NCBI RefSeq assembly: GCF_024464655.1
Contig: NZ_JANHAV010000001.1
Coordinates: 248,001 to 312,000 of the forward strand
Origin: Halobellus inordinatus
GTDB taxonomy: Archaea > Halobacteriota > Halobacteria > Halobacteriales > Haloferacaceae
Length of the DNA: 64,000 nt
Direction of reading: 5' to 3'
Below are positions 1 to 64,000 of the stretch, in pieces; positions within the stretch are counted from its first letter, which is position 1, and each line of letters begins with the position of its first letter. The notes below the pieces were generated by a model that saw only the letters and a list, made by a program, of their open reading frames with translations, did no database searches and was not told the DNA's origin. The translations under genes and the position numbers were made by a program.

Positions 1-190
1 CCCGACGCTCCCGATCTCGATCGCGCTCGCCCAGCGGCTGCCGGAGACGCCGTTCCGCTTCGCTGCGACGACACCGCTCGGTGACCGCCGCTGGCGACTC
101 CGGATCGAACCGGGAGCGGTGCCGGACGGCCTCGTCTCGATCGACGCGACCGACGACCAGCGACTGTACGACACCGACTCGGAGTACTGA
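1..190 (+). CDS. C-terminal fragment of an unknown protein
   Basis: An open frame runs in from the left edge and stops with TGA at 188-190. About 62 residues are visible, with an arginine-rich middle (RRWRLRIEP) and an acidic end (DSEY). Codon use fits a real haloarchaeal gene: the third position is almost always G or C. No domain can be recognised in this piece, and the N-terminus lies outside the window. The next gene follows on the same strand after a short gap, so the two may be co-transcribed. Confidence 0.6.
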   Translation, partial: PTLPISIALAQRLPETPFRFAATTPLGDRRWRLRIEPGAVPDGLVSIDATDDQRLYDTDSEY

Positions 191-256
191 CGGTCAACGC
201 TTTCGTCGCTCGCCCCAACCGTGAGACTCATCGACCGTGCCAACCTCTCGGCGGGT

Positions 257-1117
257 ATGTCCGAACACCCCACAGACGCCAGTACTGCGCCGAGCGACAG
301 TGATGCCGGTACTGACTCCTCCGGTGCGATCCCCGACGGCGGTGATCCGAACGCCGCAGACGTCCTCGTCGTCGGCGGAGGCGTCGCCGGGCTGACGGCC
401 GCGACGTTCACCGCTCGCGCGGGACTCGACACCCTCGTCGTCGACGCCGACGAGAGCATCCTGGCCCGGAACGCACACTTAGAGAACGTGCCTGGGTTCC
501 CGGCCGGCATCAACTCACGTCAGTTCCTCGACCTCCTGGGCGAGCAGGCCGACGCGAACGGCGTCCGGCGACAGACGGGGCGCGTCCGCGACGTCGGGCG
601 GCGCGGCGACGGTTTCGAAGTCGCAGTGGCGGCTGGCAACGACGCAACGCCCGCGGAGCGAACGATCAGCGCCGACGCCGTCGTCGCCGCGTCGTGGTCC
701 GACGTCTCGTACCTCGACAGCCTCGGCGTCGACACGCGCGATGCGGGATCGAAGACGTACGTCGAGGTGGACGACCTCGGGCGGACGAACGTCGAGGGCG
801 TCTACGCTGCGGGCCGACTGACCGAGAAGTATCACCAGGCAGTCGTCGCCGCGGGCCACGGCGCCGAGGTCGGCCTGACCGTCGTTCACGACTCCGAGAC
901 GCCGTACTACAACGACTGGGTGACGCCCGAGGGCTACTTCACCGACCGCGGCCGCGAGGTCCCGCCGGGCTGTGAGGAGATCGACGACGCCGAGCGCGAC
1001 CGCCGTGATTCGGCGTCCCGCGACCGAATGCGCGAGGCGTTCACCGAGGCGCATCCGGAACCCCAGCGGACGCATCCGAGCCTCGTCGACGACGAACTGG
1101 GACGACTCGACGAGTAG
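257..1117 (+). CDS. FAD-dependent oxidoreductase, TrxB-like FAD domain only
   Basis: About 286 residues. After an acidic, low-complexity start of about 35 residues comes a Rossmann dinucleotide-binding motif (VLVVGGGVAG, residues about 37-45) and the acidic VVDAD strand end. Near the C-terminus lies the second FAD contact seen in thioredoxin-reductase relatives (GVYAAGR followed by a helix with VVAAGHGAEVG). There is no CxxC redox pair, and the sequence between the two FAD halves is too short for a separate NADPH domain, so this is not a working TrxB. A charged tail of about 60 residues follows. ATG 257 was chosen over an in-frame GTG at 221 because the extra residues look like translated leader. 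Electron donor and substrate are unknown. Confidence 0.8.
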   Translation: MSEHPTDASTAPSDSDAGTDSSGAIPDGGDPNAADVLVVGGGVAGLTAATFTARAGLDTLVVDADESILARNAHLENVPGFPAGINSRQFLDLLGEQADANGVRRQTGRVRDVGRRGDGFEVAVAAGNDATPAERTISADAVVAASWSDVSYLDSLGVDTRDAGSKTYVEVDDLGRTNVEGVYAAGRLTEKYHQAVVAAGHGAEVGLTVVHDSETPYYNDWVTPEGYFTDRGREVPPGCEEIDDAERDRRDSASRDRMREAFTEAHPEPQRTHPSLVDDELGRLDE

Positions 1118-1190
1118 CCGTTTTGCGCCCGCTCGCGCGGAGGGAGCCAGACCGGGGAGTTTTACCCCGCCGCCGTCGAACCCCCGGGCG

Positions 1191-2375
1191 ATGTTAGACG
1201 GCGTCAACGTCGCGCTCGGCGTCTCGGGGAGCATCGCCGCCGTGAAGGTGGTCGAACTCGCCCACGAGTTGCGACGCCAGGGGGCGAACGTCCGCGGTGT
1301 GATGACCGAGAGCGCACAGGGGATCATCCACCCGTGGGCGCTCGAATTCGCGACGGGCAACGACGTGGTGACCGAACTCACCGGGCGCGTCGAACACGTC
1401 GAACTCTGCGGTCGCGACGGCTGGGCCGACGTGCTCTTGCTCGCGCCCGCGACGGCGAACACGGTCGGCAAGATCGCGAGTGCGATCGACGACACGCCGG
1501 TGACGACCTGCGCGACGACCGCGCTCGGCGCGGACCTGCCGGTCGTGATCGCGCCCGCGATGCACGAACCGATGTACGACCACCCGGGCGTGCTGGACGC
1601 CATCGACCGCGTCGAGTCCTGGGGCGTCGATTTCGTCGATCCGCGGATCGAGGAAGGGAAAGCGAAGATCGCGACCGAAGACGCCATCATCACCGCCACC
1701 GCGCGCGCGACGACCGAACGGACGCTCGCGGGTCGTCACGTGGTCGTCACCTCGGGTGCGACCGCAGAAGAGATCGACCCCGTCAGGATTCTCACGAACC
1801 GCGCGTCGGGCAAGACCGGCCGCGCCGTCGCCCGCGCCTGCTACGTCCGCGGGGCCGACGTTACGCTCGTCCACGACGCCGGCGATGTCCACTACGCGGA
1901 CACCGTGACCGTCGAATCCGCCGCCGAGATGCGGGATGCGGTCCTCGCCGCGGTCGGTGAAACCGATGCCGACGGCGACGCGCCCGCCGCGGACGTCGTC
2001 GTGTCCGCGGCCGCTATCTCCGATTACACGGTCGAAGCCGCCGCCGAGAAACTCCGTTCGGGCGATCACCGCACGCTCGAACTCGAACCGACGCCGAAAC
2101 TCCTCGATGGGGTGCGCGAGGCGTATCCGGACCTCCCGATCGTCGGCTTCAAAGCCGAAACGTCCGGCGACGACGAGAAGATGGTCGCAGCCGCTCGCAA
2201 CACCCTCGAACGGACGGACCTCGCGTTCGTCGTCGCCAACGACGCGTCCGTAATGGGCGACGACGAGACGCGGACGCTGTTCGTCGACGCCGACGAAGTC
2301 GACGAGTTCTCGGGATCGAAGACGGCGCTCGGCGGTGCGATCGCGGACCGGATCGCCGTAACGGTTCGCGACTGA
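1191..2375 (+). CDS. coaBC: Bifunctional phosphopantothenoylcysteine decarboxylase / phosphopantothenate-cysteine ligase
   Basis: 394 residues, the usual length for CoaBC (Dfp). It catalyses two steps of coenzyme A synthesis: joining cysteine to phosphopantothenate, then FMN-dependent decarboxylation. The N-terminal flavoprotein half carries GSIAA (13-17), APATANTVGKIA (85-96) and APAMHEPM (121-128). The CoaB half starts near residue 183 with TSGATAEEIDPVR (187-199) and the SGKTG nucleotide loop. Where bacterial CoaC has a reactive cysteine in its flap (ACG), this protein reads EEGKAK; from memory this is the archaeal form. ATG 1191 matches the start of the flavodoxin-like fold. A TTTTAC sequence about 30 nt upstream could be its TATA element. 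Confidence 0.95.
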   Translation: MLDGVNVALGVSGSIAAVKVVELAHELRRQGANVRGVMTESAQGIIHPWALEFATGNDVVTELTGRVEHVELCGRDGWADVLLLAPATANTVGKIASAIDDTPVTTCATTALGADLPVVIAPAMHEPMYDHPGVLDAIDRVESWGVDFVDPRIEEGKAKIATEDAIITATARATTERTLAGRHVVVTSGATAEEIDPVRILTNRASGKTGRAVARACYVRGADVTLVHDAGDVHYADTVTVESAAEMRDAVLAAVGETDADGDAPAADVVVSAAAISDYTVEAAAEKLRSGDHRTLELEPTPKLLDGVREAYPDLPIVGFKAETSGDDEKMVAAARNTLERTDLAFVVANDASVMGDDETRTLFVDADEVDEFSGSKTALGGAIADRIAVTVRD

Positions 2376-2408
2376 ACGCCTCCACGCCGCGCTCGTCGCT
2401 CTGTTCTA

Positions 2409-2678
2409 CTAGTCCCGCGCCACGTCGTTGGCGTCGGCAATCACCTTGTAGACGAGGCCGATCAGGCCACCCAGGACGGCGACGAACCCGACGAGGAAGA
2501 CGACCGCTGCGAGGAGTTGCCCCACGAACCCGGCACCGCCGCCCCGGATCGCCCAATTCGACGCGAACCACCCACCGAGGAGCAACGCGACGTAGCCGGC
2601 CAGGACCACGGCGTACAGAACGGCCATCTCCCGACCGAGCGCGTACTGTAACGCGTCTCGTGCGCTAACTGTTGACAT
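2409..2678 (-). CDS. Small two-helix membrane protein
   Basis: 89 residues with two hydrophobic segments (about 18-38 and 52-80) joined by a short glycine-rich loop (RGGGAG), and short polar ends. No domain is recognisable; proteins of this size and shape are common in haloarchaea and are mostly uncharacterised. It lies between convergently placed coaBC and the Lrp-type regulator, on the same strand as the regulator but separated by about 70 nt. The amino-acid composition and GC-rich third positions support it as a real gene rather than a shadow of another frame. Confidence 0.75.
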   Translation of the reverse strand: MSTVSARDALQYALGREMAVLYAVVLAGYVALLLGGWFASNWAIRGGGAGFVGQLLAAVVFLVGFVAVLGGLIGLVYKVIADANDVARD

Positions 2679-2750
2679 ACCATCTCTACGGTATCTTCGC
2701 GAATAACGGCTGCGTCGCTCGGGGCGACACTGCCCGGTCGGAGGACCGTC

Positions 2751-3230
2751 TCACTCCCCGCCGCTGCTGTCTGACCCGAACGGGCTGTAGGGGTTGTTGT
2801 ACTCGTTGCGGATGATCTCCTCTTCGACGATCTCGAAGCCGAGTGAGCTGAGCTCCCGACCGATCCGGCTCAGATCGTCGCTGTCACGGCCGACGGCAGT
2901 GATGTGGACGTTCTCCTCGCCGGTCATAATCTCTCTGACGGAGATCACGCCCTCGACGTCGAGCGCTTGCTCGGCCAACCGCTCGCGCTCGGGGATCGGG
3001 GCCGTACAGAAGATGATCGTGTAGAGCTGATACCCCATCCGCTCGTAGTCGACGTCGACGTGCGTCCCCCGGATGATCCCCTCCGATTCGAGCTTTCCGA
3101 TCCGGTTTCTGACCGTGCTCGCGGAGACGCCCTTCGCCTCGGCGATGTCGCTGCTGGATGTGTGTCTGGCGTCTTTCTGGAGCGCATAGACGATGTAGCG
3201 GTCGAGATCGTCAAGATCGACTGCGGCCAT
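2751..3230 (-). CDS. Lrp/AsnC family transcriptional regulator
   Basis: 159 residues. The N-terminus (LDDLDRYIVYALQKDAR) opens a winged helix-turn-helix of the AsnC type, with the recognition helix in VSASTVRNRIGKLESEG (about 35-51). The C-terminal half is an alpha/beta RAM-like ligand or oligomer domain (VISVREIMTGEENVHITAVG), ending in an acidic tail. Such proteins act in the cytoplasm on transcription in response to amino acids or other small molecules. It sits 3' of the permease/TrkA-N pair on the same strand, separated from it by a palindromic repeat, so it may or may not control that transporter. Confidence 0.9.
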   Translation of the reverse strand: MAAVDLDDLDRYIVYALQKDARHTSSSDIAEAKGVSASTVRNRIGKLESEGIIRGTHVDVDYERMGYQLYTIIFCTAPIPERERLAEQALDVEGVISVREIMTGEENVHITAVGRDSDDLSRIGRELSSLGFEIVEEEIIRNEYNNPYSPFGSDSSGGE

Positions 3231-3297
3231 ACTCTGTGTGCAAATCGAATCATAGATAGGTGTTGTGCTTGTGGCGACAGCGTCAGTGGGGGAGCTA

Positions 3298-3374
3298 TAG
3301 GGAGTATCGTAACTGTTCGGAGACTCTCGCCGTACTGTCCGGCGAGAAATCTATGGAGACGTACGATAATCCCT
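3298..3374. repeat. Palindromic element, copy 1 of 3
   Basis: A non-coding element of about 77 nt with two nested inverted repeats. The outer arms are AGGGAGTATCGTAAC and GTACGATAATCCCT; the inner arms are TCTCGCCG (3325-3332) and CGGCGAGA (3340-3347) around a 7-nt loop. It ends one base from the stop codon of the minus-strand permease. Two further copies lie at 58594-58671 and 32649-32726. Confidence 0.85.
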
Positions 3375-3375
3375 C

Positions 3376-5592
3376 TCAGAACACCCAGCGTTCGAGCATC
3401 TGAGCGATCCGCCCGCGGCGCTGTGAGTCCTCCGGGTGGACGACGAGCACGGGACGGTTCGCCGTCGCGAGATACGACGCGATCCCGTCGTTACCGCGTT
3501 CCGCGGCGCTAACGACGAGGAGGTCCGGAGCGGTCGGCTCCGACTTCGGGTGCGTCGCCGTCCCGCCGTCAGTGAACTGTGCGTGGCTCGAAACCGGGGC
3601 CGAACACAGCTCGGCTACGTCGCCGTGATAGTCTCGGAGCGTTCGCTTCGCGACGACGGACTCGTCCTCGCGATCCACGTACCTGAACGCGATCGATCCA
3701 GCGGCCGACGTGGCGATCGCGTCCGCGATGGCGACTTTCGCCGGATCGTACGGGCCTTCGTCTGAGAGTACGCCGACGACGTCCACGTCGTCGAGCCCTC
3801 CGGGCTCGGCGTGCAAGAGCGCGACGTCACAGGGTGCGTGCCGCCGAACCCAGTCGACGTCGGAGCCGAACAGCCGTCCGCGGAGCCCTGCGGGCGTCGC
3901 CGTCTCCTCGGTGAGGAGGAGATCGACCGACTCGTGGGCGGCGTAGTTGACGGCGGCGTGGCGCACGTCGTGACAGACGATCGTCCCGCTTTTCACGGGC
4001 ACGTCGAACTCGCAGTCGAGTTCGCTCGTCTGCTCGTCGAAGCGCACGTCTGCGGGGGTCTCCGTCTCGGAGGCGTACGTCAGCGGGACCTGATCCGGGA
4101 CCTGCTCGAATCGCACGACAGCGACCTCTCCATCGTGGGTTCGAGCGAGGTCGGACGCGATGCGAACGAACGACCGTTCTTCGTCCTTCGAGACGGCGTG
4201 ATCGAGAGCGACGAGCACGCGGTAGCCGCTGGCCCACTCGTCGAGCGCCTGCTGCGTCCGATCGACGGCGCTGCGGCCGACCTGCCGGCGAACGGCGTCG
4301 ACGGCAACGCCTTCGCGATCGACGCGGCGGCGGCCGTAGAGGAGGAACCAGGCGACGCCGACGGCGATCAGCGCGACTGCACCGACGAACGGGACCAGTC
4401 CCATCTGCGTCAACAACACGAGACCGCTGAGGACGCCGACGATCTGGATCCACGGATACAGCGGTGCGGTGAACGCCGGGTCGTACTCGGCGTTGCCCTC
4501 TCGGAACGCGACGAGCGCGACGTTGATCAGGACGAAGATGAGGATCTGGAAGGCGCTCGCGAGCTTTGCGATCTCTAAGAGCGGGACGAACGCGATCAGC
4601 ACCAGCAGTACGACGCCGGTGAGCGTGATCGAGTTCGAGGGCGTCCCGAAGCGCTCGCTCACGGTCGCCATCGAGTCGGGGACGAGATCGTCACGCGCCA
4701 TCGCGAAGGGGTACCGCGACGAAGAGAGGATCCCGGCGTTCGCCGTACTCACGAGCGCGAGGATCGCGGCGAGGACCACGGCGACGACTCCGGGGGTTCC
4801 CAGCGTCGCCCCGGCGGCGACGGCCATCGGGGTCGCGCTCTCGGCGATCCGCGTCGGCTCCGTGACGCCGATCATCACCGCGACGATCAGCACGTAGAGG
4901 ACCGTCGTGAACGCGAGCGACCCGAGGATCCCGAGCGGGATGTTGCGGTCGGGATCGGCGACCTCCTCGGCGACGCTCGCGACCTTCGTGACGCCTGCGT
5001 AGGATACGAACACCAGCCCGGTGGCCGCCAACAGACCGCCCGCGCCGCCGCCGAAGAACGGCGCGTAGTTTGGCTGTCGGACCGACGGGCCGCCCCCGAC
5101 GACGAACCACACGAGTGCGGCGAGCATCACGACCACGATGGCGACCTGCAGTCGGCCGGTCTGCTTCGCCCCGAGGACGTTCACCACGACGAGGAGCGCC
5201 GCCAGCGCAAGCGCGACCTGTGTCGTGGCGCCGGGCGACACGTCGAACAGCAACAGGAGGTAGGGAACGCCGCCGACGAGCGCGAGCGCACCTTTGAACG
5301 ACAGCGCGAACCACGTTCCGATGCCCGCGACAGTGCCCAAAAGTGGCCCCATCCCGCGTTCGATGAACAGGTAGGTGCCGCCCGCCTCCGGCATCGCCGT
5401 CGCCATCTCGGCTTTCGCGAGGGCGGCCGGGACCACGAGCACGCCCGCGACGAGGTACGCGAGGATGACGGCCGGGCCCGCAATCTCGACCGCGAGGGCC
5501 GGGAGGATGAAGATGCCGCTGCCGACCATCGCGCCGATGCTGATGGCGAGCACCGCCGGGAGCCCGAGGTCGCGTTCGAGCGTCTTCGGCAC
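3376..5592 (-). CDS. APC family amino acid permease with C-terminal UspA domains
   Basis: 738 residues. The first about 430 residues form a transporter of the amino acid-polyamine-organocation superfamily, recognisable by the first helix (ISIGAMVGSGIFILPALA, with the substrate-contact GSGIF turn) and about twelve hydrophobic segments. The remaining about 300 residues are cytoplasmic and contain two UspA-like repeats (first near RVLVALDHAVSKDEE, second near DVDVVGVLSDEGPYDP). The UspA part probably senses nucleotide or stress state and regulates transport; substrate cannot be told. The stop of the upstream TrkA-N gene is one base from this start, so the two genes are one transcription unit. 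Confidence 0.92.
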   Translation of the reverse strand: MPKTLERDLGLPAVLAISIGAMVGSGIFILPALAVEIAGPAVILAYLVAGVLVVPAALAKAEMATAMPEAGGTYLFIERGMGPLLGTVAGIGTWFALSFKGALALVGGVPYLLLLFDVSPGATTQVALALAALLVVVNVLGAKQTGRLQVAIVVVMLAALVWFVVGGGPSVRQPNYAPFFGGGAGGLLAATGLVFVSYAGVTKVASVAEEVADPDRNIPLGILGSLAFTTVLYVLIVAVMIGVTEPTRIAESATPMAVAAGATLGTPGVVAVVLAAILALVSTANAGILSSSRYPFAMARDDLVPDSMATVSERFGTPSNSITLTGVVLLVLIAFVPLLEIAKLASAFQILIFVLINVALVAFREGNAEYDPAFTAPLYPWIQIVGVLSGLVLLTQMGLVPFVGAVALIAVGVAWFLLYGRRRVDREGVAVDAVRRQVGRSAVDRTQQALDEWASGYRVLVALDHAVSKDEERSFVRIASDLARTHDGEVAVVRFEQVPDQVPLTYASETETPADVRFDEQTSELDCEFDVPVKSGTIVCHDVRHAAVNYAAHESVDLLLTEETATPAGLRGRLFGSDVDWVRRHAPCDVALLHAEPGGLDDVDVVGVLSDEGPYDPAKVAIADAIATSAAGSIAFRYVDREDESVVAKRTLRDYHGDVAELCSAPVSSHAQFTDGGTATHPKSEPTAPDLLVVSAAERGNDGIASYLATANRPVLVVHPEDSQRRGRIAQMLERWVF

Positions 5593-5593
5593 G

Positions 5594-6103
5594 TCACCTC
5601 ACCATCCGGTCGTTCGATCGATCGGCACCCTCGGCGACGGCGCCCCGCGTCGGACTGTCCTCGATCGAATCGGCGTTTTCCTCTGCGGTCGTGAGCGCCG
5701 AAATCCGGACGTCGAGCGCGGCCGCAGTGGTCTCGGCGACACAGACGGTATCGACGTCCAGTTCGTCGAACGCCTCGCGGTTTCGCGGGTCGTTGACGAG
5801 AACGACGAGATCGATATCGGCCTCGCGCAGTCGTAACCGCTGGGCCAACAGGAGGTTCATCCCGTCGTTGCCGCCTGTGAGGACCACGATCTCCGCGTTG
5901 CGAGCCGTTTCGACGGCCGTAGAGTCGGTGTCCGTCACTGGTGCGTGGGTCGCGGTCACTCCGTTCGACCCCGCGGCCTCGACGGCTGTTTCGCTTCCGT
6001 CGACGAACCCGACGTCGCCCGTTGCTGGATGGTCTGTGAGGTCCTCTGCGAGACGACGACCGATCTGGCCGCCACCGAGGACGAGTATGTGTGTATCTGT
6101 CAT
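5594..6103 (-). CDS. TrkA-N (RCK-like) NAD-binding protein, single domain
   Basis: 169 residues. The start (HILVLGGGQIGRRLAEDL) is the Rossmann fold of TrkA-N proteins, with an acidic strand-2 end (VDGSE) and VVLTGGNDGMNLLLAQRLR matching the third strand. Full TrkA and KtrA proteins add a TrkA-C ligand domain; here the fold is followed only by about 40 polar residues. It ends one base before the APC-UspA permease and is its probable regulatory partner, sensing NAD(H) or another nucleotide. AT-rich DNA upstream (6140-6230) probably holds the promoter for both genes. Confidence 0.85.
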   Translation of the reverse strand: MTDTHILVLGGGQIGRRLAEDLTDHPATGDVGFVDGSETAVEAAGSNGVTATHAPVTDTDSTAVETARNAEIVVLTGGNDGMNLLLAQRLRLREADIDLVVLVNDPRNREAFDELDVDTVCVAETTAAALDVRISALTTAEENADSIEDSPTRGAVAEGADRSNDRMVR

Positions 6104-6377
6104 CGTGAAGTGTCACGGGACGGCTTCGTGGCAGTCACGCGAATGAATATAGAGGACAGAACGTGATAAATTCTTCTTTAGATTGCTGAATTGTCCTAGA
6201 AATAAGGAATTATTAAACAAACAGTCCGGAGGAACCGGCGTGAGTGGGAGTACTGCCGCTCTCTGCTCTTGGAATCACGAGACGCAGTCTGCGCCCGCGG
6301 CAACTCGGCGCTGGCACAGACGAGGCGGAAAAACGAGTGGGGTGTAGAGAGTTTCCAGAGACCTGATGAGTGTCGGT
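6104..6377. other. AT-rich intergenic region, promoter side of TrkA-N/permease and 3' end of Mrp operon
   Basis: No gene is seen. Bases about 6165-6225 are markedly AT-richer than the rest of the window (for example AATTATTAAACAAACA). On the minus strand CTATATTC near 6145 could serve the TrkA-N gene. A run of five A at 6329-6333 reads as T5 on the minus strand, about 45 nt after the last Mrp stop, and fits a simple archaeal terminator. Confidence 0.5.
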
Positions 6378-8195
6378 CTACAGCAATCCGACGAGCGTCG
6401 CCGCCAGCACGACGATGACGAGGAGCACGCTCGTGGCGATGCTCGCTCTGAGGCTTCCCTCTTTCAACGAACTCCCCTCGCGGCCGACGACCGCGGTGGC
6501 CGGTCCGCGAATCGCACCGTAGGGGTCGGACGCGGCGTCGAGCGCCGCGTTGGCCGTGGCGACGACAGCGCGGTCGACGGTAGCGAACAGGTCGGTGACG
6601 CCGCGGACGAGGCCGCGCATCCCGTAGAACGTGGCCGGTTCGATGACGGCGTCGACGTCGATGCCGCTTCCGATCTTCGAGAGTGGTTTCTTGAGCACGG
6701 CGAAGCCGACGACACCGAGGAACGCGAGCAGGAAGCCCTCACCGAGGTGGCTCAGCGTGAAGGGGTGGGCGTCGGCGGTGCTGCCGGGCAGCAGCGCGAA
6801 CAGCGCGTCCGGGTAGAGCCCGAGCACCACACAGAGCGCCGCGACGCCGAGCATCGCGATCCGCTGGCCGGTGACCGAGCGACGGAGGTTCCACGTCCCG
6901 CTGTGCTCTTTCAGGAACGCGTAGTAGCCGAACTTGATGAACGACATGAACGTCCCGACGCCCGCGAGAAGCAGGATGTAGAAGATACCGTCGAGGTGTT
7001 CTTTGTGCGCGGCCGCGGTGATCATCCCCTTGCTGACGAAACCGTTGAAGCCGGGGAAGCCGCTGATCGAGAGCGCCGCGGCCGTGAACGCGATCGCGGT
7101 CACCGGCAGCGCCCGACCGAGCCCGCCGAGGTACTTCAGGCTCTGCTCGTCGGTCCGCGCGATCACGACGCCCGCGGTCATGAAGAGCAGCGCCTTGTAG
7201 AGGATGTGGTTGAACACGTGTGCGAACGCGCCGGCCGTCGCCAGCGCCGTACCGACGCCGACGCCGGCGACCATATAGCCGACCTGCGACTGGATGTGGT
7301 ACGACAGGAGGCGGCGCATATCGTTCTGCAGGAGCGCGTAGACGACGCCGACCAGCGCCATCGCCGCGCCCATATACGCGATCGCGAGGTTACCGTCCGG
7401 GAAGGCGCGCGCGAGGCCGTAGACGCCCGTCTTGGTCGTATACACCGAGAGGAAGACGCTCGCGGCGACGTGCGGACGTGGATAGGTGTCGGGCAGCCAC
7501 GTGTGCAGGCCGACGAAGCCGACGTTGACGCCGATCCCGATGGCGGCGAGCACGGCTGGGATCCCCGCAGTGATGCCATCGGAGGCGCTGAAGAGGAACG
7601 ACCCGACGTTCGTGTAGTGCCAGATGACCGCGGCCATCAGCAGACTCCCGCCGAGGCCGTGATAGACGGCGTAGCGGAAGCCCGCGCGGACGGCCTCGCC
7701 GCCGTAGTCCCACACGAGGAGAGTGCTCGTGACGGCCATCAGTTCCCAGAAGAACACCATCGTCAGCCAGTCGCCGGCGAAGACGGCCCCGACGCTCGTC
7801 CCGACGTAGCCGAGGGCGAACGCGGTCTGTCGGTTTTCCGCTTCCGAGGAGTACGAGTACAGCACGGCGGCCGCGCCGATGAGCCCGAAGATGACGCCCA
7901 TCAGCCGGGAGAAGGCGTCGACGTTGATGAGGACCGCATCGAAGCCGAGGAACGTGGTCTGCAGGTAGACGCCCGCCGGAACCAGGAGCGACCAGACGGC
8001 GACCCCGCCGGTCGCGAGCACGCCCAGCGCGTGGCCGAGGCGGCGCGAGAGGAACGGCGCGACGATCGCGACCGCCAGGATGGCGAACGCCGGTGGCACC
8101 ACGGTCGGCACGTCGGCCGTCGGCAGCGTCGGCACCTCGGACGCCAGCACCGTCGCCGAGAGGTCGGCGGCGAGCGGCGACACAGTCGCGCTCAT
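6378..8195 (-). CDS. mnhD: Mrp-type cation/proton antiporter, third D-family (NuoM/N-like) subunit
   Basis: 605 residues counted from ATG 8195, which overlaps the upstream TGA by one base (TGATG). It is a polytopic protein of the proton-conducting NuoL/M/N-MrpA/D family. Visible hallmarks are MVFFWELMAVTSTLLVW (conserved Glu in a transmembrane helix), HTWLPDTYPRPHVAAS with the conserved His-Trp-Leu-Pro-Asp, and KTGVYGLARAF with a buried lysine. A C-terminal extension of two or three helices and a soluble stretch follows. A longer in-frame start would add an arginine-rich leader that looks like a shadow of the upstream gene, so it was rejected. It is the last gene of the operon. Confidence 0.9.
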   Translation of the reverse strand: MSATVSPLAADLSATVLASEVPTLPTADVPTVVPPAFAILAVAIVAPFLSRRLGHALGVLATGGVAVWSLLVPAGVYLQTTFLGFDAVLINVDAFSRLMGVIFGLIGAAAVLYSYSSEAENRQTAFALGYVGTSVGAVFAGDWLTMVFFWELMAVTSTLLVWDYGGEAVRAGFRYAVYHGLGGSLLMAAVIWHYTNVGSFLFSASDGITAGIPAVLAAIGIGVNVGFVGLHTWLPDTYPRPHVAASVFLSVYTTKTGVYGLARAFPDGNLAIAYMGAAMALVGVVYALLQNDMRRLLSYHIQSQVGYMVAGVGVGTALATAGAFAHVFNHILYKALLFMTAGVVIARTDEQSLKYLGGLGRALPVTAIAFTAAALSISGFPGFNGFVSKGMITAAAHKEHLDGIFYILLLAGVGTFMSFIKFGYYAFLKEHSGTWNLRRSVTGQRIAMLGVAALCVVLGLYPDALFALLPGSTADAHPFTLSHLGEGFLLAFLGVVGFAVLKKPLSKIGSGIDVDAVIEPATFYGMRGLVRGVTDLFATVDRAVVATANAALDAASDPYGAIRGPATAVVGREGSSLKEGSLRASIATSVLLVIVVLAATLVGLL

Positions 8196-10105
8196 CAGAA
8201 CACCACCCCCGTAGCCTCGGCGACGACGCGCTGAACGAGCGCGAGGAAGACCATCCCGCGGGGCACGAGGCCGAGCGCGACGGCGCCGGCCGCGGCGACG
8301 GTGATCGGTCCGAGCATAAACCACGTGCTCTCGTCGCCGAATCCACGGCGTTCCCAGCCGGAAGCAGGCGGGCCGCCGTGGTGTCCGTGGTGGTCGTCGT
8401 CGCCGGCTCCGGTCAGCGACGCCCCCTCGTCGGGATCAGCGTCGTGGGAGTCGGTTCCGTCGTCTGTCGCCTCGTCGCCGAGGTGGTCGCTGGGGTGTCG
8501 GTCGACGGCATACTCGCCGTCCTCTTCGACGCGGGCGTCGACCTCGATTCGGCCCTCCGACTCGGAGGGCTCGACGTCGGGGTCGACGTCGGGGTCGACC
8601 GGTTCGGCGGTGTTGATGGGGACTTCCTCCGAGCCGGCGGTCTCGGGTTCGGAACCGCTCACGTCGCGCTCGACGTCCTCGCTCCGCTCACCGCTCTCGC
8701 TCCGCTCGCCGCCGTCCGTGCGGACGCGAGCCCCGCCGATCGGGAACTCGACGAGCGGTTTCGAGTCGGCGTCTTCGGGCGTCTGGAAGAACGCCTGGTA
8801 GACGATCGGCCAGAAGTAGCCGACGTTCAGGAGCCCCGAGACGAGGAGAACGCCCGCGAAGACCGCGTTGCCGGCGTCGAGACTTCCGATCAGGAGGTAC
8901 CACTTGCTCACGAAGCCGGCGACGAGCGGGAGGCCTGCCATCCCGACGCTCGCGACGGCGAAGGCGGCCATCGTGACGGGCATCCGCTTACCGATCCCCG
9001 CCATATCGCTGATGTCGTCGGTGTGCGTCTCGACGTGGATCGCACCCGCACAGAAGAACAGGGTGAGCTTCATAAACGCGTGCGCCGGGATGTGCAGCAG
9101 GCCGCCGACGAGCGCCGCCGGCGAGAGCAGTCCCAACCCGAGCACGATGTACGAGAGCTGACTGATCGTCGAGTACGCGAGCCGGCGCTTCAGGTTGTCC
9201 TGTCTGAGCGCGATGATACTCGCGACGACGATGGTGACCGCGGCGACGGCCGCCAGCGGCAGTCCGACGCCGAGATTCCCGGCGGTTTCGGGCCCGAACA
9301 CGTCGAGCACGACGCGCGCGATCCCGAAGACGCCGCTCTTGACGACCGCAACCGCGTGCAGGAGACCGGAGACGGGCGTCGGCGCGACCATCGCGTCCGG
9401 GAGCCACGAGTGAACCGGAATCAGTGCGGCTTTCACGCCGAAACCGCCCGCCAGCAGCGCGAACGCCGCGCGTGCGGCGACCGGGTCGGTGCTCGCCAGA
9501 TCGGCGATGCCGCCGGGTGTGAACGCGACAGTACCGGTCGTCCAGAAGACCAGTACCGTCCCGGCCAGGACCGCGACGCCGCCGCCGAAGGTGTAAGTGA
9601 GGTACTTCCGGCCGGCCTTCCGGGCCGTGTCGCTCTCGTCGTGGGCGACGAGCGGGTACGTCGCGACGGTCAGCAGTTCGTAGAAGACGTACAGCGCGAC
9701 GAGGTTCGACGCGAACGCGACCCCCAGCGCCGCCCCGACGCTCCCCGCGAACGCCGCGAAGTACCGCGTCTGGGAGTGCTCGTCGAGGCCGCGCATATAC
9801 CCGATGCTGTAGAAACTGGTGACGAGCCACAGCGCGCTCGCGAGCAGCGCGAAGATCATCCCGAGCGGGTCCGCGCTGAGCGTGAGGTCGATGCCGGGCA
9901 CGAACGTCCCCAGCCGGGAGACGTGCGTCGTGCCGGCCAGCGTCGCGGGCACGAGGCTCGCGACGAGCCCGAACGTCCCGAGCGCCGTGAGGATGGTAAA
10001 GCCCTCGCGGACGTTCGGTCGGCGGTGCGATGCGACGATCGTGAGAATGCCGATAGCGGGCAGCAGTACCGCCGCCAGCGGCCTGAGAGAGTCGATCTCG
10101 GTCAT
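8195..10105 (-). CDS. mnhD: Mrp-type antiporter, D-family subunit with acidic and His-rich insert
   Basis: 636 residues. The membrane part shows family marks: FYELLTVATYPLVAHDE with the helix Glu, HSWLPDAMVAPTPVSGLLH, and KSGVFGIAR with the channel lysine. Between residues about 455 and 600 lies a soluble, very acidic stretch with short DPDV repeats (VDPDVDPDVEP) and a histidine cluster (DDDHHGHHGG), followed by a last helix. Ordinary MrpD proteins are about 500 residues, so the insert explains the extra length. It may bind divalent metal ions or simply be a halophilic linker. It overlaps the upstream gene by four bases (ATGA). Confidence 0.92.
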   Translation of the reverse strand: MTEIDSLRPLAAVLLPAIGILTIVASHRRPNVREGFTILTALGTFGLVASLVPATLAGTTHVSRLGTFVPGIDLTLSADPLGMIFALLASALWLVTSFYSIGYMRGLDEHSQTRYFAAFAGSVGAALGVAFASNLVALYVFYELLTVATYPLVAHDESDTARKAGRKYLTYTFGGGVAVLAGTVLVFWTTGTVAFTPGGIADLASTDPVAARAAFALLAGGFGVKAALIPVHSWLPDAMVAPTPVSGLLHAVAVVKSGVFGIARVVLDVFGPETAGNLGVGLPLAAVAAVTIVVASIIALRQDNLKRRLAYSTISQLSYIVLGLGLLSPAALVGGLLHIPAHAFMKLTLFFCAGAIHVETHTDDISDMAGIGKRMPVTMAAFAVASVGMAGLPLVAGFVSKWYLLIGSLDAGNAVFAGVLLVSGLLNVGYFWPIVYQAFFQTPEDADSKPLVEFPIGGARVRTDGGERSESGERSEDVERDVSGSEPETAGSEEVPINTAEPVDPDVDPDVEPSESEGRIEVDARVEEDGEYAVDRHPSDHLGDEATDDGTDSHDADPDEGASLTGAGDDDHHGHHGGPPASGWERRGFGDESTWFMLGPITVAAAGAVALGLVPRGMVFLALVQRVVAEATGVVF

Positions 10106-11667
10106 TGGAAGTACACCTCCAGCACGGGCTCGAAGACGGCAATGAGATCAGACGCGAACAGTCCGAGGACGACCGCGCCGACCGCGGCGGCGACGACCAC
10201 GATGCGGGCTTCGATGGTGATGCCCGAAGTCCCAGTCGTCTTCGCGTCGTCAGTGGACTCCGACCCCGACTCGCCGCCGTCGGGCGTCAGCGCGGCGTCG
10301 GTATCGGCCGTCGCGGTGGCGTCGGGGCCACTCACGGTGTCGGCCGTCGCCGCCGGTGCGTCCTGGAAGTACATCCGTTCGACGACGCGGGCGAAGTACG
10401 CGAGCGTCAGGAGCGTGCTCACGACCGCGACGGCGGCGACGCCCCAGCGGCCCCCCTCGACCGCCCCGAGGACGATGTGCCACTTGCCGGCGAAGCCGAC
10501 TGCCGGTGGGACGCCGACGAGCGCGAACGCGAGAATGGCGAAGGCGGCGCTCACGACCGGCGCGCGGTCGGCGACGCCGGCGAGGTCGTCGACGGTTCGG
10601 CCGCCCGCGACGCCCGCGAGCGCGCCGACGCCGACGAAGAGGCCCGCCTTCATTATCGCGTGACCGACCAGGTGGACGAGACCGCCGGTCACAGCCGTCG
10701 CGTTCGCGACCGCGAAGCCGGCGATCACCAGGCCGAACTGCGCGACGGAGGAGTACGCGAGCATCCGCTTGAGGTCCGACTGCAACACGGCGAGCACCGA
10801 GCCGACGACGACGCTGACCGACGCGAGGACCACCAGCGCGTCGAGCGCGAACGGCACTGCCGCGTCGAACGCGGGGGTGAACACCGCGTAGACGAGGCGG
10901 AACAGCGCGTACGCCGCCGCCGTCGAGACGAGCGCGGAGATGTACGCAGTGACGCTGTCGGGCGATTCGGCGTAGGCTCCCGGCTGCCACGTGTGCAGCG
11001 GATAGAGCGCCGACTTCACCGCGAGGCCGACGACGAGGAGCGCAAAGCCGGTCAAGACCAGCGGCGAGTCGTAGCCGACTGCCTGCAGTTGCGTCGACAG
11101 GTCGGCCATATTCAGCGTCCCCGTCGCGATGTAGAGGTAGCCGACGCCGAGCAGATACAGCGAGGCGCCGATGGTCCCGACGAGGAGATACTTCAGGCTC
11201 GCGAGCGCCGCGGCGGGCGAGCGGCCGGTCGCGACCAGCGCGTAGGTCGCCAGCCCGGTGATCTCGATGAAGACGTACAGATTGAACACGTCGCCCGTGA
11301 CGAACACGCCGGAGATGCCCGCGGTGAGCAACAGCAGTTCGCTGTAGAAGCTGTTCGAGTCCGGGCCGGCCCGCCGCGCGTAGAGGACGACGGCGACGGT
11401 CACGACAGACACCAGGACGACGAGCGTCGCCGAGATGCCGTCGGCGACGAGTTCGATGCCGAACGGCGGCGTGTAGCCGCCGACGGCGTAGGTGAACCGC
11501 CCCGTAGAGATCACTTTCGCCGCGACGGTCACAGAGAGTCCGAGGTGGGCGAGCGCGGCGAGCGCGGCCGCGACCCAGCCGGCGCCGTCCCACAGGCGTC
11601 CGAGCGCGATCGGGACGAGCGCGAGCACGATCGGGACCACTACGAGGAGCGCGATGGCGTCAGTCAT
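10102..11667 (-). CDS. mnhD: Mrp-type antiporter, D-family (NuoN-like) subunit
   Basis: 521 residues, close to the usual MrpD length. Family marks are FIEITGLATYALVATGRSP (helix Glu), HTWQPGAYAESPDSVTAYIS (loop after the half-channel lysine) and KRMLAYSSVAQFG. A 60-residue acidic segment (DAPAATADTVSG through ESGSESTDDAKTTG) precedes the last hydrophobic segment. It moves protons across the membrane in exchange for sodium or another monovalent cation, as part of the multi-subunit complex. It overlaps mnhC upstream and the next D subunit downstream by four bases each. Confidence 0.93.
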   Translation of the reverse strand: MTDAIALLVVVPIVLALVPIALGRLWDGAGWVAAALAALAHLGLSVTVAAKVISTGRFTYAVGGYTPPFGIELVADGISATLVVLVSVVTVAVVLYARRAGPDSNSFYSELLLLTAGISGVFVTGDVFNLYVFIEITGLATYALVATGRSPAAALASLKYLLVGTIGASLYLLGVGYLYIATGTLNMADLSTQLQAVGYDSPLVLTGFALLVVGLAVKSALYPLHTWQPGAYAESPDSVTAYISALVSTAAAYALFRLVYAVFTPAFDAAVPFALDALVVLASVSVVVGSVLAVLQSDLKRMLAYSSVAQFGLVIAGFAVANATAVTGGLVHLVGHAIMKAGLFVGVGALAGVAGGRTVDDLAGVADRAPVVSAAFAILAFALVGVPPAVGFAGKWHIVLGAVEGGRWGVAAVAVVSTLLTLAYFARVVERMYFQDAPAATADTVSGPDATATADTDAALTPDGGESGSESTDDAKTTGTSGITIEARIVVVAAAVGAVVLGLFASDLIAVFEPVLEVYFQ

Positions 11668-12023
11668 TCAGTTTGCACCTCCCGGATGGCTTCCTCGTCG
11701 AGCGTCCCGTACGCGTCGTAGATGCGCACGATGAGTGCGAGCGCCACCGCGGTCAGGCTGACGCCGACGACGATGGCGGTGAGGATGAGCACGTGCGGCA
11801 GCGGGCTGGCGTACGTCCCTGCTACGTCCCCGTGGACCACCGGCGGCACAGCGCCGTCGACGTAGCCGCTCGTGACGAAGAACAGGAAGATGCCGACCTG
11901 GAAGATGTTCAGGCCGATGACCTTCTTCACCAGGTTCGGGCTCGCTGTGACGCCGTACAGTCCGATGGCGACGAGCGCGACGAACATAAGGTAGTTGTAG
12001 TGGGTCGCGAGCAGGTCGATCAC
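11664..12023 (-). CDS. mnhC: Mrp-type antiporter subunit C (NuoK-like)
   Basis: 119 residues with three hydrophobic segments in the NuoK pattern: YNYLMFVALVAIGLYGV, LVKKVIGLNIFQVGIFLFFV and VLILTAIVVGVSLTAVALAL. Residues like those in MrpC are present around GLNIFQVGI. The C-terminus is soluble and charged. Four-base overlaps with mnhB upstream and the first D subunit downstream imply translational coupling. Confidence 0.93.
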   Translation of the reverse strand: MIDLLATHYNYLMFVALVAIGLYGVTASPNLVKKVIGLNIFQVGIFLFFVTSGYVDGAVPPVVHGDVAGTYASPLPHVLILTAIVVGVSLTAVALALIVRIYDAYGTLDEEAIREVQTE

Positions 12024-12538
12024 GCTCGCTCACCTCCGGCGGCGTCGCCGTCTCCATTGCCATTGTTACTGCCGTTCCCTCCGCCGTTCCCGACGGACTG
12101 GAAGTCCCCCTGTGAGAGGCTGAAGAAGAGGCTCACGAGGACGCCGGAGACGACTGCTCCGATCCCGAGTTCGACGAGTTCGATGCCGTATTTCACGCCG
12201 TCGGTCCCGAAGCCGTAGGCGGGGTATTCGAGGAACGCACCGCCCGAGAGCAGCGCGCCCAGTCCGATGAGCGCAAACGTGCCGCCGCCGGAGGCGATCG
12301 CGAGCTGTGCGAGCGGCCCTTCCAGCCACGCCCGCGTCGGTTCGATGCCGAAGGCGAACGCAAGTAGCAGGACCGCCGAGGCGACGATGACGCCGCCCTG
12401 GAAGCCGCCGCCTGCGGACTCCGCCCCGTGGAACATCACGAACACCCCGAACGTGAAGACGAACGGGACGACCACGCGGACGGTCGTCATAATGATGGTA
12501 CTCTCGACGTAGGTTCGGTTCGGATCTGATTGGCTCAT
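12020..12538 (-). CDS. mnhB: Mrp-type antiporter subunit B
   Basis: 172 residues. The sequence opens with the MnhB pattern (VESTIIMTTVRVVVPFVFTFGVFVMFHG, split across the first helix) and the well-conserved AGGGFQGGVIVASAVLLLAFAFG stretch. Four hydrophobic segments are visible. The last about 20 residues are Gly/Asn/Asp-rich (GNGGGNGSNNGNGDGD), a low-complexity tail. It overlaps the genes on both sides by four bases. Confidence 0.93.
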   Translation of the reverse strand: MSQSDPNRTYVESTIIMTTVRVVVPFVFTFGVFVMFHGAESAGGGFQGGVIVASAVLLLAFAFGIEPTRAWLEGPLAQLAIASGGGTFALIGLGALLSGGAFLEYPAYGFGTDGVKYGIELVELGIGAVVSGVLVSLFFSLSQGDFQSVGNGGGNGSNNGNGDGDAAGGERA

Positions 12539-13077
12539 ACGTACGCCTCCTGTCGAAGGACGAGAAGCACCGCGAGGCCGGCGGCGATGACCACCGTCGC
12601 CTCGCCGAGGGTGTCGAACCCACGGTAGGCGGCCAACACGGCGGTCACGACGTTCTCGACGCCGGTCTCGGGGTAGGCGTTCTGCAGGTAGTACTCCGTG
12701 ATCCGCGACGTCGCGACCGGCGCCTCGCTGGATCCGACCGCCGGAAGCGACCGGATCGTCGTCAGCAGCGCGCCGACCAGAACCGCGACGATCGCGACGG
12801 ACCGCCAGGCGATCCGCTCGAAGAGTCGCTCACCGCCCGGGCGGACGGTCTTCGCGATCGTCACGAGGAACAGTACCGTGGTGATGCCGGCGCCGACGGC
12901 CGCTTCGGTCAGCGCGACGTCCGGTGCGGCCAGCAGGATCCACGCGACAGCGATGCCGAAGCTGAACGCTGCGAACGCAATGATCGCGTTGAGGACGTCC
13001 CGAAGAAGGATCGCGGCGATCGCAGCCAGCACGGCGAACGTGAGGATGACCGCGAGCGAGGTCGAAACGGGCGTCAC
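12535..13077 (-). CDS. DUF4040-type subunit (MrpA C-terminal / MbhD-MbhE-like)
   Basis: 180 residues. The first about 80 match the small domain found at the C-terminus of bacterial MrpA and as MbhD in membrane hydrogenases: DVLNAIIAFAAFSFGIAVAWILLAAPDVALTEAAVG with the conserved Asp-Val-Ala-Leu-Thr-Glu-Ala segment. The second half (NVVTAVLAAYRGFDTLGEATVVIAAGLAVLLVLR) matches the MbhE-like part, with the YRGFDTLGE motif. So one protein replaces the end of MrpA, which is otherwise missing from this operon. It overlaps mnhG and mnhB by four bases. Confidence 0.9.
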   Translation of the reverse strand: MTPVSTSLAVILTFAVLAAIAAILLRDVLNAIIAFAAFSFGIAVAWILLAAPDVALTEAAVGAGITTVLFLVTIAKTVRPGGERLFERIAWRSVAIVAVLVGALLTTIRSLPAVGSSEAPVATSRITEYYLQNAYPETGVENVVTAVLAAYRGFDTLGEATVVIAAGLAVLLVLRQEAYV

Positions 13078-13385
13078 TCCTCACCCTCCGTTGTCCACGG
13101 GGCGATGCCCTGATCGTAGGCTGCCCGCGTGATCGCGTGGGCGGCCGTCGGGTTGGTCACGAACAAGAACAGCCCGAGCAGGGCCGTCTTCGCGACGGCT
13201 AGGTCCGCGCCGAAGACCAGCGCGACGCCGCTCAGCGTCAGGATGATCCCGAGCGTGTCACTCTTCGAGGTCGCGTGCGCGCGCGTATAGAGATCTGGGA
13301 GGCGGACGATGCCGACCACCGCGACGAACCCGAAGAACGTTCCCGCAGCGACCAGCAGGATGATCAGGATCTCCGTGATGGACAT
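13074..13385 (-). CDS. mnhG: Mrp-type antiporter subunit G
   Basis: 103 residues with three hydrophobic segments. The MnhG signature is clear: VGIVRLPDLYTRAHATSKSDTLG, where the LPD-x-Y-x-R-x-H-A loop lies between helices one and two. It is one of the small subunits needed for antiport or for assembly of the complex. Its start directly follows the mnhF stop, and it overlaps the DUF4040 gene by four bases. Confidence 0.94.
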   Translation of the reverse strand: MSITEILIILLVAAGTFFGFVAVVGIVRLPDLYTRAHATSKSDTLGIILTLSGVALVFGADLAVAKTALLGLFLFVTNPTAAHAITRAAYDQGIAPWTTEGEE

Positions 13386-13670
13386 TCAGATCACCCCGCC
13401 GCGCTCGACGGTGAACTTCGAGATGGCGATGCTCATCAGGAAGTTCAACATCCCGTAGACGAGGGCGATGTCGAGGAATCCCGGCTGATCGAGCGCCGCC
13501 GCCAGCAGCGCGAGCACGACGACCGCGTTCGTTCCGATCCCGTTGACCGCGATGACGCGGTCCTGCATCGTCGGTCCTGCGACGATCCGGTAGACCAACA
13601 CGATGGCGAACAGGACGAACGCGCCTGCCGCGGTCAGCAGTACCGTATCGACGACTCCGGAGACCGCCAT
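13386..13670 (-). CDS. mnhF: Mrp-type antiporter subunit F
   Basis: 94 residues, three hydrophobic segments. MnhF hallmarks are VYRIVAGPTMQDRVIAVNGIGTN (conserved Gly-Pro-Thr-x-x-Asp-Arg-Val), and ALVYGMLNFLMSIAISKF near the end. The ATG shares its first base with the mnhE stop (TAATG), a layout that favours re-initiation. Confidence 0.94.
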   Translation of the reverse strand: MAVSGVVDTVLLTAAGAFVLFAIVLVYRIVAGPTMQDRVIAVNGIGTNAVVVLALLAAALDQPGFLDIALVYGMLNFLMSIAISKFTVERGGVI

Positions 13671-14764
13671 TATTCGGCGTCCTCCGTCGGTTCCGCGATC
13701 GGTTCACCGTCGGGGCCGAGAAGCGAGATGCTCCCGCGCTCCGTCGGGGTCGGGATCCGCGCGCCCGAGCGACCGTAGTAGACGAACCGGACCGCCCGCT
13801 CTAAGCTCCCGGCGGCGAGGTCGTCGCGGGCGTCATCGGTCAGCGTGTGGATGTCGAGGCCGTCGCGGCCGATGTCGACCGTCAGCGTCCCCGGCGTGAG
13901 CGTGATGCTGTTCGCGAGCGTCGTCACCGGAAGGCCGCCCCAGACCGCGGCGCGGAACCGCCGCATCTCGGGGTCGATCGGGAGATCCGGGTGGAGGATG
14001 ATGTACGCGATCGCGATGTTGGCTTTCGTGATCTCCCAGACGAGATACGGCACGAAGAGGCCCATCCGCAGGATACGAAGCGTGGTTCGGCGTGGCGAGG
14101 GCGACGTGACGAACGTGATATTCGAGAACGCGATCGTCGCGAGCAACGCCGTGAGTCCGCCCGTCACCAGATTGAACGTGGTGAGGTGGCCGCCGATCAC
14201 GAGATAGAAGGCGTACGTCGCGCCGAACGTCGCGAGACCCTTCGAGACCGTCGCTCGTGAGACGAGGCGCGTCCGGGTCGTCTGCCGTTCGACCGGGGCT
14301 TCCTCGACGGAGAGGTCAGACCGTGAGAGTTCCACCTCGAAGGGCCGAAGCATCGGCGCGCTCCCGCCGGGCTGGAACTCCGGATCGACGACGACCCGGT
14401 CGAGTCCTGTTCGATGCGCGTATTCGACCAAGATCGCCGCGAAGTCGCCGGGGCTGAAGAGATAGCGATCCGCGCCGACGATGGCCGTCTCGATCTCCAC
14501 CGGCGGTTCGCCCTCTTCGTCGTAGTCGAGATCCTCTTCGGCCCAGACCTGTACCCGTTCGAGGAGGTCGCTGGCCGTCTCCGTGTCGTCGAGCGAACCC
14601 CCGTCGACGGTGCGCCACCGTGCGGGATACACGAAGTGAACCGTGGCTTGCTCGTCGCCCTCTGTGGCACCCGTGCGCGCCTCTCGGAGGGCGTAGGCGA
14701 CCGTGTTCCGGAACGTGGAGGATTCTCCGACTGGAACGAGGATCCGGGAGCTGCCGGCACTCAT
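13670..14764 (-). CDS. mnhE: Mrp-type antiporter subunit E with N-terminal UspA-like domain
   Basis: 364 residues from ATG 14764. Bacterial MrpE has about 160 residues. Here the E domain occupies the C-terminal half, with two hydrophobic segments (YAFYLVIGGHLTTF and ILRMGLFVPYLVWEITKANIA) and the signature ANSITLTPGTLTVDIG. The first about 150 residues resemble a universal-stress-protein fold: SRILVPVGES at the start, an acidic middle, then RVVVDPEFQP. The fusion suggests that antiport is tuned by a soluble sensor. An upstream in-frame start is possible but adds residues outside the fold. A short ORF ends on this start (TGATG). Confidence 0.9.
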   Translation of the reverse strand: MSAGSSRILVPVGESSTFRNTVAYALREARTGATEGDEQATVHFVYPARWRTVDGGSLDDTETASDLLERVQVWAEEDLDYDEEGEPPVEIETAIVGADRYLFSPGDFAAILVEYAHRTGLDRVVVDPEFQPGGSAPMLRPFEVELSRSDLSVEEAPVERQTTRTRLVSRATVSKGLATFGATYAFYLVIGGHLTTFNLVTGGLTALLATIAFSNITFVTSPSPRRTTLRILRMGLFVPYLVWEITKANIAIAYIILHPDLPIDPEMRRFRAAVWGGLPVTTLANSITLTPGTLTVDIGRDGLDIHTLTDDARDDLAAGSLERAVRFVYYGRSGARIPTPTERGSISLLGPDGEPIAEPTEDAE

Positions 14765-14820
14765 CAGCCACCACCCGCCTCGATCGACGCCGGCCGTTTC
14801 CCGTCGGTCACTCGGCTCAT
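14764..14820 (-). CDS. Possible 18-codon leader ORF coupled to mnhE
   Basis: ATG at 14820 opens 18 codons (MSRVTDGKRPASIEAGGG) whose TGA shares a base with the mnhE ATG (TGATG). A TATA-like CGTATTTGAC on the minus strand (about 14847-14856) lies about 30 nt upstream of this ATG, the normal distance for a leaderless haloarchaeal transcript. The mRNA may therefore begin at this small ORF and translate mnhE by coupling. The peptide has no recognisable motif and chance cannot be excluded. Confidence 0.35.
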   Translation of the reverse strand: MSRVTDGKRPASIEAGGG

Positions 14821-14846
14821 ACGTTACTCTACCGTTTACTAAGGGG

Positions 14847-14860
14847 GTCAAATACGTCTT
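14847..14860 (-). promoter_or_regulatory. Probable promoter of the Mrp operon
   Basis: The minus strand reads AAGACGTATTTGAC here, a weak TATA-like element about 30 nt before the leader ORF and about 85 nt before mnhE. It lies in an AT-richer gap between the divergent mnhE and pilin genes. Confidence 0.4.
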
Positions 14861-14959
14861 CCGCTCTGGCGTGACTCCGTTCTCGATCCGACAATTGGTA
14901 TTTAAGATAGATTGCCTAACCGTCCAGAACGACCTGCGTGCTCGACCGCACCACGCGAC

Positions 14960-15002
14960 TAGCAACCGTGCTACTACTAGCCAACTCATTGTCATATACT
15001 TA
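14960..15002 (+). promoter_or_regulatory. Pilin 1 promoter with TAGCA/TGCTA inverted repeat
   Basis: A TATA-like CATATACTTA lies at 14993-15002, about 20-28 nt before the pilin ATG at 15021, so the message should be leaderless or nearly so. Upstream, TAGCA-ACCG-TGCTA (14960-14973) is a perfect short inverted repeat, and TGCTACTA recurs upstream of the second pilin (35077-35084). Confidence 0.5.
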
Positions 15003-15020
15003 GGAATACTATCTCATACT

Positions 15021-15443
15021 ATGAACGTACGTACACTATTCGCGGACGACGTGGCTGTCTCTCCAGTTATCGGCGTCATCCTGATGGTCGCGATCACGGT
15101 GATCCTCGCAGCCGTCATCGGCTCGTTCGTGTTGAACCTCGGTCAGGGCATCCAACAGACGGCTCCGCAGGCCAGTTTCGGGTTCGGCTACGCGAACGAC
15201 TCCGTCGACGTCACCCACGAGAGCGGTGACACGGTTGTCGCCGCCCAATTGAACGTGACGTCCGCAGCAGCGATCGACTACAGCGGACCGACACTCTTTG
15301 CGGGCACGGTCAGCGCGGGTGACACGGCCACGTACAACCTCTCCGGTACCGAGTGGAACGGCGAAACCGTCCGCGTCGTCTGGGAGTCCGAAGACGGATC
15401 GGCGTCCGCGACGTTGAGTCAATCCACTGCTCCCGCGATCTGA
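15021..15443 (+). CDS. Type IV pilin (PF07790-type N-terminal domain), copy 1
   Basis: 140 residues. The N-terminus ([18 protein letters not shown]) is a class III-type prepilin signal with the [18 protein letters not shown] hydrophobic helix that haloarchaeal adhesion pilins share. A PibD-type peptidase would cut just before this helix in the DDVA region, leaving it to form the pilus core. The rest is a small, acidic, beta-rich domain with NVT, NLS-type sequons. The closest match in the window is the second pilin at 35125, with near-identical residues 8-50. No minor pilin, PilB or PilC gene is adjacent. Confidence 0.9.
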
Positions 15444-15528
15444 CGGGGCGAACGTCTGTTCTCAGCTCGGAGTGGTGCTCGCTGACGCACCCCGTGTGTC
15501 GCTCTGCGCTAGAGCGACCGAACCGCCA

Positions 15529-15540
15529 GTTTTTATTTTC
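15529..15540 (+). promoter_or_regulatory. TATA element of hpt
   Basis: GTTTTTATTTTC lies with its centre about 26 nt upstream of the ATG at 15560, which fits a leaderless transcript and supports that start. Confidence 0.6.
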
Positions 15541-15559
15541 GACCCGGAGTACCCACGAC

Positions 15560-16126
15560 ATGGACCAACTGCGGCAGTCGCTCCTCGAAGCGCCGATTAT
15601 CGAGAAAGGCGAGTACGAGTACTTCGTCCACCCCATCAGCGACGGCGTTCCGATGCTCCGTCCGGAACTGCTCCGCGAGATCGTCATCAAGATCATCCGG
15701 AAGGCCGAGATCGACGATGTCGACAAGATCGTCACGCCGGCCGCGATGGGGATTCACATCTCCACTGCGGTGTCGCTGATGACGGACATCCCGCTCGTCG
15801 TCATCCGCAAGCGACAGTACGGTCTCGACGGCGAGGAACCGCTGAGCCAGCAGACCGGCTACTCCGAGAACGAGATGTACATCAACGACGTCGATCCGGG
15901 CGACCGCGTTCTGGTCCTCGACGACGTGCTCTCGACCGGCGGGACGATGCGCGCGGTGCTCGACGCGCTCGAACACATCGGTGCGGACGTCGTCGACACC
16001 GTCGCCGTGATCAAGAAGGCCGGGCCGAACGAACTCGACGACAGCGGTCACCACGTCAAGACGCTGATCAACGTGCGCGTCGAGGACGGCGAGGTCGTCA
16101 TCGTCGACGAGCACGGCGACGACTGA
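15560..16126 (+). CDS. hpt: Purine (hypoxanthine/guanine-type) phosphoribosyltransferase
   Basis: 188 residues. The PRPP-binding loop is [18 protein letters not shown] (117-134). Upstream are [18 protein letters not shown], the family's PRPP/pyrophosphate loop, and [13 protein letters not shown], where PRTases carry a base-stacking and dimer region. This matches the archaeal Hpt family, which salvages hypoxanthine and guanine to IMP and GMP; adenine specificity cannot be excluded by eye. It stands alone with its own promoter, about 120 nt before the ABC importer. Confidence 0.88.
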
Positions 16127-16244
16127 CCTCCCCGTCGAACCGGGACGACCCCGATCCGCACAAACGGGTAATACGAGCGACAGAACGAACGTTTTCGCCC
16201 GATCTATCGATGGGTATTTGACCGGATGGGCGCACGTAGCTTCT

Positions 16245-18083
16245 ATGCCATCCGGTAGCGGTTCAGACGGCCGCGGACCGACCCCGATCGCCGGTCGGTC
16301 TCGCCGTTCCTTTCTCCAACTTCTCGGTCTCGGTGGGGCGACGGCGGTCGCAGGCTGTAGTGCGCCGGATCGAAACGGGGCGCCGACGGAGGACGCGGAG
16401 GCTATAGAGTACGTCGAGGGAACGCCTACGGGGACGCAGACGCTGAACTTCCTGAGCGTCGACGATATGCCGTCCGCGAACCGGATCCAACTGGCGCTCG
16501 ACGGCGCGTACGCCATCACGCCCGAACAAGAGACCTTCCCGCTCTGGGCGGACATCACCTCCGACGAGGGGCGGGTCTACACGGTCGAACTTCGCGACAA
16601 TCTCCGGTGGGGGGCCGGCTATGGCCAGATGACGGCCGAAGACTGGGTGTATATGATCACGGAGGTCTACCAGGCCGACTCGAACTGGGCCGGGTACCCG
16701 AACCCCGGCGACTGGCGACAACAGGGCGAGCCGATCCCGGTCGAGAAGACCGGTCCCCGCTCCTTCGAGATCAGGCTGCAGTCCGTCGACCCCGCGTTCC
16801 CGCTCCGGCCGATTATGTGGGGCGCATTCTGTATGCCGAAAGAGATCATCGCCCGGTACCGTCCCGACGAGGACCAGGACGGGCTCGCACAGGACGAGGA
16901 GGTCCAGACGCTCGCGTACGCCGGAAACCTCGGCCCCTACAGCTTCGAGCGGTGGAACCGCGAATCGGAGTTCGTCGCCACGCGCAACGAGGAGTACTAC
17001 CTGCGCGAAGTCGACGACGTCCCCGACGAGTGGCAGAACGCGCCGTACTTCGACGCCTACACCTACGAGGTCGTCCCCGAGGAGAGCACGCGCCTCTCCG
17101 CGCTCCGATCAGGCGAACTCACCGCCACCGACATCCCCGAGACGCGCGTCGAACAGTTCGAGGGGCGAGACGACGTCGACGTCAAGGTCTTCCCGCAGGC
17201 GTATATGACGTCGCTCATCTACAATCAGCGTGCCAACGGGTCGTTCTACGAGGCGCTGCGGAAACCGGGCGTCAGGCGCGCGCTCGCGCACGCCGTCGAC
17301 AAACGAACGCTCGTCGACGACGTTCTCCGCGGCTACGCGACGGTCGCCCACACGTTCCAACCGACGTTCTCGCGGTGGTACTCCGACGAGCAGGTGACCG
17401 AATACGGCGTCGGTGACACATACAACCACGACCGAGCGCGGGAACTCCTCCGGGAGCACTTCGGATCCACCCCGTACCGCTACGACGGCGACCGCGTCGT
17501 CGACGCGGAGGGCGAGCAACTCACGCTCGATCTCGTCTTCGCGCAGGGGTCCCAGACGGTCGAGACGACGGCGCAGTACGTCGCCCGGGAGTACGACGCC
17601 ATCGGCATCGACGTCAACGTCACCGGCAAGCAGTACGGGACGCTGGTCGAACACCACCTCTACAACAGTTGGCAGGGCGACGGCGACCCGCCGTGGGACG
17701 CCGGCCCGTACAACGGCGGTCCGCGTGACCAATCGCTGAGTCAGGAGCCGTGGGACCTTATCCTCGGAATCACGTTCAACACCTATCCGCGGACGCCCTC
17801 CTCGATTCAGGGGTTCACGCTCGAACGGGGCGGCATCAACTTCTACGGCTACCACCCCGAGACGGACTTCGCCTCGCTGTTCGAGACCGCGACGAGCACC
17901 GTAGACGAGGCAGCGCGGCGTGGCACCCTCGCCGAGATCTTCGGCGCGCTCTCGGCCGAACAACCGTTCAACTTCCTCAATATGGGCGTGGAGGTCGTCG
18001 GCTACGACACCGCCGTGGCCGGTCCCGAGGAGGTATTCGGCTACAGTTGGGACCAGAACACCTGGCGACTCGGCCAGCAGTGA
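16245..18083 (+). CDS. ABC importer substrate-binding lipoprotein (dipeptide/oligopeptide type)
   Basis: 612 residues. A twin-arginine signal (GRSRRSFLQLLGLGG, residues 17-31) runs into a lipobox AVAGC with the lipidated cysteine at residue 38, so it is exported folded and anchored outside the cell. The mature part is a family-5 extracellular solute-binding protein: GAYAITPEQ, LRDNLRWGAGYGQMTAEDWVY and GVRRALAHAVDKRTLVDDVLRG are typical stretches. Likely cargo is dipeptides or oligopeptides. ATG 16245 was preferred over an in-frame start at 16218, since it gives a normal signal length. The permeases follow after about 130 nt. Confidence 0.92.
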   Translation: MPSGSGSDGRGPTPIAGRSRRSFLQLLGLGGATAVAGCSAPDRNGAPTEDAEAIEYVEGTPTGTQTLNFLSVDDMPSANRIQLALDGAYAITPEQETFPLWADITSDEGRVYTVELRDNLRWGAGYGQMTAEDWVYMITEVYQADSNWAGYPNPGDWRQQGEPIPVEKTGPRSFEIRLQSVDPAFPLRPIMWGAFCMPKEIIARYRPDEDQDGLAQDEEVQTLAYAGNLGPYSFERWNRESEFVATRNEEYYLREVDDVPDEWQNAPYFDAYTYEVVPEESTRLSALRSGELTATDIPETRVEQFEGRDDVDVKVFPQAYMTSLIYNQRANGSFYEALRKPGVRRALAHAVDKRTLVDDVLRGYATVAHTFQPTFSRWYSDEQVTEYGVGDTYNHDRARELLREHFGSTPYRYDGDRVVDAEGEQLTLDLVFAQGSQTVETTAQYVAREYDAIGIDVNVTGKQYGTLVEHHLYNSWQGDGDPPWDAGPYNGGPRDQSLSQEPWDLILGITFNTYPRTPSSIQGFTLERGGINFYGYHPETDFASLFETATSTVDEAARRGTLAEIFGALSAEQPFNFLNMGVEVVGYDTAVAGPEEVFGYSWDQNTWRLGQQ

Positions 18084-18214
18084 GTCGGCGCCCGACCGCC
18101 GCACCGACCCGTGGGGACACCCCGTTCGGACGACAATATTAACTGCGGTCGACGGAACTGACCGGCAACGGCGGCCGGCGGAATCGGAGTACGGCCTGGG
18201 AGCGACACACCACG

Positions 18215-19198
18215 ATGGGACTGAAATGGTACACGGCGCGTCGGGTCGCGTGGGCGGGCGTCGTCGCCTTCGTCATCCTGACGGTCACGTTCGTCCTGCT
18301 CGAGCACGCACCTGACGCACAGTTAGCACGCGTCCAGTTTCAGGCGGCCGCCAGCGGCCGGAGCGCCGAGGCCGCCGCGGAGGCGTACGCCCGTCGCCGC
18401 GGTCTGCAAGGGCCGCTCTGGGAGCGCTATCTCGAATACCTCGGGAACCTCGCCTCGGGCGATTGGGGCTGGTCGGACTCGCGGTCCCAGCCCGTCGTGA
18501 CGGCGATTCTGACGGCGCTCCCCTACTCGTTGCTGTATACGATCCCCGCCGTGCTCCTCTCGACGGTGCTCGGCATCGGGATCGGGCTCTACTCGGCGTT
18601 CAATCAGTACACGAAGACCGACTACGCGGCGACGTTCGTGGCGTTCTTCGGCGTCAGCATCCCCAACTTCTGGTTCGGCATCGTGCTGCTGTTGGTCTTC
18701 GCCGTCCGCCTCGGCTGGGTCCCGGTCCTCTTCGATGCCGAACTGGCCCGGACGCGACCCCTCTCGCTCGCGAACGCGCGCCAACTCGCCTTGCCGGTGT
18801 TCGTGCTCGCGACGAGCGCGATCGCGAGTACGATGCGCTACGCGCGCGCGGAGGCGCTCGAGTACGTCCGTGCGGCGTTCGTGAAAACGGCCCGGGCGAA
18901 AGGCGCGTCCGACTGGCGGATCATCACGCGACACGTCCTTCGCCCGACGCTCGTGCCGCTGTCGACGATTCTCGTCGGCGACTTGCTCGGCGTGATCCTG
19001 TCGGCCTCCTACCTCGTCGAGGTCGTCTTCGGCATCCCCGGCCTGGGCCGACTCAGCCTCGACGCGATCCGCCGGCAGGACACGGCGCTGGTCTTGGGGA
19101 CGACGCTCGTCCCCGTGTTCGTCGCTGTCGTCGGGAATCTGCTGCAGGATCTCGCCTACGGCTGGCTGGACCCGCGTATCGACTACGGTGATCGGTGA
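18215..19198 (+). CDS. ABC importer permease, DppB-like
   Basis: 327 residues, six hydrophobic segments. The start (TARRVAWAGVVAFVILTVTFVLLEHAPD) is the typical first helix of DppB/OppB. The EAA loop that contacts the ATPase is near residues 215-245 (FVKTARAKGASDWRIITRHVLRP). It forms the membrane channel with the DppC-like protein, whose start overlaps this stop. An ACAATATTAAC sequence near 18131 could be an internal promoter. Confidence 0.93.
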   Translation: MGLKWYTARRVAWAGVVAFVILTVTFVLLEHAPDAQLARVQFQAAASGRSAEAAAEAYARRRGLQGPLWERYLEYLGNLASGDWGWSDSRSQPVVTAILTALPYSLLYTIPAVLLSTVLGIGIGLYSAFNQYTKTDYAATFVAFFGVSIPNFWFGIVLLLVFAVRLGWVPVLFDAELARTRPLSLANARQLALPVFVLATSAIASTMRYARAEALEYVRAAFVKTARAKGASDWRIITRHVLRPTLVPLSTILVGDLLGVILSASYLVEVVFGIPGLGRLSLDAIRRQDTALVLGTTLVPVFVAVVGNLLQDLAYGWLDPRIDYGDR

Positions 19199-20433
19199 TG
19201 CCGGGAGACGAACGGAGTGGACCGGGCGGCGGTGACGTGACGGACCCGACCTCGGATCGCTCTCGCGAGCGCTTCGAGGACGTCGACTGGGAGACGATCG
19301 ACGCGGACGGACGCCGCGTCTCGACGACGCAACTTCTCGCCCTCGTCGCCGGCGGCCTCTACGCGCTCGCGCTGGCGTACGACGTCCTCTTGGCTGCTGG
19401 CGACCCGACGGTTGAGGTCGTCGTCGCCGAGTCGAGATTCCTCTGGGACGCGACCGGCGTGGACTGGCTGTTCGTCGCGACGCTTCTCGTCTTGGGCTTC
19501 GCTGCCGTGCCGCTCGCACGGAACCGACGTCTGACCGCGTACTACTGGCAGCGCTTCCGACGCCACCGTCTCGCGGTGCTCAGCCTGGTGTACCTCGTCG
19601 TGATCTTTCTGCTCGGAACGGTCGGCACGCTGTTCATCGACCCGCCGACGCTGCACGTCGCGGCCGGATACCAGCCGCCGGTCTTCCTGAGCGTCGACGT
19701 GTCGATCCCGACCCAGTGTCTCGGCCCCGTCGTCGACGGTCGGTGTCAGGGGACGTGGCGCTATCCGCTGGGGACGACCGGCAGCGGGAAGGGGCTCTTG
19801 GCGCTCGCGATATTCGGGATGCGCGTCAGTCTGCAGGTCGGACTGATCGCGACGCTCATCTCGGTCACCGTCGCGACCGCCGTCGGGGCGACGGCCGCCT
19901 ACGCTGGTGGCTGGGTCGACGAAGTGCTGATGCGCTACGTCGACGTCCAGCAGACGTTTCCGACGTTCTTCCTCTTTCTGTTCTTGGCGTACCTCTACGG
20001 CGGCAGCCTGTTCGTGCTGATCGTCATCTTCGGGTTGACCGGCTGGGGCGGCATCGCCCGCATCGTCCGCAGCGAGGCGCTCCAGCGCCGCGAGGAGACG
20101 TACGTCCAGGCGGCCCAAAGCGCCGGTGCGTCCGGCGCGTCCGTCGTCTGGCGGCACATCGTCCCGAACGTCTCGAACTCGATCGTCACCGCCGCGACGC
20201 TGAACGTTCCGGTGCTCATCCTTTCTGAGGCGGCGCTCTCGTTCATCGGCCTCGGCGACGTGATGCTGCCCTCGTGGGGGCAGACGATCGCGGCGGGCCG
20301 CGGTGATCTCGCGACCGCGTGGTGGATCTCGACGATCCCCGGACTGTTCCTCTTCGCGACGATCCTCGCGTTCAACTTCCTCGGCGACGCGCTCAGAGAC
20401 GCGCTCGATCCGCGGCAGGAGGTCGGCCGATGA
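19198..20433 (+). CDS. ABC importer permease, DppC-like
   Basis: 411 residues from ATG 19198; a GTG one codon earlier is equally possible. The protein is longer than typical DppC (about 300) because of about 90 extra N-terminal residues including two added hydrophobic segments. The permease core has the EAA loop [23 protein letters not shown] and the family motif [11 protein letters not shown]. About 60 residues between the core's first helix and its second face outside and contain two cysteines (PTQCLG and GRCQGT). The stop overlaps the next gene's ATG by four bases. Confidence 0.93.
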
Positions 20434-21599
20434 GCGACGAGTCCCTCCTCCGCGTCGACGACCTGACGGTCGAGTTCCGCACCGACCAGGGTGTCGTCCG
20501 GGCGGTCGACGGCGTCTCCTTCGACGTCGAGCGCGGCGAGACCGTCTGTCTCGTCGGTGAGTCCGGCAGCGGCAAGACCGTCGTGGGCGAGTCGATCACG
20601 CGGGTGCTCCGTGAACCGCCGGGCGAGATCCGCGGGGGAACCGTGCACTTCGACGGACAGGACCTCCGCTCGCTCTCGGAGGCACAACTCGGCGCGGTCC
20701 GCGGAGACCGGATCGCGCACGTGTTCCAGAATCCACAGGACTCGCTCAACCCCGTCTACACGGTCGGTTGGCAGCTGATCGAGGCCGTGCAGTTGCACGC
20801 GGACGTCTCGAAGCGTGAGGCCCGGGCACGTGCGATCGACTTCCTCGACCGCGTCGGGATCCCAGATCCCGCGAGTCGCGTCGACGACTATCCCCACGAA
20901 CTGTCGGGCGGGATGAAACAGCGGGTCGCGATCGCGATGGCACTCGCGGGCGACCCGGATCTGTTGATCGCCGACGAGCCGACGACGGCGCTCGACGTCA
21001 CGATCCAATCGCGGGTCCTCGGACTCCTCGAGGAGATTCAATCGGAGTTCGGGATGGGCATCCTACTCGTGACTCACGACCTCGGCGTCGTCGCCGACGT
21101 CGCAGACCGGGTCGTGGTGCTGTATCAGGGTCGAGTGATGGAACGCGGCGACGTCTACGCGATCTTCGATCGCCCCGCCCATCCGTACACGCGCTCGCTG
21201 TTGGATTCGATCCCTGGACGCGGCGCCCCCCGAGCATCCGCCGCGACGGCGACCGATTCGGCTTCGGGGCCGGCCGACTCTGGCGCAAACAACTCGACCC
21301 TGACCGACTCGAACTCGGCCGAACAATCCGCTGGCTGCTGTTTCCGCGACCGCTGCCCCTACGCCGTGGAGGCTTGCCGGCGAGGAGGACACCCACCGCT
21401 GTACCACGTCTCCGGAAGCGGGAACGCTGCCACACCAGCGGAGGCGGCAACGGCGGACGGCGACCCCGATCGCGAACACGCCGTCTCCTGCGTCCACTTC
21501 GCACCGGATGGTGATCCGACGGTCGTCTACGGAACCGCTGTCGACTCCGACGCGACGGCGGGTGGGTCCTATTCTCGCGACGGGAGTGAACCACAGTGA
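20430..21599 (+). CDS. ABC importer ATPase, DppD-like
   Basis: 389 residues. Walker A GESGSGKT (43-50), Q-loop in [11 protein letters not shown] (98-108), signature LSGGMKQR (158-165), Walker B LLIADEP (178-184) and the switch histidine in LLVTHDL. After about residue 260 comes the oligopeptide-ATPase C-terminal region, with [14 protein letters not shown]; typical proteins follow this closely with a last cysteine, but here a low-complexity segment intervenes before VSCVHF. ATG 20430 overlaps the DppC stop, which excludes longer starts in the track of that gene. Confidence 0.94.
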
Positions 21600-22930
21600 C
21601 CACAGATCCGCCGCTGCTGGACGTCTCCGGGCTGGAGAAACACTACCCGATCACCGACGGGATCTGGAACCGTGATGTCGGGCGCGTGCGGGCGGTCGAC
21701 GGGATCGATCTCACCGTCGAGCGCGGCGAGACGCTCGGCCTCGTCGGCGAGTCCGGGTGCGGCAAGTCGACGGCGGCGCGCGCACTGCTTCGGATCGAGG
21801 ACCCGACCGGCGGGACGGTGCGCTTCGACGGCGACGACGTCACGGCGTACGACCGCGAGCGACTCCGGCGGTTCCGTCGCCGAGCGCAACTGATCTTCCA
21901 GGATCCGACGTCGAGCTTCGACCCGCGGCTGTCGATCGGCCAGTCGGTCGGCGAACCACTCGCCGTGCACGGGATGGCCGACCGCGAGCGCCGCCGCCGA
22001 CTGGTCGAAGACACGCTGGAACGCGTCGGCCTCGACGCGGGCCACGCCGACCGCTACCCGCACGAACTGTCGGGCGGCGAAAAACAGCGAGCCGCACTGG
22101 CGCGCGCGCTGATCGTCGATCCGGACCTCCTCGTCGCCGACGAACCCGTTTCGGCGCTCGATATGCCCGTCCAGGCGGCCGTCCTCACGCTTCTGGCGTC
22201 GCTCCAATCGGAGCTGGACCTCGGCGTCTTGCTCATCAGTCACGACCTCGCCGTCGTGCGCGAGTTCTGCGACCGCGTCGCGGTGATGTATCTGGGCGAA
22301 ATCGTCGAATCCGGGCCTGTCGACGTCGTGTTCGGCGATCCGCAGCACCCCTACACGCGGGCGCTTCTCGCGTCGGTTCCCGTGCCCGATCCGACCGTCG
22401 AGCGTCCCGACGTCGAACTGACCGGGGCGGTCCCGAGCGCGGCGGACCCGCCCGCAGGCTGTCGGTTCCACACGCGCTGTCCGGCGGTCATTCAACCGGA
22501 CGCGTACGATCTCGACCAGGACGCGTGGCGGGGGGTCCTGCGCCTCCGGACGCGACTGGACGAGGGGGGATCTGGTGTGGACGTCCGGGCGATCCGCGAG
22601 CGGGTGGCGGCCGAACGCGGAGGTGTTCTCGATCCCGGCGACGTCGACGACGAGAACGTCTGTACGGCACTGCGACGCGAGTTCGAGATTCCAGAGCGTC
22701 TATCCGATCCGGACGCCGAGGCGGTCCTCGACCGTGCGCTCTCCCGAATCGTCGCCGGCGAGCACGCAGCGGCGGCGACGCTGCTGGCGGACGCCTTCGA
22801 GACGCCCTGTGAGGCCGACCCGCCGTCGCTGCGGCCGGTCTCCTCCGAGCACACGGCGGCCTGTCACCTTCTCGATCGCGACGACGCGGCGGCTGACGTT
22901 GTCAGGAGTGACGACCGGGCCGACCGCTGA
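21596..22930 (+). CDS. ABC importer ATPase, DppF-like, with C-terminal insertion
   Basis: 444 residues; usual DppF length is about 330. GTG start overlapping the DppD stop (GTGA). Walker A GESGCGKS (51-58), FQDPTSSFDPR, signature LSGGEKQR (158-165), Walker B LLVADEP and LISHDL are all intact. The oligopeptide-ATPase cysteine motif is split: GCRFHTRCP lies at 288-296, while the closing HTAACHLL is near 419-426. About 115 residues between them form a mostly helical, acidic domain that I do not recognise. With DppD it makes the ATPase pair driving import. Confidence 0.93.
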   Translation: MTTDPPLLDVSGLEKHYPITDGIWNRDVGRVRAVDGIDLTVERGETLGLVGESGCGKSTAARALLRIEDPTGGTVRFDGDDVTAYDRERLRRFRRRAQLIFQDPTSSFDPRLSIGQSVGEPLAVHGMADRERRRRLVEDTLERVGLDAGHADRYPHELSGGEKQRAALARALIVDPDLLVADEPVSALDMPVQAAVLTLLASLQSELDLGVLLISHDLAVVREFCDRVAVMYLGEIVESGPVDVVFGDPQHPYTRALLASVPVPDPTVERPDVELTGAVPSAADPPAGCRFHTRCPAVIQPDAYDLDQDAWRGVLRLRTRLDEGGSGVDVRAIRERVAAERGGVLDPGDVDDENVCTALRREFEIPERLSDPDAEAVLDRALSRIVAGEHAAAATLLADAFETPCEADPPSLRPVSSEHTAACHLLDRDDAAADVVRSDDRADR

Positions 22931-22979
22931 GACGGGCCCGTGTTTCGCCGTGCTCGACGACCGCGCCCGACGAGCGCGC

Positions 22980-23282
22980 CTAGTCGATCACGAACTGCGG
23001 TTCGGCGATGCGCTCGGAGCGGCACTCCGGGCACCGCGAGGGATCGTTCAGCGGGTCGTCGAAGCTGTCGAAGCCACACGCACGGCACTCGGGCGGCGCG
23101 ACGAGGAACTGCTCGTCGGCGTCGGATCCCTCGATCGAGTGCGCGACGTGGTCGAGATGGTGATACACCGTCGAGCGAGGGACGCCGACCGCCGTCGAGA
23201 GATCTGCCGCGCCGTGGGGTTCCGCTCGCAGCGCGTCTGCGATCCGCTGTCGGGTCGTGGCCTCGTCGTCCGACTCGGACAT
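22980..23282 (-). CDS. Small HTH regulator with C-terminal zinc ribbon
   Basis: 100 residues from ATG 23282. The first half has a helix-turn-helix (GAADLSTAVGVPRSTVYHHLDHVAHSI), the second a four-cysteine ribbon (CRACGFDSFD then CPECRSE). This combination is that of archaeal predicted transcription factors with an HTH plus zinc ribbon. TATA-like AGTATATACGG on the minus strand sits about 26 nt before the ATG, supporting a leaderless start and excluding the longer frame. It is convergent with the ABC importer; target unknown. Confidence 0.82.
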   Translation of the reverse strand: MSESDDEATTRQRIADALRAEPHGAADLSTAVGVPRSTVYHHLDHVAHSIEGSDADEQFLVAPPECRACGFDSFDDPLNDPSRCPECRSERIAEPQFVID

Positions 23283-23457
23283 ACCCCCTCTAGGTTCTCG
23301 CTCCCGTATATACTGTCGCCTGCTCTGTGCGATCCCGTGATATCGAACGCTGCACTGGGCGTATGTGTACATTTATCAGGTAAAATTCGGGGACAAGACG
23401 GGGCTCGACAGGATACCCGGGGAAACAAACTTGAGACTCCGGGCGGAGAGTCAATAT

Positions 23458-24417
23458 ATGAAGGCAGTCGTCCTCGCCGGCGGGTACGCGACGCGTATGT
23501 GGCCGATCACCAAAGACCGCCCCAAGATGTTCCTCCCAGTCGGTGACGGGACCGTCATCGACGTCATCTTCGAGGACCTCGAAGCCGACGAGCGGATCGA
23601 CGAGGTGTTCGTGAGCACCAACGAGCGATTCGCCGACTCCTTCGAGTCCTTCCTCGCAGACGCGCCCTACGAGAAACCCACCCTCTCGATCGAAGAGACG
23701 GTCGAGGAAGACGAGAAGTTCGGCGTCGTCGGCGCGCTCGCGCAACTCATCGACCGCGAGGGCGTCGACGACGACCTCGTGGTCATCGCCGGCGACAATC
23801 TGCTCTCGTTCGACGTGGGCGAGTTCGTCGACTTCTTCGAGTCGAAGGCGACTCCGTGTCTCGCCGCCTACGACGTCGGCTCGAAAGAGCGCGCACGGTC
23901 CTACGGACTCGTCCAGTTGGACGGCGACCGCGTCGTCGACTTCCAAGAGAAACCAGACGACCCCCAGAGCACGCTCGTCTCGATCGCCTGCTATGCGTTC
24001 CCCGCGGATACGCTCCCCGACTTCGACACGTACCTCTCGAACGGCAACAACCCCGACGAGCCCGGCTGGTTCATCGAGTGGCTCCAGCGGCGCGGGACCG
24101 TCCACGCGTTCACGTTCGACGGCGCGTGGTTCGACATCGGCACGCCCGAGAGCTACCTCGACGCCGTCTCGTGGTACCTCGGCGGCGACACGTTCGTCCA
24201 CGAGTCGGCGACGGTCGAAGACTCCGTGCTCGACGAGGACGTGCACGTGATGGCCGATGCGTCGGTGTCGGACTCACATCTGGAACGAACTGTCGTCTTC
24301 AGTGACGCAACGATTCACAACGCGGACATCCGCGACACTATCGTCGACGAGCACACCTACATCGAGAATCTCGATCTCTCGAACGCCCTGATCGGGGCGC
24401 ACTCGCACCTCGAATAG
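23458..24417 (+). CDS. Sugar-1-phosphate nucleotidyltransferase
   Basis: 320 residues. The nucleotide-binding signature LAGGYATRMWPITKDRPK (6-23) is that of the GlmU/RmlA/ManC superfamily, with arginine 13 in the usual place for attacking-phosphate contact and metal-binding VVIAGDNLL. After about residue 235 come left-handed beta-helix hexapeptide-like repeats (SATVEDSVLDEDVHV through HTYIENLDLSNAL). It makes an NDP-sugar for glycans; the sugar and nucleotide cannot be told from sequence alone. It stands alone between a regulator and the Dph6-like gene on the opposite strand. Confidence 0.9.
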   Translation: MKAVVLAGGYATRMWPITKDRPKMFLPVGDGTVIDVIFEDLEADERIDEVFVSTNERFADSFESFLADAPYEKPTLSIEETVEEDEKFGVVGALAQLIDREGVDDDLVVIAGDNLLSFDVGEFVDFFESKATPCLAAYDVGSKERARSYGLVQLDGDRVVDFQEKPDDPQSTLVSIACYAFPADTLPDFDTYLSNGNNPDEPGWFIEWLQRRGTVHAFTFDGAWFDIGTPESYLDAVSWYLGGDTFVHESATVEDSVLDEDVHVMADASVSDSHLERTVVFSDATIHNADIRDTIVDEHTYIENLDLSNALIGAHSHLE

Positions 24418-24435
24418 CGCGCCGCGATTCTCCCG

Positions 24436-25170
24436 CTACTCCGTCGCCTCGCCGAGCCGCGCGTCCGTCACGCGAATGTGTCCGCGAGTCCCCTCCCAGA
24501 CGGTCTCGTACTCCAGTTCGATCGGGCGGTCCATATGCGGCCCGTCGGTCACGAACGTCTCGAACTCCCCGCCTTCGCCGAGGACGTGGACGCCGTACTC
24601 GTCGTTGAGTTCGACTAGTTCTGTGAGCGCGTCGGCGTCGAGTGTCCGCCCCAGCCACGACTCGTCGAGGCCGTGGGCGGCGACCTGAATGATCCGGATC
24701 TCGAACCCGGCGTCGAGCATTTCTCTCCCGAGCTCCAACGGATCACGTTGCCAGAGGGGCGCGAAGAGACCGATCTCCAGACGGTCGCACATCTCTTGGA
24801 TGCGGGAGGTCTGGAACTCACTCTCGACGGCGCCGGCGATGACGCCGGCCAGGCCACCGTCGAGGTCCGACTGCAACTCGACGAGCGCGGCTTCGAGTGG
24901 CTCGATCTCGCGGTCGCCTTGAGCACCCACGTCGTCGACGTCGCCAGCGTCGAGGTCGTCCGGTTCGACGTCGACCAGCGGGATACCGATGCTCTCGGCG
25001 GCGAGCCCGGCCAGCCGCGTCTCGGGGACGTGATACATATACGAGTCCTCGCCGGGGTGGACCGTCAGGAGATGTGAGACGTTCAGTCCCTCCTCCAACG
25101 CGCGGTAGAGCGCCCACGAGGAGTCTTTGCCGCCGGAGAAGAGGCTGACCCAACTGCCTGAGTCCGTCAT
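24436..25170 (-). CDS. Diphthine-ammonia ligase family protein (DUF71/Dph6-like)
   Basis: 244 residues. The N-terminal PP-loop is FSGGKDSSWAL (11-21) and the family-specific C-terminal motif is VLGEGGEFETFVTDGP. Its role by family is the last step of diphthamide synthesis on translation elongation factor 2, ATP-dependent amidation of diphthine. The end of dph2, the first step of the same pathway, lies at the right edge of this window. ATG 25170 was preferred over an in-frame start nine codons upstream because the PP-loop then begins at the usual distance. Confidence 0.9.
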   Translation of the reverse strand: MTDSGSWVSLFSGGKDSSWALYRALEEGLNVSHLLTVHPGEDSYMYHVPETRLAGLAAESIGIPLVDVEPDDLDAGDVDDVGAQGDREIEPLEAALVELQSDLDGGLAGVIAGAVESEFQTSRIQEMCDRLEIGLFAPLWQRDPLELGREMLDAGFEIRIIQVAAHGLDESWLGRTLDADALTELVELNDEYGVHVLGEGGEFETFVTDGPHMDRPIELEYETVWEGTRGHIRVTDARLGEATE

Positions 25171-25230
25171 CGACGGCTGTAGGCGAGCGGCGTACAAACG
25201 ACCACCGGTTCGGTCGTCTTCAAGCGTCTC

Positions 25231-25554
25231 TCAGCGATCGTCGACTTCTACGTCGCGGATTTGGTGGCCGTCGTCGTTGCTGCCGTCGTCGTTGCTGCCG
25301 TCGTTGTTGTCGCCAGTGCTGTCGCCGTGTTCGGCTTCCAGCGCACTCGCGATTCGCTCGGTCGCGTCGACCAGCCGAAGGACGGCGACGACGAGGAGCC
25401 AGGCGACGTAGATTCCGGCGGCGATCCCCGCGAGGACGAACCACAGAAGGATCTGTCCGGCGACGACGATACTGTACGCGAACGTCACGACAGCGACGAC
25501 CGCGAGCGCGATCTTCGCCCGTCTCGACGGTCGTGGAGGGTATTCGGAGGGCAC
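25231..25554 (-). CDS. Small membrane protein with Asn-Asp-Gly repeats
   Basis: 107 residues. Two hydrophobic segments (about 14-32 and 35-60) are followed by a helix (LVDATERIASALEAEH) and a tail built on 15-nt tandem DNA repeats coding NDDGS units (25265-25310), then a short acidic end. No domain is recognised. The repeat units differ little at DNA level, suggesting recent expansion. It lies 60 nt upstream of the Dph6-like gene's promoter region on the same strand. Confidence 0.75.
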   Translation of the reverse strand: MPSEYPPRPSRRAKIALAVVAVVTFAYSIVVAGQILLWFVLAGIAAGIYVAWLLVVAVLRLVDATERIASALEAEHGDSTGDNNDGSNDDGSNDDGHQIRDVEVDDR

Positions 25555-25672
25555 GCTTTCGACGTGCGGGCCGCGGCTACTAAGCGTACTGCTCTCGGGG
25601 TCACGATCCGCCGATAGCTACACCGCTCGTTCCATCTGCACTGGACGGAGGGCTACTCCGACCGCTAACCGC

Positions 25673-26362
25673 TCAGCGCTTCTCGAGGCTGTGGTCCATC
25701 TCCGGGACCTCGGATTCGAGCCACTCGCGGAACCACTTGACGCGCTTGAGCCGCTTGTGCGCGATGCTCTCGGCGGCGTCGGAGTTGACTCGGCCCGTCG
25801 CGTCGCGGCCGCGTTCGAGGACCCGCTCGACCATCTCGGCGGCGTCCATGTGCGTCCGCGCCTCGTATCCCATCCGGAGCAGCATCAGCGCCGTGCCGTT
25901 CGCGCCGACTTTGTCGAGGATATCGGCCTCGATGAGGCTCTGCGTTTCGAGTGAGACGTCCGCGAGCGGTCCCTGATAGGAGTGGTCGGCGACGACCTGA
26001 CACACCTGCTCGACGAACGACTGCGGGAAGTCGCCGTGGGTGTTCAGGTACTCGCGAGCGACGCGTGCCCCCTCCTCGGCGTGGACTTCCTGGTCGGCTT
26101 CGAGCTTCGAGATGTCGTGAAAGAGCGCGGCGACTCGGACGACGTCCGTGTCTGCGCCCTCGCGCTCGGCGATCTGGGTCGCCAGATCGACGACGTTCAG
26201 AATGTGGTTGAAGCGATACTCGGCGCTGTGCCAGGGGTACCACCGCATTCGGCCGCCGTCGTCTTCGCCTTCGACGCTCGCAGCGAGATAGTCGCGGACG
26301 AACCGCTCCATCTCCTCGAACTCCTCGTCTGCGACCGTCGACTCCTTGATTTCAACGCCCAC
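25673..26362 (-). CDS. HD-domain phosphohydrolase
   Basis: 229 residues. The HD motif is VAALFHDISKLEAD (82-83 for the His-Asp pair), with an upstream metal histidine in FNHILNVVDLA (His53) and a downstream one in VVADHSY. This arrangement is that of YedJ-type or general HD hydrolases acting on nucleotides or phosphate esters in the cytoplasm. An acidic start of about 40 residues precedes it. No partner gene is adjacent; substrate unknown. Confidence 0.88.
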   Translation of the reverse strand: MGVEIKESTVADEEFEEMERFVRDYLAASVEGEDDGGRMRWYPWHSAEYRFNHILNVVDLATQIAEREGADTDVVRVAALFHDISKLEADQEVHAEEGARVAREYLNTHGDFPQSFVEQVCQVVADHSYQGPLADVSLETQSLIEADILDKVGANGTALMLLRMGYEARTHMDAAEMVERVLERGRDATGRVNSDAAESIAHKRLKRVKWFREWLESEVPEMDHSLEKR

Positions 26363-26535
26363 GGAACCACCTCTCCTTCGAATCAGTGGGCGGTCCCACG
26401 GTGTCTGTATTCGCGTTCGGGTTCATTACCCGATAAAATGGTTCTTCGGTTCTTAGGCGTTACGACGGCTTGACCCCGTCCCGCTGCCGATATGCCCGCC
26501 GACCGTCTGCGACGGCGGCGATACGGACCGTTCGG

Positions 26536-29500
26536 TCATTCGAGCCGCGTCACGAACACCAGGACGGTCGTCAGGGCAGCCAGCGCGACCAGCACGTCGA
26601 AATCCAGCAACCGTTCCCGGAGTGGTCTCTCGCCCGAGCCGTCGACGAGGGTGTCGATCACGGTCCCGAAGAACTCTCCCGTCGAATCGGTGATCGAGCG
26701 CCCGTCCCCGTCGGACTGCTGTTCGGGAGTCGCTGTCGACTCGGTGGTTGGTGCTGCCGCATTGCTCCGGGACGACCCCCCGGATCCGTCGCTTCCGACG
26801 CCACCGCTTCCGCCTGCGCCGCCCGCCTGACCGACGGTCGTCGCGGCTGTGGTCGCCACCGCCGTCGTCGGTACGAACGCGCGAACCTCGCCGCTGACGC
26901 CGAGTTCGTTCGAATCGCTGATGACGCCGGCCGCGGAGGTCGCCTCGAAGGTATCGCCGACGCCCTGTGCGTCGAAGTCGAACGCAGCGGACCACGCGCC
27001 GCTCGGTCCGACGACCGCCTGGGTCGTCTTGTGGAACGACGGCTGCGTCCCGTTCGTCGACCGGAGTCGGAGTTCGATCTCGGTTCCCGGCGCGACGGTC
27101 GTGGTCCCGCTGATCGATTGGTTCGCCGCGGCTGCGACGACGAGGGGATCGTCGTCCGTCGCGATGGTCGCCTCGACGAGCGAGTAGTTGCTAGCGACTG
27201 TCCGACTGTCGTCGTCGACTTCTGTGAACGTTCCGTTCTCGTGAACCGCGAACGACGCTGTGAGTGCGTCCCCTGCCGCGGGTACACTGGTGTCTGCTCC
27301 GTCCGAGACCGTGCCTACAGCCTCACTGTCGCTCGCTGTCGCCGCCGGTGCATCGATTTCGTACAGCATTGTGTAGGTATCGTTGCTCGGGTCGGCGACG
27401 ACGCGTGCGTTGCTCGCGTTCAGTTCGAGTTGGTAGGCCTCGCGATTTGGCGGTGGGTTCTGTTGTGTGACGTTCAGCGCGTACAGCGCCGCCTCGTCCG
27501 TGCCATCGAGCGCGAAGAACGTCTCGGTCGCCGTTCCGTCGTGTTGTGCAAACTGGCCGGCGAGCCCCGGTGCGTCGATTCGATGCACAACGAGGTCGCC
27601 CACGGCGACGTCCGCCCGCTGCGTGAGCCGCCCTGTCTCGACGGCCGTCGAGAGGTCTTCGTGCGTCGAAAGCGCTGCATCCGCGGGCGCGACCCAGGTG
27701 GTGAGTCGCTCTGGAGCGGGGGCGTCGAGTACGAGCGTCGCGGCGTGTTCCGCGTCTGCGCCCGCGTCTGCGCCCGTCCGAACAGTGACCTCGTACTCTC
27801 CGGAGGCTAGCGGCTCGCTCAAGAGGGTCCCCTCGTCGATATCGGCCGCGATCACCTCGTCTGCCGTCCCGCTGGTGTTTCCGCTGGACGCGGCGACGCC
27901 GAACACGTCGCCCCCGTCGTCTGGCAGACTCGTCGCACCGGCGACCGCGGCTGTATTGAACCGCAGCCGGACGGTGCCGTCGTCGTCGCCATCGGATACG
28001 GTCACGTTCGCCCGAAAGCCCGAGCCGACGCTTCCGAGCGTCACCGTCGCGATCTCGGCGTAGGCCAGATTCACACCCATTTCGGCGACGTCGCCGGCGT
28101 GCTCGCCGACGACGGTCGACCGGAACCTCGCGGTGCTCAGGCTGTCGTCGACGACAGCTATGCGGTCGGAGCGGACTGTCGCGTCGGTGCCGACGTCGGT
28201 CACGTTGACGGTGTAATTACCCGGTCCAGTCGTATCGAACACCGATGCCGGGAAGTCGAACGCCGTCTCGCCGTTCCCACCGAGGGTGATGTTCGTACGT
28301 TCGACGACCACACCGTCCGTCTCGCGGAGGTCGACCTGAACGGTGCGCCCGCCCGCGCTCGCGAAGATGGTCCCTTCGACTGCCGCGGCGGTCGTGAGGT
28401 TCCGATCGTCGATCGCGACTCCGAGCCCCAGATCCCGGATCGTGACTCCCGTCGTTCGATCGGTGCTGCCGTCGTCGAGCGTCGTTTCGACGGTGTACGC
28501 CTCGGTCCAGTTCCGCGCGTCGGTGTCGACCACGAACACCTGGCTTCCCGGTCCGGTGCGACCCGCGAAGACGAACGCCCCGTCGTCGTCGACGACCTCG
28601 AACGCCTGATCGAGGTCGGCCGAGCCATCGGTCGCGACGAACGCCATCGCCGATCCGGCGTAGACGTTTGCCTCGCCGCTGCCCTCTGGAACGGTCGCGG
28701 ACGCCACCGTCACGTCGACTGTCCCGGGTGTGATGGTCTCGCTGTCGACCGAGTCGTTCACCGCGTCGATTCTGACGCCCACTTCCGAGCGCGGATCGAG
28801 CGCCGTCGCGGAACTGAGGAGCAGTTGTCCGTCCGTAGATCCGTCGGTGTCGAGGGCGTAGCGATCTGTTACGTCCGCTCCGTCGACGAGGACGGTGACG
28901 TTATCCGCGAGCGTCAACGCCCCCGCTTCACCGCCCGCCTTCGAGACGTCTTCGCTGAACGGGACTTCGATGACGCTCTCTGTGTGCGTTAGCGACGCTC
29001 CCGAGAGGCTGTCGATGGAGAATTCGGTGACCGATCCGAGAGTGAGGGGCTCTGGATCGTTGTCGACTCTTGCGGTACTCTGCCGAATTTCACCACTGCT
29101 TTCATCGACATATGTTGATTTTATTTTATCCCCCTCGGATACGTGAAGCGCCCCAATACTGTCTACAGTGCTCAGTTCAGAGATTCCTCTAAACTGTGCA
29201 TCTGTTTGGTGTACTAGCTTGACGGTTTCGCCTCTAGTGTACTCGATACCATCGCGGGACTCCGGAGAGCTGTCAAAGGTGATAGTGACGGTCCCGTTAT
29301 TATTCCGGCTAACAGACGAAATCTCGTTCCCTCCGCGACTGCTATCTTGATAGGTGATATCCAGTTTGGATATCTTATTGTCGTCATTTTGGTCTGAAAC
29401 ACTCCATTCTGTGGTGTATTTTTTCTCTGTACCAGGATGCTCGCCAAACACGAATGATTGCGACTCAGTATCCGACTCGATATTGACGACGTAGTCCGTG

Positions 29501-29691
29501 GTCGTCGACAAATCGCTATCTTCGACGGTGACGGTGACGACGTCGCCGTCGGTGTACGTGGACGAATCAAATGAGATGTTCCCTTGATCCGCGGCAACGA
29601 CGCCGGAGAACGCCCCCATCCCGCTGAGAAGACTGAGTACAAGAATCGTTACGAGAGAAACGGCTCGAAAGCGGCTCGTGTAGCCTGTCAT
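26536..29691 (-). CDS. Large secreted surface glycoprotein, S-layer type
   Basis: 1051 residues. A Sec signal (VSLVTILVLSLLSGMGAFSG, cut probably after VVAA) is followed by beta-rich, acidic, Thr/Ser/Asp-rich repeats with many N-glycosylation sequons (NVT, NYT, NTS). A serine/glycine-rich stretch (GGSGGVGSDGSGGSSRS) precedes the end, where a hydrophobic helix LVALAALTTVLVFVTRLE closes the protein. Canonical haloarchaeal S-layer proteins end in PGF-CTERM, which is not seen here, so it may stay membrane-bound by this helix. Residues about 70-200 are coded by DNA that is clearly AT-richer than the rest. It may be an auxiliary S-layer or adhesion protein. Confidence 0.88.
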   Translation of the reverse strand: MTGYTSRFRAVSLVTILVLSLLSGMGAFSGVVAADQGNISFDSSTYTDGDVVTVTVEDSDLSTTTDYVVNIESDTESQSFVFGEHPGTEKKYTTEWSVSDQNDDNKISKLDITYQDSSRGGNEISSVSRNNNGTVTITFDSSPESRDGIEYTRGETVKLVHQTDAQFRGISELSTVDSIGALHVSEGDKIKSTYVDESSGEIRQSTARVDNDPEPLTLGSVTEFSIDSLSGASLTHTESVIEVPFSEDVSKAGGEAGALTLADNVTVLVDGADVTDRYALDTDGSTDGQLLLSSATALDPRSEVGVRIDAVNDSVDSETITPGTVDVTVASATVPEGSGEANVYAGSAMAFVATDGSADLDQAFEVVDDDGAFVFAGRTGPGSQVFVVDTDARNWTEAYTVETTLDDGSTDRTTGVTIRDLGLGVAIDDRNLTTAAAVEGTIFASAGGRTVQVDLRETDGVVVERTNITLGGNGETAFDFPASVFDTTGPGNYTVNVTDVGTDATVRSDRIAVVDDSLSTARFRSTVVGEHAGDVAEMGVNLAYAEIATVTLGSVGSGFRANVTVSDGDDDGTVRLRFNTAAVAGATSLPDDGGDVFGVAASSGNTSGTADEVIAADIDEGTLLSEPLASGEYEVTVRTGADAGADAEHAATLVLDAPAPERLTTWVAPADAALSTHEDLSTAVETGRLTQRADVAVGDLVVHRIDAPGLAGQFAQHDGTATETFFALDGTDEAALYALNVTQQNPPPNREAYQLELNASNARVVADPSNDTYTMLYEIDAPAATASDSEAVGTVSDGADTSVPAAGDALTASFAVHENGTFTEVDDDSRTVASNYSLVEATIATDDDPLVVAAAANQSISGTTTVAPGTEIELRLRSTNGTQPSFHKTTQAVVGPSGAWSAAFDFDAQGVGDTFEATSAAGVISDSNELGVSGEVRAFVPTTAVATTAATTVGQAGGAGGSGGVGSDGSGGSSRSNAAAPTTESTATPEQQSDGDGRSITDSTGEFFGTVIDTLVDGSGERPLRERLLDFDVLVALAALTTVLVFVTRLE

Positions 29692-30038
29692 ACGTGAAGT
29701 AGTGGGTCGTCGACGACGCGCGAGCGACTGACGCAGACGCTGACGCGAGTGCAGATGAAACGACGCACAAACTGAACCACCAGAAACGGAAGTCGGTGTC
29801 CGCCTCGTTCTGCCGGATGCCTCGAACTCCGTCGTCAGTCACGACTCGGAACCGAGTCGGGCGGCGACGCGAGAGTCCGTGACCGTGCATCCGTCTGTCG
29901 ATTAGACGCCCGAGTAGGACGACTAGCATATATTATAAGTAACCTTCCTTTCTCGGACGCCCTCCGTTAATTCAACACCGCAAAAATGTACGATCAGCGA
30001 CAGAGTCCCAGACAAGCAAGCCGAGAATCCGCGTGAGA
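29692..30038 (-). promoter_or_regulatory. Long leader and promoter of the surface glycoprotein
   Basis: No gene is seen in these 347 bases. The best promoter on the minus strand is TTACTTATAATATATG (about 29927-29942), giving a predicted 5' leader of about 210-220 nt before the ATG at 29691. Such a leader is unusual where most genes here look leaderless, though the known S-layer gene of Haloferax also has a leader. No AT-rich TATA element is visible closer to the ATG. Confidence 0.45.
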
Positions 30039-32399
30039 CTACCGGAACAGCTTCTGCAGGTAGCGATAGACGGGGAAGACGTATTCGGAGAGGCGGCCGA
30101 CGACGCCGGTCGAACTGGCGTAGACGACTACCGGGAGGTCGGTTTCGGGGGCGCGCTCGATGACGCGGTCCGGGGTGCTCCCGAAGACCCACCGACGGAG
30201 CTCGCGCGTGCGAGTCGCGCCGATGAACAGGACGCCGCCGCTCGCCGCCGCCGACTCGACGAGGCCGTCGGCGATGAGATCAGCTTCGATCTCGTGAACC
30301 TCGACGTCGATCCCTTCCGAGAGGTGATCGAGTGTGTCCTCGATCGCTTCGTGTGTCCCGTGTTCGCCCGTCGGTGCGACGCGAATGACGTGGACCGCCG
30401 CGCCCTGCGTTCCGAGGTCGTCGATCAGGGGGAGGAGGGCGTGGTGGTGCGGTCCGCCGCCGGCACCGACGTTGACCACGTCCAGGCTCGGGTGCTCGGG
30501 GAGTTTGTGGACGTAGAGAATGTCACACGGCGATTTGAACTGCACCGACGACGCGATGTCCGGGTGGTCCTCGGGGTACCCCATCAGGATCAGGTCCGCG
30601 CCGTCGTCCCGAGCAGTCTGGAGGATGTCGAAGGCGACCTCCCGGCAGATGTGTCCCTCGACGGTGTAGTCGACCCCGGTCTCGACGCCTTCGAGCTGGG
30701 CTTCGAGCGCGTCGGCGCGGTCGCCGGCGGTGTCTTCGAGCGCCTCGAAGGGGGTCTGTTCGGGTAGCTGGGTGATCGTCACGACCTGGACGAGCGGATC
30801 GCCGTTGCCCGTCCGCGCTTCGGCTATTTGGCTCGCAAAGCGCACGTAGGCGGGTGCGCGACTCGGCCGAGCGACCGGGACTAGGATACGGAACCGTTCT
30901 TCGGTCTCCGCTTCGGCCTCCTCTCCGCCGGCCGCTGCGGCCGACTCACCCGCTACGGTCGGCGGGCGTTCGCCCGCACGGGCGGCGTGCCCGCCCGGTT
31001 CGACGGATGCAGCGTGCGGGCGGGCTTCAGTCACGCGCGCGAAGAGTTCCTCGCGTTCGGGCGCGCCGCCCCAGAAGTAGTACGACGCTACGAGCGCGAT
31101 CACGACGACGATGCCGCTGAGGATCCCCGAGAAGGGCAGATTTCCGATAAGTGCGACGTTGGCCAGGACGCCCAGGACGGGAACGAACGGCACGAGAGGG
31201 ACGCTGAAGGGACGGTCGAGGTCCGGATAGCGGCGCCGCGAGTAGACGAGCGCGACGTTCACGACCGAGAGTGGAACGAGCAGATTGAACGTCGCAAAGC
31301 CGGTGAGCGCCGAGAGATGGAAGTGGAGTCCGCGGCCGACGACCTCGACCGACGGCAGGATGCCGCTGAAGGCCAGAATGAACGCGACGATCGTTCCCGT
31401 CGCCGTCGCGACGCTCCAGAACGGCGTCCCGTACTCGGGATGGATGCGCTGGAACGGCCGCGGGGCCTGTCCGCGCTCGCCCATCAGCGACCCGATCCCC
31501 GAGGCGGCCAGTATCGAGGCGTTCGACGCCGACACCATCGAGAAGATCGCGCCCGCGACGATGAGTACCCGACCGATCGGACCGAGGAACGCGGCCGCGA
31601 CCCGGCCCATCGCGGTCTCTCCGAGTTCGGCGACCACTTCTGCGGGGATCGGCGAGTTCACCATCGCGACGATGACGAAGGTGTAGAGCACGACGACGGT
31701 CAGGATCGACGTCGCGATAGCCTTGGGGACCGTCTTCCGTGGTTCGATGATCTCGCCCGCACTCGCAGCGATGGCTGAGAATCCGAAGAACGTAATGAAC
31801 GCCAGGGCCGCCACGGAGACGATGCCGACGGGTTCGGCCTGGAAGTTCCCGGCGAACCGCCCAGTAGCTTCGACTGGCCCGGCGAAAGCGAACGCGCCGC
31901 CGATGAACGCGAAGAGCACGGCGACTTTCGCGGAGGTGACGATGACCTGGAACGTCCCGCTCTCCTCAGTCCCGCGGGCGTTGAGGGCGCCAAGGAGAAT
32001 CGTCGTGACGAGCGGCATCGTCCCGTGCGGAATCGGCCAGACTTCGGGGAAGACGAACCGCTGCCACCACTCGCCCATCGTCGCGAGGTAGAACGCGGTC
32101 GTCCCCGTGTAGCCGAGAAACCGCGAGACGCCGACGAAGTACGTGAGGAAGTCGCTGTCGAACGTCTGTGAACTGAACAGGTAGCCGCCGCCGTTCTCGG
32201 AGTAGATCGAGGCGAACTCGGAGTACGAAGCCGCGGTGATCCCGGCGACGACTGCGGCGATAATGAACGCGATGACCGCGCTACTGCCGATTCGGGCGAC
32301 GGCGACGCCGGACAGCGAGAAGATCCCCGCCGCGATCATCGTCCCGAGGCCCATCGCGTACGCGACGGTGAAGCCGAGTGACCGAGTGTGCTCTACCAT
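30039..32399 (-). CDS. APC family permease with C-terminal UspA domains, second copy
   Basis: 786 residues from ATG 32399. The transporter half opens with AYAMGLGTMIAAGIFSLSG, the APC first-helix motif, and about twelve hydrophobic segments. The second half (from about residue 510) is soluble and holds two UspA-like repeats (RILVPVARPSRAPAYVRFA, then VVNVGAGGGPHHHALLPLI, with GATRTRELRRWVFGSTPDRV near the end, the UspA nucleotide loop). It is a distant paralogue of the permease at 3376, in the same domain order. An in-frame start 29 codons upstream adds a basic leader and was rejected. Substrate unknown. Confidence 0.92.
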   Translation of the reverse strand: MVEHTRSLGFTVAYAMGLGTMIAAGIFSLSGVAVARIGSSAVIAFIIAAVVAGITAASYSEFASIYSENGGGYLFSSQTFDSDFLTYFVGVSRFLGYTGTTAFYLATMGEWWQRFVFPEVWPIPHGTMPLVTTILLGALNARGTEESGTFQVIVTSAKVAVLFAFIGGAFAFAGPVEATGRFAGNFQAEPVGIVSVAALAFITFFGFSAIAASAGEIIEPRKTVPKAIATSILTVVVLYTFVIVAMVNSPIPAEVVAELGETAMGRVAAAFLGPIGRVLIVAGAIFSMVSASNASILAASGIGSLMGERGQAPRPFQRIHPEYGTPFWSVATATGTIVAFILAFSGILPSVEVVGRGLHFHLSALTGFATFNLLVPLSVVNVALVYSRRRYPDLDRPFSVPLVPFVPVLGVLANVALIGNLPFSGILSGIVVVIALVASYYFWGGAPEREELFARVTEARPHAASVEPGGHAARAGERPPTVAGESAAAAGGEEAEAETEERFRILVPVARPSRAPAYVRFASQIAEARTGNGDPLVQVVTITQLPEQTPFEALEDTAGDRADALEAQLEGVETGVDYTVEGHICREVAFDILQTARDDGADLILMGYPEDHPDIASSVQFKSPCDILYVHKLPEHPSLDVVNVGAGGGPHHHALLPLIDDLGTQGAAVHVIRVAPTGEHGTHEAIEDTLDHLSEGIDVEVHEIEADLIADGLVESAAASGGVLFIGATRTRELRRWVFGSTPDRVIERAPETDLPVVVYASSTGVVGRLSEYVFPVYRYLQKLFR

Positions 32400-33163
32400 C
32401 CTCTGCTCCCGGAGTGCTCGTCGTTTACCGACTCCTGCGTGTGCAGATTTGCCATCCCCTCTCTGTTTTGTCCAAGTTAGTCGCAATCGACGGTTGTGCG
32501 CTCCGTCGAGAGCGCTGCGTACGTCACGGCTGCAGTACGGCGGAGCTCGGACGGTGCAACTCCCGGAATCTGCGCCCGCTCACACAGCCGTAACCGCTCG
32601 TGGGATCCGTCGTTCCGACCGTTGTGAGCGGACGGCGGGCACGTTCTATCGGGGTTTCCGTAACCGTTGATAGACTCTCGTCGGAGGACACGCCGAGAGA
32701 TCTGCGAGGACTTACGAGAACTCCGACAACGTCCGCCGCGCCACTCGCCTCGTACGGATCCATACCGAACGATTGCGGCCGCATCACGTATTAAAGTCAC
32801 CAAAAATCACCGTTTTCGTAAAATATCGGCCCCAGACCAAAACATTTTGTCACTTTCCGAGGCGAACCCAGAGTCAGTTATCGAGCCGACAGACGAGTAT
32901 AAACACAGTCTACGAAACCGACGAAGTCGACGCGGCGACGACCTGCCGACACAGGACTGGTCGCCGAGGGGAGCAGCCGCGCCTTCGGTCACCCCAACAC
33001 CCGTTTGAGCTAAACCGAGTTTTATCTGCGATCGTCGTCGATACAGACGTATCAGAGATGGTCCCCACACCCGACGTACACCCGATCAGAAGGCGTCCCT
33101 CCACTCTCGTTCGCTGGCAGGAGAGACACTTACGAATCCGTCGCAGTGACAGGGGTGTCTCCG
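32400..33163. other. Gene-free 764-nt region
   Basis: No credible gene on either strand. It holds the promoter side of the permease (left end), a degenerate copy of the palindromic element (32649-32726), and an AT-rich tract at 32785-32870 (ACGTATTAAAGTCACC and AAAACATTTTGTCAC). The short open frames present are basic and Ser/Arg-rich, unlike real genes in this window. The pattern would fit decayed sequence or an unrecognised RNA. Confidence 0.6.
32649..32726. repeat. Palindromic element, copy 3 of 3 (degenerate)
   Basis: About 78 nt. Outer arms CGGGGTTTCCGTAA and TTACGAGAACTCCG are complementary with a few mismatches; the inner arms CTCTCGTCG and CGCCGAGAG pair with one mismatch. The GAGGACTTACGA block is identical to copy 2. 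It lies in gene-free DNA rather than after a stop codon. Confidence 0.65.
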
Positions 33164-34018
33164 ATGCCTAGTTTCACGACTCGACTCTTCGCAGGGATGG
33201 AACGGGCCCGAGAGTATCCGCTGCTGGCGCTCGTCCCGGTACTGCTCGCCCTTCTGGATACGGACAAGATCGTCGCTATCGCCACGTTCGACGGCGGACA
33301 CATCGGATTCAAATTCGGGCTCCCGCTGTCGGTCGTCACCATCTGGCAGTTCGTGAGCGTCCCGAACTCGGGCGTCACCGCGAACACCGGGCTTCCGATC
33401 GAGATGCTCCCGCTGGCGGTCGTGACGGTCCCGGTATTGCTCGTCGTGCAGGCCGCAGCGACGGCGGGGTACTTCGGGAGCATCCGAAACGCACTCGATC
33501 GCGACGCCTACGACTTCAGCCGAAACGTTCGTGCGTACTTTGTCCCCTTTCTCGTGCTGACTGCCGTGCCATTCCTCGCGGTGCTCCCGCTCGCAGTCGG
33601 CGTCTTTGGCGTCGGCACGTTGGCTGGGAACCTCAGTGGTGCGGTGCTGCTGATCGTCATCCCGACGTTGCTCGTCTTTCTGATCGCCGCGTACCTCTTT
33701 TATGCGACGCCGTATCTCCTCGTTCTACGCGACGTCGGCGTCGTCGATGCCGCCCGATCGTCGTACGCGCTCGCCGTCGACGGCGGCCCGTACGTTTCCT
33801 ATGCGGTCGGCTTCTCGCTCTTCGTCCTCGTGGTCTCACCCTTTGCGACCGCGTTCGTGGTGAACGTGCCGCTGCTCGGGATCCCGGTCGGCATCCTCGG
33901 CGGCAGCATCCTCGGTCTCGGCGCGAACTTCGCAACGATGCGTTTCGTCGCGGACCTCGATCCGGAGTCGGCGGTCAATCGGTCGTGGGATCCGGACTCG
34001 TCCGAGTCGCCCGAGTGA
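33164..34018 (+). CDS. Polytopic membrane protein of unknown function
   Basis: 284 residues with about six hydrophobic segments, a first cytoplasmic helix (PSFTTRLFAGMERAREYPLL), and a long loop between helices two and three (RNALDRDAYDFSRNVRAYF). This resembles haloarchaeal membrane proteins with repeated five-helix halves, but I cannot name a family. The end is soluble and acidic (DPESAVNRSWDPDSSESPE). ATG 33164 is preferred to a GTG at 33146. It stands alone after the gene-free region. Confidence 0.82.
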   Translation: MPSFTTRLFAGMERAREYPLLALVPVLLALLDTDKIVAIATFDGGHIGFKFGLPLSVVTIWQFVSVPNSGVTANTGLPIEMLPLAVVTVPVLLVVQAAATAGYFGSIRNALDRDAYDFSRNVRAYFVPFLVLTAVPFLAVLPLAVGVFGVGTLAGNLSGAVLLIVIPTLLVFLIAAYLFYATPYLLVLRDVGVVDAARSSYALAVDGGPYVSYAVGFSLFVLVVSPFATAFVVNVPLLGIPVGILGGSILGLGANFATMRFVADLDPESAVNRSWDPDSSESPE

Positions 34019-34093
34019 CGTTGTCAAACCACGCCCATCGATCATTACGGATAGACAGACAGTAATAGGAGCATCTCGCTACCACGGAATACG

Positions 34094-34903
34094 ATGGACG
34101 AGTGGCGAGGGCGAGAAGAACGCGCGACGAACGTTCTGTACCAGCAGGCGGTTCGAGTCCCACTGCCGGATCTCGACGCCGAACGCGTCCTCCATAAGAA
34201 TATGACGCGCATCGCCGATGCGGGTATCGACAAGAGCGACCTGCTCGCGGATCCGGACGTCCCGCTCACCGAAGCCTACGAGTACGAACTCGACGAGATG
34301 CGACAGAGCTTCCAGCACCGCCTACAGCAGGTCGCCGGCGCGGACTATCACGATGTCGCGGACGCGTACATCCGCGGCGAGCGCGACGACTGGATCGGAG
34401 CGCTCGCGACCTACTACCGGGAGTGCTACTACCGGCTGCAGGAGCGCTACACCCACGACGACCAGTTCTTCTTTCTCCTCGTGCTCCGCTATCCCGACTG
34501 CTTCACGGTCAATCTCGGCTTCGCCGACGGCGACGTTTCCGACGACGCCGTCCGTTACGAATCAGTTACACACACAGATATCGACGAGGAGTATCGCGAA
34601 CGATACTACGCGGAGTGCCAGTACGCACAGCGTGAAGCCGCAGAATACATCCGCGAGCGCGTCCCCTGCATCCGAGAGTCGTTCCCGGACCCGGACACCA
34701 CGCCGTTCGAGGAACGCAACTACGGCGGCTTCGTGCACATTACGGGACGGAGCAGTGCCATGTTCTCGGAATTACTCGACAGTGTTCGTCCGGACCCCGG
34801 TCGCTTCGACAGTCCGGTAACCACGCCCGGTCTCGTTCCAGAGGGTCCAGAAGCAAAACGAACCAAACGCAAGTATCTCGCCGACGCTGACTTCGTCGCC
34901 TGA
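34094..34903 (+). CDS. Unknown soluble protein, haloarchaeal type
   Basis: 269 residues, acidic, with no hydrophobic segment and no recognised motif. Visible features are several Tyr/Arg-rich helices (TYYRECYYRLQERYTHDDQ), aromatic strands (FFFLLVLRYPDCFTVNLGF), and a tail with KRTKRKYLADADFVA. The conserved-looking ends and normal codon use support a real gene. It starts about 75 nt after the previous gene; nothing around it suggests a function. Confidence 0.75.
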   Translation: MDEWRGREERATNVLYQQAVRVPLPDLDAERVLHKNMTRIADAGIDKSDLLADPDVPLTEAYEYELDEMRQSFQHRLQQVAGADYHDVADAYIRGERDDWIGALATYYRECYYRLQERYTHDDQFFFLLVLRYPDCFTVNLGFADGDVSDDAVRYESVTHTDIDEEYRERYYAECQYAQREAAEYIRERVPCIRESFPDPDTTPFEERNYGGFVHITGRSSAMFSELLDSVRPDPGRFDSPVTTPGLVPEGPEAKRTKRKYLADADFVA

Positions 34904-35000
34904 GCGGTCCCTGAGCTAGCCTGTTCACATTCGTTTTGGAACCAATCGCAGGCTATCGCCGCGTCCGTGGACGTCAACAGGCGGGTCGTCACCCGAGGGG

Positions 35001-35100
35001 TGCTATAGTAGCACTTGCAACTGATTGCGCACCCGATCGCACGACAGCGTACGATCCGATGAGAAGACTTGCAAATGCTACTACAGGAGTATTATTTTAA
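35001..35100 (+). promoter_or_regulatory. Pilin 2 promoter with a long inverted repeat
   Basis: TAGTAGCACTTGCAA (35006-35020) and TTGCAAATGCTACTA (35069-35083) are reverse complements at 14 of 15 positions, 48 nt apart. A second small palindrome, TGCTA-TAG-TAGCA, lies at 35001-35013. The TATA-like ATTATTTTAA (35091-35100) follows, with its centre about 28 nt before the ATG at 35125. The repeats look like paired operator half-sites. Confidence 0.6.
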
Positions 35101-35124
35101 GCGAACCCTACGATTGTCGTTAGT

Positions 35125-35562
35125 ATGCAGCTAAAACAGCTCCTCGCAGATGACGACGCAGTGTCCCCAGTCATCGGGGTAATTCTGATGGTCGCGATCA
35201 CGGTCATTCTCGCGGCCGTCATCGGTTCGTTCGTGCTCAACCTCGGGCAGGGCGTTCAGCAGACAGCCCCGCAGGCCAGTTTCGACTTCGACTACAATAC
35301 GACTGCCAGCACCAGTAACGTCACAATTACGCACCAGTCGGGTGACTCGATTACCGCAACGCAACTCGACACGGCGGGAGCAGAGTGGCACAACGAATCG
35401 TTGGGATGGAACAGTTCGTACACTTCCGTCAGCGCCGGTGATTCGCTAACCAAAAACGCCTCGCAAGGATTCAGTGGGCAGACGATCCGCGTCGTCTGGT
35501 CCTCACAGAACGGCGAGACCTCCGCGACGTTGAGTCAGTCCAAGGCACCTGGGAGCGCATAA
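35125..35562 (+). CDS. Type IV pilin (PF07790-type N-terminal domain), copy 2
   Basis: 145 residues. It shares the prepilin signal (QLKQLLADDDAVSPVIG) and helix ([16 protein letters not shown]) of the pilin at 15021 almost residue for residue, and the C-terminal block RVVW, SATLSQS and AP is also shared. The middle differs and carries several sequons (NTT, NVT, NES, NSS, NAS). PibD-type cleavage would again occur before the SPVIG helix. The two genes are 20 kb apart and neither has assembly genes beside it, so both would feed a pilus machine coded elsewhere. Confidence 0.9.
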   Translation: MQLKQLLADDDAVSPVIGVILMVAITVILAAVIGSFVLNLGQGVQQTAPQASFDFDYNTTASTSNVTITHQSGDSITATQLDTAGAEWHNESLGWNSSYTSVSAGDSLTKNASQGFSGQTIRVVWSSQNGETSATLSQSKAPGSA

Positions 35563-35738
35563 CGCCACGCTACTCACCGCGGACTGCGTGGACGCGTTCC
35601 GTTTCCGTGGGGGCGTCCGTGCACGCTGTCCGAAGAACGAACACGTACTCTTTCTCTGCCGTGATTGACGCTGCGGCGGTGAGACCGATCAGTGATTGTG
35701 AGAAAGGTTTGTCACTCCACGTGGAAAAACGGCCGTTG

Positions 35739-36401
35739 ATGAACGATCTCAACACCTACTGGTCCCGTCTTGGCCTTTCGGAACTGTCGATCGCAGGTTT
35801 CGGTCTCACGCTGTCCGGATTCATCGGCATTATGGGAATCGTCACCGCCGAAGTCCTCTACCCGAACTACTCGACGAGACAGGACATCAGCGACCTGGGC
35901 TCGACCCGCCCACCCAACCCCATCATCCACGAACCGTCAGCGACGATTTTCAACACGACGATGCTTGTAACAGGTGTGCTCGTCGTTCTTTCGGCGTATT
36001 ACCTCTCCCGTGTGCTGGACCGTCGCGGATTCCCACTCGCGCTCGCCGTGTTCGGACTCGGCGCGTTCGGTGTGGGTGTCTTCCCGGGAAACGTGACTCC
36101 GTGGCACGGTCTCTTCGCTCTTCTCACGTTCTTCGCGGGAGGAATCACAGTCGTCCTCTCCACCCGGGTCGTCTCCAGGCCGTTCTCCTTCCTCTGCGGT
36201 CTCTTCGGTGGCAGCTCCCTACTCATCCTCCTGAGCGTCTTCTTCTACGGATTGGCCGTCCGTGGTCCGAGCCCGCTCGCGGTCCTCGGTAGCGGCGGGA
36301 TCGAACGGTGGGTCGTCTACCCGCTCATCGTCTGGTTGCCCGCGTTCGGCGGCTATCTGTTGGCCGCGTCCACCGACTCGACAGGTGAGACAGCCATTTA
36401 A
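35739..36401 (+). CDS. DUF998 family membrane protein
   Basis: 220 residues from ATG 35739, with six hydrophobic segments. The LSGFIGIMGIVTAEVLYPNYSTRQDISDLG region is typical of DUF998: after helix one, a conserved Pro-x-Tyr and an Asp-Leu-Gly. The FGVGVFPGNVTPWHGLFALLTFFAGG stretch matches the family's Phe-Pro and His motif. The function of the family is not known. The frame is open upstream to 35607, but that part is not hydrophobic or conserved-looking. Confidence 0.82.
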   Translation: MNDLNTYWSRLGLSELSIAGFGLTLSGFIGIMGIVTAEVLYPNYSTRQDISDLGSTRPPNPIIHEPSATIFNTTMLVTGVLVVLSAYYLSRVLDRRGFPLALAVFGLGAFGVGVFPGNVTPWHGLFALLTFFAGGITVVLSTRVVSRPFSFLCGLFGGSSLLILLSVFFYGLAVRGPSPLAVLGSGGIERWVVYPLIVWLPAFGGYLLAASTDSTGETAI

Positions 36402-36635
36402 CGAGCGTTCGCTGACGCTTCGGGCGCGATCGGTCTCTCGTCGCGGTTGGGGGCTCGGCCACGCTGTCGAACCTCTGGCCTTCCCCCGAACGGTCAGCCG
36501 TCGCCGACTCCAACGGAGAGACCGAAAAGTGAATGCGCCTCGGTACGCGTGTTGCCGAAGATGTCGATCCTGGCGAACCGAACATCCGCCGCAGCCGACA
36601 GCAGCAGCTCAGGGTTCGCTCTCTGGGAAATGTAG

Positions 36636-36708
36636 TAGTCCCGGGCGGATTCGAACCGCCGTCATGGGCTCCAAAGGCCCATATGATTGGCCACTACACC
36701 ACGGGACT
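36636..36708 (-). tRNA. tRNA-Gln (anticodon TTG)
   Basis: 73 nt, no intron and no encoded CCA. Read on the minus strand: acceptor AGTCCCG pairs with CGGGACT, anticodon stem TGGGC pairs with GCCCA around the loop CTTTGGA, giving anticodon TTG (decodes CAA). The T arm is GGCGG-TTCGAAT-CCGCC and the discriminator base is A. In archaea the charged form arises through glutamylation and the GatDE transamidase. Confidence 0.97.
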
Positions 36709-36797
36709 GCATCTCCTACTCACGTCGCAGTCTTTGAAAAGGCATCGGGTTCCGACGGCGCTCGTCGGCCCTCGATCCCGCCCGGTGGTCGGCTGCC

Positions 36798-37049
36798 TTA
36801 TCGACGTTCGTGTCTGCTCTCTGGGTTGCTATCCGGATCGAGACCGGTCTGCTGTAGCTCCACAGAGTAACCCCCGCACTCCGGACAAACGTGATACTGT
36901 ACGTCGTACGTCGCCCCACAGCCCAAACACGCGTACGGTGCTGTTCGGTCGGTTGCCTCCGACGTCTCGCGGGGCCCCAATCCCGCGAGTTTCAGGAGGC
37001 GATCGAGCGCCGTTGTCCCATCCATATCCAACGCCTCAGTCGGGAACAT
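36798..37049 (-). CDS. Small zinc-ribbon protein
   Basis: 83 residues from ATG 37049. The centre has two Cys pairs, CLGCG and CPECG, 14 residues apart, separated by ATYDVQYHV; this is a rubredoxin-like or TFIIB-like ribbon. The N-terminal about 30 residues form a probable helix (TTALDRLLKLAGL), and the tail is charged. It lies between the tRNA and a DtxR-type regulator, convergent with neither; no partner is evident. A longer frame upstream is arginine-rich and was rejected. Confidence 0.78.
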   Translation of the reverse strand: MFPTEALDMDGTTALDRLLKLAGLGPRETSEATDRTAPYACLGCGATYDVQYHVCPECGGYSVELQQTGLDPDSNPESRHERR

Positions 37050-37099
37050 CTTGAAGCTACGGGCTTCGTCCTGCTTAATAAGCCGGGAGAAAAACGGCG

Positions 37100-37555
37100 T
37101 CAGTCCGCGCGTTGCTCTTCGGCTTCGACGTTGGCCTCGGAGGCCACTTCGAGGTGACAACAGGCGTCCGTTTCGGGGTCGAAGCAGTCGGGGCACTCGG
37201 CGTTTCGATCGATGATCGTGTCCAGGCGCTCGGCGACGAGGTCGTCGATGACCGGTTCGAGTTCGCGTGCCTCGGCGCGGAACTCCTCGACGGAGAGGAC
37301 GTTCGCGAGGAACCGCTCGATGATGCAGTACGTCTGGAGTGCATCCCGGGCGCGGACGATCCCGTCGTCGGTGAGCGTGACGCCCTTGTACTTCTCGTGT
37401 TCGGCGAGCCCTCGCGATTCGAGTTTCCCGATCATCTCGTTCGCGCTGGCGGGGCTGACGTCGAGGCGATCCGCGAGCGCGCCGGTCGACGCCGGGCCGT
37501 TCTCCATCTGCTGGAGGAGGTAGATCGCCTTGACGTACTGGTCGGCCGTGTTCAT
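37100..37555 (-). CDS. DtxR/MntR-type metal-dependent regulator
   Basis: 151 residues. The N-terminal winged helix is that of DtxR proteins (QYVKAIYLLQQMENGPASTGALADRLDVSP, with recognition helix ASANEMIGKLESRGL), followed by the metal-binding dimer domain (VLSVEEFRAEARELEPVIDD). A Cys cluster CPDCFDPETDACC follows where bacterial members have His/Cys metal sites. It probably senses iron or manganese. The ferritin-like gene just upstream on the same strand, 31 nt away, suggests a joint role in iron control. Confidence 0.9.
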   Translation of the reverse strand: MNTADQYVKAIYLLQQMENGPASTGALADRLDVSPASANEMIGKLESRGLAEHEKYKGVTLTDDGIVRARDALQTYCIIERFLANVLSVEEFRAEARELEPVIDDLVAERLDTIIDRNAECPDCFDPETDACCHLEVASEANVEAEEQRAD

Positions 37556-37586
37556 ACCGTCCCTCCGTGACGCATCGTATCTCGTC

Positions 37587-38081
37587 TCATTGCCGTTTGT
37601 TCATAATTTTCGTGACTTCTTCGACGCCGTCTGCTTCCTCCTCGCGGATCTCGATGAGCACGTCGATGAGTCGGTCGCGGTCGATCCCGAAGGTCGCCTC
37701 CGAGGCCCGGAGCGCGCCGACGAGGTCGTCGTAGAACTTGTACGCCGTCTCCTCGTTGCACAGTTGGTCGTAGAGGATGTCGTCGAAGTCCTCGGGCTCT
37801 GTCTTGCCGTACTGGGCTTCGACGAGCGCTTCGATCTCGTCGAACGGGATGCTCTCGGCGTCGAGTTCCTCGACGAGCGCTTCCAGTCGCTCGCGATGCT
37901 CGGCGGATTCCGCGGCGGCGTGTTCCAAGAGCGATTCGATCTCGGCGTCGAGCTCTTCCCCGTCGTCGAGCGACTGATAGTGGTGATACGACCGGGCCTC
38001 GACGACCTCTTCGAGGACGATCCCGATCTGGAGCAACCGCGCGAGCTGGTGATCGGAGCTGACGCGATGGCCGACGCTCAC
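37587..38081 (-). CDS. Ferritin-like / rubrerythrin-type four-helix protein
   Basis: 164 residues. Four long helices with paired acidic and histidine residues are visible: GIVLEEVVEARSYHHYQSL, HAAAESAEHRERLEALVEE, NEETAYKFYDDLVGALRAS and IEIREEEADGVEEV. The ExxH-like pairs in helices two and four are those of diiron carboxylate proteins, but one ligand position cannot be confirmed by eye. GTG start 38081 is supported by a clear Shine-Dalgarno (GGGAGGTG) five bases upstream. It is transcribed with the DtxR-type gene and could store iron or reduce peroxide. Confidence 0.82.
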   Translation of the reverse strand: MSVGHRVSSDHQLARLLQIGIVLEEVVEARSYHHYQSLDDGEELDAEIESLLEHAAAESAEHRERLEALVEELDAESIPFDEIEALVEAQYGKTEPEDFDDILYDQLCNEETAYKFYDDLVGALRASEATFGIDRDRLIDVLIEIREEEADGVEEVTKIMNKRQ

Positions 38082-38243
38082 GGCTGCACCTCCCGATTTG
38101 CGGGCGATACGTGGCTCATACTCGTTGGGTGGGTAGTGACGAACTTAAGCAGTTCCCCTTCGCGGGGTGCGACCCCGACGCCCCCGAGACGCCGCCACGC
38201 CCCGTTCGGAAACCGTTTTGCCGCCGCGGTGGCGAGTAGCGGT

Positions 38244-38675
38244 ATGCTCTACGACGCGGCCGAGGAGCCGGCGACGCTGACTCCCGAGGCGTTGCGCGAA
38301 GCCTACGAAGCACAGCTCAGAGCCGTCCTGACAGACGTCGGCGTCGAAACCGCAGCCGCCGAATCGGGCGTCGACGTCGACACCGTCGAGGCGCTCGCCG
38401 ACGGCACCGTGCCCGATCTGAGCGTCGCAGACGCCGCCGCAATCCTCGCACTCGACGAGGCCCGCCCCGACGCCGAGGCGATCGTCCTCGAACTCCGCGA
38501 TCACCTCCTGATGGCGATGACGACCGGCGTCGTCGACGTCGACACGATCGCCGCAAACGTCGATCTCGGGCTCTCGGGGCAGGAAGTCCAACAGGCGCTC
38601 GAAGGCCGGACGACGATGACGCTCGAACAGCTCGCGGCGATCCAGCAGTTCCTCGCCGAACGGAACGAGCGCTGA
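38244..38675 (+). CDS. DUF5791 family protein
   Basis: 143 residues, acidic and helical, with no membrane segment. The pattern LTPEALREAYEAQLRAVLTDVGVETAAAESGVD and later EALADGTVPDLSVADAAAIL fits the haloarchaeal DUF5791 family (name from memory). The repeated helix-turn character may indicate a DNA-binding or protein-binding fold, but the function is unknown. Its TGA overlaps the following ATG by one base, so it is coupled to the epimerase. Confidence 0.75.
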   Translation: MLYDAAEEPATLTPEALREAYEAQLRAVLTDVGVETAAAESGVDVDTVEALADGTVPDLSVADAAAILALDEARPDAEAIVLELRDHLLMAMTTGVVDVDTIAANVDLGLSGQEVQQALEGRTTMTLEQLAAIQQFLAERNER

Positions 38676-39586
38676 TGGCCCGAACCGTCATCGTCGGCTG
38701 TGGGTACGTCGGCCTCGAACTCGGCCGGCAACTCGACGCGGCCGGCCACGAGGTGATCGGCGTCCGCCGCTCCGACGCCGGACTCGACGCGGTCGCCGAA
38801 GCGGGTCTCGACGCCGTCCGTGCCGACGCGACCGACGCCGACTCGCTCGCTGCCCTCCCCGACGCCGACTGGGTCGTCTTCGCGGCCAGTTCCGGCGGTC
38901 GCGGTGCGGATGCCGCCCGCGACGTCTACGTGGAGGGATTACGGAACGTCATCGCGGCGTACGCCGATCGCTCCTCGCCTCCGGATCGGCTCGTCTACAC
39001 CTCCTCGACGGGCGTCTACGGCGACCACGGCGGCGACTTCGTCGACGAGGAGACGCCGATCGAGCCGACGACCGAGAAGACCCGCGTCCTCGCGGCGGCC
39101 GAGCGCGTCGCCCGTGAGGAAACGGCTGCGGCCGGCATCGACGGCACCGTCGCGCGCTTTGCGGGGCTGTACGGTCCCGACCGGTACCGACTCGATAGCT
39201 ATCTAGAGGGCCCCGTGACGGAGGGATATCTGAATATGGTGCACCGCGACGACGCCGCGGGCGCGGTCGCGTTCCTCCTCGAATCCGACCTGGCACGCGA
39301 CGACGTCGTCCTCGTCGTGGACGACGAACCGGTCGACAAGTGGGCGTTCGCCGATTGGCTGGCTACCGAGTGCGACGAACCTGCCCCACCGAAGCGGACG
39401 ATCGAGGAGGGACTGGACGACCCGGACCTCTCGGCGGCCGCGCGCCGGCGGATCCAGACCAGCAAGCGCTGCTCGAACGCGCGCCTGCGCGAACTCGGCT
39501 ACGACCTCGCGTATCCGACCTATCGGGAGGGTTACAGCGCGGCGATCGAGGCGTATCTGTCCGGAACGGACGCTTCGGAGATCTGA
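38675..39586 (+). CDS. NAD(P)-dependent sugar epimerase/dehydratase family protein
   Basis: 303 residues. The Rossmann motif is VIVGCGYVGLELGRQLDAAG (4-23), as in YeeZ-like extended SDR proteins, and the first half ends in VYTSSTGVYGDHGG, the Ser/Tyr region of the active site. Catalytic lysine is not obvious in the normal YxxxK spacing, as in other YeeZ-type members. The C-terminal half is alpha/beta and binds an unknown substrate. It is translationally coupled to the DUF5791 gene. Confidence 0.86.
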   Translation: MARTVIVGCGYVGLELGRQLDAAGHEVIGVRRSDAGLDAVAEAGLDAVRADATDADSLAALPDADWVVFAASSGGRGADAARDVYVEGLRNVIAAYADRSSPPDRLVYTSSTGVYGDHGGDFVDEETPIEPTTEKTRVLAAAERVAREETAAAGIDGTVARFAGLYGPDRYRLDSYLEGPVTEGYLNMVHRDDAAGAVAFLLESDLARDDVVLVVDDEPVDKWAFADWLATECDEPAPPKRTIEEGLDDPDLSAAARRRIQTSKRCSNARLRELGYDLAYPTYREGYSAAIEAYLSGTDASEI

Positions 39587-39744
39587 ACTGCACGTTCGGC
39601 GGCGGTTCCCCCAACCACTCTAGCGCTCGTTTCGGGACGCGCCGTGGAGCTGTTCGATTGTGATTTCCTCAGACTCCAGTCTGTGAGCGCGTCACCCGGC
39701 TGAACGAAGGAATCTTCTTAGGGATGCACTCTGACGCAAAGAGT

Positions 39745-40938
39745 ATGTGGTCCCCGCTTCCGGGCGTCGCCTCGAACGCCGGTTCGGAGTTCGTCGGTCG
39801 CGCGAGGGAGCTCTTCGTGGCCTACCCTGCTGTCGTCCTCGCTGTCGTCGTCGGTCTCCTCGCGCTCCTCGTCGGTCTCTACGCGATCAAGCGGTTCGAA
39901 CGGCCGATGGGGACGCGCTTTCTCGAACAGGTCTCCGGACTCGACGAGGTCGCGGTGCTGTTGCATCCGAATCCCGACCCCGACGCGATGGCGACGGGCA
40001 TCGGCGTCGCGAGCCTCGCCGAACAGGTCGGAACTGATGCGACGGTCCAGTACGCCGGGCAGGTCCGCCACCAGGAGAACCGCGCCTTCCAGACGGTACT
40101 GGAGATCGACATCGACCGGATCACCCACGTCAGCGACGTCGCGGCCGAACACGTGGTCCTCGTCGATCACAACCGCCCGCGGGGCTTCGCTGGGGCCGAT
40201 AGCGTCCTCCCATTCGCCGTCGTCGATCACCACCCCGGCGAGGGGACCGGCGGCGAGTTCACCGACGTGCGGACGGACTACGGGGCCGCCTCCAGCATCG
40301 TCGCCGAGTACTTCGAGGACGTCGGCGCCAAGCCGGTCCCGCCGGCCAAACACGCGAGCGAAGTCGACGCGGCCTACACCGTCCCGTCGACGGTCGCGAC
40401 CGGCCTGCTCTACGGGATTCTGACCGACACCAAGCGGCTGACTGCCGGCTGTTCGGCCGCGGACTTCGCCGCTGCGGGGTTCCTGTACGCTGGGGTCAAC
40501 GAGGACCAACTCGACCGGATCGCAAACCCCGAAGTCTCGACGGAAGTCCTGGAACTGAAAGCCCGCGCGATCGCCGGCCGCGACGTCCGCGGGCCGTTCG
40601 CCATCAGCGACGTCGGTCGCATCTCTAATCCCGACGCCATCCCCCAGGCGGCCGACGAACTGGTCCAACTCGAAGGCGTCACCGCCGTCGTCGTCCTCGG
40701 CGAGCGGGACGGGACGATCCACATCTCCGGGCGCTCACGCGACGATCGCGTCCATATGGGTCAGACGCTCGACTCGGCGGTATCGGGTCTAAAGAGCGCC
40801 TCGGCGGGCGGGCACGCGCGGATGGGCGGCGGACAACTCGTCTTACACAGCGGCCAGATCCAGACCGGGACCGGCGAGACGATGCCCCGCGACGCGCTCC
40901 GCGATCGCCTGTTCGAGTCGATGTCCGGCGACATCTGA
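39745..40938 (+). CDS. DHH family phosphoesterase with N-terminal membrane helix
   Basis: 397 residues from ATG 39745. An N-terminal membrane segment (AVVLAVVVGLLALLVGLYAI) is followed by DHH phosphoesterase motifs: NPDPDAMATG, VVLVDHNRP and VVDHHPGEG, which bind two metal ions. The DHHA1 end (GGHARMGGGQL) contacts substrate. Relatives are nanoRNase/pAp phosphatase-type or c-di-AMP-type enzymes; substrate not determined. A TATA-like TTCTTA about 28 nt before ATG 39745 argues against ATG 39724, which lies too close to it. Confidence 0.88.
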   Translation: MWSPLPGVASNAGSEFVGRARELFVAYPAVVLAVVVGLLALLVGLYAIKRFERPMGTRFLEQVSGLDEVAVLLHPNPDPDAMATGIGVASLAEQVGTDATVQYAGQVRHQENRAFQTVLEIDIDRITHVSDVAAEHVVLVDHNRPRGFAGADSVLPFAVVDHHPGEGTGGEFTDVRTDYGAASSIVAEYFEDVGAKPVPPAKHASEVDAAYTVPSTVATGLLYGILTDTKRLTAGCSAADFAAAGFLYAGVNEDQLDRIANPEVSTEVLELKARAIAGRDVRGPFAISDVGRISNPDAIPQAADELVQLEGVTAVVVLGERDGTIHISGRSRDDRVHMGQTLDSAVSGLKSASAGGHARMGGGQLVLHSGQIQTGTGETMPRDALRDRLFESMSGDI

Positions 40939-40953
40939 CGCCGTGGGACGGCT

Positions 40954-41032
40954 GGCAGTTTGCGGTTGGCGGTTGGCAGTTGGCGGTTAGCGACTTCCGA
41001 ACTTCGGCTCCCGACTTCCGACTTCCGACGCC
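40954..41032. repeat. Two adjacent 7-nt tandem repeat arrays
   Basis: Five heptads of the type GGCRGTT (40954-40988) are followed after two bases by six heptads of the type CGACTTC (40991-41032), with a few substitutions. They lie between the DHH gene stop and the promoter of the aldo/keto reductase and are non-coding. Confidence 0.85.
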
Positions 41033-41062
41033 CGTTTACCCGCGCGTCCCTTTGCCTGGACT

Positions 41063-42157
41063 ATGGCGACGAGTCAGGGGACCTGGGGATACCGCGATCG
41101 GTTCGGCGACGCCTTCGCCCGGACGTACTTCCGTCGGTTCGGACCGGGTGTCGCTTCGAGCATCGGCCTCGGCACGTACCTCGGGACTCCGACCGACGAG
41201 TACGACGAGCGCTACCGCGAATCGATCACCGACGCGCTCTCGGCCGGCATCAACCACGTCGACACCGCGATCAACTACCGCCACCAGCGGAGCGAGCGCG
41301 TCGTCGGCGAGGCGCTCGACGCCGCCGACGCCGGCCGCGAGGAAGTCGTCGTCGCGACCAAGGGCGGCTTCGTCCCGTTCGATGGCTCCCGTCCCGACGA
41401 TCCGGGCGCGTACGTCCGCGAGGAGTTCGTCCGCCCCGGCCACGTCGCTGTCGACGACCTCGCGCGCGGCAGCCACGCCATCGCCCCCGACTTCCTGGAG
41501 GAACTGCTGGACCGCTCGCTCGCGAACCTCGGCGTCGACACGGTCGATTGCTACTACGTCCACAACCCCGAAACGCAACTGGCGGCCAGGAACCGCGAGG
41601 CGGTTTACGACCAACTCGAAGCGGCTTTCGAGCGCCTCGAACGTCGCCGCGAGGCGGGTGACATCGGCGCCTACGGCGTCGCGACCTGGGAGGCGTTCCG
41701 CGTGCCCCGCAATCACGACGCGTATCTCTCGTTGCCCGAGGTCGTCGACCGCGCCGCGAGAGCGGCCGAGAAAGTGGGCGCCGCAGAGCCCGGACTGAAA
41801 GCGATTCAGCTCCCGTTCAGCGTCACGATGGCCGACGCGTTCACCGTCGCGGCGCACCGACACCCCGAAGAAGAACGGGACGTAAGCGCGCTCGAATACG
41901 CCCAGGCGGCCGGCCTCGACGTCGTCGCGAGCGCGACTCTCGCACAGGGTGATCTTGCGTCGTCGATCCCGGCAGCCGTCGACGCGGAGTTACACGGAGA
42001 GACCGCCGCGCAGCGAGCGATCAACTTCGCCCGAAGCGCCCCCGGCGTCACCACCGCGCTCGTCGGCACGAGCTCGTCGGAGCACGTCCCCGAAAACGTC
42101 GCTGCCGGCACGTTCGAGCCGCTCGGCGCGCGAGCGTTCGACGCCGTCTTCGAGTGA
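41063..42157 (+). CDS. Aldo/keto reductase family protein
   Basis: 364 residues. Catalytic-type residues are seen in order: Asp and Tyr in HVDTAINYRHQRSERVVGEAL, Lys in VVVATKGG, and His in DCYYVHNPET. The (beta/alpha)8 fold normally uses NADPH to reduce carbonyls. The family of long haloarchaeal members has an insertion of about 40 residues after VVVATKGG (DGSRPDDPGAYVREEFVRPG). GTTTAC about 28 nt upstream of the ATG serves as TATA element, adjacent to the heptad repeats. Confidence 0.92.
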   Translation: MATSQGTWGYRDRFGDAFARTYFRRFGPGVASSIGLGTYLGTPTDEYDERYRESITDALSAGINHVDTAINYRHQRSERVVGEALDAADAGREEVVVATKGGFVPFDGSRPDDPGAYVREEFVRPGHVAVDDLARGSHAIAPDFLEELLDRSLANLGVDTVDCYYVHNPETQLAARNREAVYDQLEAAFERLERRREAGDIGAYGVATWEAFRVPRNHDAYLSLPEVVDRAARAAEKVGAAEPGLKAIQLPFSVTMADAFTVAAHRHPEEERDVSALEYAQAAGLDVVASATLAQGDLASSIPAAVDAELHGETAAQRAINFARSAPGVTTALVGTSSSEHVPENVAAGTFEPLGARAFDAVFE

Positions 42158-42214
42158 CGGCGTTCCCCTCACCTGTCTGCGGCCGTTCTCTCCGATTCAC
42201 CGCCCGCCCGCTGT

Positions 42215-42385
42215 CTACCGGAGTTCCTTCCACTCCGTTTCGCAGTCGGGACACCGCCGCACAGTGTAGACCTCGTCGGGATCGTTTTCGGTCTTCAGCG
42301 TCTCGCCGCACTCCGCGCAGTTCAGACGCCCGTAGGTGTCTTTCTCCAACTCCCCGTCTCGAAGCCCCTTCCGCGTCGTCTTCAT
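42215..42385 (-). CDS. HVO_0758-type small zinc-finger protein
   Basis: 56 residues: MKTTRKGLRDGEL at the start, then CAECG and CPDCE pairs 24 residues apart and the end ETEWKELR. It matches, from memory, the HVO_0758 family of very small haloarchaeal zinc fingers, which in Haloferax affect biofilm and swarming. A leaderless start is supported by CTTTTTACC on the minus strand (42412-42420), about 29 nt before the ATG. The gene is short and easily missed, and is divergent from the MFS transporter. Confidence 0.9.
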   Translation of the reverse strand: MKTTRKGLRDGELEKDTYGRLNCAECGETLKTENDPDEVYTVRRCPDCETEWKELR

Positions 42386-42495
42386 AGTCACCTCGAACGT
42401 GGAGGGCGTGAGGTAAAAAGATCAGTATAGCGCGGTCCGCTCGTCTCCGGCGCTGGATCGCAACAGTTGACACCCCTTACGGGCAAGAGTCGGTC

Positions 42496-43659
42496 GTGTC
42501 TCGGAGCCGACTGTTCGGTACGCTCTGTTCGATGTTCTTCCTGGTGAACCTCGCGAGGGTCGTCTTCGCACCGCTGCTGCAGGAGTTCATCGCGGTGTTT
42601 CAGATCGGCGAGGGCACGGCCGGGCTCATCGCGACGCTCGCGTGGCTCGGCAGCGCGCTCCCGCGGATCCCGACCGGCTGGGTGCTCACGCGCGTCCCCC
42701 GTCACCGCGTGATCCTCGTGACCGGCGCGGTGCTCACGACCGCTGCGGCGTTCACCGCGAGCGCGAACTCGGTGCTTTTCGTCGGCATCGGCGCGCTCCT
42801 GATGGGCCTCTCCTCGGGCGTCTATCTGGTCGCCGCGAACCCGCTCGTCAGCGAACTCTACCCCGAACGCGTCGGCTGGGCGCTCGGCGTCCACGGGATG
42901 ATGAGCCAACTCGCCGCCGTCGCGGCCGCGCCGCTCGTGACGCTGATCCTGACGTTCTTCTTCGACTGGCAGCTCGTGTTCGTCTGCGTCGCGGCCGCGG
43001 CGGCGCTCGTCACGGTTGCGCTGTATTTCGCCGCGCGGTCGACAGAGCTCCCCGACGCGGGTACCGACGACAGAGACCTCCTCGGCGCGATCCGCTCGGA
43101 GTGGCGCGTCGTGCTCTTGGGCGTCGTGGTCGTCGGCGCGACCGGCTTCGTCTGGCAGGGACTGTTCAACTTCTACGAGCTGTATATGGAGACGAAAGGG
43201 CTCGCCGACGCGACCGCGAAGAACCTCCTCACGGTGATATTCGCCGCTGGCGTCCCCGCTTTCTTTATTTCCGGGCGGCTCACTGACCGGCTCCCGCGCG
43301 TCCCGTACATTCTCGTGATCATCGGGTCGTTCACCGTCTCCGTGCTCGTGCTGACAGTCACGACGGGACTCGTCCCGATCCTCGTCCTCACGGCGGTGAT
43401 CGGCTACGTGATCCACAGCCTCTTTCCGGCGATCGACACCTATCTGCTGGACACGCTACCGGACGAGACGCGAGCGAGCGCGTACGCGTGGTACTCCGGC
43501 GGGATGATGGTCGTCCAGGCGACGGGGTCGTCGGCCGTCGGGACGCTCCGCGAACTGGGACTTGCCTACGACGCCATCTTCACGCAACTCGCGCTCGGAC
43601 TCGCCGTCGTCGTCGTCGGGTTGGTCGCCTTCCAGCAGGCGGGGCGGCTCCCGCAGTGA
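42496..43659 (+). CDS. MFS transporter
   Basis: 387 residues with twelve hydrophobic segments. The MFS loop between helices two and three appears as GWVLTRVPRHRV (usual GxLxDRxGRR shape) and a similar loop, GRLTDRLPRVP, follows helix eight. Substrate unknown. The start is GTG 42496, giving the N-terminus MSRSRLFGTLCSMFFLVNLA; an internal ATG at 42529 would cut into the first helix. It is divergent from the HVO_0758-type gene. Confidence 0.9.
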   Translation: MSRSRLFGTLCSMFFLVNLARVVFAPLLQEFIAVFQIGEGTAGLIATLAWLGSALPRIPTGWVLTRVPRHRVILVTGAVLTTAAAFTASANSVLFVGIGALLMGLSSGVYLVAANPLVSELYPERVGWALGVHGMMSQLAAVAAAPLVTLILTFFFDWQLVFVCVAAAAALVTVALYFAARSTELPDAGTDDRDLLGAIRSEWRVVLLGVVVVGATGFVWQGLFNFYELYMETKGLADATAKNLLTVIFAAGVPAFFISGRLTDRLPRVPYILVIIGSFTVSVLVLTVTTGLVPILVLTAVIGYVIHSLFPAIDTYLLDTLPDETRASAYAWYSGGMMVVQATGSSAVGTLRELGLAYDAIFTQLALGLAVVVVGLVAFQQAGRLPQ

Positions 43660-43731
43660 CACCCACGGCGCGCGGGCGATAGGCATCCGGAACCCCCGCG
43701 CTTTTGCTCGTTCCGCCCTGAGAATGCTTCG

Positions 43732-44874
43732 ATGGAGTACGTGCAAGCGCGGGTGACGACACTCCACGGTCTCGCCGATCCGCTCCCGACCGCTCCGACC
43801 GGGCGCGCGGCGGTGGTCGTGCCGATGACGGAGCGCGACTGTCAGGGCGCGGCCGCAGACCGGGTGCTACAGACGCTCGAACGGCTGGAACCCGCTCGGG
43901 TCGTCGTTCCGCTCCGCGCCGCCCCCGAGCGCGTCGCGTCGGTCCACGAGTGGCTCTCGACGTACGACCTACGGCTGGAACTGCTGTGGTGTGACGGCCC
44001 ACGCCTCGCGGAGTTGCTCGCCGATGCCGGTCTCGCCGGCGGTCGCGGAAAGGGCCGCGACGTGTGGCTGGCGCTCGGCCGCGCAGCCGAAGCGGAGTTC
44101 GTCGTCGTCCACGACGCCGACACGACGACCTACGACGAGTCGTTCGTCCGTCGACTGCTGTTCCCGCTGGCGAACGGCTACGACTTCTCGAAGGGCTACT
44201 ACGCGCGCGTCGAAGACCAGCGCCTCTACGGGCGGCTCTTTCGGCTTTTCTACGTCCCGCTCGTCCGCGCGCTCGTCGATGCCCATCCCGACCCCTATCT
44301 CCAGTATCTCGATTCCTTCCGCTACGCACTCGCGGGCGAGTTCGCTGCGACGGCCGAGACGGCCCGCCGGATCCGGACGCCTCGGAAGTGGGGGCTCGAA
44401 GTCGGAACCCTCGGCGACGCGTTCGACGTCGCCGGGTTCGAGGGAACGGCACAGGTCGACCTCGGCACGTACGAACACGACCATCGCGCGGTCGACGGCT
44501 CGGCCGGGCTCTCGGAGATGAGCCGATCGGTCGGCGAGACGCTCCTGCGGGGCGTCCTCGAACACGGCATCGACGTCGACTTCGAGACGCTCCCAGAGCG
44601 CTATCGGACGACGGCAGAGACGCTCGTCGAGCAGTACGCGATGGATGCGGCGTTCAACGACTTCCACTTCGACCGGGACCACGAGCGGCGGCAGGTGACA
44701 CGCTACGCGGCGGCGGTCACCGAACCGACGGGAAGCGACGATCGCCTCCCGGCGTGGGAGAACGCGCCGATCACTGCGGATGCGGTGCTCGACGCAGCCA
44801 CGTCCGACCTCGAGGACGCGATTGGACCGGGAACGACGAGCGCGCCACCGATCGACGCGGGAGGCGGCGAGTGA
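43732..44874 (+). CDS. GT81-type glycosyltransferase (glucosyl-3-phosphoglycerate synthase-like)
   Basis: 380 residues, GT-A fold. The metal-binding DAD motif is VVHDADTTTYDE (128-130). The segment GYDFSKGYYARVEDQRLYGRL, with the acceptor-loop lysine and tyrosine, and the DSFRYALAGEFA stretch match glucosyl-3-phosphoglycerate / mannosyl-3-phosphoglycerate synthases. These make compatible solutes. A matching phosphatase is not next to it, so the product is inferred only. The GTG of the next gene overlaps its stop. Confidence 0.85.
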   Translation: MEYVQARVTTLHGLADPLPTAPTGRAAVVVPMTERDCQGAAADRVLQTLERLEPARVVVPLRAAPERVASVHEWLSTYDLRLELLWCDGPRLAELLADAGLAGGRGKGRDVWLALGRAAEAEFVVVHDADTTTYDESFVRRLLFPLANGYDFSKGYYARVEDQRLYGRLFRLFYVPLVRALVDAHPDPYLQYLDSFRYALAGEFAATAETARRIRTPRKWGLEVGTLGDAFDVAGFEGTAQVDLGTYEHDHRAVDGSAGLSEMSRSVGETLLRGVLEHGIDVDFETLPERYRTTAETLVEQYAMDAAFNDFHFDRDHERRQVTRYAAAVTEPTGSDDRLPAWENAPITADAVLDAATSDLEDAIGPGTTSAPPIDAGGGE

Positions 44875-45368
44875 CGGACGATTTCCGGGCGAGTGACTTA
44901 CAGCGGGACGAACTCGCCGGCGTCGTCGACCTCTTCGGTGCGCTCGCTCCCGGCGAACTCGAGGAAGCCCTCGAAGAACTGGCGTTCAAACGGCAGGCAA
45001 GCGTCGACGCGGACGTCGTTGCCGAGGCCGTCGACGACGCGATCGCGGCGTTCGCGCTCGTCCGCTACGAGGACGACGGGGAGACGCTGCTCGCGCCCGG
45101 CCCGGCCGCCTTTCCGTCGCTCCCCGAGCACGTCGAAGACCTGCCGCACATTCTCGAGGTGCCCACGCGCGAGGTGGACCGCGAGACCGCCGACGCGGCC
45201 GTCGCCGAACGCCTCAGAACGGCGGCCGCGCGAGCCGTCGCGGAGGAGGACGACGCCGAAATGCGTCGGCTCCTCGACGTGACGTACGACGTCGACGTGT
45301 GGTCCGATACTGTCGCAGTCGACGACATCCGCGCGCGACTCGACGACGCGCTCGACGGCGACTCGTAA
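44871..45368 (+). CDS. DUF7109-type protein coupled to the glycosyltransferase
   Basis: 165 residues, GTG start overlapping the glycosyltransferase stop by four bases. The opening LQRDELAGVVDLFGALAPGELEEALEELAFKR is a probable helical bundle that recalls the DUF7109 family (name from memory). The rest is acidic and helical (AVAERLRTAAARAVAEEDDAEMRRLLDVTYDVD). No catalytic residues are recognisable. The tight coupling suggests an accessory or regulatory role for the glycosyltransferase, but this is inference only. Confidence 0.75.
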   Translation: MTDDFRASDLQRDELAGVVDLFGALAPGELEEALEELAFKRQASVDADVVAEAVDDAIAAFALVRYEDDGETLLAPGPAAFPSLPEHVEDLPHILEVPTREVDRETADAAVAERLRTAAARAVAEEDDAEMRRLLDVTYDVDVWSDTVAVDDIRARLDDALDGDS

Positions 45369-45430
45369 CTCACTCACATAAAGAGCCGGCCGACAGTATA
45401 AGCCCCCTCGGCTCGTACCCCACCCCGAGT

Positions 45431-46030
45431 ATGGATCTCTCGCGGGTGTCGGCGTATACACCGGAGCCGGTCGGCGGCGCGGGCCAACAGGCGGCGGTCC
45501 TCGCCCCGGTGCTGGTACGAGACGGGGAAACGCACGTCCTGTTCACGAAGCGCGCGGACCACCTCGGGGAGCACCCCGGACAGATGAGTTTCCCCGGCGG
45601 CTCACGCGAACCCGAAGACGGCACGCTCCAGACTACAGCGCTCCGCGAGGCCGACGAGGAGATCGGACTGCGGTCCAAGGAGGCGGCCGTCTTCGGCCGT
45701 CTCGACGACATCCTGACGGTGACTGACTACTCCGTACGGCCGTTCGTCGCCGCAGTCCCCAACCGCGCGTACGATCCAGACGAACGCGAGGTCGCCGAAG
45801 TCGTCCCGCTCGCCGTCTCTGACCTCGTCGACCTCGACAACTACGAATCCGAACGGCGCGAGTTCTCCGGCTACGGCTGCCGCCGCATTCACTACTTCCA
45901 CGTCGGCGACTACACCGTCTGGGGGGCGACCGGGCTGATGCTCGCGCAGTTGCTCGAACTGACGACCGACTGGACCGTCCCCGAGGAACCGGACCGCGTC
46001 GTCGACTCAGACGCGGAGCTTCCGGTGTAG
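45431..46030 (+). CDS. Nudix hydrolase, CoA pyrophosphatase type
   Basis: 199 residues. The Nudix box is GGSREPEDGTLQTTALREAD followed by EEIGL (56-80), with the CoA-pyrophosphatase addition just before it (TKRADHLGEHPGQMSFPGG). This NudL/PCD1-type pattern cleaves CoA and its derivatives to phosphopantetheine and 3',5'-ADP. A TATA-like GTATAAG at 45396-45402 lies about 30 nt upstream. Confidence 0.9.
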   Translation: MDLSRVSAYTPEPVGGAGQQAAVLAPVLVRDGETHVLFTKRADHLGEHPGQMSFPGGSREPEDGTLQTTALREADEEIGLRSKEAAVFGRLDDILTVTDYSVRPFVAAVPNRAYDPDEREVAEVVPLAVSDLVDLDNYESERREFSGYGCRRIHYFHVGDYTVWGATGLMLAQLLELTTDWTVPEEPDRVVDSDAELPV

Positions 46031-46064
46031 GACGCGAGACGCGAGAGAAAGGGCCGCTCGGCGC

Positions 46065-46490
46065 TCAGGCGTCGTCGCCGCGCTTCGGGAGTCTGATTCG
46101 GAGCGTGCCCGCGTCGGTGACGGTCGCCGAGGCGTTTTCGGCGTCGACGGCGGCCCCTTCGGGAAGCCGCGCCGCCCCGTCTAAGGCGAGCCCGCGTCCG
46201 GGAAAGCGCATCTCGAAGCCCTCATAGAAGTCACGGAAGCGGTCGATGCGGACCTGTACCTCGCTGTTCTCGAAGCGCACCTGCACGTCTTTCTCGCGGA
46301 CGCCCGGCGCGTCGAAGACGACGAGGTAGGCGTCGTCGCTCTCTAAGAGGTCGTACGGCAGCGGCTTTCGCTCCTGCACGCGCGCGACGCTGCGGCCGAC
46401 GCGTTCCAGTGCGTTCTCGGCGACCGATTCGCCGATCTCGCGCAACCGCTCGGGATCGCCGAGGTCGCTGAGCTTTCTGAAGCCGCTCAT
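46065..46490 (-). CDS. Hsp20 family small heat-shock protein
   Basis: 141 residues from ATG 46490. The alpha-crystallin domain is seen in YLVVFDAPGVREKDVQVRFENSEVQVRI and ends in TVTDAGTLRIRLPKRG, with the I-x-I/L-like end motif weakly present. The N-terminus is a helix of about 45 residues (DPERLREIGESVAENALERVG). It would act as an ATP-independent holdase. ATG overlaps the zinc-ribbon gene stop by four bases. Confidence 0.88.
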   Translation of the reverse strand: MSGFRKLSDLGDPERLREIGESVAENALERVGRSVARVQERKPLPYDLLESDDAYLVVFDAPGVREKDVQVRFENSEVQVRIDRFRDFYEGFEMRFPGRGLALDGAARLPEGAAVDAENASATVTDAGTLRIRLPKRGDDA

Positions 46491-46645
46491 AGCTTGATCG
46501 CCTCCAGGGGCTCGCTCCCGCGGCAGTACGGACAGACGAAGTCGGCGACGCCGACGTCGTCGGGCATATCGTACGTGTAATGAAGCTCGAACATATCCAT
46601 CTCGCACTCGTCGTCGGTGCACCGTACTTCGAGCGTAGTAGGCAT
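46487..46645 (-). CDS. DUF7559-type 52-residue zinc-binding protein
   Basis: 52 residues with two Cys pairs: CTDDEC near the start and CPYC near the end, in the frame MPTTLEVRCTDDE to GSEPLEAIKL. It resembles the DUF7559 family (name from memory). The GTTTATCATC on the minus strand (about 46667-46676) is a TATA element about 27 nt before the ATG, which fits a leaderless start. Its stop overlaps the Hsp20 start, so the two form one operon. Confidence 0.82.
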   Translation of the reverse strand: MPTTLEVRCTDDECEMDMFELHYTYDMPDDVGVADFVCPYCRGSEPLEAIKL

Positions 46646-46805
46646 ATCCACGGCTTGGCTCGCCACGATGATAAACGCGCGGGCTCGGCCCGCTCTGCCG
46701 GACGGGAGCGGGCCGCTGCCGGACGGCGACGTGAGACCACCATCGTCGCTACAGGGCGCGAGGAGAGGAGAATACGACCGCCCGCCGGGCGGTAATCGGC
46801 GTCGG

Positions 46806-47600
46806 TTACGCTTCGAGACCGAGGCCGCCGGCCTCGACTGCCTCGTCGACGTCGGCGTCGTCGTGGATGATCGCGCTGACGGTCCGGGTGATCGCTTCGG
46901 GGTCGTCGTGCTGGAAGATCGAACGCCCCATCGAGACGCCCGACGCGCCGGCGTCCATCGCGCCGCGGACCATCTCTGCGGTCTCGCGGTCAGTCCCGCG
47001 GCTACCACCGGCGATGACGACGGGGAGCCGCGTCGCCTCACAGACGCGCTCGAAGGAGTCAGCGTCGCCGGAGTAGGCGGTCTTCACGACGTCGGCACCG
47101 AGTTCCTCGGCGATGCGGACGGCGTGTGCGAGGCTCTCGGCGTCGTGTTCGTCGACGCCCGGCCCGCGCGCGTAGCTCATCGCGAGGACCGGAATCCCGA
47201 GCTGGTGGGCGGTTTCGGTCAGCTCGCCGAGTTCGGTCAGCTGATCGGGCTCGTGATCGCTGCCGATGTTGATGTGGAAGGAGACCGCGTCCGCACCCGC
47301 GCGGAGCGCTTCTTCGACCGAGCCCGTCCGCCGTTTGTCCTCTTCGTCGGGACCGATGACCGTCGAGCCGTTGAGGTGGACGATGTAGCCTTTCCCGTTC
47401 TTGTTTCCGTGGACGCGCGGTGCGACGCCTTTCTGCGTGAGGACGGCGTCCGCGCCGCCGCGCGTGATCGAGTCGACTGTCGATTCGAGGTCTACGAGGC
47501 CCTTTACAGGGCCGAGTGTGATACCGTGGTCCATCGGGACGACGAGGTATCGCCCCCCTGTCGAGATGCGATCGAGTCGGGCTGTGAGTCCTGCGTTCAT
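46806..47600 (-). CDS. Class I aldolase, 2-amino-3,7-dideoxy-D-threo-hept-6-ulosonate synthase type
   Basis: 264 residues. The Schiff-base lysine is in [11 protein letters not shown], and [18 protein letters not shown] matches the DhnA aldolase family start. In archaea this family makes an intermediate of the alternative aromatic amino acid pathway (AroA'), leading to 3-dehydroquinate. Its position right after trpA, with 27 nt between them on the same strand, supports that function over a plain fructose-bisphosphate aldolase. Confidence 0.88.
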
Positions 47601-47627
47601 CGTGTGAGAAACTGTGGCAACCGTCGG

Positions 47628-48467
47628 TTATTTGCCTTCCGCTTGGGGCACGCGTTGTTCGTATCCGCGCAGGGCGCCGTCCTTCAGTTCGCGGGCCTTC
47701 TCTTCCAGCCGCGCGGCGACGGCGTCCGCCGATTTCCCGGTCTCGTGACCTTCCGCAACGATGTCGACGAGCGCGCTCCCAACGATGATTCCGTCCGCCC
47801 CGGCGGCGACGATCCGCTCGGCGTGATCGCCGGTCTTGATCCCGAACCCGACGGCCTTCGGCACGTCGTAGTCGGCGAGGCGTTCGAGACTCTCCTCGGT
47901 CTGTCCGGAAACGTCGTCCTGCGCGCCGGTGACGCCCAGCCGCGCCTGTACGTAGACGTAGCCGGAGACCTGCGACATAATTCGGTCCAGGCGCTCGCCG
48001 CGCGTCGTGGGAGCGACGATGAAGACGAGGTCGAGTCCGAACTCGTCGCACGCGTCCCGCAGGGGGTCGGCCTCCTCTGCAGGGAGGTCGGGGACCACGA
48101 ACCCCGAGAGGCCGAGTTCCGCGGCGCGCTCGACGAACGGCCGCGGCCCGGGCTCGTCGCCGTACTGGAAGATGAGATTGTAGTAGGTCATACAGACCAG
48201 CGGAACGTCCACGTCGAGGTCGTCGACGAACTGGAAGAACCGATCCGGGGTCATTCCCCCTTCGAGCGCCCGCACGACGGCGTTCTGGATCGTCGATCCC
48301 TCGGCGACCGGCTCCGAAAAGGGGAGGCCGAGTTCGATGACGTCCGCGCCGCCGCGTTCGAGCGCCTCGACGTATTTCAGCGAGGACTCGTAGTCGGGGT
48401 CGCCGGCGGCGAGATACGGGACGAACGCCGGCCCGTCGGCGAACGCGGCGTCGAGGTCGTCGGCCAT
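47628..48467 (-). CDS. trpA: Tryptophan synthase alpha chain
   Basis: 279 residues. Alpha-chain hallmarks: [37 protein letters not shown], and [20 protein letters not shown]. Catalytic Glu is Glu45; the second catalytic residue, Asp in most bacteria (position 60 in E. coli), is Glu56 here (PVAEG). It cleaves indole-3-glycerol phosphate into indole and glyceraldehyde-3-phosphate. It starts one base after the trpB stop, and the pair makes the synthase complex. Confidence 0.95.
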
Positions 48468-48468
48468 C

Positions 48469-49716
48469 TCAGATCCCTCCCGAGAACTCCGCCAGCGACG
48501 GCGCGGCCTCGATGTCTCGGTTTTCGGTCTCCTCGATGACGGTTTCGAGGTCCTTGTCGCCGCGGCCGGAGACGTTCACCAGCACCGTCTCCCCGAGGTC
48601 CTCGTAATTTTCTTCCAGGTAGCCGAACGCGTGGGCTGTCTCCAGCGCGGGGATCACGCCTTCGAGCTGTGAGAGCCGGTGGAACGCTTCCAGCGCGCAG
48701 TCGTCGTCGACGTTGACCGCGTTCACGCGCTCCTCGTCGACGAGCTGGGCGAGTTCGGGGCCGACGCCGGCGTAGTCGAGGCCGGAGGAGACGCTGTGGC
48801 TCTCCATAATCTGGCCGTCGCTGTCCTGGAGGAGCTTGGTCCGCGCCCCGTGAAGGACGCCCTCCTCGCCCGTCGATAGCGACGCGGAGTTCGGCGCGAC
48901 TCCCGCTTCCTCGTCGACTTCGAGCGTCGAGCCGCCGGCCTCGACGGCGTACAGCCCGACGTCTTCGTCGTCGACGAAGTGCGCGAACGTCCCCATCGTG
49001 TTCGACCCGCCGCCGGCGCACGCGAGCACCGAGTCCGGGAGTCCGCCCGTCTGTTCGCGAAGCTGGCGGCGTGCCTCCTCGGAGATGACCGCCTGGAAGT
49101 CGCGGACCATCGCCGGGAAGGGATGCGGGCCGACGACCGACCCGATGACGTAGTGGGTGTCCTCGACGTTCGTCGCCCAGTCGCGCATCGTCTCGGAGAT
49201 GGCTTCTTTCAGCGTGCCGCGGCCGGTCGTGACCGGATTGACCTCCGAGCCGTTGAGCCGCATCCGGAAGACGTTCGGGCGCTGGCGGTTGATGTCGCGC
49301 TCGCCCATGTAGATCTCACAGGGCATATCCAGGTGGGCTGCCGCCATCGCCGTCGCGGTGCCGTGCTGTCCCGCGCCGGTCTCGGCGACGATCCGCTCTT
49401 TGCCCATATACTTCGCCAGGAGGACCTGGCCGAGCGCGTTGTTGAGTTTGTGCGCGCCGCCGTGGAGCAGGTCCTCGCGCTTTAAGTAGACATCGCGGCC
49501 GTAGCGCTCCGAGAGGCGCTCGGCGTGTTGCGTCGGCGTCGGGCGCCCGCCGAAGTCCCGCAGTCGCGCGCGGAACTCGTCCATAAATCCGTCCTCGTTC
49601 TCCAGTACGTAGCGCTCGTAGGCGTCGGTCAACTCTTCGATCGCCGGCATCAGCGCCTCTGGTACGTACTGTCCACCGTACTTGCCGAACTTGCCGTCCG
49701 CGTATTGCTGTGTCAT
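48469..49716 (-). CDS. trpB: Tryptophan synthase beta chain
   Basis: 415 residues. PLP-bound lysine is Lys90 in [12 protein letters not shown], followed by [15 protein letters not shown] and the glycine-rich phosphate loop [10 protein letters not shown]. The [13 protein letters not shown] and [14 protein letters not shown] stretches are standard TrpB1. It joins indole and serine to make tryptophan. The ATG overlaps the trpC stop by four bases. Confidence 0.96.
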
Positions 49717-50591
49717 CGTGTGTCGGTATCCGTGGCTGTGTCTGTCGTTTTCGCGTCTGTCACCGCTGTCGCGTCTGTGCTTGCCGCCTCCGCCGTCGAA
49801 TCCCTGTTCGTACGCTCGGCGTCGGCCGTGGTGAGTCGCTCGGTGTTCGTCTCGACGTCGCCGTCCATAATGGCCGTCCCGATCAGGAGCGCGTCTGCGC
49901 CCGCGGCGCGCATCCGCCGGACGTCATCGACGCTCGCCACGCCGCTCTCGGCGAGGAGTGTCACGTCCTCGGGAACGTGAGGGGCGAGCAGCTCGAACGT
50001 CCCCAGATTGACTTCCAACTTCCCCAGGTCACGGTTGTTGATGCCGATGATCTCCGCGCCGACGTCGAGCGCTCGGTCGAGTTCCGCGCGCGTGTGAACC
50101 TCAACGAGCGGCTGGAACCCCCGCTCTTCGGCTGCCTCGTACAGGGCCGCGAGGGAGTCCGTGTCGTCCTCGTCGAGGAAGCGCGCGATGAGTAAGACCA
50201 GATCCGATTCGACGACGTCGAGTTGCTCCTCGCGGACGACGAAGTCCTTGCGAAGCACCGGTACGTCGACGGCCTCGCGGATGCGCCGAAGGTTCTCCGT
50301 CGACCCGCCGAAGTGTTCGGGCTCGGTCAGGACCGACAGCGCCGTCGCGCCGCCCGCAACCATCTCACGCGCGAGCGCGACCGGATCGTCGGTCCGTTCG
50401 CCGTCGGTCGTCGGGCTGGTCGGCTTGACCTCGGCGACGACGGGGACGCGTCCGGCCGCCTCCGCCGTCGCGACCGCCTCGGGGAACGACCGCGCGTCGA
50501 CGTCGAGCGTCCCCTCACCGCCGGACCGCTCGCGGGCCGCCGCGAGGATCGACCGCACCTCGGGGGCAAGTTTGTCCTCACTAGCGTTCAT
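49713..50591 (-). CDS. trpC: Indole-3-glycerol-phosphate synthase with Thr/Ala/Asp tail
   Basis: 292 residues. TrpC marks: [16 protein letters not shown] (Lys in the active site), [17 protein letters not shown], and [13 protein letters not shown] with the phosphate loop GTAIMDGDV. After about residue 245 there is a 45-residue Thr/Ala/Asp tail ([20 protein letters not shown]) that is not part of the TIM barrel. It makes indole-glycerol phosphate for trpA. It leads the trpC-trpB-trpA-aldolase operon. Confidence 0.95.
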
Positions 50592-50595
50592 CTAT

Positions 50596-50625
50596 GTCCA
50601 TTAACGGACGTATTTGCACATAAGA
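50596..50625 (-). promoter_or_regulatory. trp operon promoter with palindrome between start and TATA
   Basis: On the minus strand GTCTTATGTGC (about 50618-50628) fits a TATA element about 30 nt before the trpC ATG. Between it and the ATG lies GTCCGTTAATGGAC (50596-50609), a near-perfect 14-nt palindrome. A repressor bound there would cover the transcription start. Confidence 0.5.
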
Positions 50626-50722
50626 CTTGCGCGTCGCGGCCGGGTCCATCCTCGGCGGTCAGCGGAGCGACGCGGGTCCGGTATCGCGAACGTTCAAGAG
50701 CGATGGCGCGCAACGCGGGAGT

Positions 50723-51175
50723 ATGGACGTCGGCGTCTTCGCCCGCGAATCCGACCGGCTGGGCCGGGCGATCGAGATCGGGATCGCCAGCGGCCGCGTG
50801 ATCAGCGTCTCGTTCCCGGCGTCGCCGCCGGCGGACGCAGCATCCGATCACCCGCTGCTGGATCGCGCCTTCGCGTACCTCGACGGCGCGTCCGACCACT
50901 TCGACGACGTCGAGGTCGCACTCACGGTCCCGACCGAACAGCGGCGCGTCTTGGAAGCGACGCGAAACGTCCCCTACGGCGAGACAGTGTCACTGGACCG
51001 CGTGATGCGGATGGCCGACCTCGACCCCGACGAAGCCGAGGACGTGGAGACTGCGCGAACCGCGTTAGCGGAGAATCCGGTGCCGCTTTTCGTCCCGGAC
51101 CATCGCGTCCGCGACGCCCCGAGTGGCGCGCCCGCGTCGGTCACAGAACGGTTGCGAGAGATCGAGTCGATTTGA
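50723..51175 (+). CDS. MGMT-family protein lacking the acceptor cysteine
   Basis: 150 residues. The C-terminal DNA-binding domain of O6-alkylguanine transferases is visible (VPYGETVSLDRVMRMADL at about 83-100). The active site, normally PCHRV, reads VPDHRV, with Asp126 in place of the cysteine, so it cannot accept an alkyl group. Alkyltransferase-like proteins that mark lesions for excision repair have a similar loss. It is divergent from trpC and convergent with the CPBP protease. Confidence 0.85.
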   Translation: MDVGVFARESDRLGRAIEIGIASGRVISVSFPASPPADAASDHPLLDRAFAYLDGASDHFDDVEVALTVPTEQRRVLEATRNVPYGETVSLDRVMRMADLDPDEAEDVETARTALAENPVPLFVPDHRVRDAPSGAPASVTERLREIESI

Positions 51176-51210
51176 GAAGACCTGCAGAACGTCGGAAGCG
51201 CCCCACGCTA

Positions 51211-52185
51211 TCAGTTATCGCGTGCCCACTCGACGCCGAGTCCTTCGTGCACGACGAACTCCAGCGCGTTCACGAGATAGTGCGCGACCACGACGACGAG
51301 GAGACTTCCAGTCACGACGAACGCCGCCGCGAGGACGAAGCCCAGCGTCCCGGTCACGAGCACACCGAGGCGACCCTGTGCGCCGTGTCCAAGCGCGAAT
51401 GCACCCGAGGAAACGACGGCCATCACCCACGGTGAGACGTCGTAGCCGGCCGCGACGACGCCGACGAGTGCTCCCCGAAAGAGCAGTTCCTCGAAGCCCG
51501 CGATGATGGGCAAAACGACGAGCAACAGGACCGCCCAACCGAGCAGCGTGTCCGGTGCGAGCGCGCTTCGCAGTCGCTCGCCCTCGCCGAGTCCGAACTG
51601 GGCGCCGACGGCCGCGCCGGCCTCGTTCGCGGCGTAGAGCGCGAGACCGAGGCCGACGCCGATCGCGAGGGCGCGCACGCTGACAGTTTCTGCAGCGACG
51701 CCGAACGCCCACGCGGGGATCTCGGCGTACCACGCACCTGAGAGCAGGAGCACGCCAAAGAAGCCCTGCGAGACGGCGACGTTCGCGAGTAGTGACGCGG
51801 TCGAGAGTTCCCGTGCGGGCGCGGACCCGCCCTGATTCAGACCCGCATCTGTCACCCGGTACTCGACGCCGGACTTCGGCAGCACGATCGTCTCCTCGTC
51901 GTGGCGCGCCTTCGCAGCCTCGTCGGCCGCGTCGACGCGCTGAAACGCTCCGACTTCGGTGGGCTCGCCGCGATCTGTCTCCGAGCCGCGAGCGGCGGCG
52001 TTCGCGCCGGTCTCACTATCGGCGTCGGTCGATCGCGGCCTCGCGGCTCGCCCCTGCTGATCGACGTCGCCGTCGCTCTGTGTGTGATCTCGTTCGGAAA
52101 GCACGCCGCGTGACGCGTGCGAAAGTAAGAGGACTCCCGCGGTGACGACGAACGCGAATCCGGCGAACGTCGCCCACTGGGGCAT
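51211..52185 (-). CDS. CPBP-type intramembrane metalloprotease (CAAX protease-like)
   Basis: 324 residues. Eight or so hydrophobic segments. Motifs are in order: FEELLFRGALVG (Glu-Glu-x-x-x-Arg), FALGHGAQG (His) and VVVAHYLVNALEF (His-x-x-x-Asn), the catalytic set of the Abi/CPBP family. A soluble, acidic insertion of about 90 residues follows helix one (DADSETGANAAARGSE). It is 5 nt downstream of lonB on the same strand, so the two are an operon. Confidence 0.9.
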   Translation of the reverse strand: MPQWATFAGFAFVVTAGVLLLSHASRGVLSERDHTQSDGDVDQQGRAARPRSTDADSETGANAAARGSETDRGEPTEVGAFQRVDAADEAAKARHDEETIVLPKSGVEYRVTDAGLNQGGSAPARELSTASLLANVAVSQGFFGVLLLSGAWYAEIPAWAFGVAAETVSVRALAIGVGLGLALYAANEAGAAVGAQFGLGEGERLRSALAPDTLLGWAVLLLVVLPIIAGFEELLFRGALVGVVAAGYDVSPWVMAVVSSGAFALGHGAQGRLGVLVTGTLGFVLAAAFVVTGSLLVVVVAHYLVNALEFVVHEGLGVEWARDN

Positions 52186-52190
52186 AGACG

Positions 52191-54350
52191 TTACTGCGGG
52201 CTCGGGCTAGAGGGTCCGGAGACGTTCTCGCCCTGCGAGAGCGCCGAGCCGGTGATGCTCTTGAGGCGGTCGACGAGCGAGTCCTTCTCGGGCTCGCCCT
52301 CGAGCGCGATGTCGAGCACTTCGCTGATGTGGGAGACGGGGATGATCTCGACCATCTCCTCGTACTCCTCTTCGATCATCACGTCTTGCATATTCGCGGC
52401 CGGGATGATGACCCGGTCACAGCCGGACTTGGCGGCGGCCTCGATCTTGTGGGTGACCCCGCCGACCGGGAGCACGTCGCCGCGGACCGACAGCGAGCCG
52501 GTCATCGCGAGCGACTGATCGACGCCCATATTTTCGAGCGCGGAGATGACCGCGGTCGCGACCGTGATGGACGCGGAGTCGCCGTCGACGCCCTGCTGGC
52601 CGGTCTGGACGAACTGGATGTGGATGTCCTTCTCGGAGATGTTCTCGTCGGAGAACTTCTTGATGATCGCCGAGACGTTCGAGACGGCCTCTTGGGCCAT
52701 CTCCTTCAGCTGGCCGGTCGCGATGACCTCACCGGGACCCTGCGACGGCGTGACTTCGGCCATCACGGGGAGCATAATGCCCGAGTCTTCGCCCATCACG
52801 GCGAGCCCGTTGACGCGGCCGACCTCGTAGCCTTCCGAGACCTGCAGTTCGTAGTCTTTCCGGCGCTCGATGTAGTCGTCCGCGAGCTGCTGTTCGATCG
52901 AGCGGCTGCGACCCTTCGCCTGCAGCACGTGATCGCGCGTGACGGCGTCGGCGTCCTCCGAGCGGGCGATGTCGCCGGCAACCCGGACGAGCCCACCCAG
53001 ATTACGCAGTTTGAGCGTCAAGTGGCCCTTGCGGCCGGCACGCCGCCGCGCTTCGAGGATGATCTCCTCGATCGCCTCGGCGGAGTACTCCGGCAGGCGG
53101 CCGTCCTTGCTGACTTCCTGGGCCACGAAGCGGGCGTACTTCCGGCGCATCTCTGGGGTGTCCTCGATGGTGTCGTCCATATACACCTCGTACCCGTAGC
53201 CCTTGATCCGCGAGCGCAGGGCGGGATGCATATTCTCCATCGCGTCGAGGTTCCCCGCGGCGATCATGATGAAGTCCGTCGGGACGGGTTCGGTCTGGAC
53301 CATCGCGCCCGAGGAGCGCTCGGACTGGCCGGTGATCGAGAACTCGCCCTCCTGGATCGCCGTCATCAGGTGCTGCTGGCTGCGGATGTCGAGCGTGTTG
53401 ATCTCGTCGATGAACAGCACGCCCTTGTTCGCCTTGTGGATCGCGCCGGGTTCGACGCGGTCGTGGCTCGGCGTCTCCATCCCACCGGACTGGAACGGGT
53501 CGTGGCGGACGTCGCCGAGCAGTGCACCGGCGTGAGCGCCGGTCGCGTCCTCGAAGGGCGCGGTCGTCGTGTCGGCGTTGTTCACGATGAGGTTCGGCAC
53601 CATCGCGTCGCCACCGCGCGAGCCGTAGCGGAACGCGAGGTAGATGACACCGGCTGCGAGGATGCCGAGCAGGATCTGCCCGGCGATGATGAACGAGTAG
53701 CCGATGACGATCGCGATGATGATCCACATGAGGAACGAGCGCATCTGGTTGCGCTTTCTCGCTTCCTCTTTGTGGGCCTCGACGATCTGCTCGCCTTTCC
53801 CGGCGGGAACGGTCCGAACCTTGGGGTTGTTCCCGTCGTCGGGGTTGTGATAGACGAGGACGTCCTGCAGTTCTTCGGGCGGCAGCAGCTCCGACATCGC
53901 CTTCGCGAGCATCGACTTGCCCGTCCCGGGCGAGCCGATCATCATCACGTGCCGCCGTTGCTTTGCAGCCTTCATTACCACGTCTCGGGCGTGTTCCTGC
54001 CCGATGACCTGGTCGACGAGCCGGTCCGGAACGTCGATCTCTTCCGTGGAGTCGATCCGCAGTCCACCGAGGAGGTCGTCTTCGTCGACGTCCTCTGCGA
54101 CCTCGGCGTCGACTTCGACGTCGCTTCCGAGGTCCTCGATGGTTCCCTCGACGCTTCCATCGGATTGACCGTTCCGGTCTCCGGGACGGTCGCCTCGCTC
54201 GTCGGGTCCGACGGCTCCGTCGGACGGTTCGTCGGCGACCCCGTCGGGGAACCGCTCACTGCCGTCAGACGGCGGTGAGTCGGGCGCCTCGTCGGTGACG
54301 CCGCCCCCCTCTTCGGGGGCGTTCTCGTCGGCTTCCGTGTCGTTACTCAT
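52191..54350 (-). CDS. lonB: Archaeal membrane-bound Lon protease
   Basis: 719 residues. After an acidic start come Walker A GSPGTGKS (139-146), two membrane helices inserted in the AAA+ module (about 208-245: MWIIIAIVIGYSF and ILAAGVIYLAF), Walker B GVLFIDEINTLD, and the catalytic dyad Ser592 (GDSAS) and Lys635 (THKIEAA). It degrades unfolded membrane and cytosolic proteins; in Haloferax it is essential and controls carotenoid levels (known from the family). It forms one operon with the CPBP protease. Confidence 0.96.
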   Translation of the reverse strand: MSNDTEADENAPEEGGGVTDEAPDSPPSDGSERFPDGVADEPSDGAVGPDERGDRPGDRNGQSDGSVEGTIEDLGSDVEVDAEVAEDVDEDDLLGGLRIDSTEEIDVPDRLVDQVIGQEHARDVVMKAAKQRRHVMMIGSPGTGKSMLAKAMSELLPPEELQDVLVYHNPDDGNNPKVRTVPAGKGEQIVEAHKEEARKRNQMRSFLMWIIIAIVIGYSFIIAGQILLGILAAGVIYLAFRYGSRGGDAMVPNLIVNNADTTTAPFEDATGAHAGALLGDVRHDPFQSGGMETPSHDRVEPGAIHKANKGVLFIDEINTLDIRSQQHLMTAIQEGEFSITGQSERSSGAMVQTEPVPTDFIMIAAGNLDAMENMHPALRSRIKGYGYEVYMDDTIEDTPEMRRKYARFVAQEVSKDGRLPEYSAEAIEEIILEARRRAGRKGHLTLKLRNLGGLVRVAGDIARSEDADAVTRDHVLQAKGRSRSIEQQLADDYIERRKDYELQVSEGYEVGRVNGLAVMGEDSGIMLPVMAEVTPSQGPGEVIATGQLKEMAQEAVSNVSAIIKKFSDENISEKDIHIQFVQTGQQGVDGDSASITVATAVISALENMGVDQSLAMTGSLSVRGDVLPVGGVTHKIEAAAKSGCDRVIIPAANMQDVMIEEEYEEMVEIIPVSHISEVLDIALEGEPEKDSLVDRLKSITGSALSQGENVSGPSSPSPQ

Positions 54351-54361
54351 AGAATACTTCG

Positions 54362-54400
54362 CTACCTATACGGTAGGCCGGGCGACTGATATACTTTCTC
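54362..54400 (-). promoter_or_regulatory. lonB promoter region with small palindrome
   Basis: On the minus strand AAGTATATCAG (about 54387-54397) is a TATA-like element, about 40 nt before the lonB ATG. The arms CTACC and GGTAG (54362-54366 and 54372-54376, read on the plus strand) make a small inverted repeat between it and the ATG. Confidence 0.45.
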
Positions 54401-54484
54401 CTCGAATGTATCGGGGCTGCATCCGCGATATCGACTGTTTCAGGCCGCTTATGTGCTGTATTACAGCTCTGCCGCGTCTCGGGG

Positions 54485-54494
54485 TATTTATAAA
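54485..54494 (+). promoter_or_regulatory. TATA element of nadM
   Basis: TATTTATAAA is the best TATA match in this part, centred about 28 nt before the nadM ATG. The message should be leaderless. Confidence 0.65.
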
Positions 54495-54516
54495 TGATGG
54501 CAGCCACAGTTGTGGT

Positions 54517-55053
54517 ATGCGGGGGTTCTATATCGGCCGGTTCCAGCCCTACCACAACGGGCACCACCGGATGGTCGAGGAGATCGCACGTGAAGTCGAC
54601 GAACTCGTCCTCGGGATCGGATCGGCTGGCGACTCTCACAGCCCGCGGAATCCGTTCACGGCCGGCGAGCGCGTGATGATGGTGACGAAGTCCGTCTCGG
54701 ACCTCGATATCACTACCTACGCGGTCCCGATCGAGGACCTCGACCGGAACTCCGTCTGGGTGAGCCACGTCCAGAGTATGTCGCCCGCGTTCGACGTCGC
54801 CTACTCCAACAACCCGCTCGTCATCCAACTGTTCTCGGAGGCGGGCGTCGACGTCCGCCAGTCGCCGATGTTCAATCGGGACGTCCTCGAAGGCGCGGAA
54901 CTCCGCTCGCGGATGATCCACGGCGAGGACTGGCAGAGTCTGGTGCCGGACCCCGTCGTCGACGTCATCGACGAGATCAACGGCATAGAGCGCATCCAGA
55001 GCGTCAGCGACACCGACGCTACTAACGGCGATAGCAGTACGGACCCCGAGTGA
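54517..55053 (+). CDS. nadM: Nicotinamide-nucleotide adenylyltransferase, archaeal type
   Basis: 178 residues. The nucleotidyltransferase signature is GRFQPYHNGHH (7-17), with the HxGH pair at 13-16. The archaeal NadM family makes NAD from NMN and ATP. The family's ISATR-type motif near the end appears as GAELRSRMIHGEDW. The start follows a TATA element by about 28 nt; the rest of the open frame upstream of this ATG is untranslated. The next gene starts 8 nt after the stop. Confidence 0.94.
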   Translation: MRGFYIGRFQPYHNGHHRMVEEIAREVDELVLGIGSAGDSHSPRNPFTAGERVMMVTKSVSDLDITTYAVPIEDLDRNSVWVSHVQSMSPAFDVAYSNNPLVIQLFSEAGVDVRQSPMFNRDVLEGAELRSRMIHGEDWQSLVPDPVVDVIDEINGIERIQSVSDTDATNGDSSTDPE

Positions 55054-55060
55054 GAGAGTA

Positions 55061-55867
55061 ATGCTCACGCTCGCCTCCGATTTCGGCTCCCCGTACCCGG
55101 CCGCGATGAAAGGCGTCGTCCTCCAGCACACCGACGCCCGCCTCGTCGACGTCGCCCACGATCTTCCCCGCCAGGACGTCCGCGCCGCCGCGTTCTGGTG
55201 TCGCGAGACGCTCCCGTACTTCCCGCCCGCGGTCCACCTCGTCGTCGTCGACCCCGGCGTCGGCACCGACCGCGACGCGCTCGTCGTCCGCGCGGGTGAG
55301 CACGCGCTCGTCGGCCCCGACAACGGCGTGTTGCTGCCGGCGGCGCGTCGCCTCGTTGCGAACACTGACGAGACCGTCCCCATCGAGTGCTTCGTCTACG
55401 ACTACGCCGACCCCGCCTCGTCGACGTTCCACGGTCGGGACGTGTTCGCCCCTGCCGCCGCCGAAGTCCACGAAGCAGGCGTCGACGCCGTCGGATCGAT
55501 CGACGCGGTGACACAGGCGGAGACGCTCGTCGCCGCTGACGCACCCGAAACAGTCGTCGACTGCCGGTTCCCGGAGCCGACGCTCGATCCCGGCGCGAAC
55601 GAGGCGCGCGGCGAAGTCCTCGTCGTCGACGACTTCGGCAACGCGATCACGAACGTCACCGGCTCCTTCCTCGACGGTCGTGAGGGCGACGACCTCGGCG
55701 TGAACGGCACCTCCGCGACCGTCGCGACTGCGTTCGCGGACGTTCCCGAGGGCGCACGCCTGGTGACCGTCGGCAGTCACGGCTACGTCGAATGCGACGT
55801 GAATCGGGGACGCGGCGACGAAGCGTTCGACCTCGCCCCCGGTGACGACGTCGTGTTCTCGGAGTGA
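55061..55867 (+). CDS. SAM hydrolase / DUF62 family protein
   Basis: 268 residues. LTLASDFGSPYPAAMKGVVL at the N-terminus and VVDPGVGTDRDALVVRAG fit the family of S-adenosyl-L-methionine hydroxide adenosyltransferases, which use water to make adenosine and methionine from SAM. The C-terminal domain includes DDFGNAITNVTG. It is in the same direction as nadM and eight bases downstream, so likely one operon; both consume adenosyl compounds. Confidence 0.9.
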   Translation: MLTLASDFGSPYPAAMKGVVLQHTDARLVDVAHDLPRQDVRAAAFWCRETLPYFPPAVHLVVVDPGVGTDRDALVVRAGEHALVGPDNGVLLPAARRLVANTDETVPIECFVYDYADPASSTFHGRDVFAPAAAEVHEAGVDAVGSIDAVTQAETLVAADAPETVVDCRFPEPTLDPGANEARGEVLVVDDFGNAITNVTGSFLDGREGDDLGVNGTSATVATAFADVPEGARLVTVGSHGYVECDVNRGRGDEAFDLAPGDDVVFSE

Positions 55868-55870
55868 GGC

Positions 55871-55930
55871 GCGCTTCTGGGGGAGGGGCGCTTCTGGGGG
55901 AAGGGCGCTTCTGGGGGAAGGACGCTTATT
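55871..55930. repeat. 17-nt tandem repeat, 3.5 copies
   Basis: Cores of CGCTTCTGGGGG recur at 55872, 55889 and 55906, and a partial fourth at 55923, giving a period of 17 nt. The repeat fills the gap between the converging stops of the SAM hydrolase and thermosome genes. It is G-rich in the plus strand. Confidence 0.9.
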
Positions 55931-55945
55931 GGGTGCGAGACGCGC

Positions 55946-57514
55946 TTACTTCGCGGCGATGACGTCGTCGATGCGGATGATCATCGTCGCCGCTTCAGTG
56001 GCGGCGGTGACGGCTTCGCGCTTCACGGCCGCGGGGTCGAAAACGCCCGCCTCGATCGGGTCGCCAACTTCGCCAGTTCGCCCCGTCGAGAGAATCCCCG
56101 CGACGCCGTCGCGGTCGAACGTCGATCGGAGTTCGACGACGGCGTCGATCGGGTCCATTCCGGCGTTCGTCGCGAGCGTGCGCGGGAGCGCCTCGACGGC
56201 GTCGGCGAAGGCCTCGACCGCGAGCTGTTTGCGTCCCTGCACGCCGCTCGCTGCCGAGCGGATGTGATCCGCGACCGCGACTTCGGTCGCGCCGGCGCCG
56301 GGGACGACGCCGCCCGCGTCGATCGCGGCGACGGTGACGTCGACGGCGTCCGAAATCGCCCGTTCGAGTTCGTCGACGACGTGTTCGGTCCCGCCGCGGA
56401 GCAGGAGCGTCACCGTTTTCGCGGCGTCGCCGCCCTCGACGAAGGTGAGTTCGTCGTCGCCGAACGTCCGGGTCGCGATCCGGTCTGCGTGGCCGAAGTC
56501 GGCGGGATCGAGATCGCGCACGTCGCCGAGTTGCTTCGCGCCGGTCGCCCGGGCGATAGCGCGCGCATCCGCGGACTTCACGCTCTTGAACGCGAGGATG
56601 CCCTGCCGCGCGAGGTGGTCGACGACGCGGTCGGCGATCGACTTCGTGCAGAAGACGACGTCGACGCCGGCGTCCGCCAGTGCCGTCGCGTACCCGCGGA
56701 GTTCCGCGTCTTCGGCCTCGATCGCGGCTTCGAGTTGGTCGACTGAGGAGATGCTGTATTCGGTGCCGGCTTCGCCCTCGCGGACGTCGAGTTTCGTCGT
56801 CAGGACGGCGACTGTCGCGTCCTCGACAGATCGGGGCATTCCGCCGTGAGCGCGCGACTTGTCGACGACCACGCCCTCGACTAGTTCGGTCGCCGACGAC
56901 GACGCGCCCGTGCGGGTGAGGATGCGCACGTCGTCGGCGTCGAAGGGTTCGCTTCCGTCGTGGACCGCGCGGACGGCGTCGACGACGTGGCGCGCGAGCA
57001 CGTCGGCGGTGACGTCGCCGGTTCCTTTGCCGGTCATCGACGACTCCGCGACGGCCGCCAGCACGTCGTCGTCGAGTGTCACGTCGAGCACCTGGTTCTC
57101 GATTGCCTCCTGGGCGAGTCGGGCGGCCTCGTTGTAGCCCTCGATGATGACCGTCGGATGGAGGTCGTCGTCGAGGAGGTGCTCTGCGTGCGAGAGGAGT
57201 TCGCCCGTCAGTACCGATGCGGTGGTGGTGCCGTCGCCGACGCTCTCTTCTTGGGTCTGTGCGACCTCGACGATCATCTGAGCGGCCGGGTGTTCGATGT
57301 CCATCTCCTCGAGAATCGTCGCGCCGTCGTTGGTGACGACGACGTTGCCCCCCGAATCGACGAGCATCTTGTCCATCCCGCGCGGGCCGAGCGTCGTTCG
57401 AACGGCGCTCGCGACGGCCTTGCCCGCCCGGATGTTCGAGTCCTGTGCGTCACCCCCGCGGGTGCGCTCGCTGCTTCCGGAGAGAACGTACAGTGGCTGC
57501 ATACGTGTCGACAT
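55946..57514 (-). CDS. Thermosome (group II chaperonin) subunit, no GGM tail
   Basis: 522 residues. Chaperonin motifs: [29 protein letters not shown], and near the end [16 protein letters not shown]. The C-terminus stops at [11 protein letters not shown], without the Gly-Gly-Met repeats of many haloarchaeal subunits; in Haloferax the third subunit (Cct3) lacks that tail, so this copy is probably the Cct3 type. It folds proteins in a double-ring cage. ATG 57514 and 57502 are both possible; the upstream promoter slightly favours 57514. Confidence 0.94.
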
Positions 57515-57550
57515 ATTTATGGAACCTCGACGGAAAAGACGTTAGCAGTT

Positions 57551-57676
57551 CTATATGTACATTTCGAATTTTAGGGTCTGAATGCCGATAAGGGGATTCT
57601 AAGCGTGATTGTGTGTTTCTCGCTACGGAGTGCCAGCAAGCGAGCGACGGTTTGTGACACTATATGTATGTTTCAC
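57551..57676 (-). promoter_or_regulatory. Thermosome promoter and a second matching element
   Basis: On the minus strand TCGAAATGTACATATAG (57551-57567) fits a BRE plus TATA element of the kind reported for haloarchaeal heat-shock promoters (CGAAA followed by TATA). A second element, GTGAAACATACATATAG (57660-57676), is about 110 nt further upstream with the same layout. Both could start transcripts for the thermosome gene. Confidence 0.5.
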
Positions 57677-57762
57677 GGGGTGCCAGGGCACGACGGGAGC
57701 CGCCCGCACGCAGCGGACGCATTCGCCAAGGTATATTTGCGTCGCCGCGACAGTGTCCGACG

Positions 57763-58593
57763 ATGCTCGAGTTGAACCACGGGTTTCGGGTCGTCGACCT
57801 CCACGCGCGGTTGGATCCGACCGACGAGGCGGAGGTCGCGAGCCGCGGCCGCGAGACGACGCCCGAATCGCTCGAACGCGAACTCCACCAGGCGGGCGTC
57901 GTCAAGGCGGTCGTTTCGCCGGGGAGCCGCCCCGCCGACGAAGGATACCTCCGGGCGAACAACGCGGTCGCGCGGCTGAGCGTCGAGCGACCGTTCCTGG
58001 CGTTCGCCCGCATCGACGGCCCGCGCGACCCGAGTTCCCGTGCGTCGGCTCGGCTCCGTAACCTCACCGCCTCGCGGGCGTCACACCACGCCAGTCCCGA
58101 AGACATCGAGCAGTACGCCTACGACGATCGGTTTCACGGCTTCACGCTCGCCCCCGACCGAGACGGGCTCCCCGACGAGGCGACGCTGGATCAACTGGAG
58201 GACGTCGGACTCCCGGTCGTCGTCGACGGCGGCCGCGAGTTTCCGCCCGCGGCAGTCGCCGAGACGCTCTCGGATCGCGAGTTTCCGGTCGTTCTCGCCG
58301 GCTTCGGCGGCTATCCGCTCGACCGCGAACTGATGCTCGAGGCCATCGAACTCCTCGATCAGTACGATCAGCTCTATCTGGACACGAAACACGTCCACTT
58401 CCGGAGCGTCCTCGAACGCGCGCTGCTGGAACATCCCGACCGCGTGCTGTTCGGGAGCGGGGCACCCGAGACGCACCCGAACGTCGGCGTGATGGAGATT
58501 CTGACGCTCGACGTCTCCGAGGACGCGATGCGCCGCGCGTTCTCGACGAACCCCTCACGGGTCGTCCCCGCACTCGCCCCCGGCGAAGACTGA
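57763..58593 (+). CDS. Amidohydrolase / TatD-like metal-dependent hydrolase
   Basis: 276 residues. VVDLHARLDP near the N-terminus resembles the HxH of amidohydrolases but has a DLHA in place of the usual DxHxH. Near the end FGSGAPETHPNVG carries the Asp-Gly-type site where the last metal Asp is normally seen. A TIM-barrel order is plausible (LDQLEDVGLPVVVDGG, FPVVLAGFGGYP). Substrate unknown. TATA-like GTATATTT at 57731-57738 is about 28 nt before ATG 57763, and supports this start. The palindromic element follows the stop directly. Confidence 0.82.
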   Translation: MLELNHGFRVVDLHARLDPTDEAEVASRGRETTPESLERELHQAGVVKAVVSPGSRPADEGYLRANNAVARLSVERPFLAFARIDGPRDPSSRASARLRNLTASRASHHASPEDIEQYAYDDRFHGFTLAPDRDGLPDEATLDQLEDVGLPVVVDGGREFPPAAVAETLSDREFPVVLAGFGGYPLDRELMLEAIELLDQYDQLYLDTKHVHFRSVLERALLEHPDRVLFGSGAPETHPNVGVMEILTLDVSEDAMRRAFSTNPSRVVPALAPGED

Positions 58594-58671
58594 TAGGGAT
58601 TCTCGTCACTGTTCGGAGATTCTCGCCGTAACGTCTGGCGAGAAATCTATGAGGACTTACGATAACCCCTA
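58594..58671. repeat. Palindromic element, copy 2 of 3
   Basis: About 78 nt with outer arms AGGGATTCTCGTCA and TTACGATAACCCCT and inner arms TCTCGCCG (58621-58628) and TGGCGAGA (58636-58643). It matches copy 1 (3298-3374) at about 65 of 77 positions by eye. It starts directly after the amidohydrolase stop and lies between converging genes. Confidence 0.85.
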
Positions 58672-58695
58672 TGACTTCCCGGTTCAGGCCCGCGG

Positions 58696-59598
58696 TCAGC
58701 GCCAGTCGTACCTCGCGACCGCCCGGTCAGCGCGCTTCGAGCAGCCGTGCGGATTCCGGGTCGGGCTCTGATCTCTCGCGCGAGCGACGAGGCCGTCCGA
58801 CCAGCCGGTCGCGACGCCGGCGACCACGTCGCGTCCGGTGCCGACCCAGCCCGTCGGTGTGGCATCGCCTGCGACGACGTCGCGGGCGGCCGCAATCGCA
58901 TCCGAGCCCGCGTGCGAAACGATCCGACGGAGGACGGTCGGGCGGAGGCCGTAATTTTTCACCAGCCGATACGTCAGCGCCCGATACTTCCACCTGTGGT
59001 CGCGTTCGTCGACCCCGCCATCGGCCTCGTACTCCGTGCGGACGGACATCTCTGACTCCCAGGCGACGTCGTAGCCGAGTCCGGCAAGTCGGTGTGCGGC
59101 GTCGCGTGCACCTCCGGTTTCGAGGTACTCGTCGAAGCCGTCGAGGCGGTCGAGCACCGTGGCGCGGAAGGCGACGTTGCCGCCGTTGAAGTACGTCACG
59201 TCGCGCCCGCGGATCTGCCGGGTCTCCGGCGCGGTCGTCGTCATCCCGGCCGGCAGCGTCTCGTGGATGGGACCCGTCACGACTGCCGCGTTCTGTAGCC
59301 CTGCTTCGATGGCGGCCGTCCAGCCCTCTTCGATGGCGAGGTCGTGTCGGAGAAAAGCGACGACATCGCCCGACGCGGCTCGAATCCCCGCGTTGCGAGA
59401 GACGTTCAGCGTCCGATCGGAGACTTCCACGAGCACGTCGACGTCGTCTCGGTCACGGATCATCCCCGTCGTCCCGTCGGCCGAGGGGCCGTTGACCACC
59501 ACGACCTCGGCGTCGGGGGCGTGCGCGGCCAGGACGTCGAGCGTGGCCGCGAGATGGTCCCGTTCGTTCAGGGTCGGGACCACTACCGAGAGCTCCAT
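58696..59598 (-). CDS. Family 2 glycosyltransferase
   Basis: 300 residues from ATG 59598; an in-frame GTG six codons upstream is less likely. The GT-A opening is VVVPTLNERDHLAATLD, then EVVVVNGPSADGTTGM and a helix of LRHDLAIEEGW, where GT2 proteins carry their DxD-type metal site and acceptor base. FNGGNVAFRATVLDRLDGFDE fits the second half. It adds a sugar to an unknown glycan or lipid acceptor. The methyltransferase is upstream on the same strand. Confidence 0.88.
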   Translation of the reverse strand: MELSVVVPTLNERDHLAATLDVLAAHAPDAEVVVVNGPSADGTTGMIRDRDDVDVLVEVSDRTLNVSRNAGIRAASGDVVAFLRHDLAIEEGWTAAIEAGLQNAAVVTGPIHETLPAGMTTTAPETRQIRGRDVTYFNGGNVAFRATVLDRLDGFDEYLETGGARDAAHRLAGLGYDVAWESEMSVRTEYEADGGVDERDHRWKYRALTYRLVKNYGLRPTVLRRIVSHAGSDAIAAARDVVAGDATPTGWVGTGRDVVAGVATGWSDGLVARARDQSPTRNPHGCSKRADRAVARYDWR

Positions 59599-59721
59599 AC
59601 CCGTCGGTTGCGACACGAGAACTTAAATGTCGCACCTCGGGCCGACCGCGACTCGGACTCGCCGGGCGATTCGGCGGCGGAGCGGTCGGAGTACGAGACG
59701 ACGCTCGTGGAACTGCTCGCG

Positions 59722-60444
59722 CTATCCGTGCTTGGCGGTGTCGACGGTCGCAGTCCAGTAGGAGACCGACGCCAGCGCGTCGCCGACCGACGTCTCGCCG
59801 ATCGACGTGTCGAGGTCGCGGAACTCCTGGGCGATGCCGTTCGGAATCTTGCGGTAGAAGCCGTACGGGAGCAGGAAGTCGTGTGCGGCGTCGACCATCG
59901 ACAGGCCGGCGCCGTCGAGCAGCCGTTCGACCTGATCCGAGGAGTAGAGATGCGAGCCCATCGGGAGCAGCCAATTGTAGACGACGCGGGTGCTCTGCTC
60001 GTTGAAGGTGTCGAAGAAGACGATGTCTTTCGAGACGCGAGCCATCTCGGCTATGAACTTCGCCGGCGTCTCCGCGAGGTGGAAAAACCGCATCGCGAAG
60101 ACGGCGTCGAAGTGGTTGTCGGGGAAGGGCAGCCGGGCGGCGTCGCCGCGGAGGAACTCGATGTGGTCGGCGACGCCGGCCTGCCGAGCCTTCTCGCGGC
60201 CTTGGGCCAACATCGCGTTGGAGATGTCGAGTCCGACGATGTTCGCCCCGCGTTCGGCCAGCATCACGGTGAACCGCCCCGTCCCGCAGGCGATTTCGAG
60301 GACGTCTTTGTCCTCGACAGGTCCGATCGCTTCGACGACGGCCCGTTTCTCGCGGCTGTCGATGAGTCTCCCGCCCCGTGAGAACCGCTTCGAGTCGTAC
60401 TCCTGGGCGACGTCGTCAGCCTGGTACCACTCCTTTCCTTTCAC
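59722..60444 (-). CDS. Class I SAM-dependent methyltransferase
   Basis: 240 residues. Motif I is VLEIACGTGRFTVML (50-64), motif II acidic end VGLDISNAML, and motif III FLRGDAARLPFPDNHFDAVFAM, as in UbiE-type methyltransferases. Substrate unknown. It lies 123 nt upstream of the glycosyltransferase start on the same strand, and might modify the same glycan or lipid. It is divergent from the MarR-like gene. Confidence 0.9.
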   Translation of the reverse strand: MKGKEWYQADDVAQEYDSKRFSRGGRLIDSREKRAVVEAIGPVEDKDVLEIACGTGRFTVMLAERGANIVGLDISNAMLAQGREKARQAGVADHIEFLRGDAARLPFPDNHFDAVFAMRFFHLAETPAKFIAEMARVSKDIVFFDTFNEQSTRVVYNWLLPMGSHLYSSDQVERLLDGAGLSMVDAAHDFLLPYGFYRKIPNGIAQEFRDLDTSIGETSVGDALASVSYWTATVDTAKHG

Positions 60445-60593
60445 GCTATCTGCCAGTCCACGCTCGCGGACTAAAACCGTACTGGATGCGCGTCGCGTCC
60501 GCCATCGCTTGAACGGATCGACGATCCGTCCGCTTGCCCGTATTCGGATGTGAATTCTACACCCTTGTATGTGTTTAAGGTCTACGGATTATA

Positions 60594-60620
60594 TTGTCTC
60601 ACTTGTAGACAACATTTACC
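60594..60620 (+). promoter_or_regulatory. Operator-like inverted repeat and TATA of the MarR-like gene
   Basis: TTGTCT (60594-60599) and AGACAA (60607-60612) form a perfect six-base inverted repeat with a seven-base spacer. It directly precedes ATTTACC (60614-60620), a TATA-like sequence about 28 nt before the ATG at 60645, so a bound regulator would block or aid the initiation factors. Confidence 0.55.
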
Positions 60621-60644
60621 AGGAATACGTTGCTCTGTGTGCCT

Positions 60645-60917
60645 ATGAGCACCAGTACCGCAGAAATCGACGGCGACGATCCCCTCTCGGAAGCGGAGTA
60701 CCGCGACCGGCTCCGGGAACTGCCGCCGAGCGCGAAACTCGTCGCCAAGGTTCTCGAAGGCGACGCGCCGCTCTCGCAGGGGCAACTCGCCGAAGAATCG
60801 CTCCTTCCGGACCGGACCGTCCGCTACGCGCTCAACCGTCTGGAAGACGCCGACCTCGTCGGCTCCCGATACAGCTTCAAAGACGCCCGAAAGCAGGTCT
60901 ACTACCTCAACACCTGA
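60645..60917 (+). CDS. Small MarR-like winged-helix regulator
   Basis: 90 residues from ATG 60645. A winged HTH covers almost all of it: SAKLVAKVLEGDAPLSQGQLAEESLLPDR and TVRYALNRLEDADLVGS, ending SFKDARKQVYYLNT in the wing. Similar small proteins control single genes in haloarchaea. A leaderless start follows the TATA element, and the operator-like repeat upstream suggests self-regulation. Confidence 0.85.
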   Translation: MSTSTAEIDGDDPLSEAEYRDRLRELPPSAKLVAKVLEGDAPLSQGQLAEESLLPDRTVRYALNRLEDADLVGSRYSFKDARKQVYYLNT

Positions 60918-61028
60918 CGGCTTTCGGCGACTCGTCCTCCGTCGCTTCCCGTTTTCTTCTACGCGCCGCTCACTCACTACGGGAGACGTGACGGTAGCGT
61001 TTTCTTCCGACGGCCAGTAACTCGGGTC

Positions 61029-61832
61029 GTGACTTCGGCCCGCCAACGCGATGCCCCCGTTCGCCGCATCTCCGTCCCGGTCGACGGCCGCGTGCCGACC
61101 GGCTCGACGAACGCGTACCTCGTCGGCGACGATTCCGCACTGCTCGTCGATCCGCCCGCCCGGACCGACGACCTCGACGCCGCGGTCGCCGACGCCACCG
61201 TCGACCACATCGCCGTCACGCACGCACACCCCGACCATATCGGTGGTGTCGAACCGTACGCCGCCGAGACGGGCGCGACCGTCTGGTGCCGTCGCGGCCG
61301 CGAAGACCACTTTGCGCGGGCTGCGGGGATCCGGCCCGATCGGACGTTCGTCGAGGGGAGCGAACTGCCGATCGGTGACGGCGTCTCCGTGATCGACGTG
61401 CCGGGGCACGCGCCCGACCACGTCGCCTTCGAGACTGCGAGCGGGACGCTCTGCGGCGACGTCGCCGTCGCCGAGGGGAGCGTCGCCGTCGCCGCGCCCG
61501 AGGGAGACATCCGCGCGTACCTCGTCGCACTCCGGCGGCTCTACGCCCGGAATCCATCGCAGTTGTTCCCTGGACACGGCCCCGCCATTGCGGACACGCG
61601 GGCCACCTGTGAACGCCTGCTTCGGCACCGACTCGACCGCGAACAGCGGGTCCTCGATGCCGTCCGATCGGGTGCCACAAGCGTCGATGCGGTGCTCGAC
61701 GCCGCCTACGACGCCGATCTCACGGGCGTCCGTGATCTCGCGCGGGCGACCGTCGTCGCGCACCTCGATAAACTGGACGTGGAGAACTCGGTCGTGTTCG
61801 ACCGAACGGCCGAGACCGTCGAAGCGCGCTGA
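61029..61832 (+). CDS. MBL-fold metallo-hydrolase
   Basis: 267 residues, GTG start. Metal motif HAHPDHIGG (65-73), then DVPGHAPDHVAF with the next histidine, and LCGDVAVAEGS with the aspartate that bridges metals. The C-terminal about 100 residues are helical (LLRHRLDREQRVLDAV), as in the LACTB2/endoribonuclease branch with a C-terminal winged-helix-like domain. Substrate unknown. Confidence 0.9.
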   Translation: MTSARQRDAPVRRISVPVDGRVPTGSTNAYLVGDDSALLVDPPARTDDLDAAVADATVDHIAVTHAHPDHIGGVEPYAAETGATVWCRRGREDHFARAAGIRPDRTFVEGSELPIGDGVSVIDVPGHAPDHVAFETASGTLCGDVAVAEGSVAVAAPEGDIRAYLVALRRLYARNPSQLFPGHGPAIADTRATCERLLRHRLDREQRVLDAVRSGATSVDAVLDAAYDADLTGVRDLARATVVAHLDKLDVENSVVFDRTAETVEAR

Positions 61833-61898
61833 CGGGTCGGCGTCGGAGCGTTTGTTGCTGATCGAGAAGATTTTGTCCGCGCCGCTGTGAGAGAAACC

Positions 61899-62654
61899 GT
61901 GAGCGACGCGCCGACGCTGGAGACCGAACTCGCCCGCGCTCGCGACCTGTCGGTGTCGGAACTGGCGGACGCGATCGAGTCGATCGGCTTCGAGTGCACG
62001 CGCTGTGGCGCGTGCTGTACGGGCCACGAGAGCGCCGATTCCGAGACCAGAGAGCCCCACACTGCGACGGTGTTCCCCGACGAAGTGCGGGCGCTGCAAG
62101 CGGCCGCGAGCGGGGCCGGTGACGAACCGAGCGACGACGCTTCGGATGGCGACGCCGCGGAATCCTACGACTGGCGCGACGTCGCCCGCCCGATGCCGTA
62201 CGGGATCACCGAGGGCGAGGACGGCCCCCACGGCGAGACGTTCGAGTGGGCGATCCAGACGGACGCCTGCGGCGACTGCGTGTTCTACGAAGAGAACGAC
62301 GACTGGGGTGAGGAACCCGGCCTCGGGGCCTGTCGTGTCCACGAGGACCGCCCGCTCATCTGTCGGACCTACCCGTTCAGCGTCGCGCTCGGCGGGACGA
62401 GCCAGCCGATGGGCGAGGCTGTCGACGAGGCCGGGATGGTCCGCGCCCACGAGTGCGAAGGACTGGGTCGCGACATCTCCCGCGCGGACGCGGAGGAGTT
62501 GGCGGCGGCGCTCAAAGAGCGCGCGGTCCGCGAACTGGAGGAGGCGATCGGCGTCCGCGACAACTACAGCCCCGTCGATACCGAGGGCGTCGTCGTGTAC
62601 GACTCCGAGGGACCGAAGCGCGCGGACGGGTCGCCGATTCGCGACGCGGAGTAA
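61899..62654 (+). CDS. YkgJ-type cysteine-cluster protein
   Basis: 251 residues from GTG 61899; another GTG lies four codons upstream. The cysteine cluster starts with CTRCGACCTG (33-42), continues with CGDCVFYE and closes with ACRVHEDRPLICRTYPF; this fits the CxxCxxCC pattern of the YkgJ family, which bind zinc or an iron-sulfur cluster. Function unknown. An acidic linker (SGAGDEPSDDASDGD) separates two parts of the cluster. Confidence 0.85.
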   Translation: MSDAPTLETELARARDLSVSELADAIESIGFECTRCGACCTGHESADSETREPHTATVFPDEVRALQAAASGAGDEPSDDASDGDAAESYDWRDVARPMPYGITEGEDGPHGETFEWAIQTDACGDCVFYEENDDWGEEPGLGACRVHEDRPLICRTYPFSVALGGTSQPMGEAVDEAGMVRAHECEGLGRDISRADAEELAAALKERAVRELEEAIGVRDNYSPVDTEGVVVYDSEGPKRADGSPIRDAE

Positions 62655-62710
62655 CCGTACGCGGCGCCCGGTAGGAGGGTTCTTGAGCGCTCCCTCCATA
62701 GCTGGCTCCG

Positions 62711-63100
62711 ATGACCGCCGAACTCTTCGAGCAGATCGAACGCGCGAGCGAGGGCGACGAGGTGGCGATCACCCTCGACACGGACACAGTCACCGTCGGC
62801 AGCGTGGAGCTCGCGTCGCCGATCGTGACCCGCGTGGCCGCAGTGACCGAGGAGACCATCGACGCGCGGCAGAAAGACGTCGACATCGACGGGATCGTCG
62901 ACCGACGGGTTCTGCGTCTCGTCCCGTGCTCACACGACACTCGACACGAGGCGTACATCGTCGAGACCCAGAGCCCCGTCGTCGGCGACGACCGGGTGCT
63001 CCCGCTCCGGATGCAGCGCCGAAGCGGGTGTGGCCCGGCGGACGACCTCGATTCGCTGTCTCCGGTGGCTGACATCGAATCCATCGAGGTTCGCTCGTAG
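62711..63100 (+). CDS. Unknown haloarchaeal protein
   Basis: 129 residues with no membrane segment. The opening TAELFEQIERASEGDEVAITLDTDTVTVGSVEL looks like an alpha-beta domain, and the rest is beta-rich. There is one cysteine-histidine pair (PCSHDTRHE) and a late cysteine (RSGCGP). No family can be named. It starts 57 nt after the cysteine-cluster gene, in the same direction. Confidence 0.7.
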   Translation: MTAELFEQIERASEGDEVAITLDTDTVTVGSVELASPIVTRVAAVTEETIDARQKDVDIDGIVDRRVLRLVPCSHDTRHEAYIVETQSPVVGDDRVLPLRMQRRSGCGPADDLDSLSPVADIESIEVRS

Positions 63101-63137
63101 ACGAAAGTTCTTCCACGATCCCCGCCGAGCGACCGCT

Positions 63138-63611
63138 ATGCGAATCAGCGTCATCGGCGGCAGCACGATCGACGACGACACGGCCGAAGTGGCGACGAAT
63201 CTGGGCCGACACATCGCACAGCGGGGCCACACCGTCGTTTGCGGCGGTCTCGGCGGCGTGATGGAAGCCGTCTGTCGCGGCGCCGACGAGGCCGGCGGGC
63301 ACACGATCGGGATCCTCCCGACGGACGACCGCGCCGATGCCAACTCGTTCGTCGACGAGGCGATCGCGACGGGCCTCGGGCACGCGCGCAACGCACTCGT
63401 CGTGATGAACGGCGACGCCGTCGTCGCGGTCGACGGCAGCGGGGGGACGCTCTCGGAACTCGGCTACGCTGCGGTCTACGAGCGGCCGACGGCCGGCATC
63501 GGCACGCACGACGCAAATCACGTCGAAGCGGTCGAGACCGCCGAACGAGCGGTCGAGTACGTCGAAAACGCGGTCGCTGCTAGTGGCGGCTCAGTCGTCG
63601 ACGACGAATAA
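63138..63611 (+). CDS. TIGR00725/LOG-like Rossmann protein
   Basis: 157 residues. The opening ISVIGGSTIDDDTAEVATNLG and VVCGGLGGVMEAVCRGADEAGG match the LOG/TIGR00725 Rossmann fold, in which PGGxGTxxE is present as VDGSGGTLSELGYAAV. Relatives bind nucleotides; lysine decarboxylase-like names in databases are misleading for them. Function unknown. It follows the previous gene by 37 nt. Confidence 0.88.
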   Translation: MRISVIGGSTIDDDTAEVATNLGRHIAQRGHTVVCGGLGGVMEAVCRGADEAGGHTIGILPTDDRADANSFVDEAIATGLGHARNALVVMNGDAVVAVDGSGGTLSELGYAAVYERPTAGIGTHDANHVEAVETAERAVEYVENAVAASGGSVVDDE

Positions 63612-63713
63612 CAGGAGCGGCACGCTCGCGGTACGGGTGGCGGAAGCAGGACACGACGCGGGAGCGGGACGCGCCGCGGAGGCCACCCGCGCCGGTCGGT
63701 ACCGTCGAGACGC

Positions 63714-64000
63714 TTACCAGGTGCCGTGGAAGGTGTCGAACGAGAGCGAATCGAGCGGCTCGTCGCCGACGGCGATCCGGTACTCCTGGGGCGTCAGCAT
63801 CGGCTTGTGGAACCGCGGCCCGTCGTCAGTCGTGATGCGGGGACAGCCCGTGTTGACGAACGCGTCCATGTCGAAGTTCCTGAGCCTGTCCGGCGTCACT
63901 TCGTCCATCGTGATGAGATAGGCGTCGTCGTTGTCCTCGATGATGGACTCTGCGATCTCCATCCGACCCTGGCCGATCTTCGTACAGAAGATCACGCCCC
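63714..64000 (-). CDS. dph2: C-terminal part of diphthamide synthase subunit Dph2
   Basis: The frame runs in from the right edge and stops at 63714; about 95 residues are seen. NTGCPRITTDDGPRFHKPML and TPQEYRIAVGD match the last domain of archaeal Dph2, which holds one of the three cysteines of the radical 4Fe-4S cluster (NTGCPR). The enzyme transfers a 3-amino-3-carboxypropyl group from SAM to a histidine of elongation factor 2, the first diphthamide step. The N-terminal two thirds lie outside the window. Confidence 0.9.
   Translation of the reverse strand, partial: GVIFCTKIGQGRMEIAESIIEDNDDAYLITMDEVTPDRLRNFDMDAFVNTGCPRITTDDGPRFHKPMLTPQEYRIAVGDEPLDSLSFDTFHGTW

Follow-up and report, generated by a model that had tools for sequence, protein, structure and literature searches.

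A 78-bp palindromic MITE family in Halobellus with a target duplication that doubles as a stop codon

A 78-bp palindrome present in three copies in a 64,000-nucleotide stretch of the Halobellus inordinatus genome (the window) was identified as a member of a new MITE family, which is notable for a target duplication that serves at the same time as a stop codon. With a probability of about 0.9, we consider the element to be a palindromic non-coding DNA transposon which is mobilised in trans, inserts at CTNAG, duplicates TNA and survives at stop sites. The features in the window are listed in Table 1.

Table 1 Copies of the 78-bp element in the window and the adjoining genes
Feature	Position	Strand	Remarks
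MITE copy 1, 78 bp	3298..3375	+	91.8 bits with model R1
Target duplication TCA, read on the minus strand as the TGA stop of the amino-acid permease	3376..3378	-	Pfam AA_permease
Second target-duplication copy beside copy 1, now CTA	3295-3297		
Amino-acid permease with Usp domain, gene end at copy 1	3376..5592	-	Pfam AA_permease
MITE copy 3, old and diverged, flanked by two divergent genes, without remaining duplication	32649..32726	+	68.6 bits
Amidohydro_2 gene, end at copy 2, start codon uncertain	57664..58593	+	
Target duplication TGA, forming the Amidohydro_2 stop codon	58591..58593	+	orthologue without element: AACTGACT
MITE copy 2, 78 bp	58594..58671	+	92.1 bits
Target duplication TGA, second copy, right of copy 2	58672..58674	+	

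The first-pass annotation had located three copies of a 77-nt element. All three were recovered at the same places with a unit of 78 nt, which moves the end of copy 1 to 3375. Copies 1 and 2 are identical at 66/78 positions (about 65 of 77 had been estimated by eye), and copy 3 shares 50/78 and 53/78 positions with copies 1 and 2, respectively. The reported adjacency to stop codons holds for copies 1 and 2, which both directly adjoin a stop codon, but not for copy 3. Like the permease beside copy 1, a second amino-acid permease in the window (30039-32486) carries a fused universal stress protein domain.

When a covariance model built from 32 copies was applied to the host genome (Halobellus, Haloferacaceae; 3.41 Mb in 23 contigs), 96 distinct copies were found, well beyond the three known at the outset, and 94 of these are uninterrupted. 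The assignment to Halobellus follows from a congeneric relative (G015) that matches a contig of Halobellus sp. Atlit-31R at 3078 of 3078 bases. Copy 1 used as the sole query retrieved at least 40 genomic places, with E-values of 1e-22 to 1e-33 for dozens of copies. As copy 1 alone retrieves dozens of copies and the model retrieves 96, the repeat is not a product of chance. A 13-letter pattern of the element end gave 104 matches (53 + 51) versus 2 for the reversed control. Matches were present in 10 of the 40 genomes searched, the host included, with 1 to about 30 matches in each of the other genomes, and the same ends occur in scattered genomes elsewhere in the order, in different genera and families. 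In relatives (other species and another genus), the copies have these duplications too, and the majority of those examined are located at stop codons. This patchy distribution among relatives fits a mobile element.

The exact unit (TAGGGATTATCGTAACTGTTCGGAGATTCTCGCCGTACCGTCCGGCGAGAAATCTATGGAGACTTACGATAATCCCTA) is a near-complete palindrome with a 7-base loop in the middle. Its termini are inverted (TAGGG…CCCTA; end sequence TAGGGNTTATCGTAACTGT), and TAG is the first codon of the element on both strands. In 15 diverse members, 92% of the cells of the 13-bp outer stem are paired, and terminal inverted repeats are thus present. The element is short and multicopy (78 bp, 96 copies) and contains no transposase gene.

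Identical 3-mers were observed on both flanks of 78 of the 94 uninterrupted copies (shuffled mean 23.8, maximum 35), while no signal was found in the same flanks for duplications of 1, 2, 4, 5, 6 or 7 bases. The flank consensus is C[TNA], element, [TNA]G, with all four bases occurring at N; the off-consensus sites TCT/TCT, AGA/AGA and TAC/TAC are likewise duplicated. The identical 3-mers and the consensus indicate that insertion into a CTNAG site duplicates 3 bp of the target, and hence that the element is a MITE. A duplication of 3 bp is what a DDE transposase leaves when it cuts with a 3-base stagger.

Filled and empty sites were also compared. The filled site at a gene end in the host (C16:2838) reads GATCTCTGA, 78 bp, TGAGAAGG, i.e. 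CTGA and TGAG on either side of the element, and the orthologous site in Halobellus sp. Atlit-31R is an uninterrupted CTGAG (GATCTCTGAGAAGG) with 90% identity across the junction. In the case of copy 2, the Atlit-31R orthologue of the amidohydrolase (L224) has no element (see Table 1). Nested insertions were found in repeat B, a second palindromic family of about 80 bp that carries AACTGATTACACA. Five copies of repeat B are interrupted by the element at one same CTGAT (AACTGA, 78 bp, TGATT), and uninterrupted copies exist in the same genome, e.g. at C11:176508. Together with the copy number, the 3-bp duplications and the filled and empty sites, these insertions strongly support the mobile, MITE-like character proposed in the first-pass annotation.

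Repeat B is itself MITE-like (TAGTAGCGTTTGCAACTGATTACACA...GACTTGCAAACGCTACTA), with an apparent TA duplication. It was seen at C11:176508, C21:151455, C11:320775, C19:54768 and other places, and also at L291 and L097 (genome G006). Repeat B is in turn inserted into the 78-bp element at C11:320717, at C19:54824 and in G006.

A preference for positions 3' of genes had been suggested, and it was borne out in a sharper form, as the duplication itself is a stop codon in nearly half of the copies. Genes were predicted with a codon model that had been trained on the window. Among the 94 copies, the flanking TNA is the stop codon (TGA or TAA) of the neighbouring gene in 45, whereas 49 are intergenic and none lies inside a gene. 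Free CTNAG sites drawn from the same DNA (about 10% of the genome) were divided into 23 stop, 94 intergenic and 217 coding sites. Stop sites are thus over-represented among the copies even when compared with intergenic CTNAG sites (odds ratio 3.75; P 1.6e-5), and coding sites are wholly avoided (P 2e-35). The stop excess persists for strict CTNAG copies (23:17) and under a tighter site definition. When the flanks of the 49 intergenic copies were rejoined, no coding frame across the junction was found. The pattern of stop, intergenic and coding sites agrees with insertion at specific sites and subsequent purifying selection.

The stop excess was then divided by age using the model score. Stop and intergenic copies number 29:18 in the older half and 16:31 in the younger half, where the excess is weak when taken alone (P 0.07). 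Since the excess grows with age, we prefer survival over active targeting as the step that produces it. Active targeting, in which the transposase or a partner would recognise gene 3' ends or termination regions beyond CTNAG itself, could account for stop sites being 3.8-fold over-represented even against intergenic CTNAG sites. We consider it unlikely, because the age trend is the one that survival predicts and because many insertions lie in CTNAG sites away from gene ends, including the CTGAT within repeat B.

According to the MITE model, a DDE transposase would move the non-coding element in trans. Insertion at the 5-bp palindrome CTNAG with a 3-base staggered cut duplicates TNA, as the flanks, the filled and empty pairs and the nested insertions show. 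Whatever the base at N, TNA reads TGA or TAA on one strand, and a gene ending in C-TGA-G is therefore a legal target whose stop codon is restored by the duplication. Genes ending in C-TGA-G or C-TAA-G can accept the element within their own stop codon; the stop codon is duplicated and, with the element opening with TAG, the protein is left unaltered. Insertions in coding DNA would be lost and those at stop codons would persist longest, as suggested by the absence of copies inside genes (0/94) and by the age trend.

The palindrome extends over the full length of the element, beyond what the ends for a transposase need, and this counts against the MITE model. The three window copies fold into hairpins better than their shuffled versions (z about -3.1 to -4.1), except for the minus strand of copy 3 (z only -1.8). 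Covarying pairs among homologues, another expectation of the first-pass annotation, are present between subfamilies: compensatory changes were counted in 25 cells versus 7 in shuffled data, and 15 covarying pairs have changes on both sides (shuffled 5.5). Such covariation is as compatible with a DNA element made of inverted repeats as with an RNA. In another genus (L165 and L289), a different stem occupies the place of the inner stem. The covarying pairing and this replacement of one stem by another indicate that those elements which multiply retain their palindrome. In L165, L289 (genus g40 relatives), L179 and L272, the outer ends are shared and the inner stem is unrelated or the length is about 100 bp; the middle of the element seems to be exchangeable, with the hairpin mostly kept.

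It had also been proposed that the repeat acts as a 3' hairpin or a structured RNA, in which case copies would be retained because transcripts are terminated or stabilised by an RNA hairpin that follows the stop codon. The start of 45 of the 94 copies at a stop codon, the higher share of these in the older half, the strong folding and the compensatory changes agree with such a role. However, the orientation of the element relative to the gene is random (24:21), and pairing is no better at stop codons, where 59 of 102 changed pairs are broken compared with 47 of 95 in intergenic copies. An intrinsic-terminator scan of copies 1 and 2 detected neither a T tract nor a terminator-like site, and an Rfam search of the window returned only a tRNA, with no match for the element. 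The patchy presence among relatives is a further point against this role, and we concluded that a selected 3' hairpin is quite improbable.

The REP-like alternative, in which a RAYT (Y1 tyrosine transposase) would spread the element, matches in that REP/BIME repeats are likewise short, abundant, extragenic palindromes, but REPs are RAYT-linked and Y1 single-strand transposition makes no target duplication, so that the 3-bp duplication in 78/94 copies leaves it almost no probability.

For the MITE reading, the TNA duplication points to a transposase that probably belongs to the IS5 family and is IS1031-like; no such gene was found in the searches for a parent transposon, which counts against the model. 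Shared ends with an autonomous transposon are often lost in MITEs and do not strictly define them, and in a host genome split into 23 contigs a parent may have been missed. The ends of PF01609 loci in the host and six related genomes differ from those of the element. PF13340 was not found in the 23 contigs of the host genome, and none of the six genomes searched for PF13586 contained it. Matching ends were sought at every transposase locus retrieved and none like TAGGG… was present. Isolated terminal matches (L155, L156, L158, L280 and L286) and scans of named genomes and viruses with the terminal 20-mer did not reveal a parent transposon; a viral match and matches in other phyla seem to be 20-mers shared by chance. 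L155 and L156 (genomes G112 and G059) each consist of a lone TGATAGGGATTATCGTGA in conserved flanks, with no partner end, and represent a relic or chance.

When compared with known systems, the element resembles the haloarchaeal MITEs of Haloquadratum walsbyi, which are reported to move although the genome has no functional transposase (PMC3119063). Both are non-coding, have inverted terminal repeats and target duplications, are mobile without a visible functional transposase and are nested in other elements. The Haloquadratum MITEs reportedly share ends with known transposons, whereas none were found for the 78-bp element, and duplication of a stop codon was not found described for them (PMC3119063). 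The SMR elements of Haloquadratum (80-110 bp) are similar in their prominent inverted repeats, in the lack of known transposon ends and in their insertion into other elements, but they have no target duplication, unlike the 3 bp seen here (PMC3119063). Within the IS5 family, elements of the IS1031 group prefer TNA and yield a 3-bp repeat (PMC12016507). Target and duplication length are thus exactly those of the present element; the group, however, comprises autonomous IS with their own ends (one member is 857 bp), and no related transposase was detected here. In a limited literature search without subscription journals, no precedent was found for insertion at CTNAG or in stop codons.

A further extension of the model is that the TNA rule amounts to a stop-codon rule and the TAG ends provide a tandem stop, that this is an evolved safe-site strategy across haloarchaeal families, and that the full palindrome is selected in transposition. 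We regard this extension as speculative and rather doubtful.

The family illustrates by what simple means a transposon can persist among densely packed genes: the duplication is the stop codon and the protein remains intact. With roughly 96 copies of graded divergence and empty sites in a sister species, the question of targeting or survival is directly testable, and the family matters for the annotation of haloarchaeal 3' ends.
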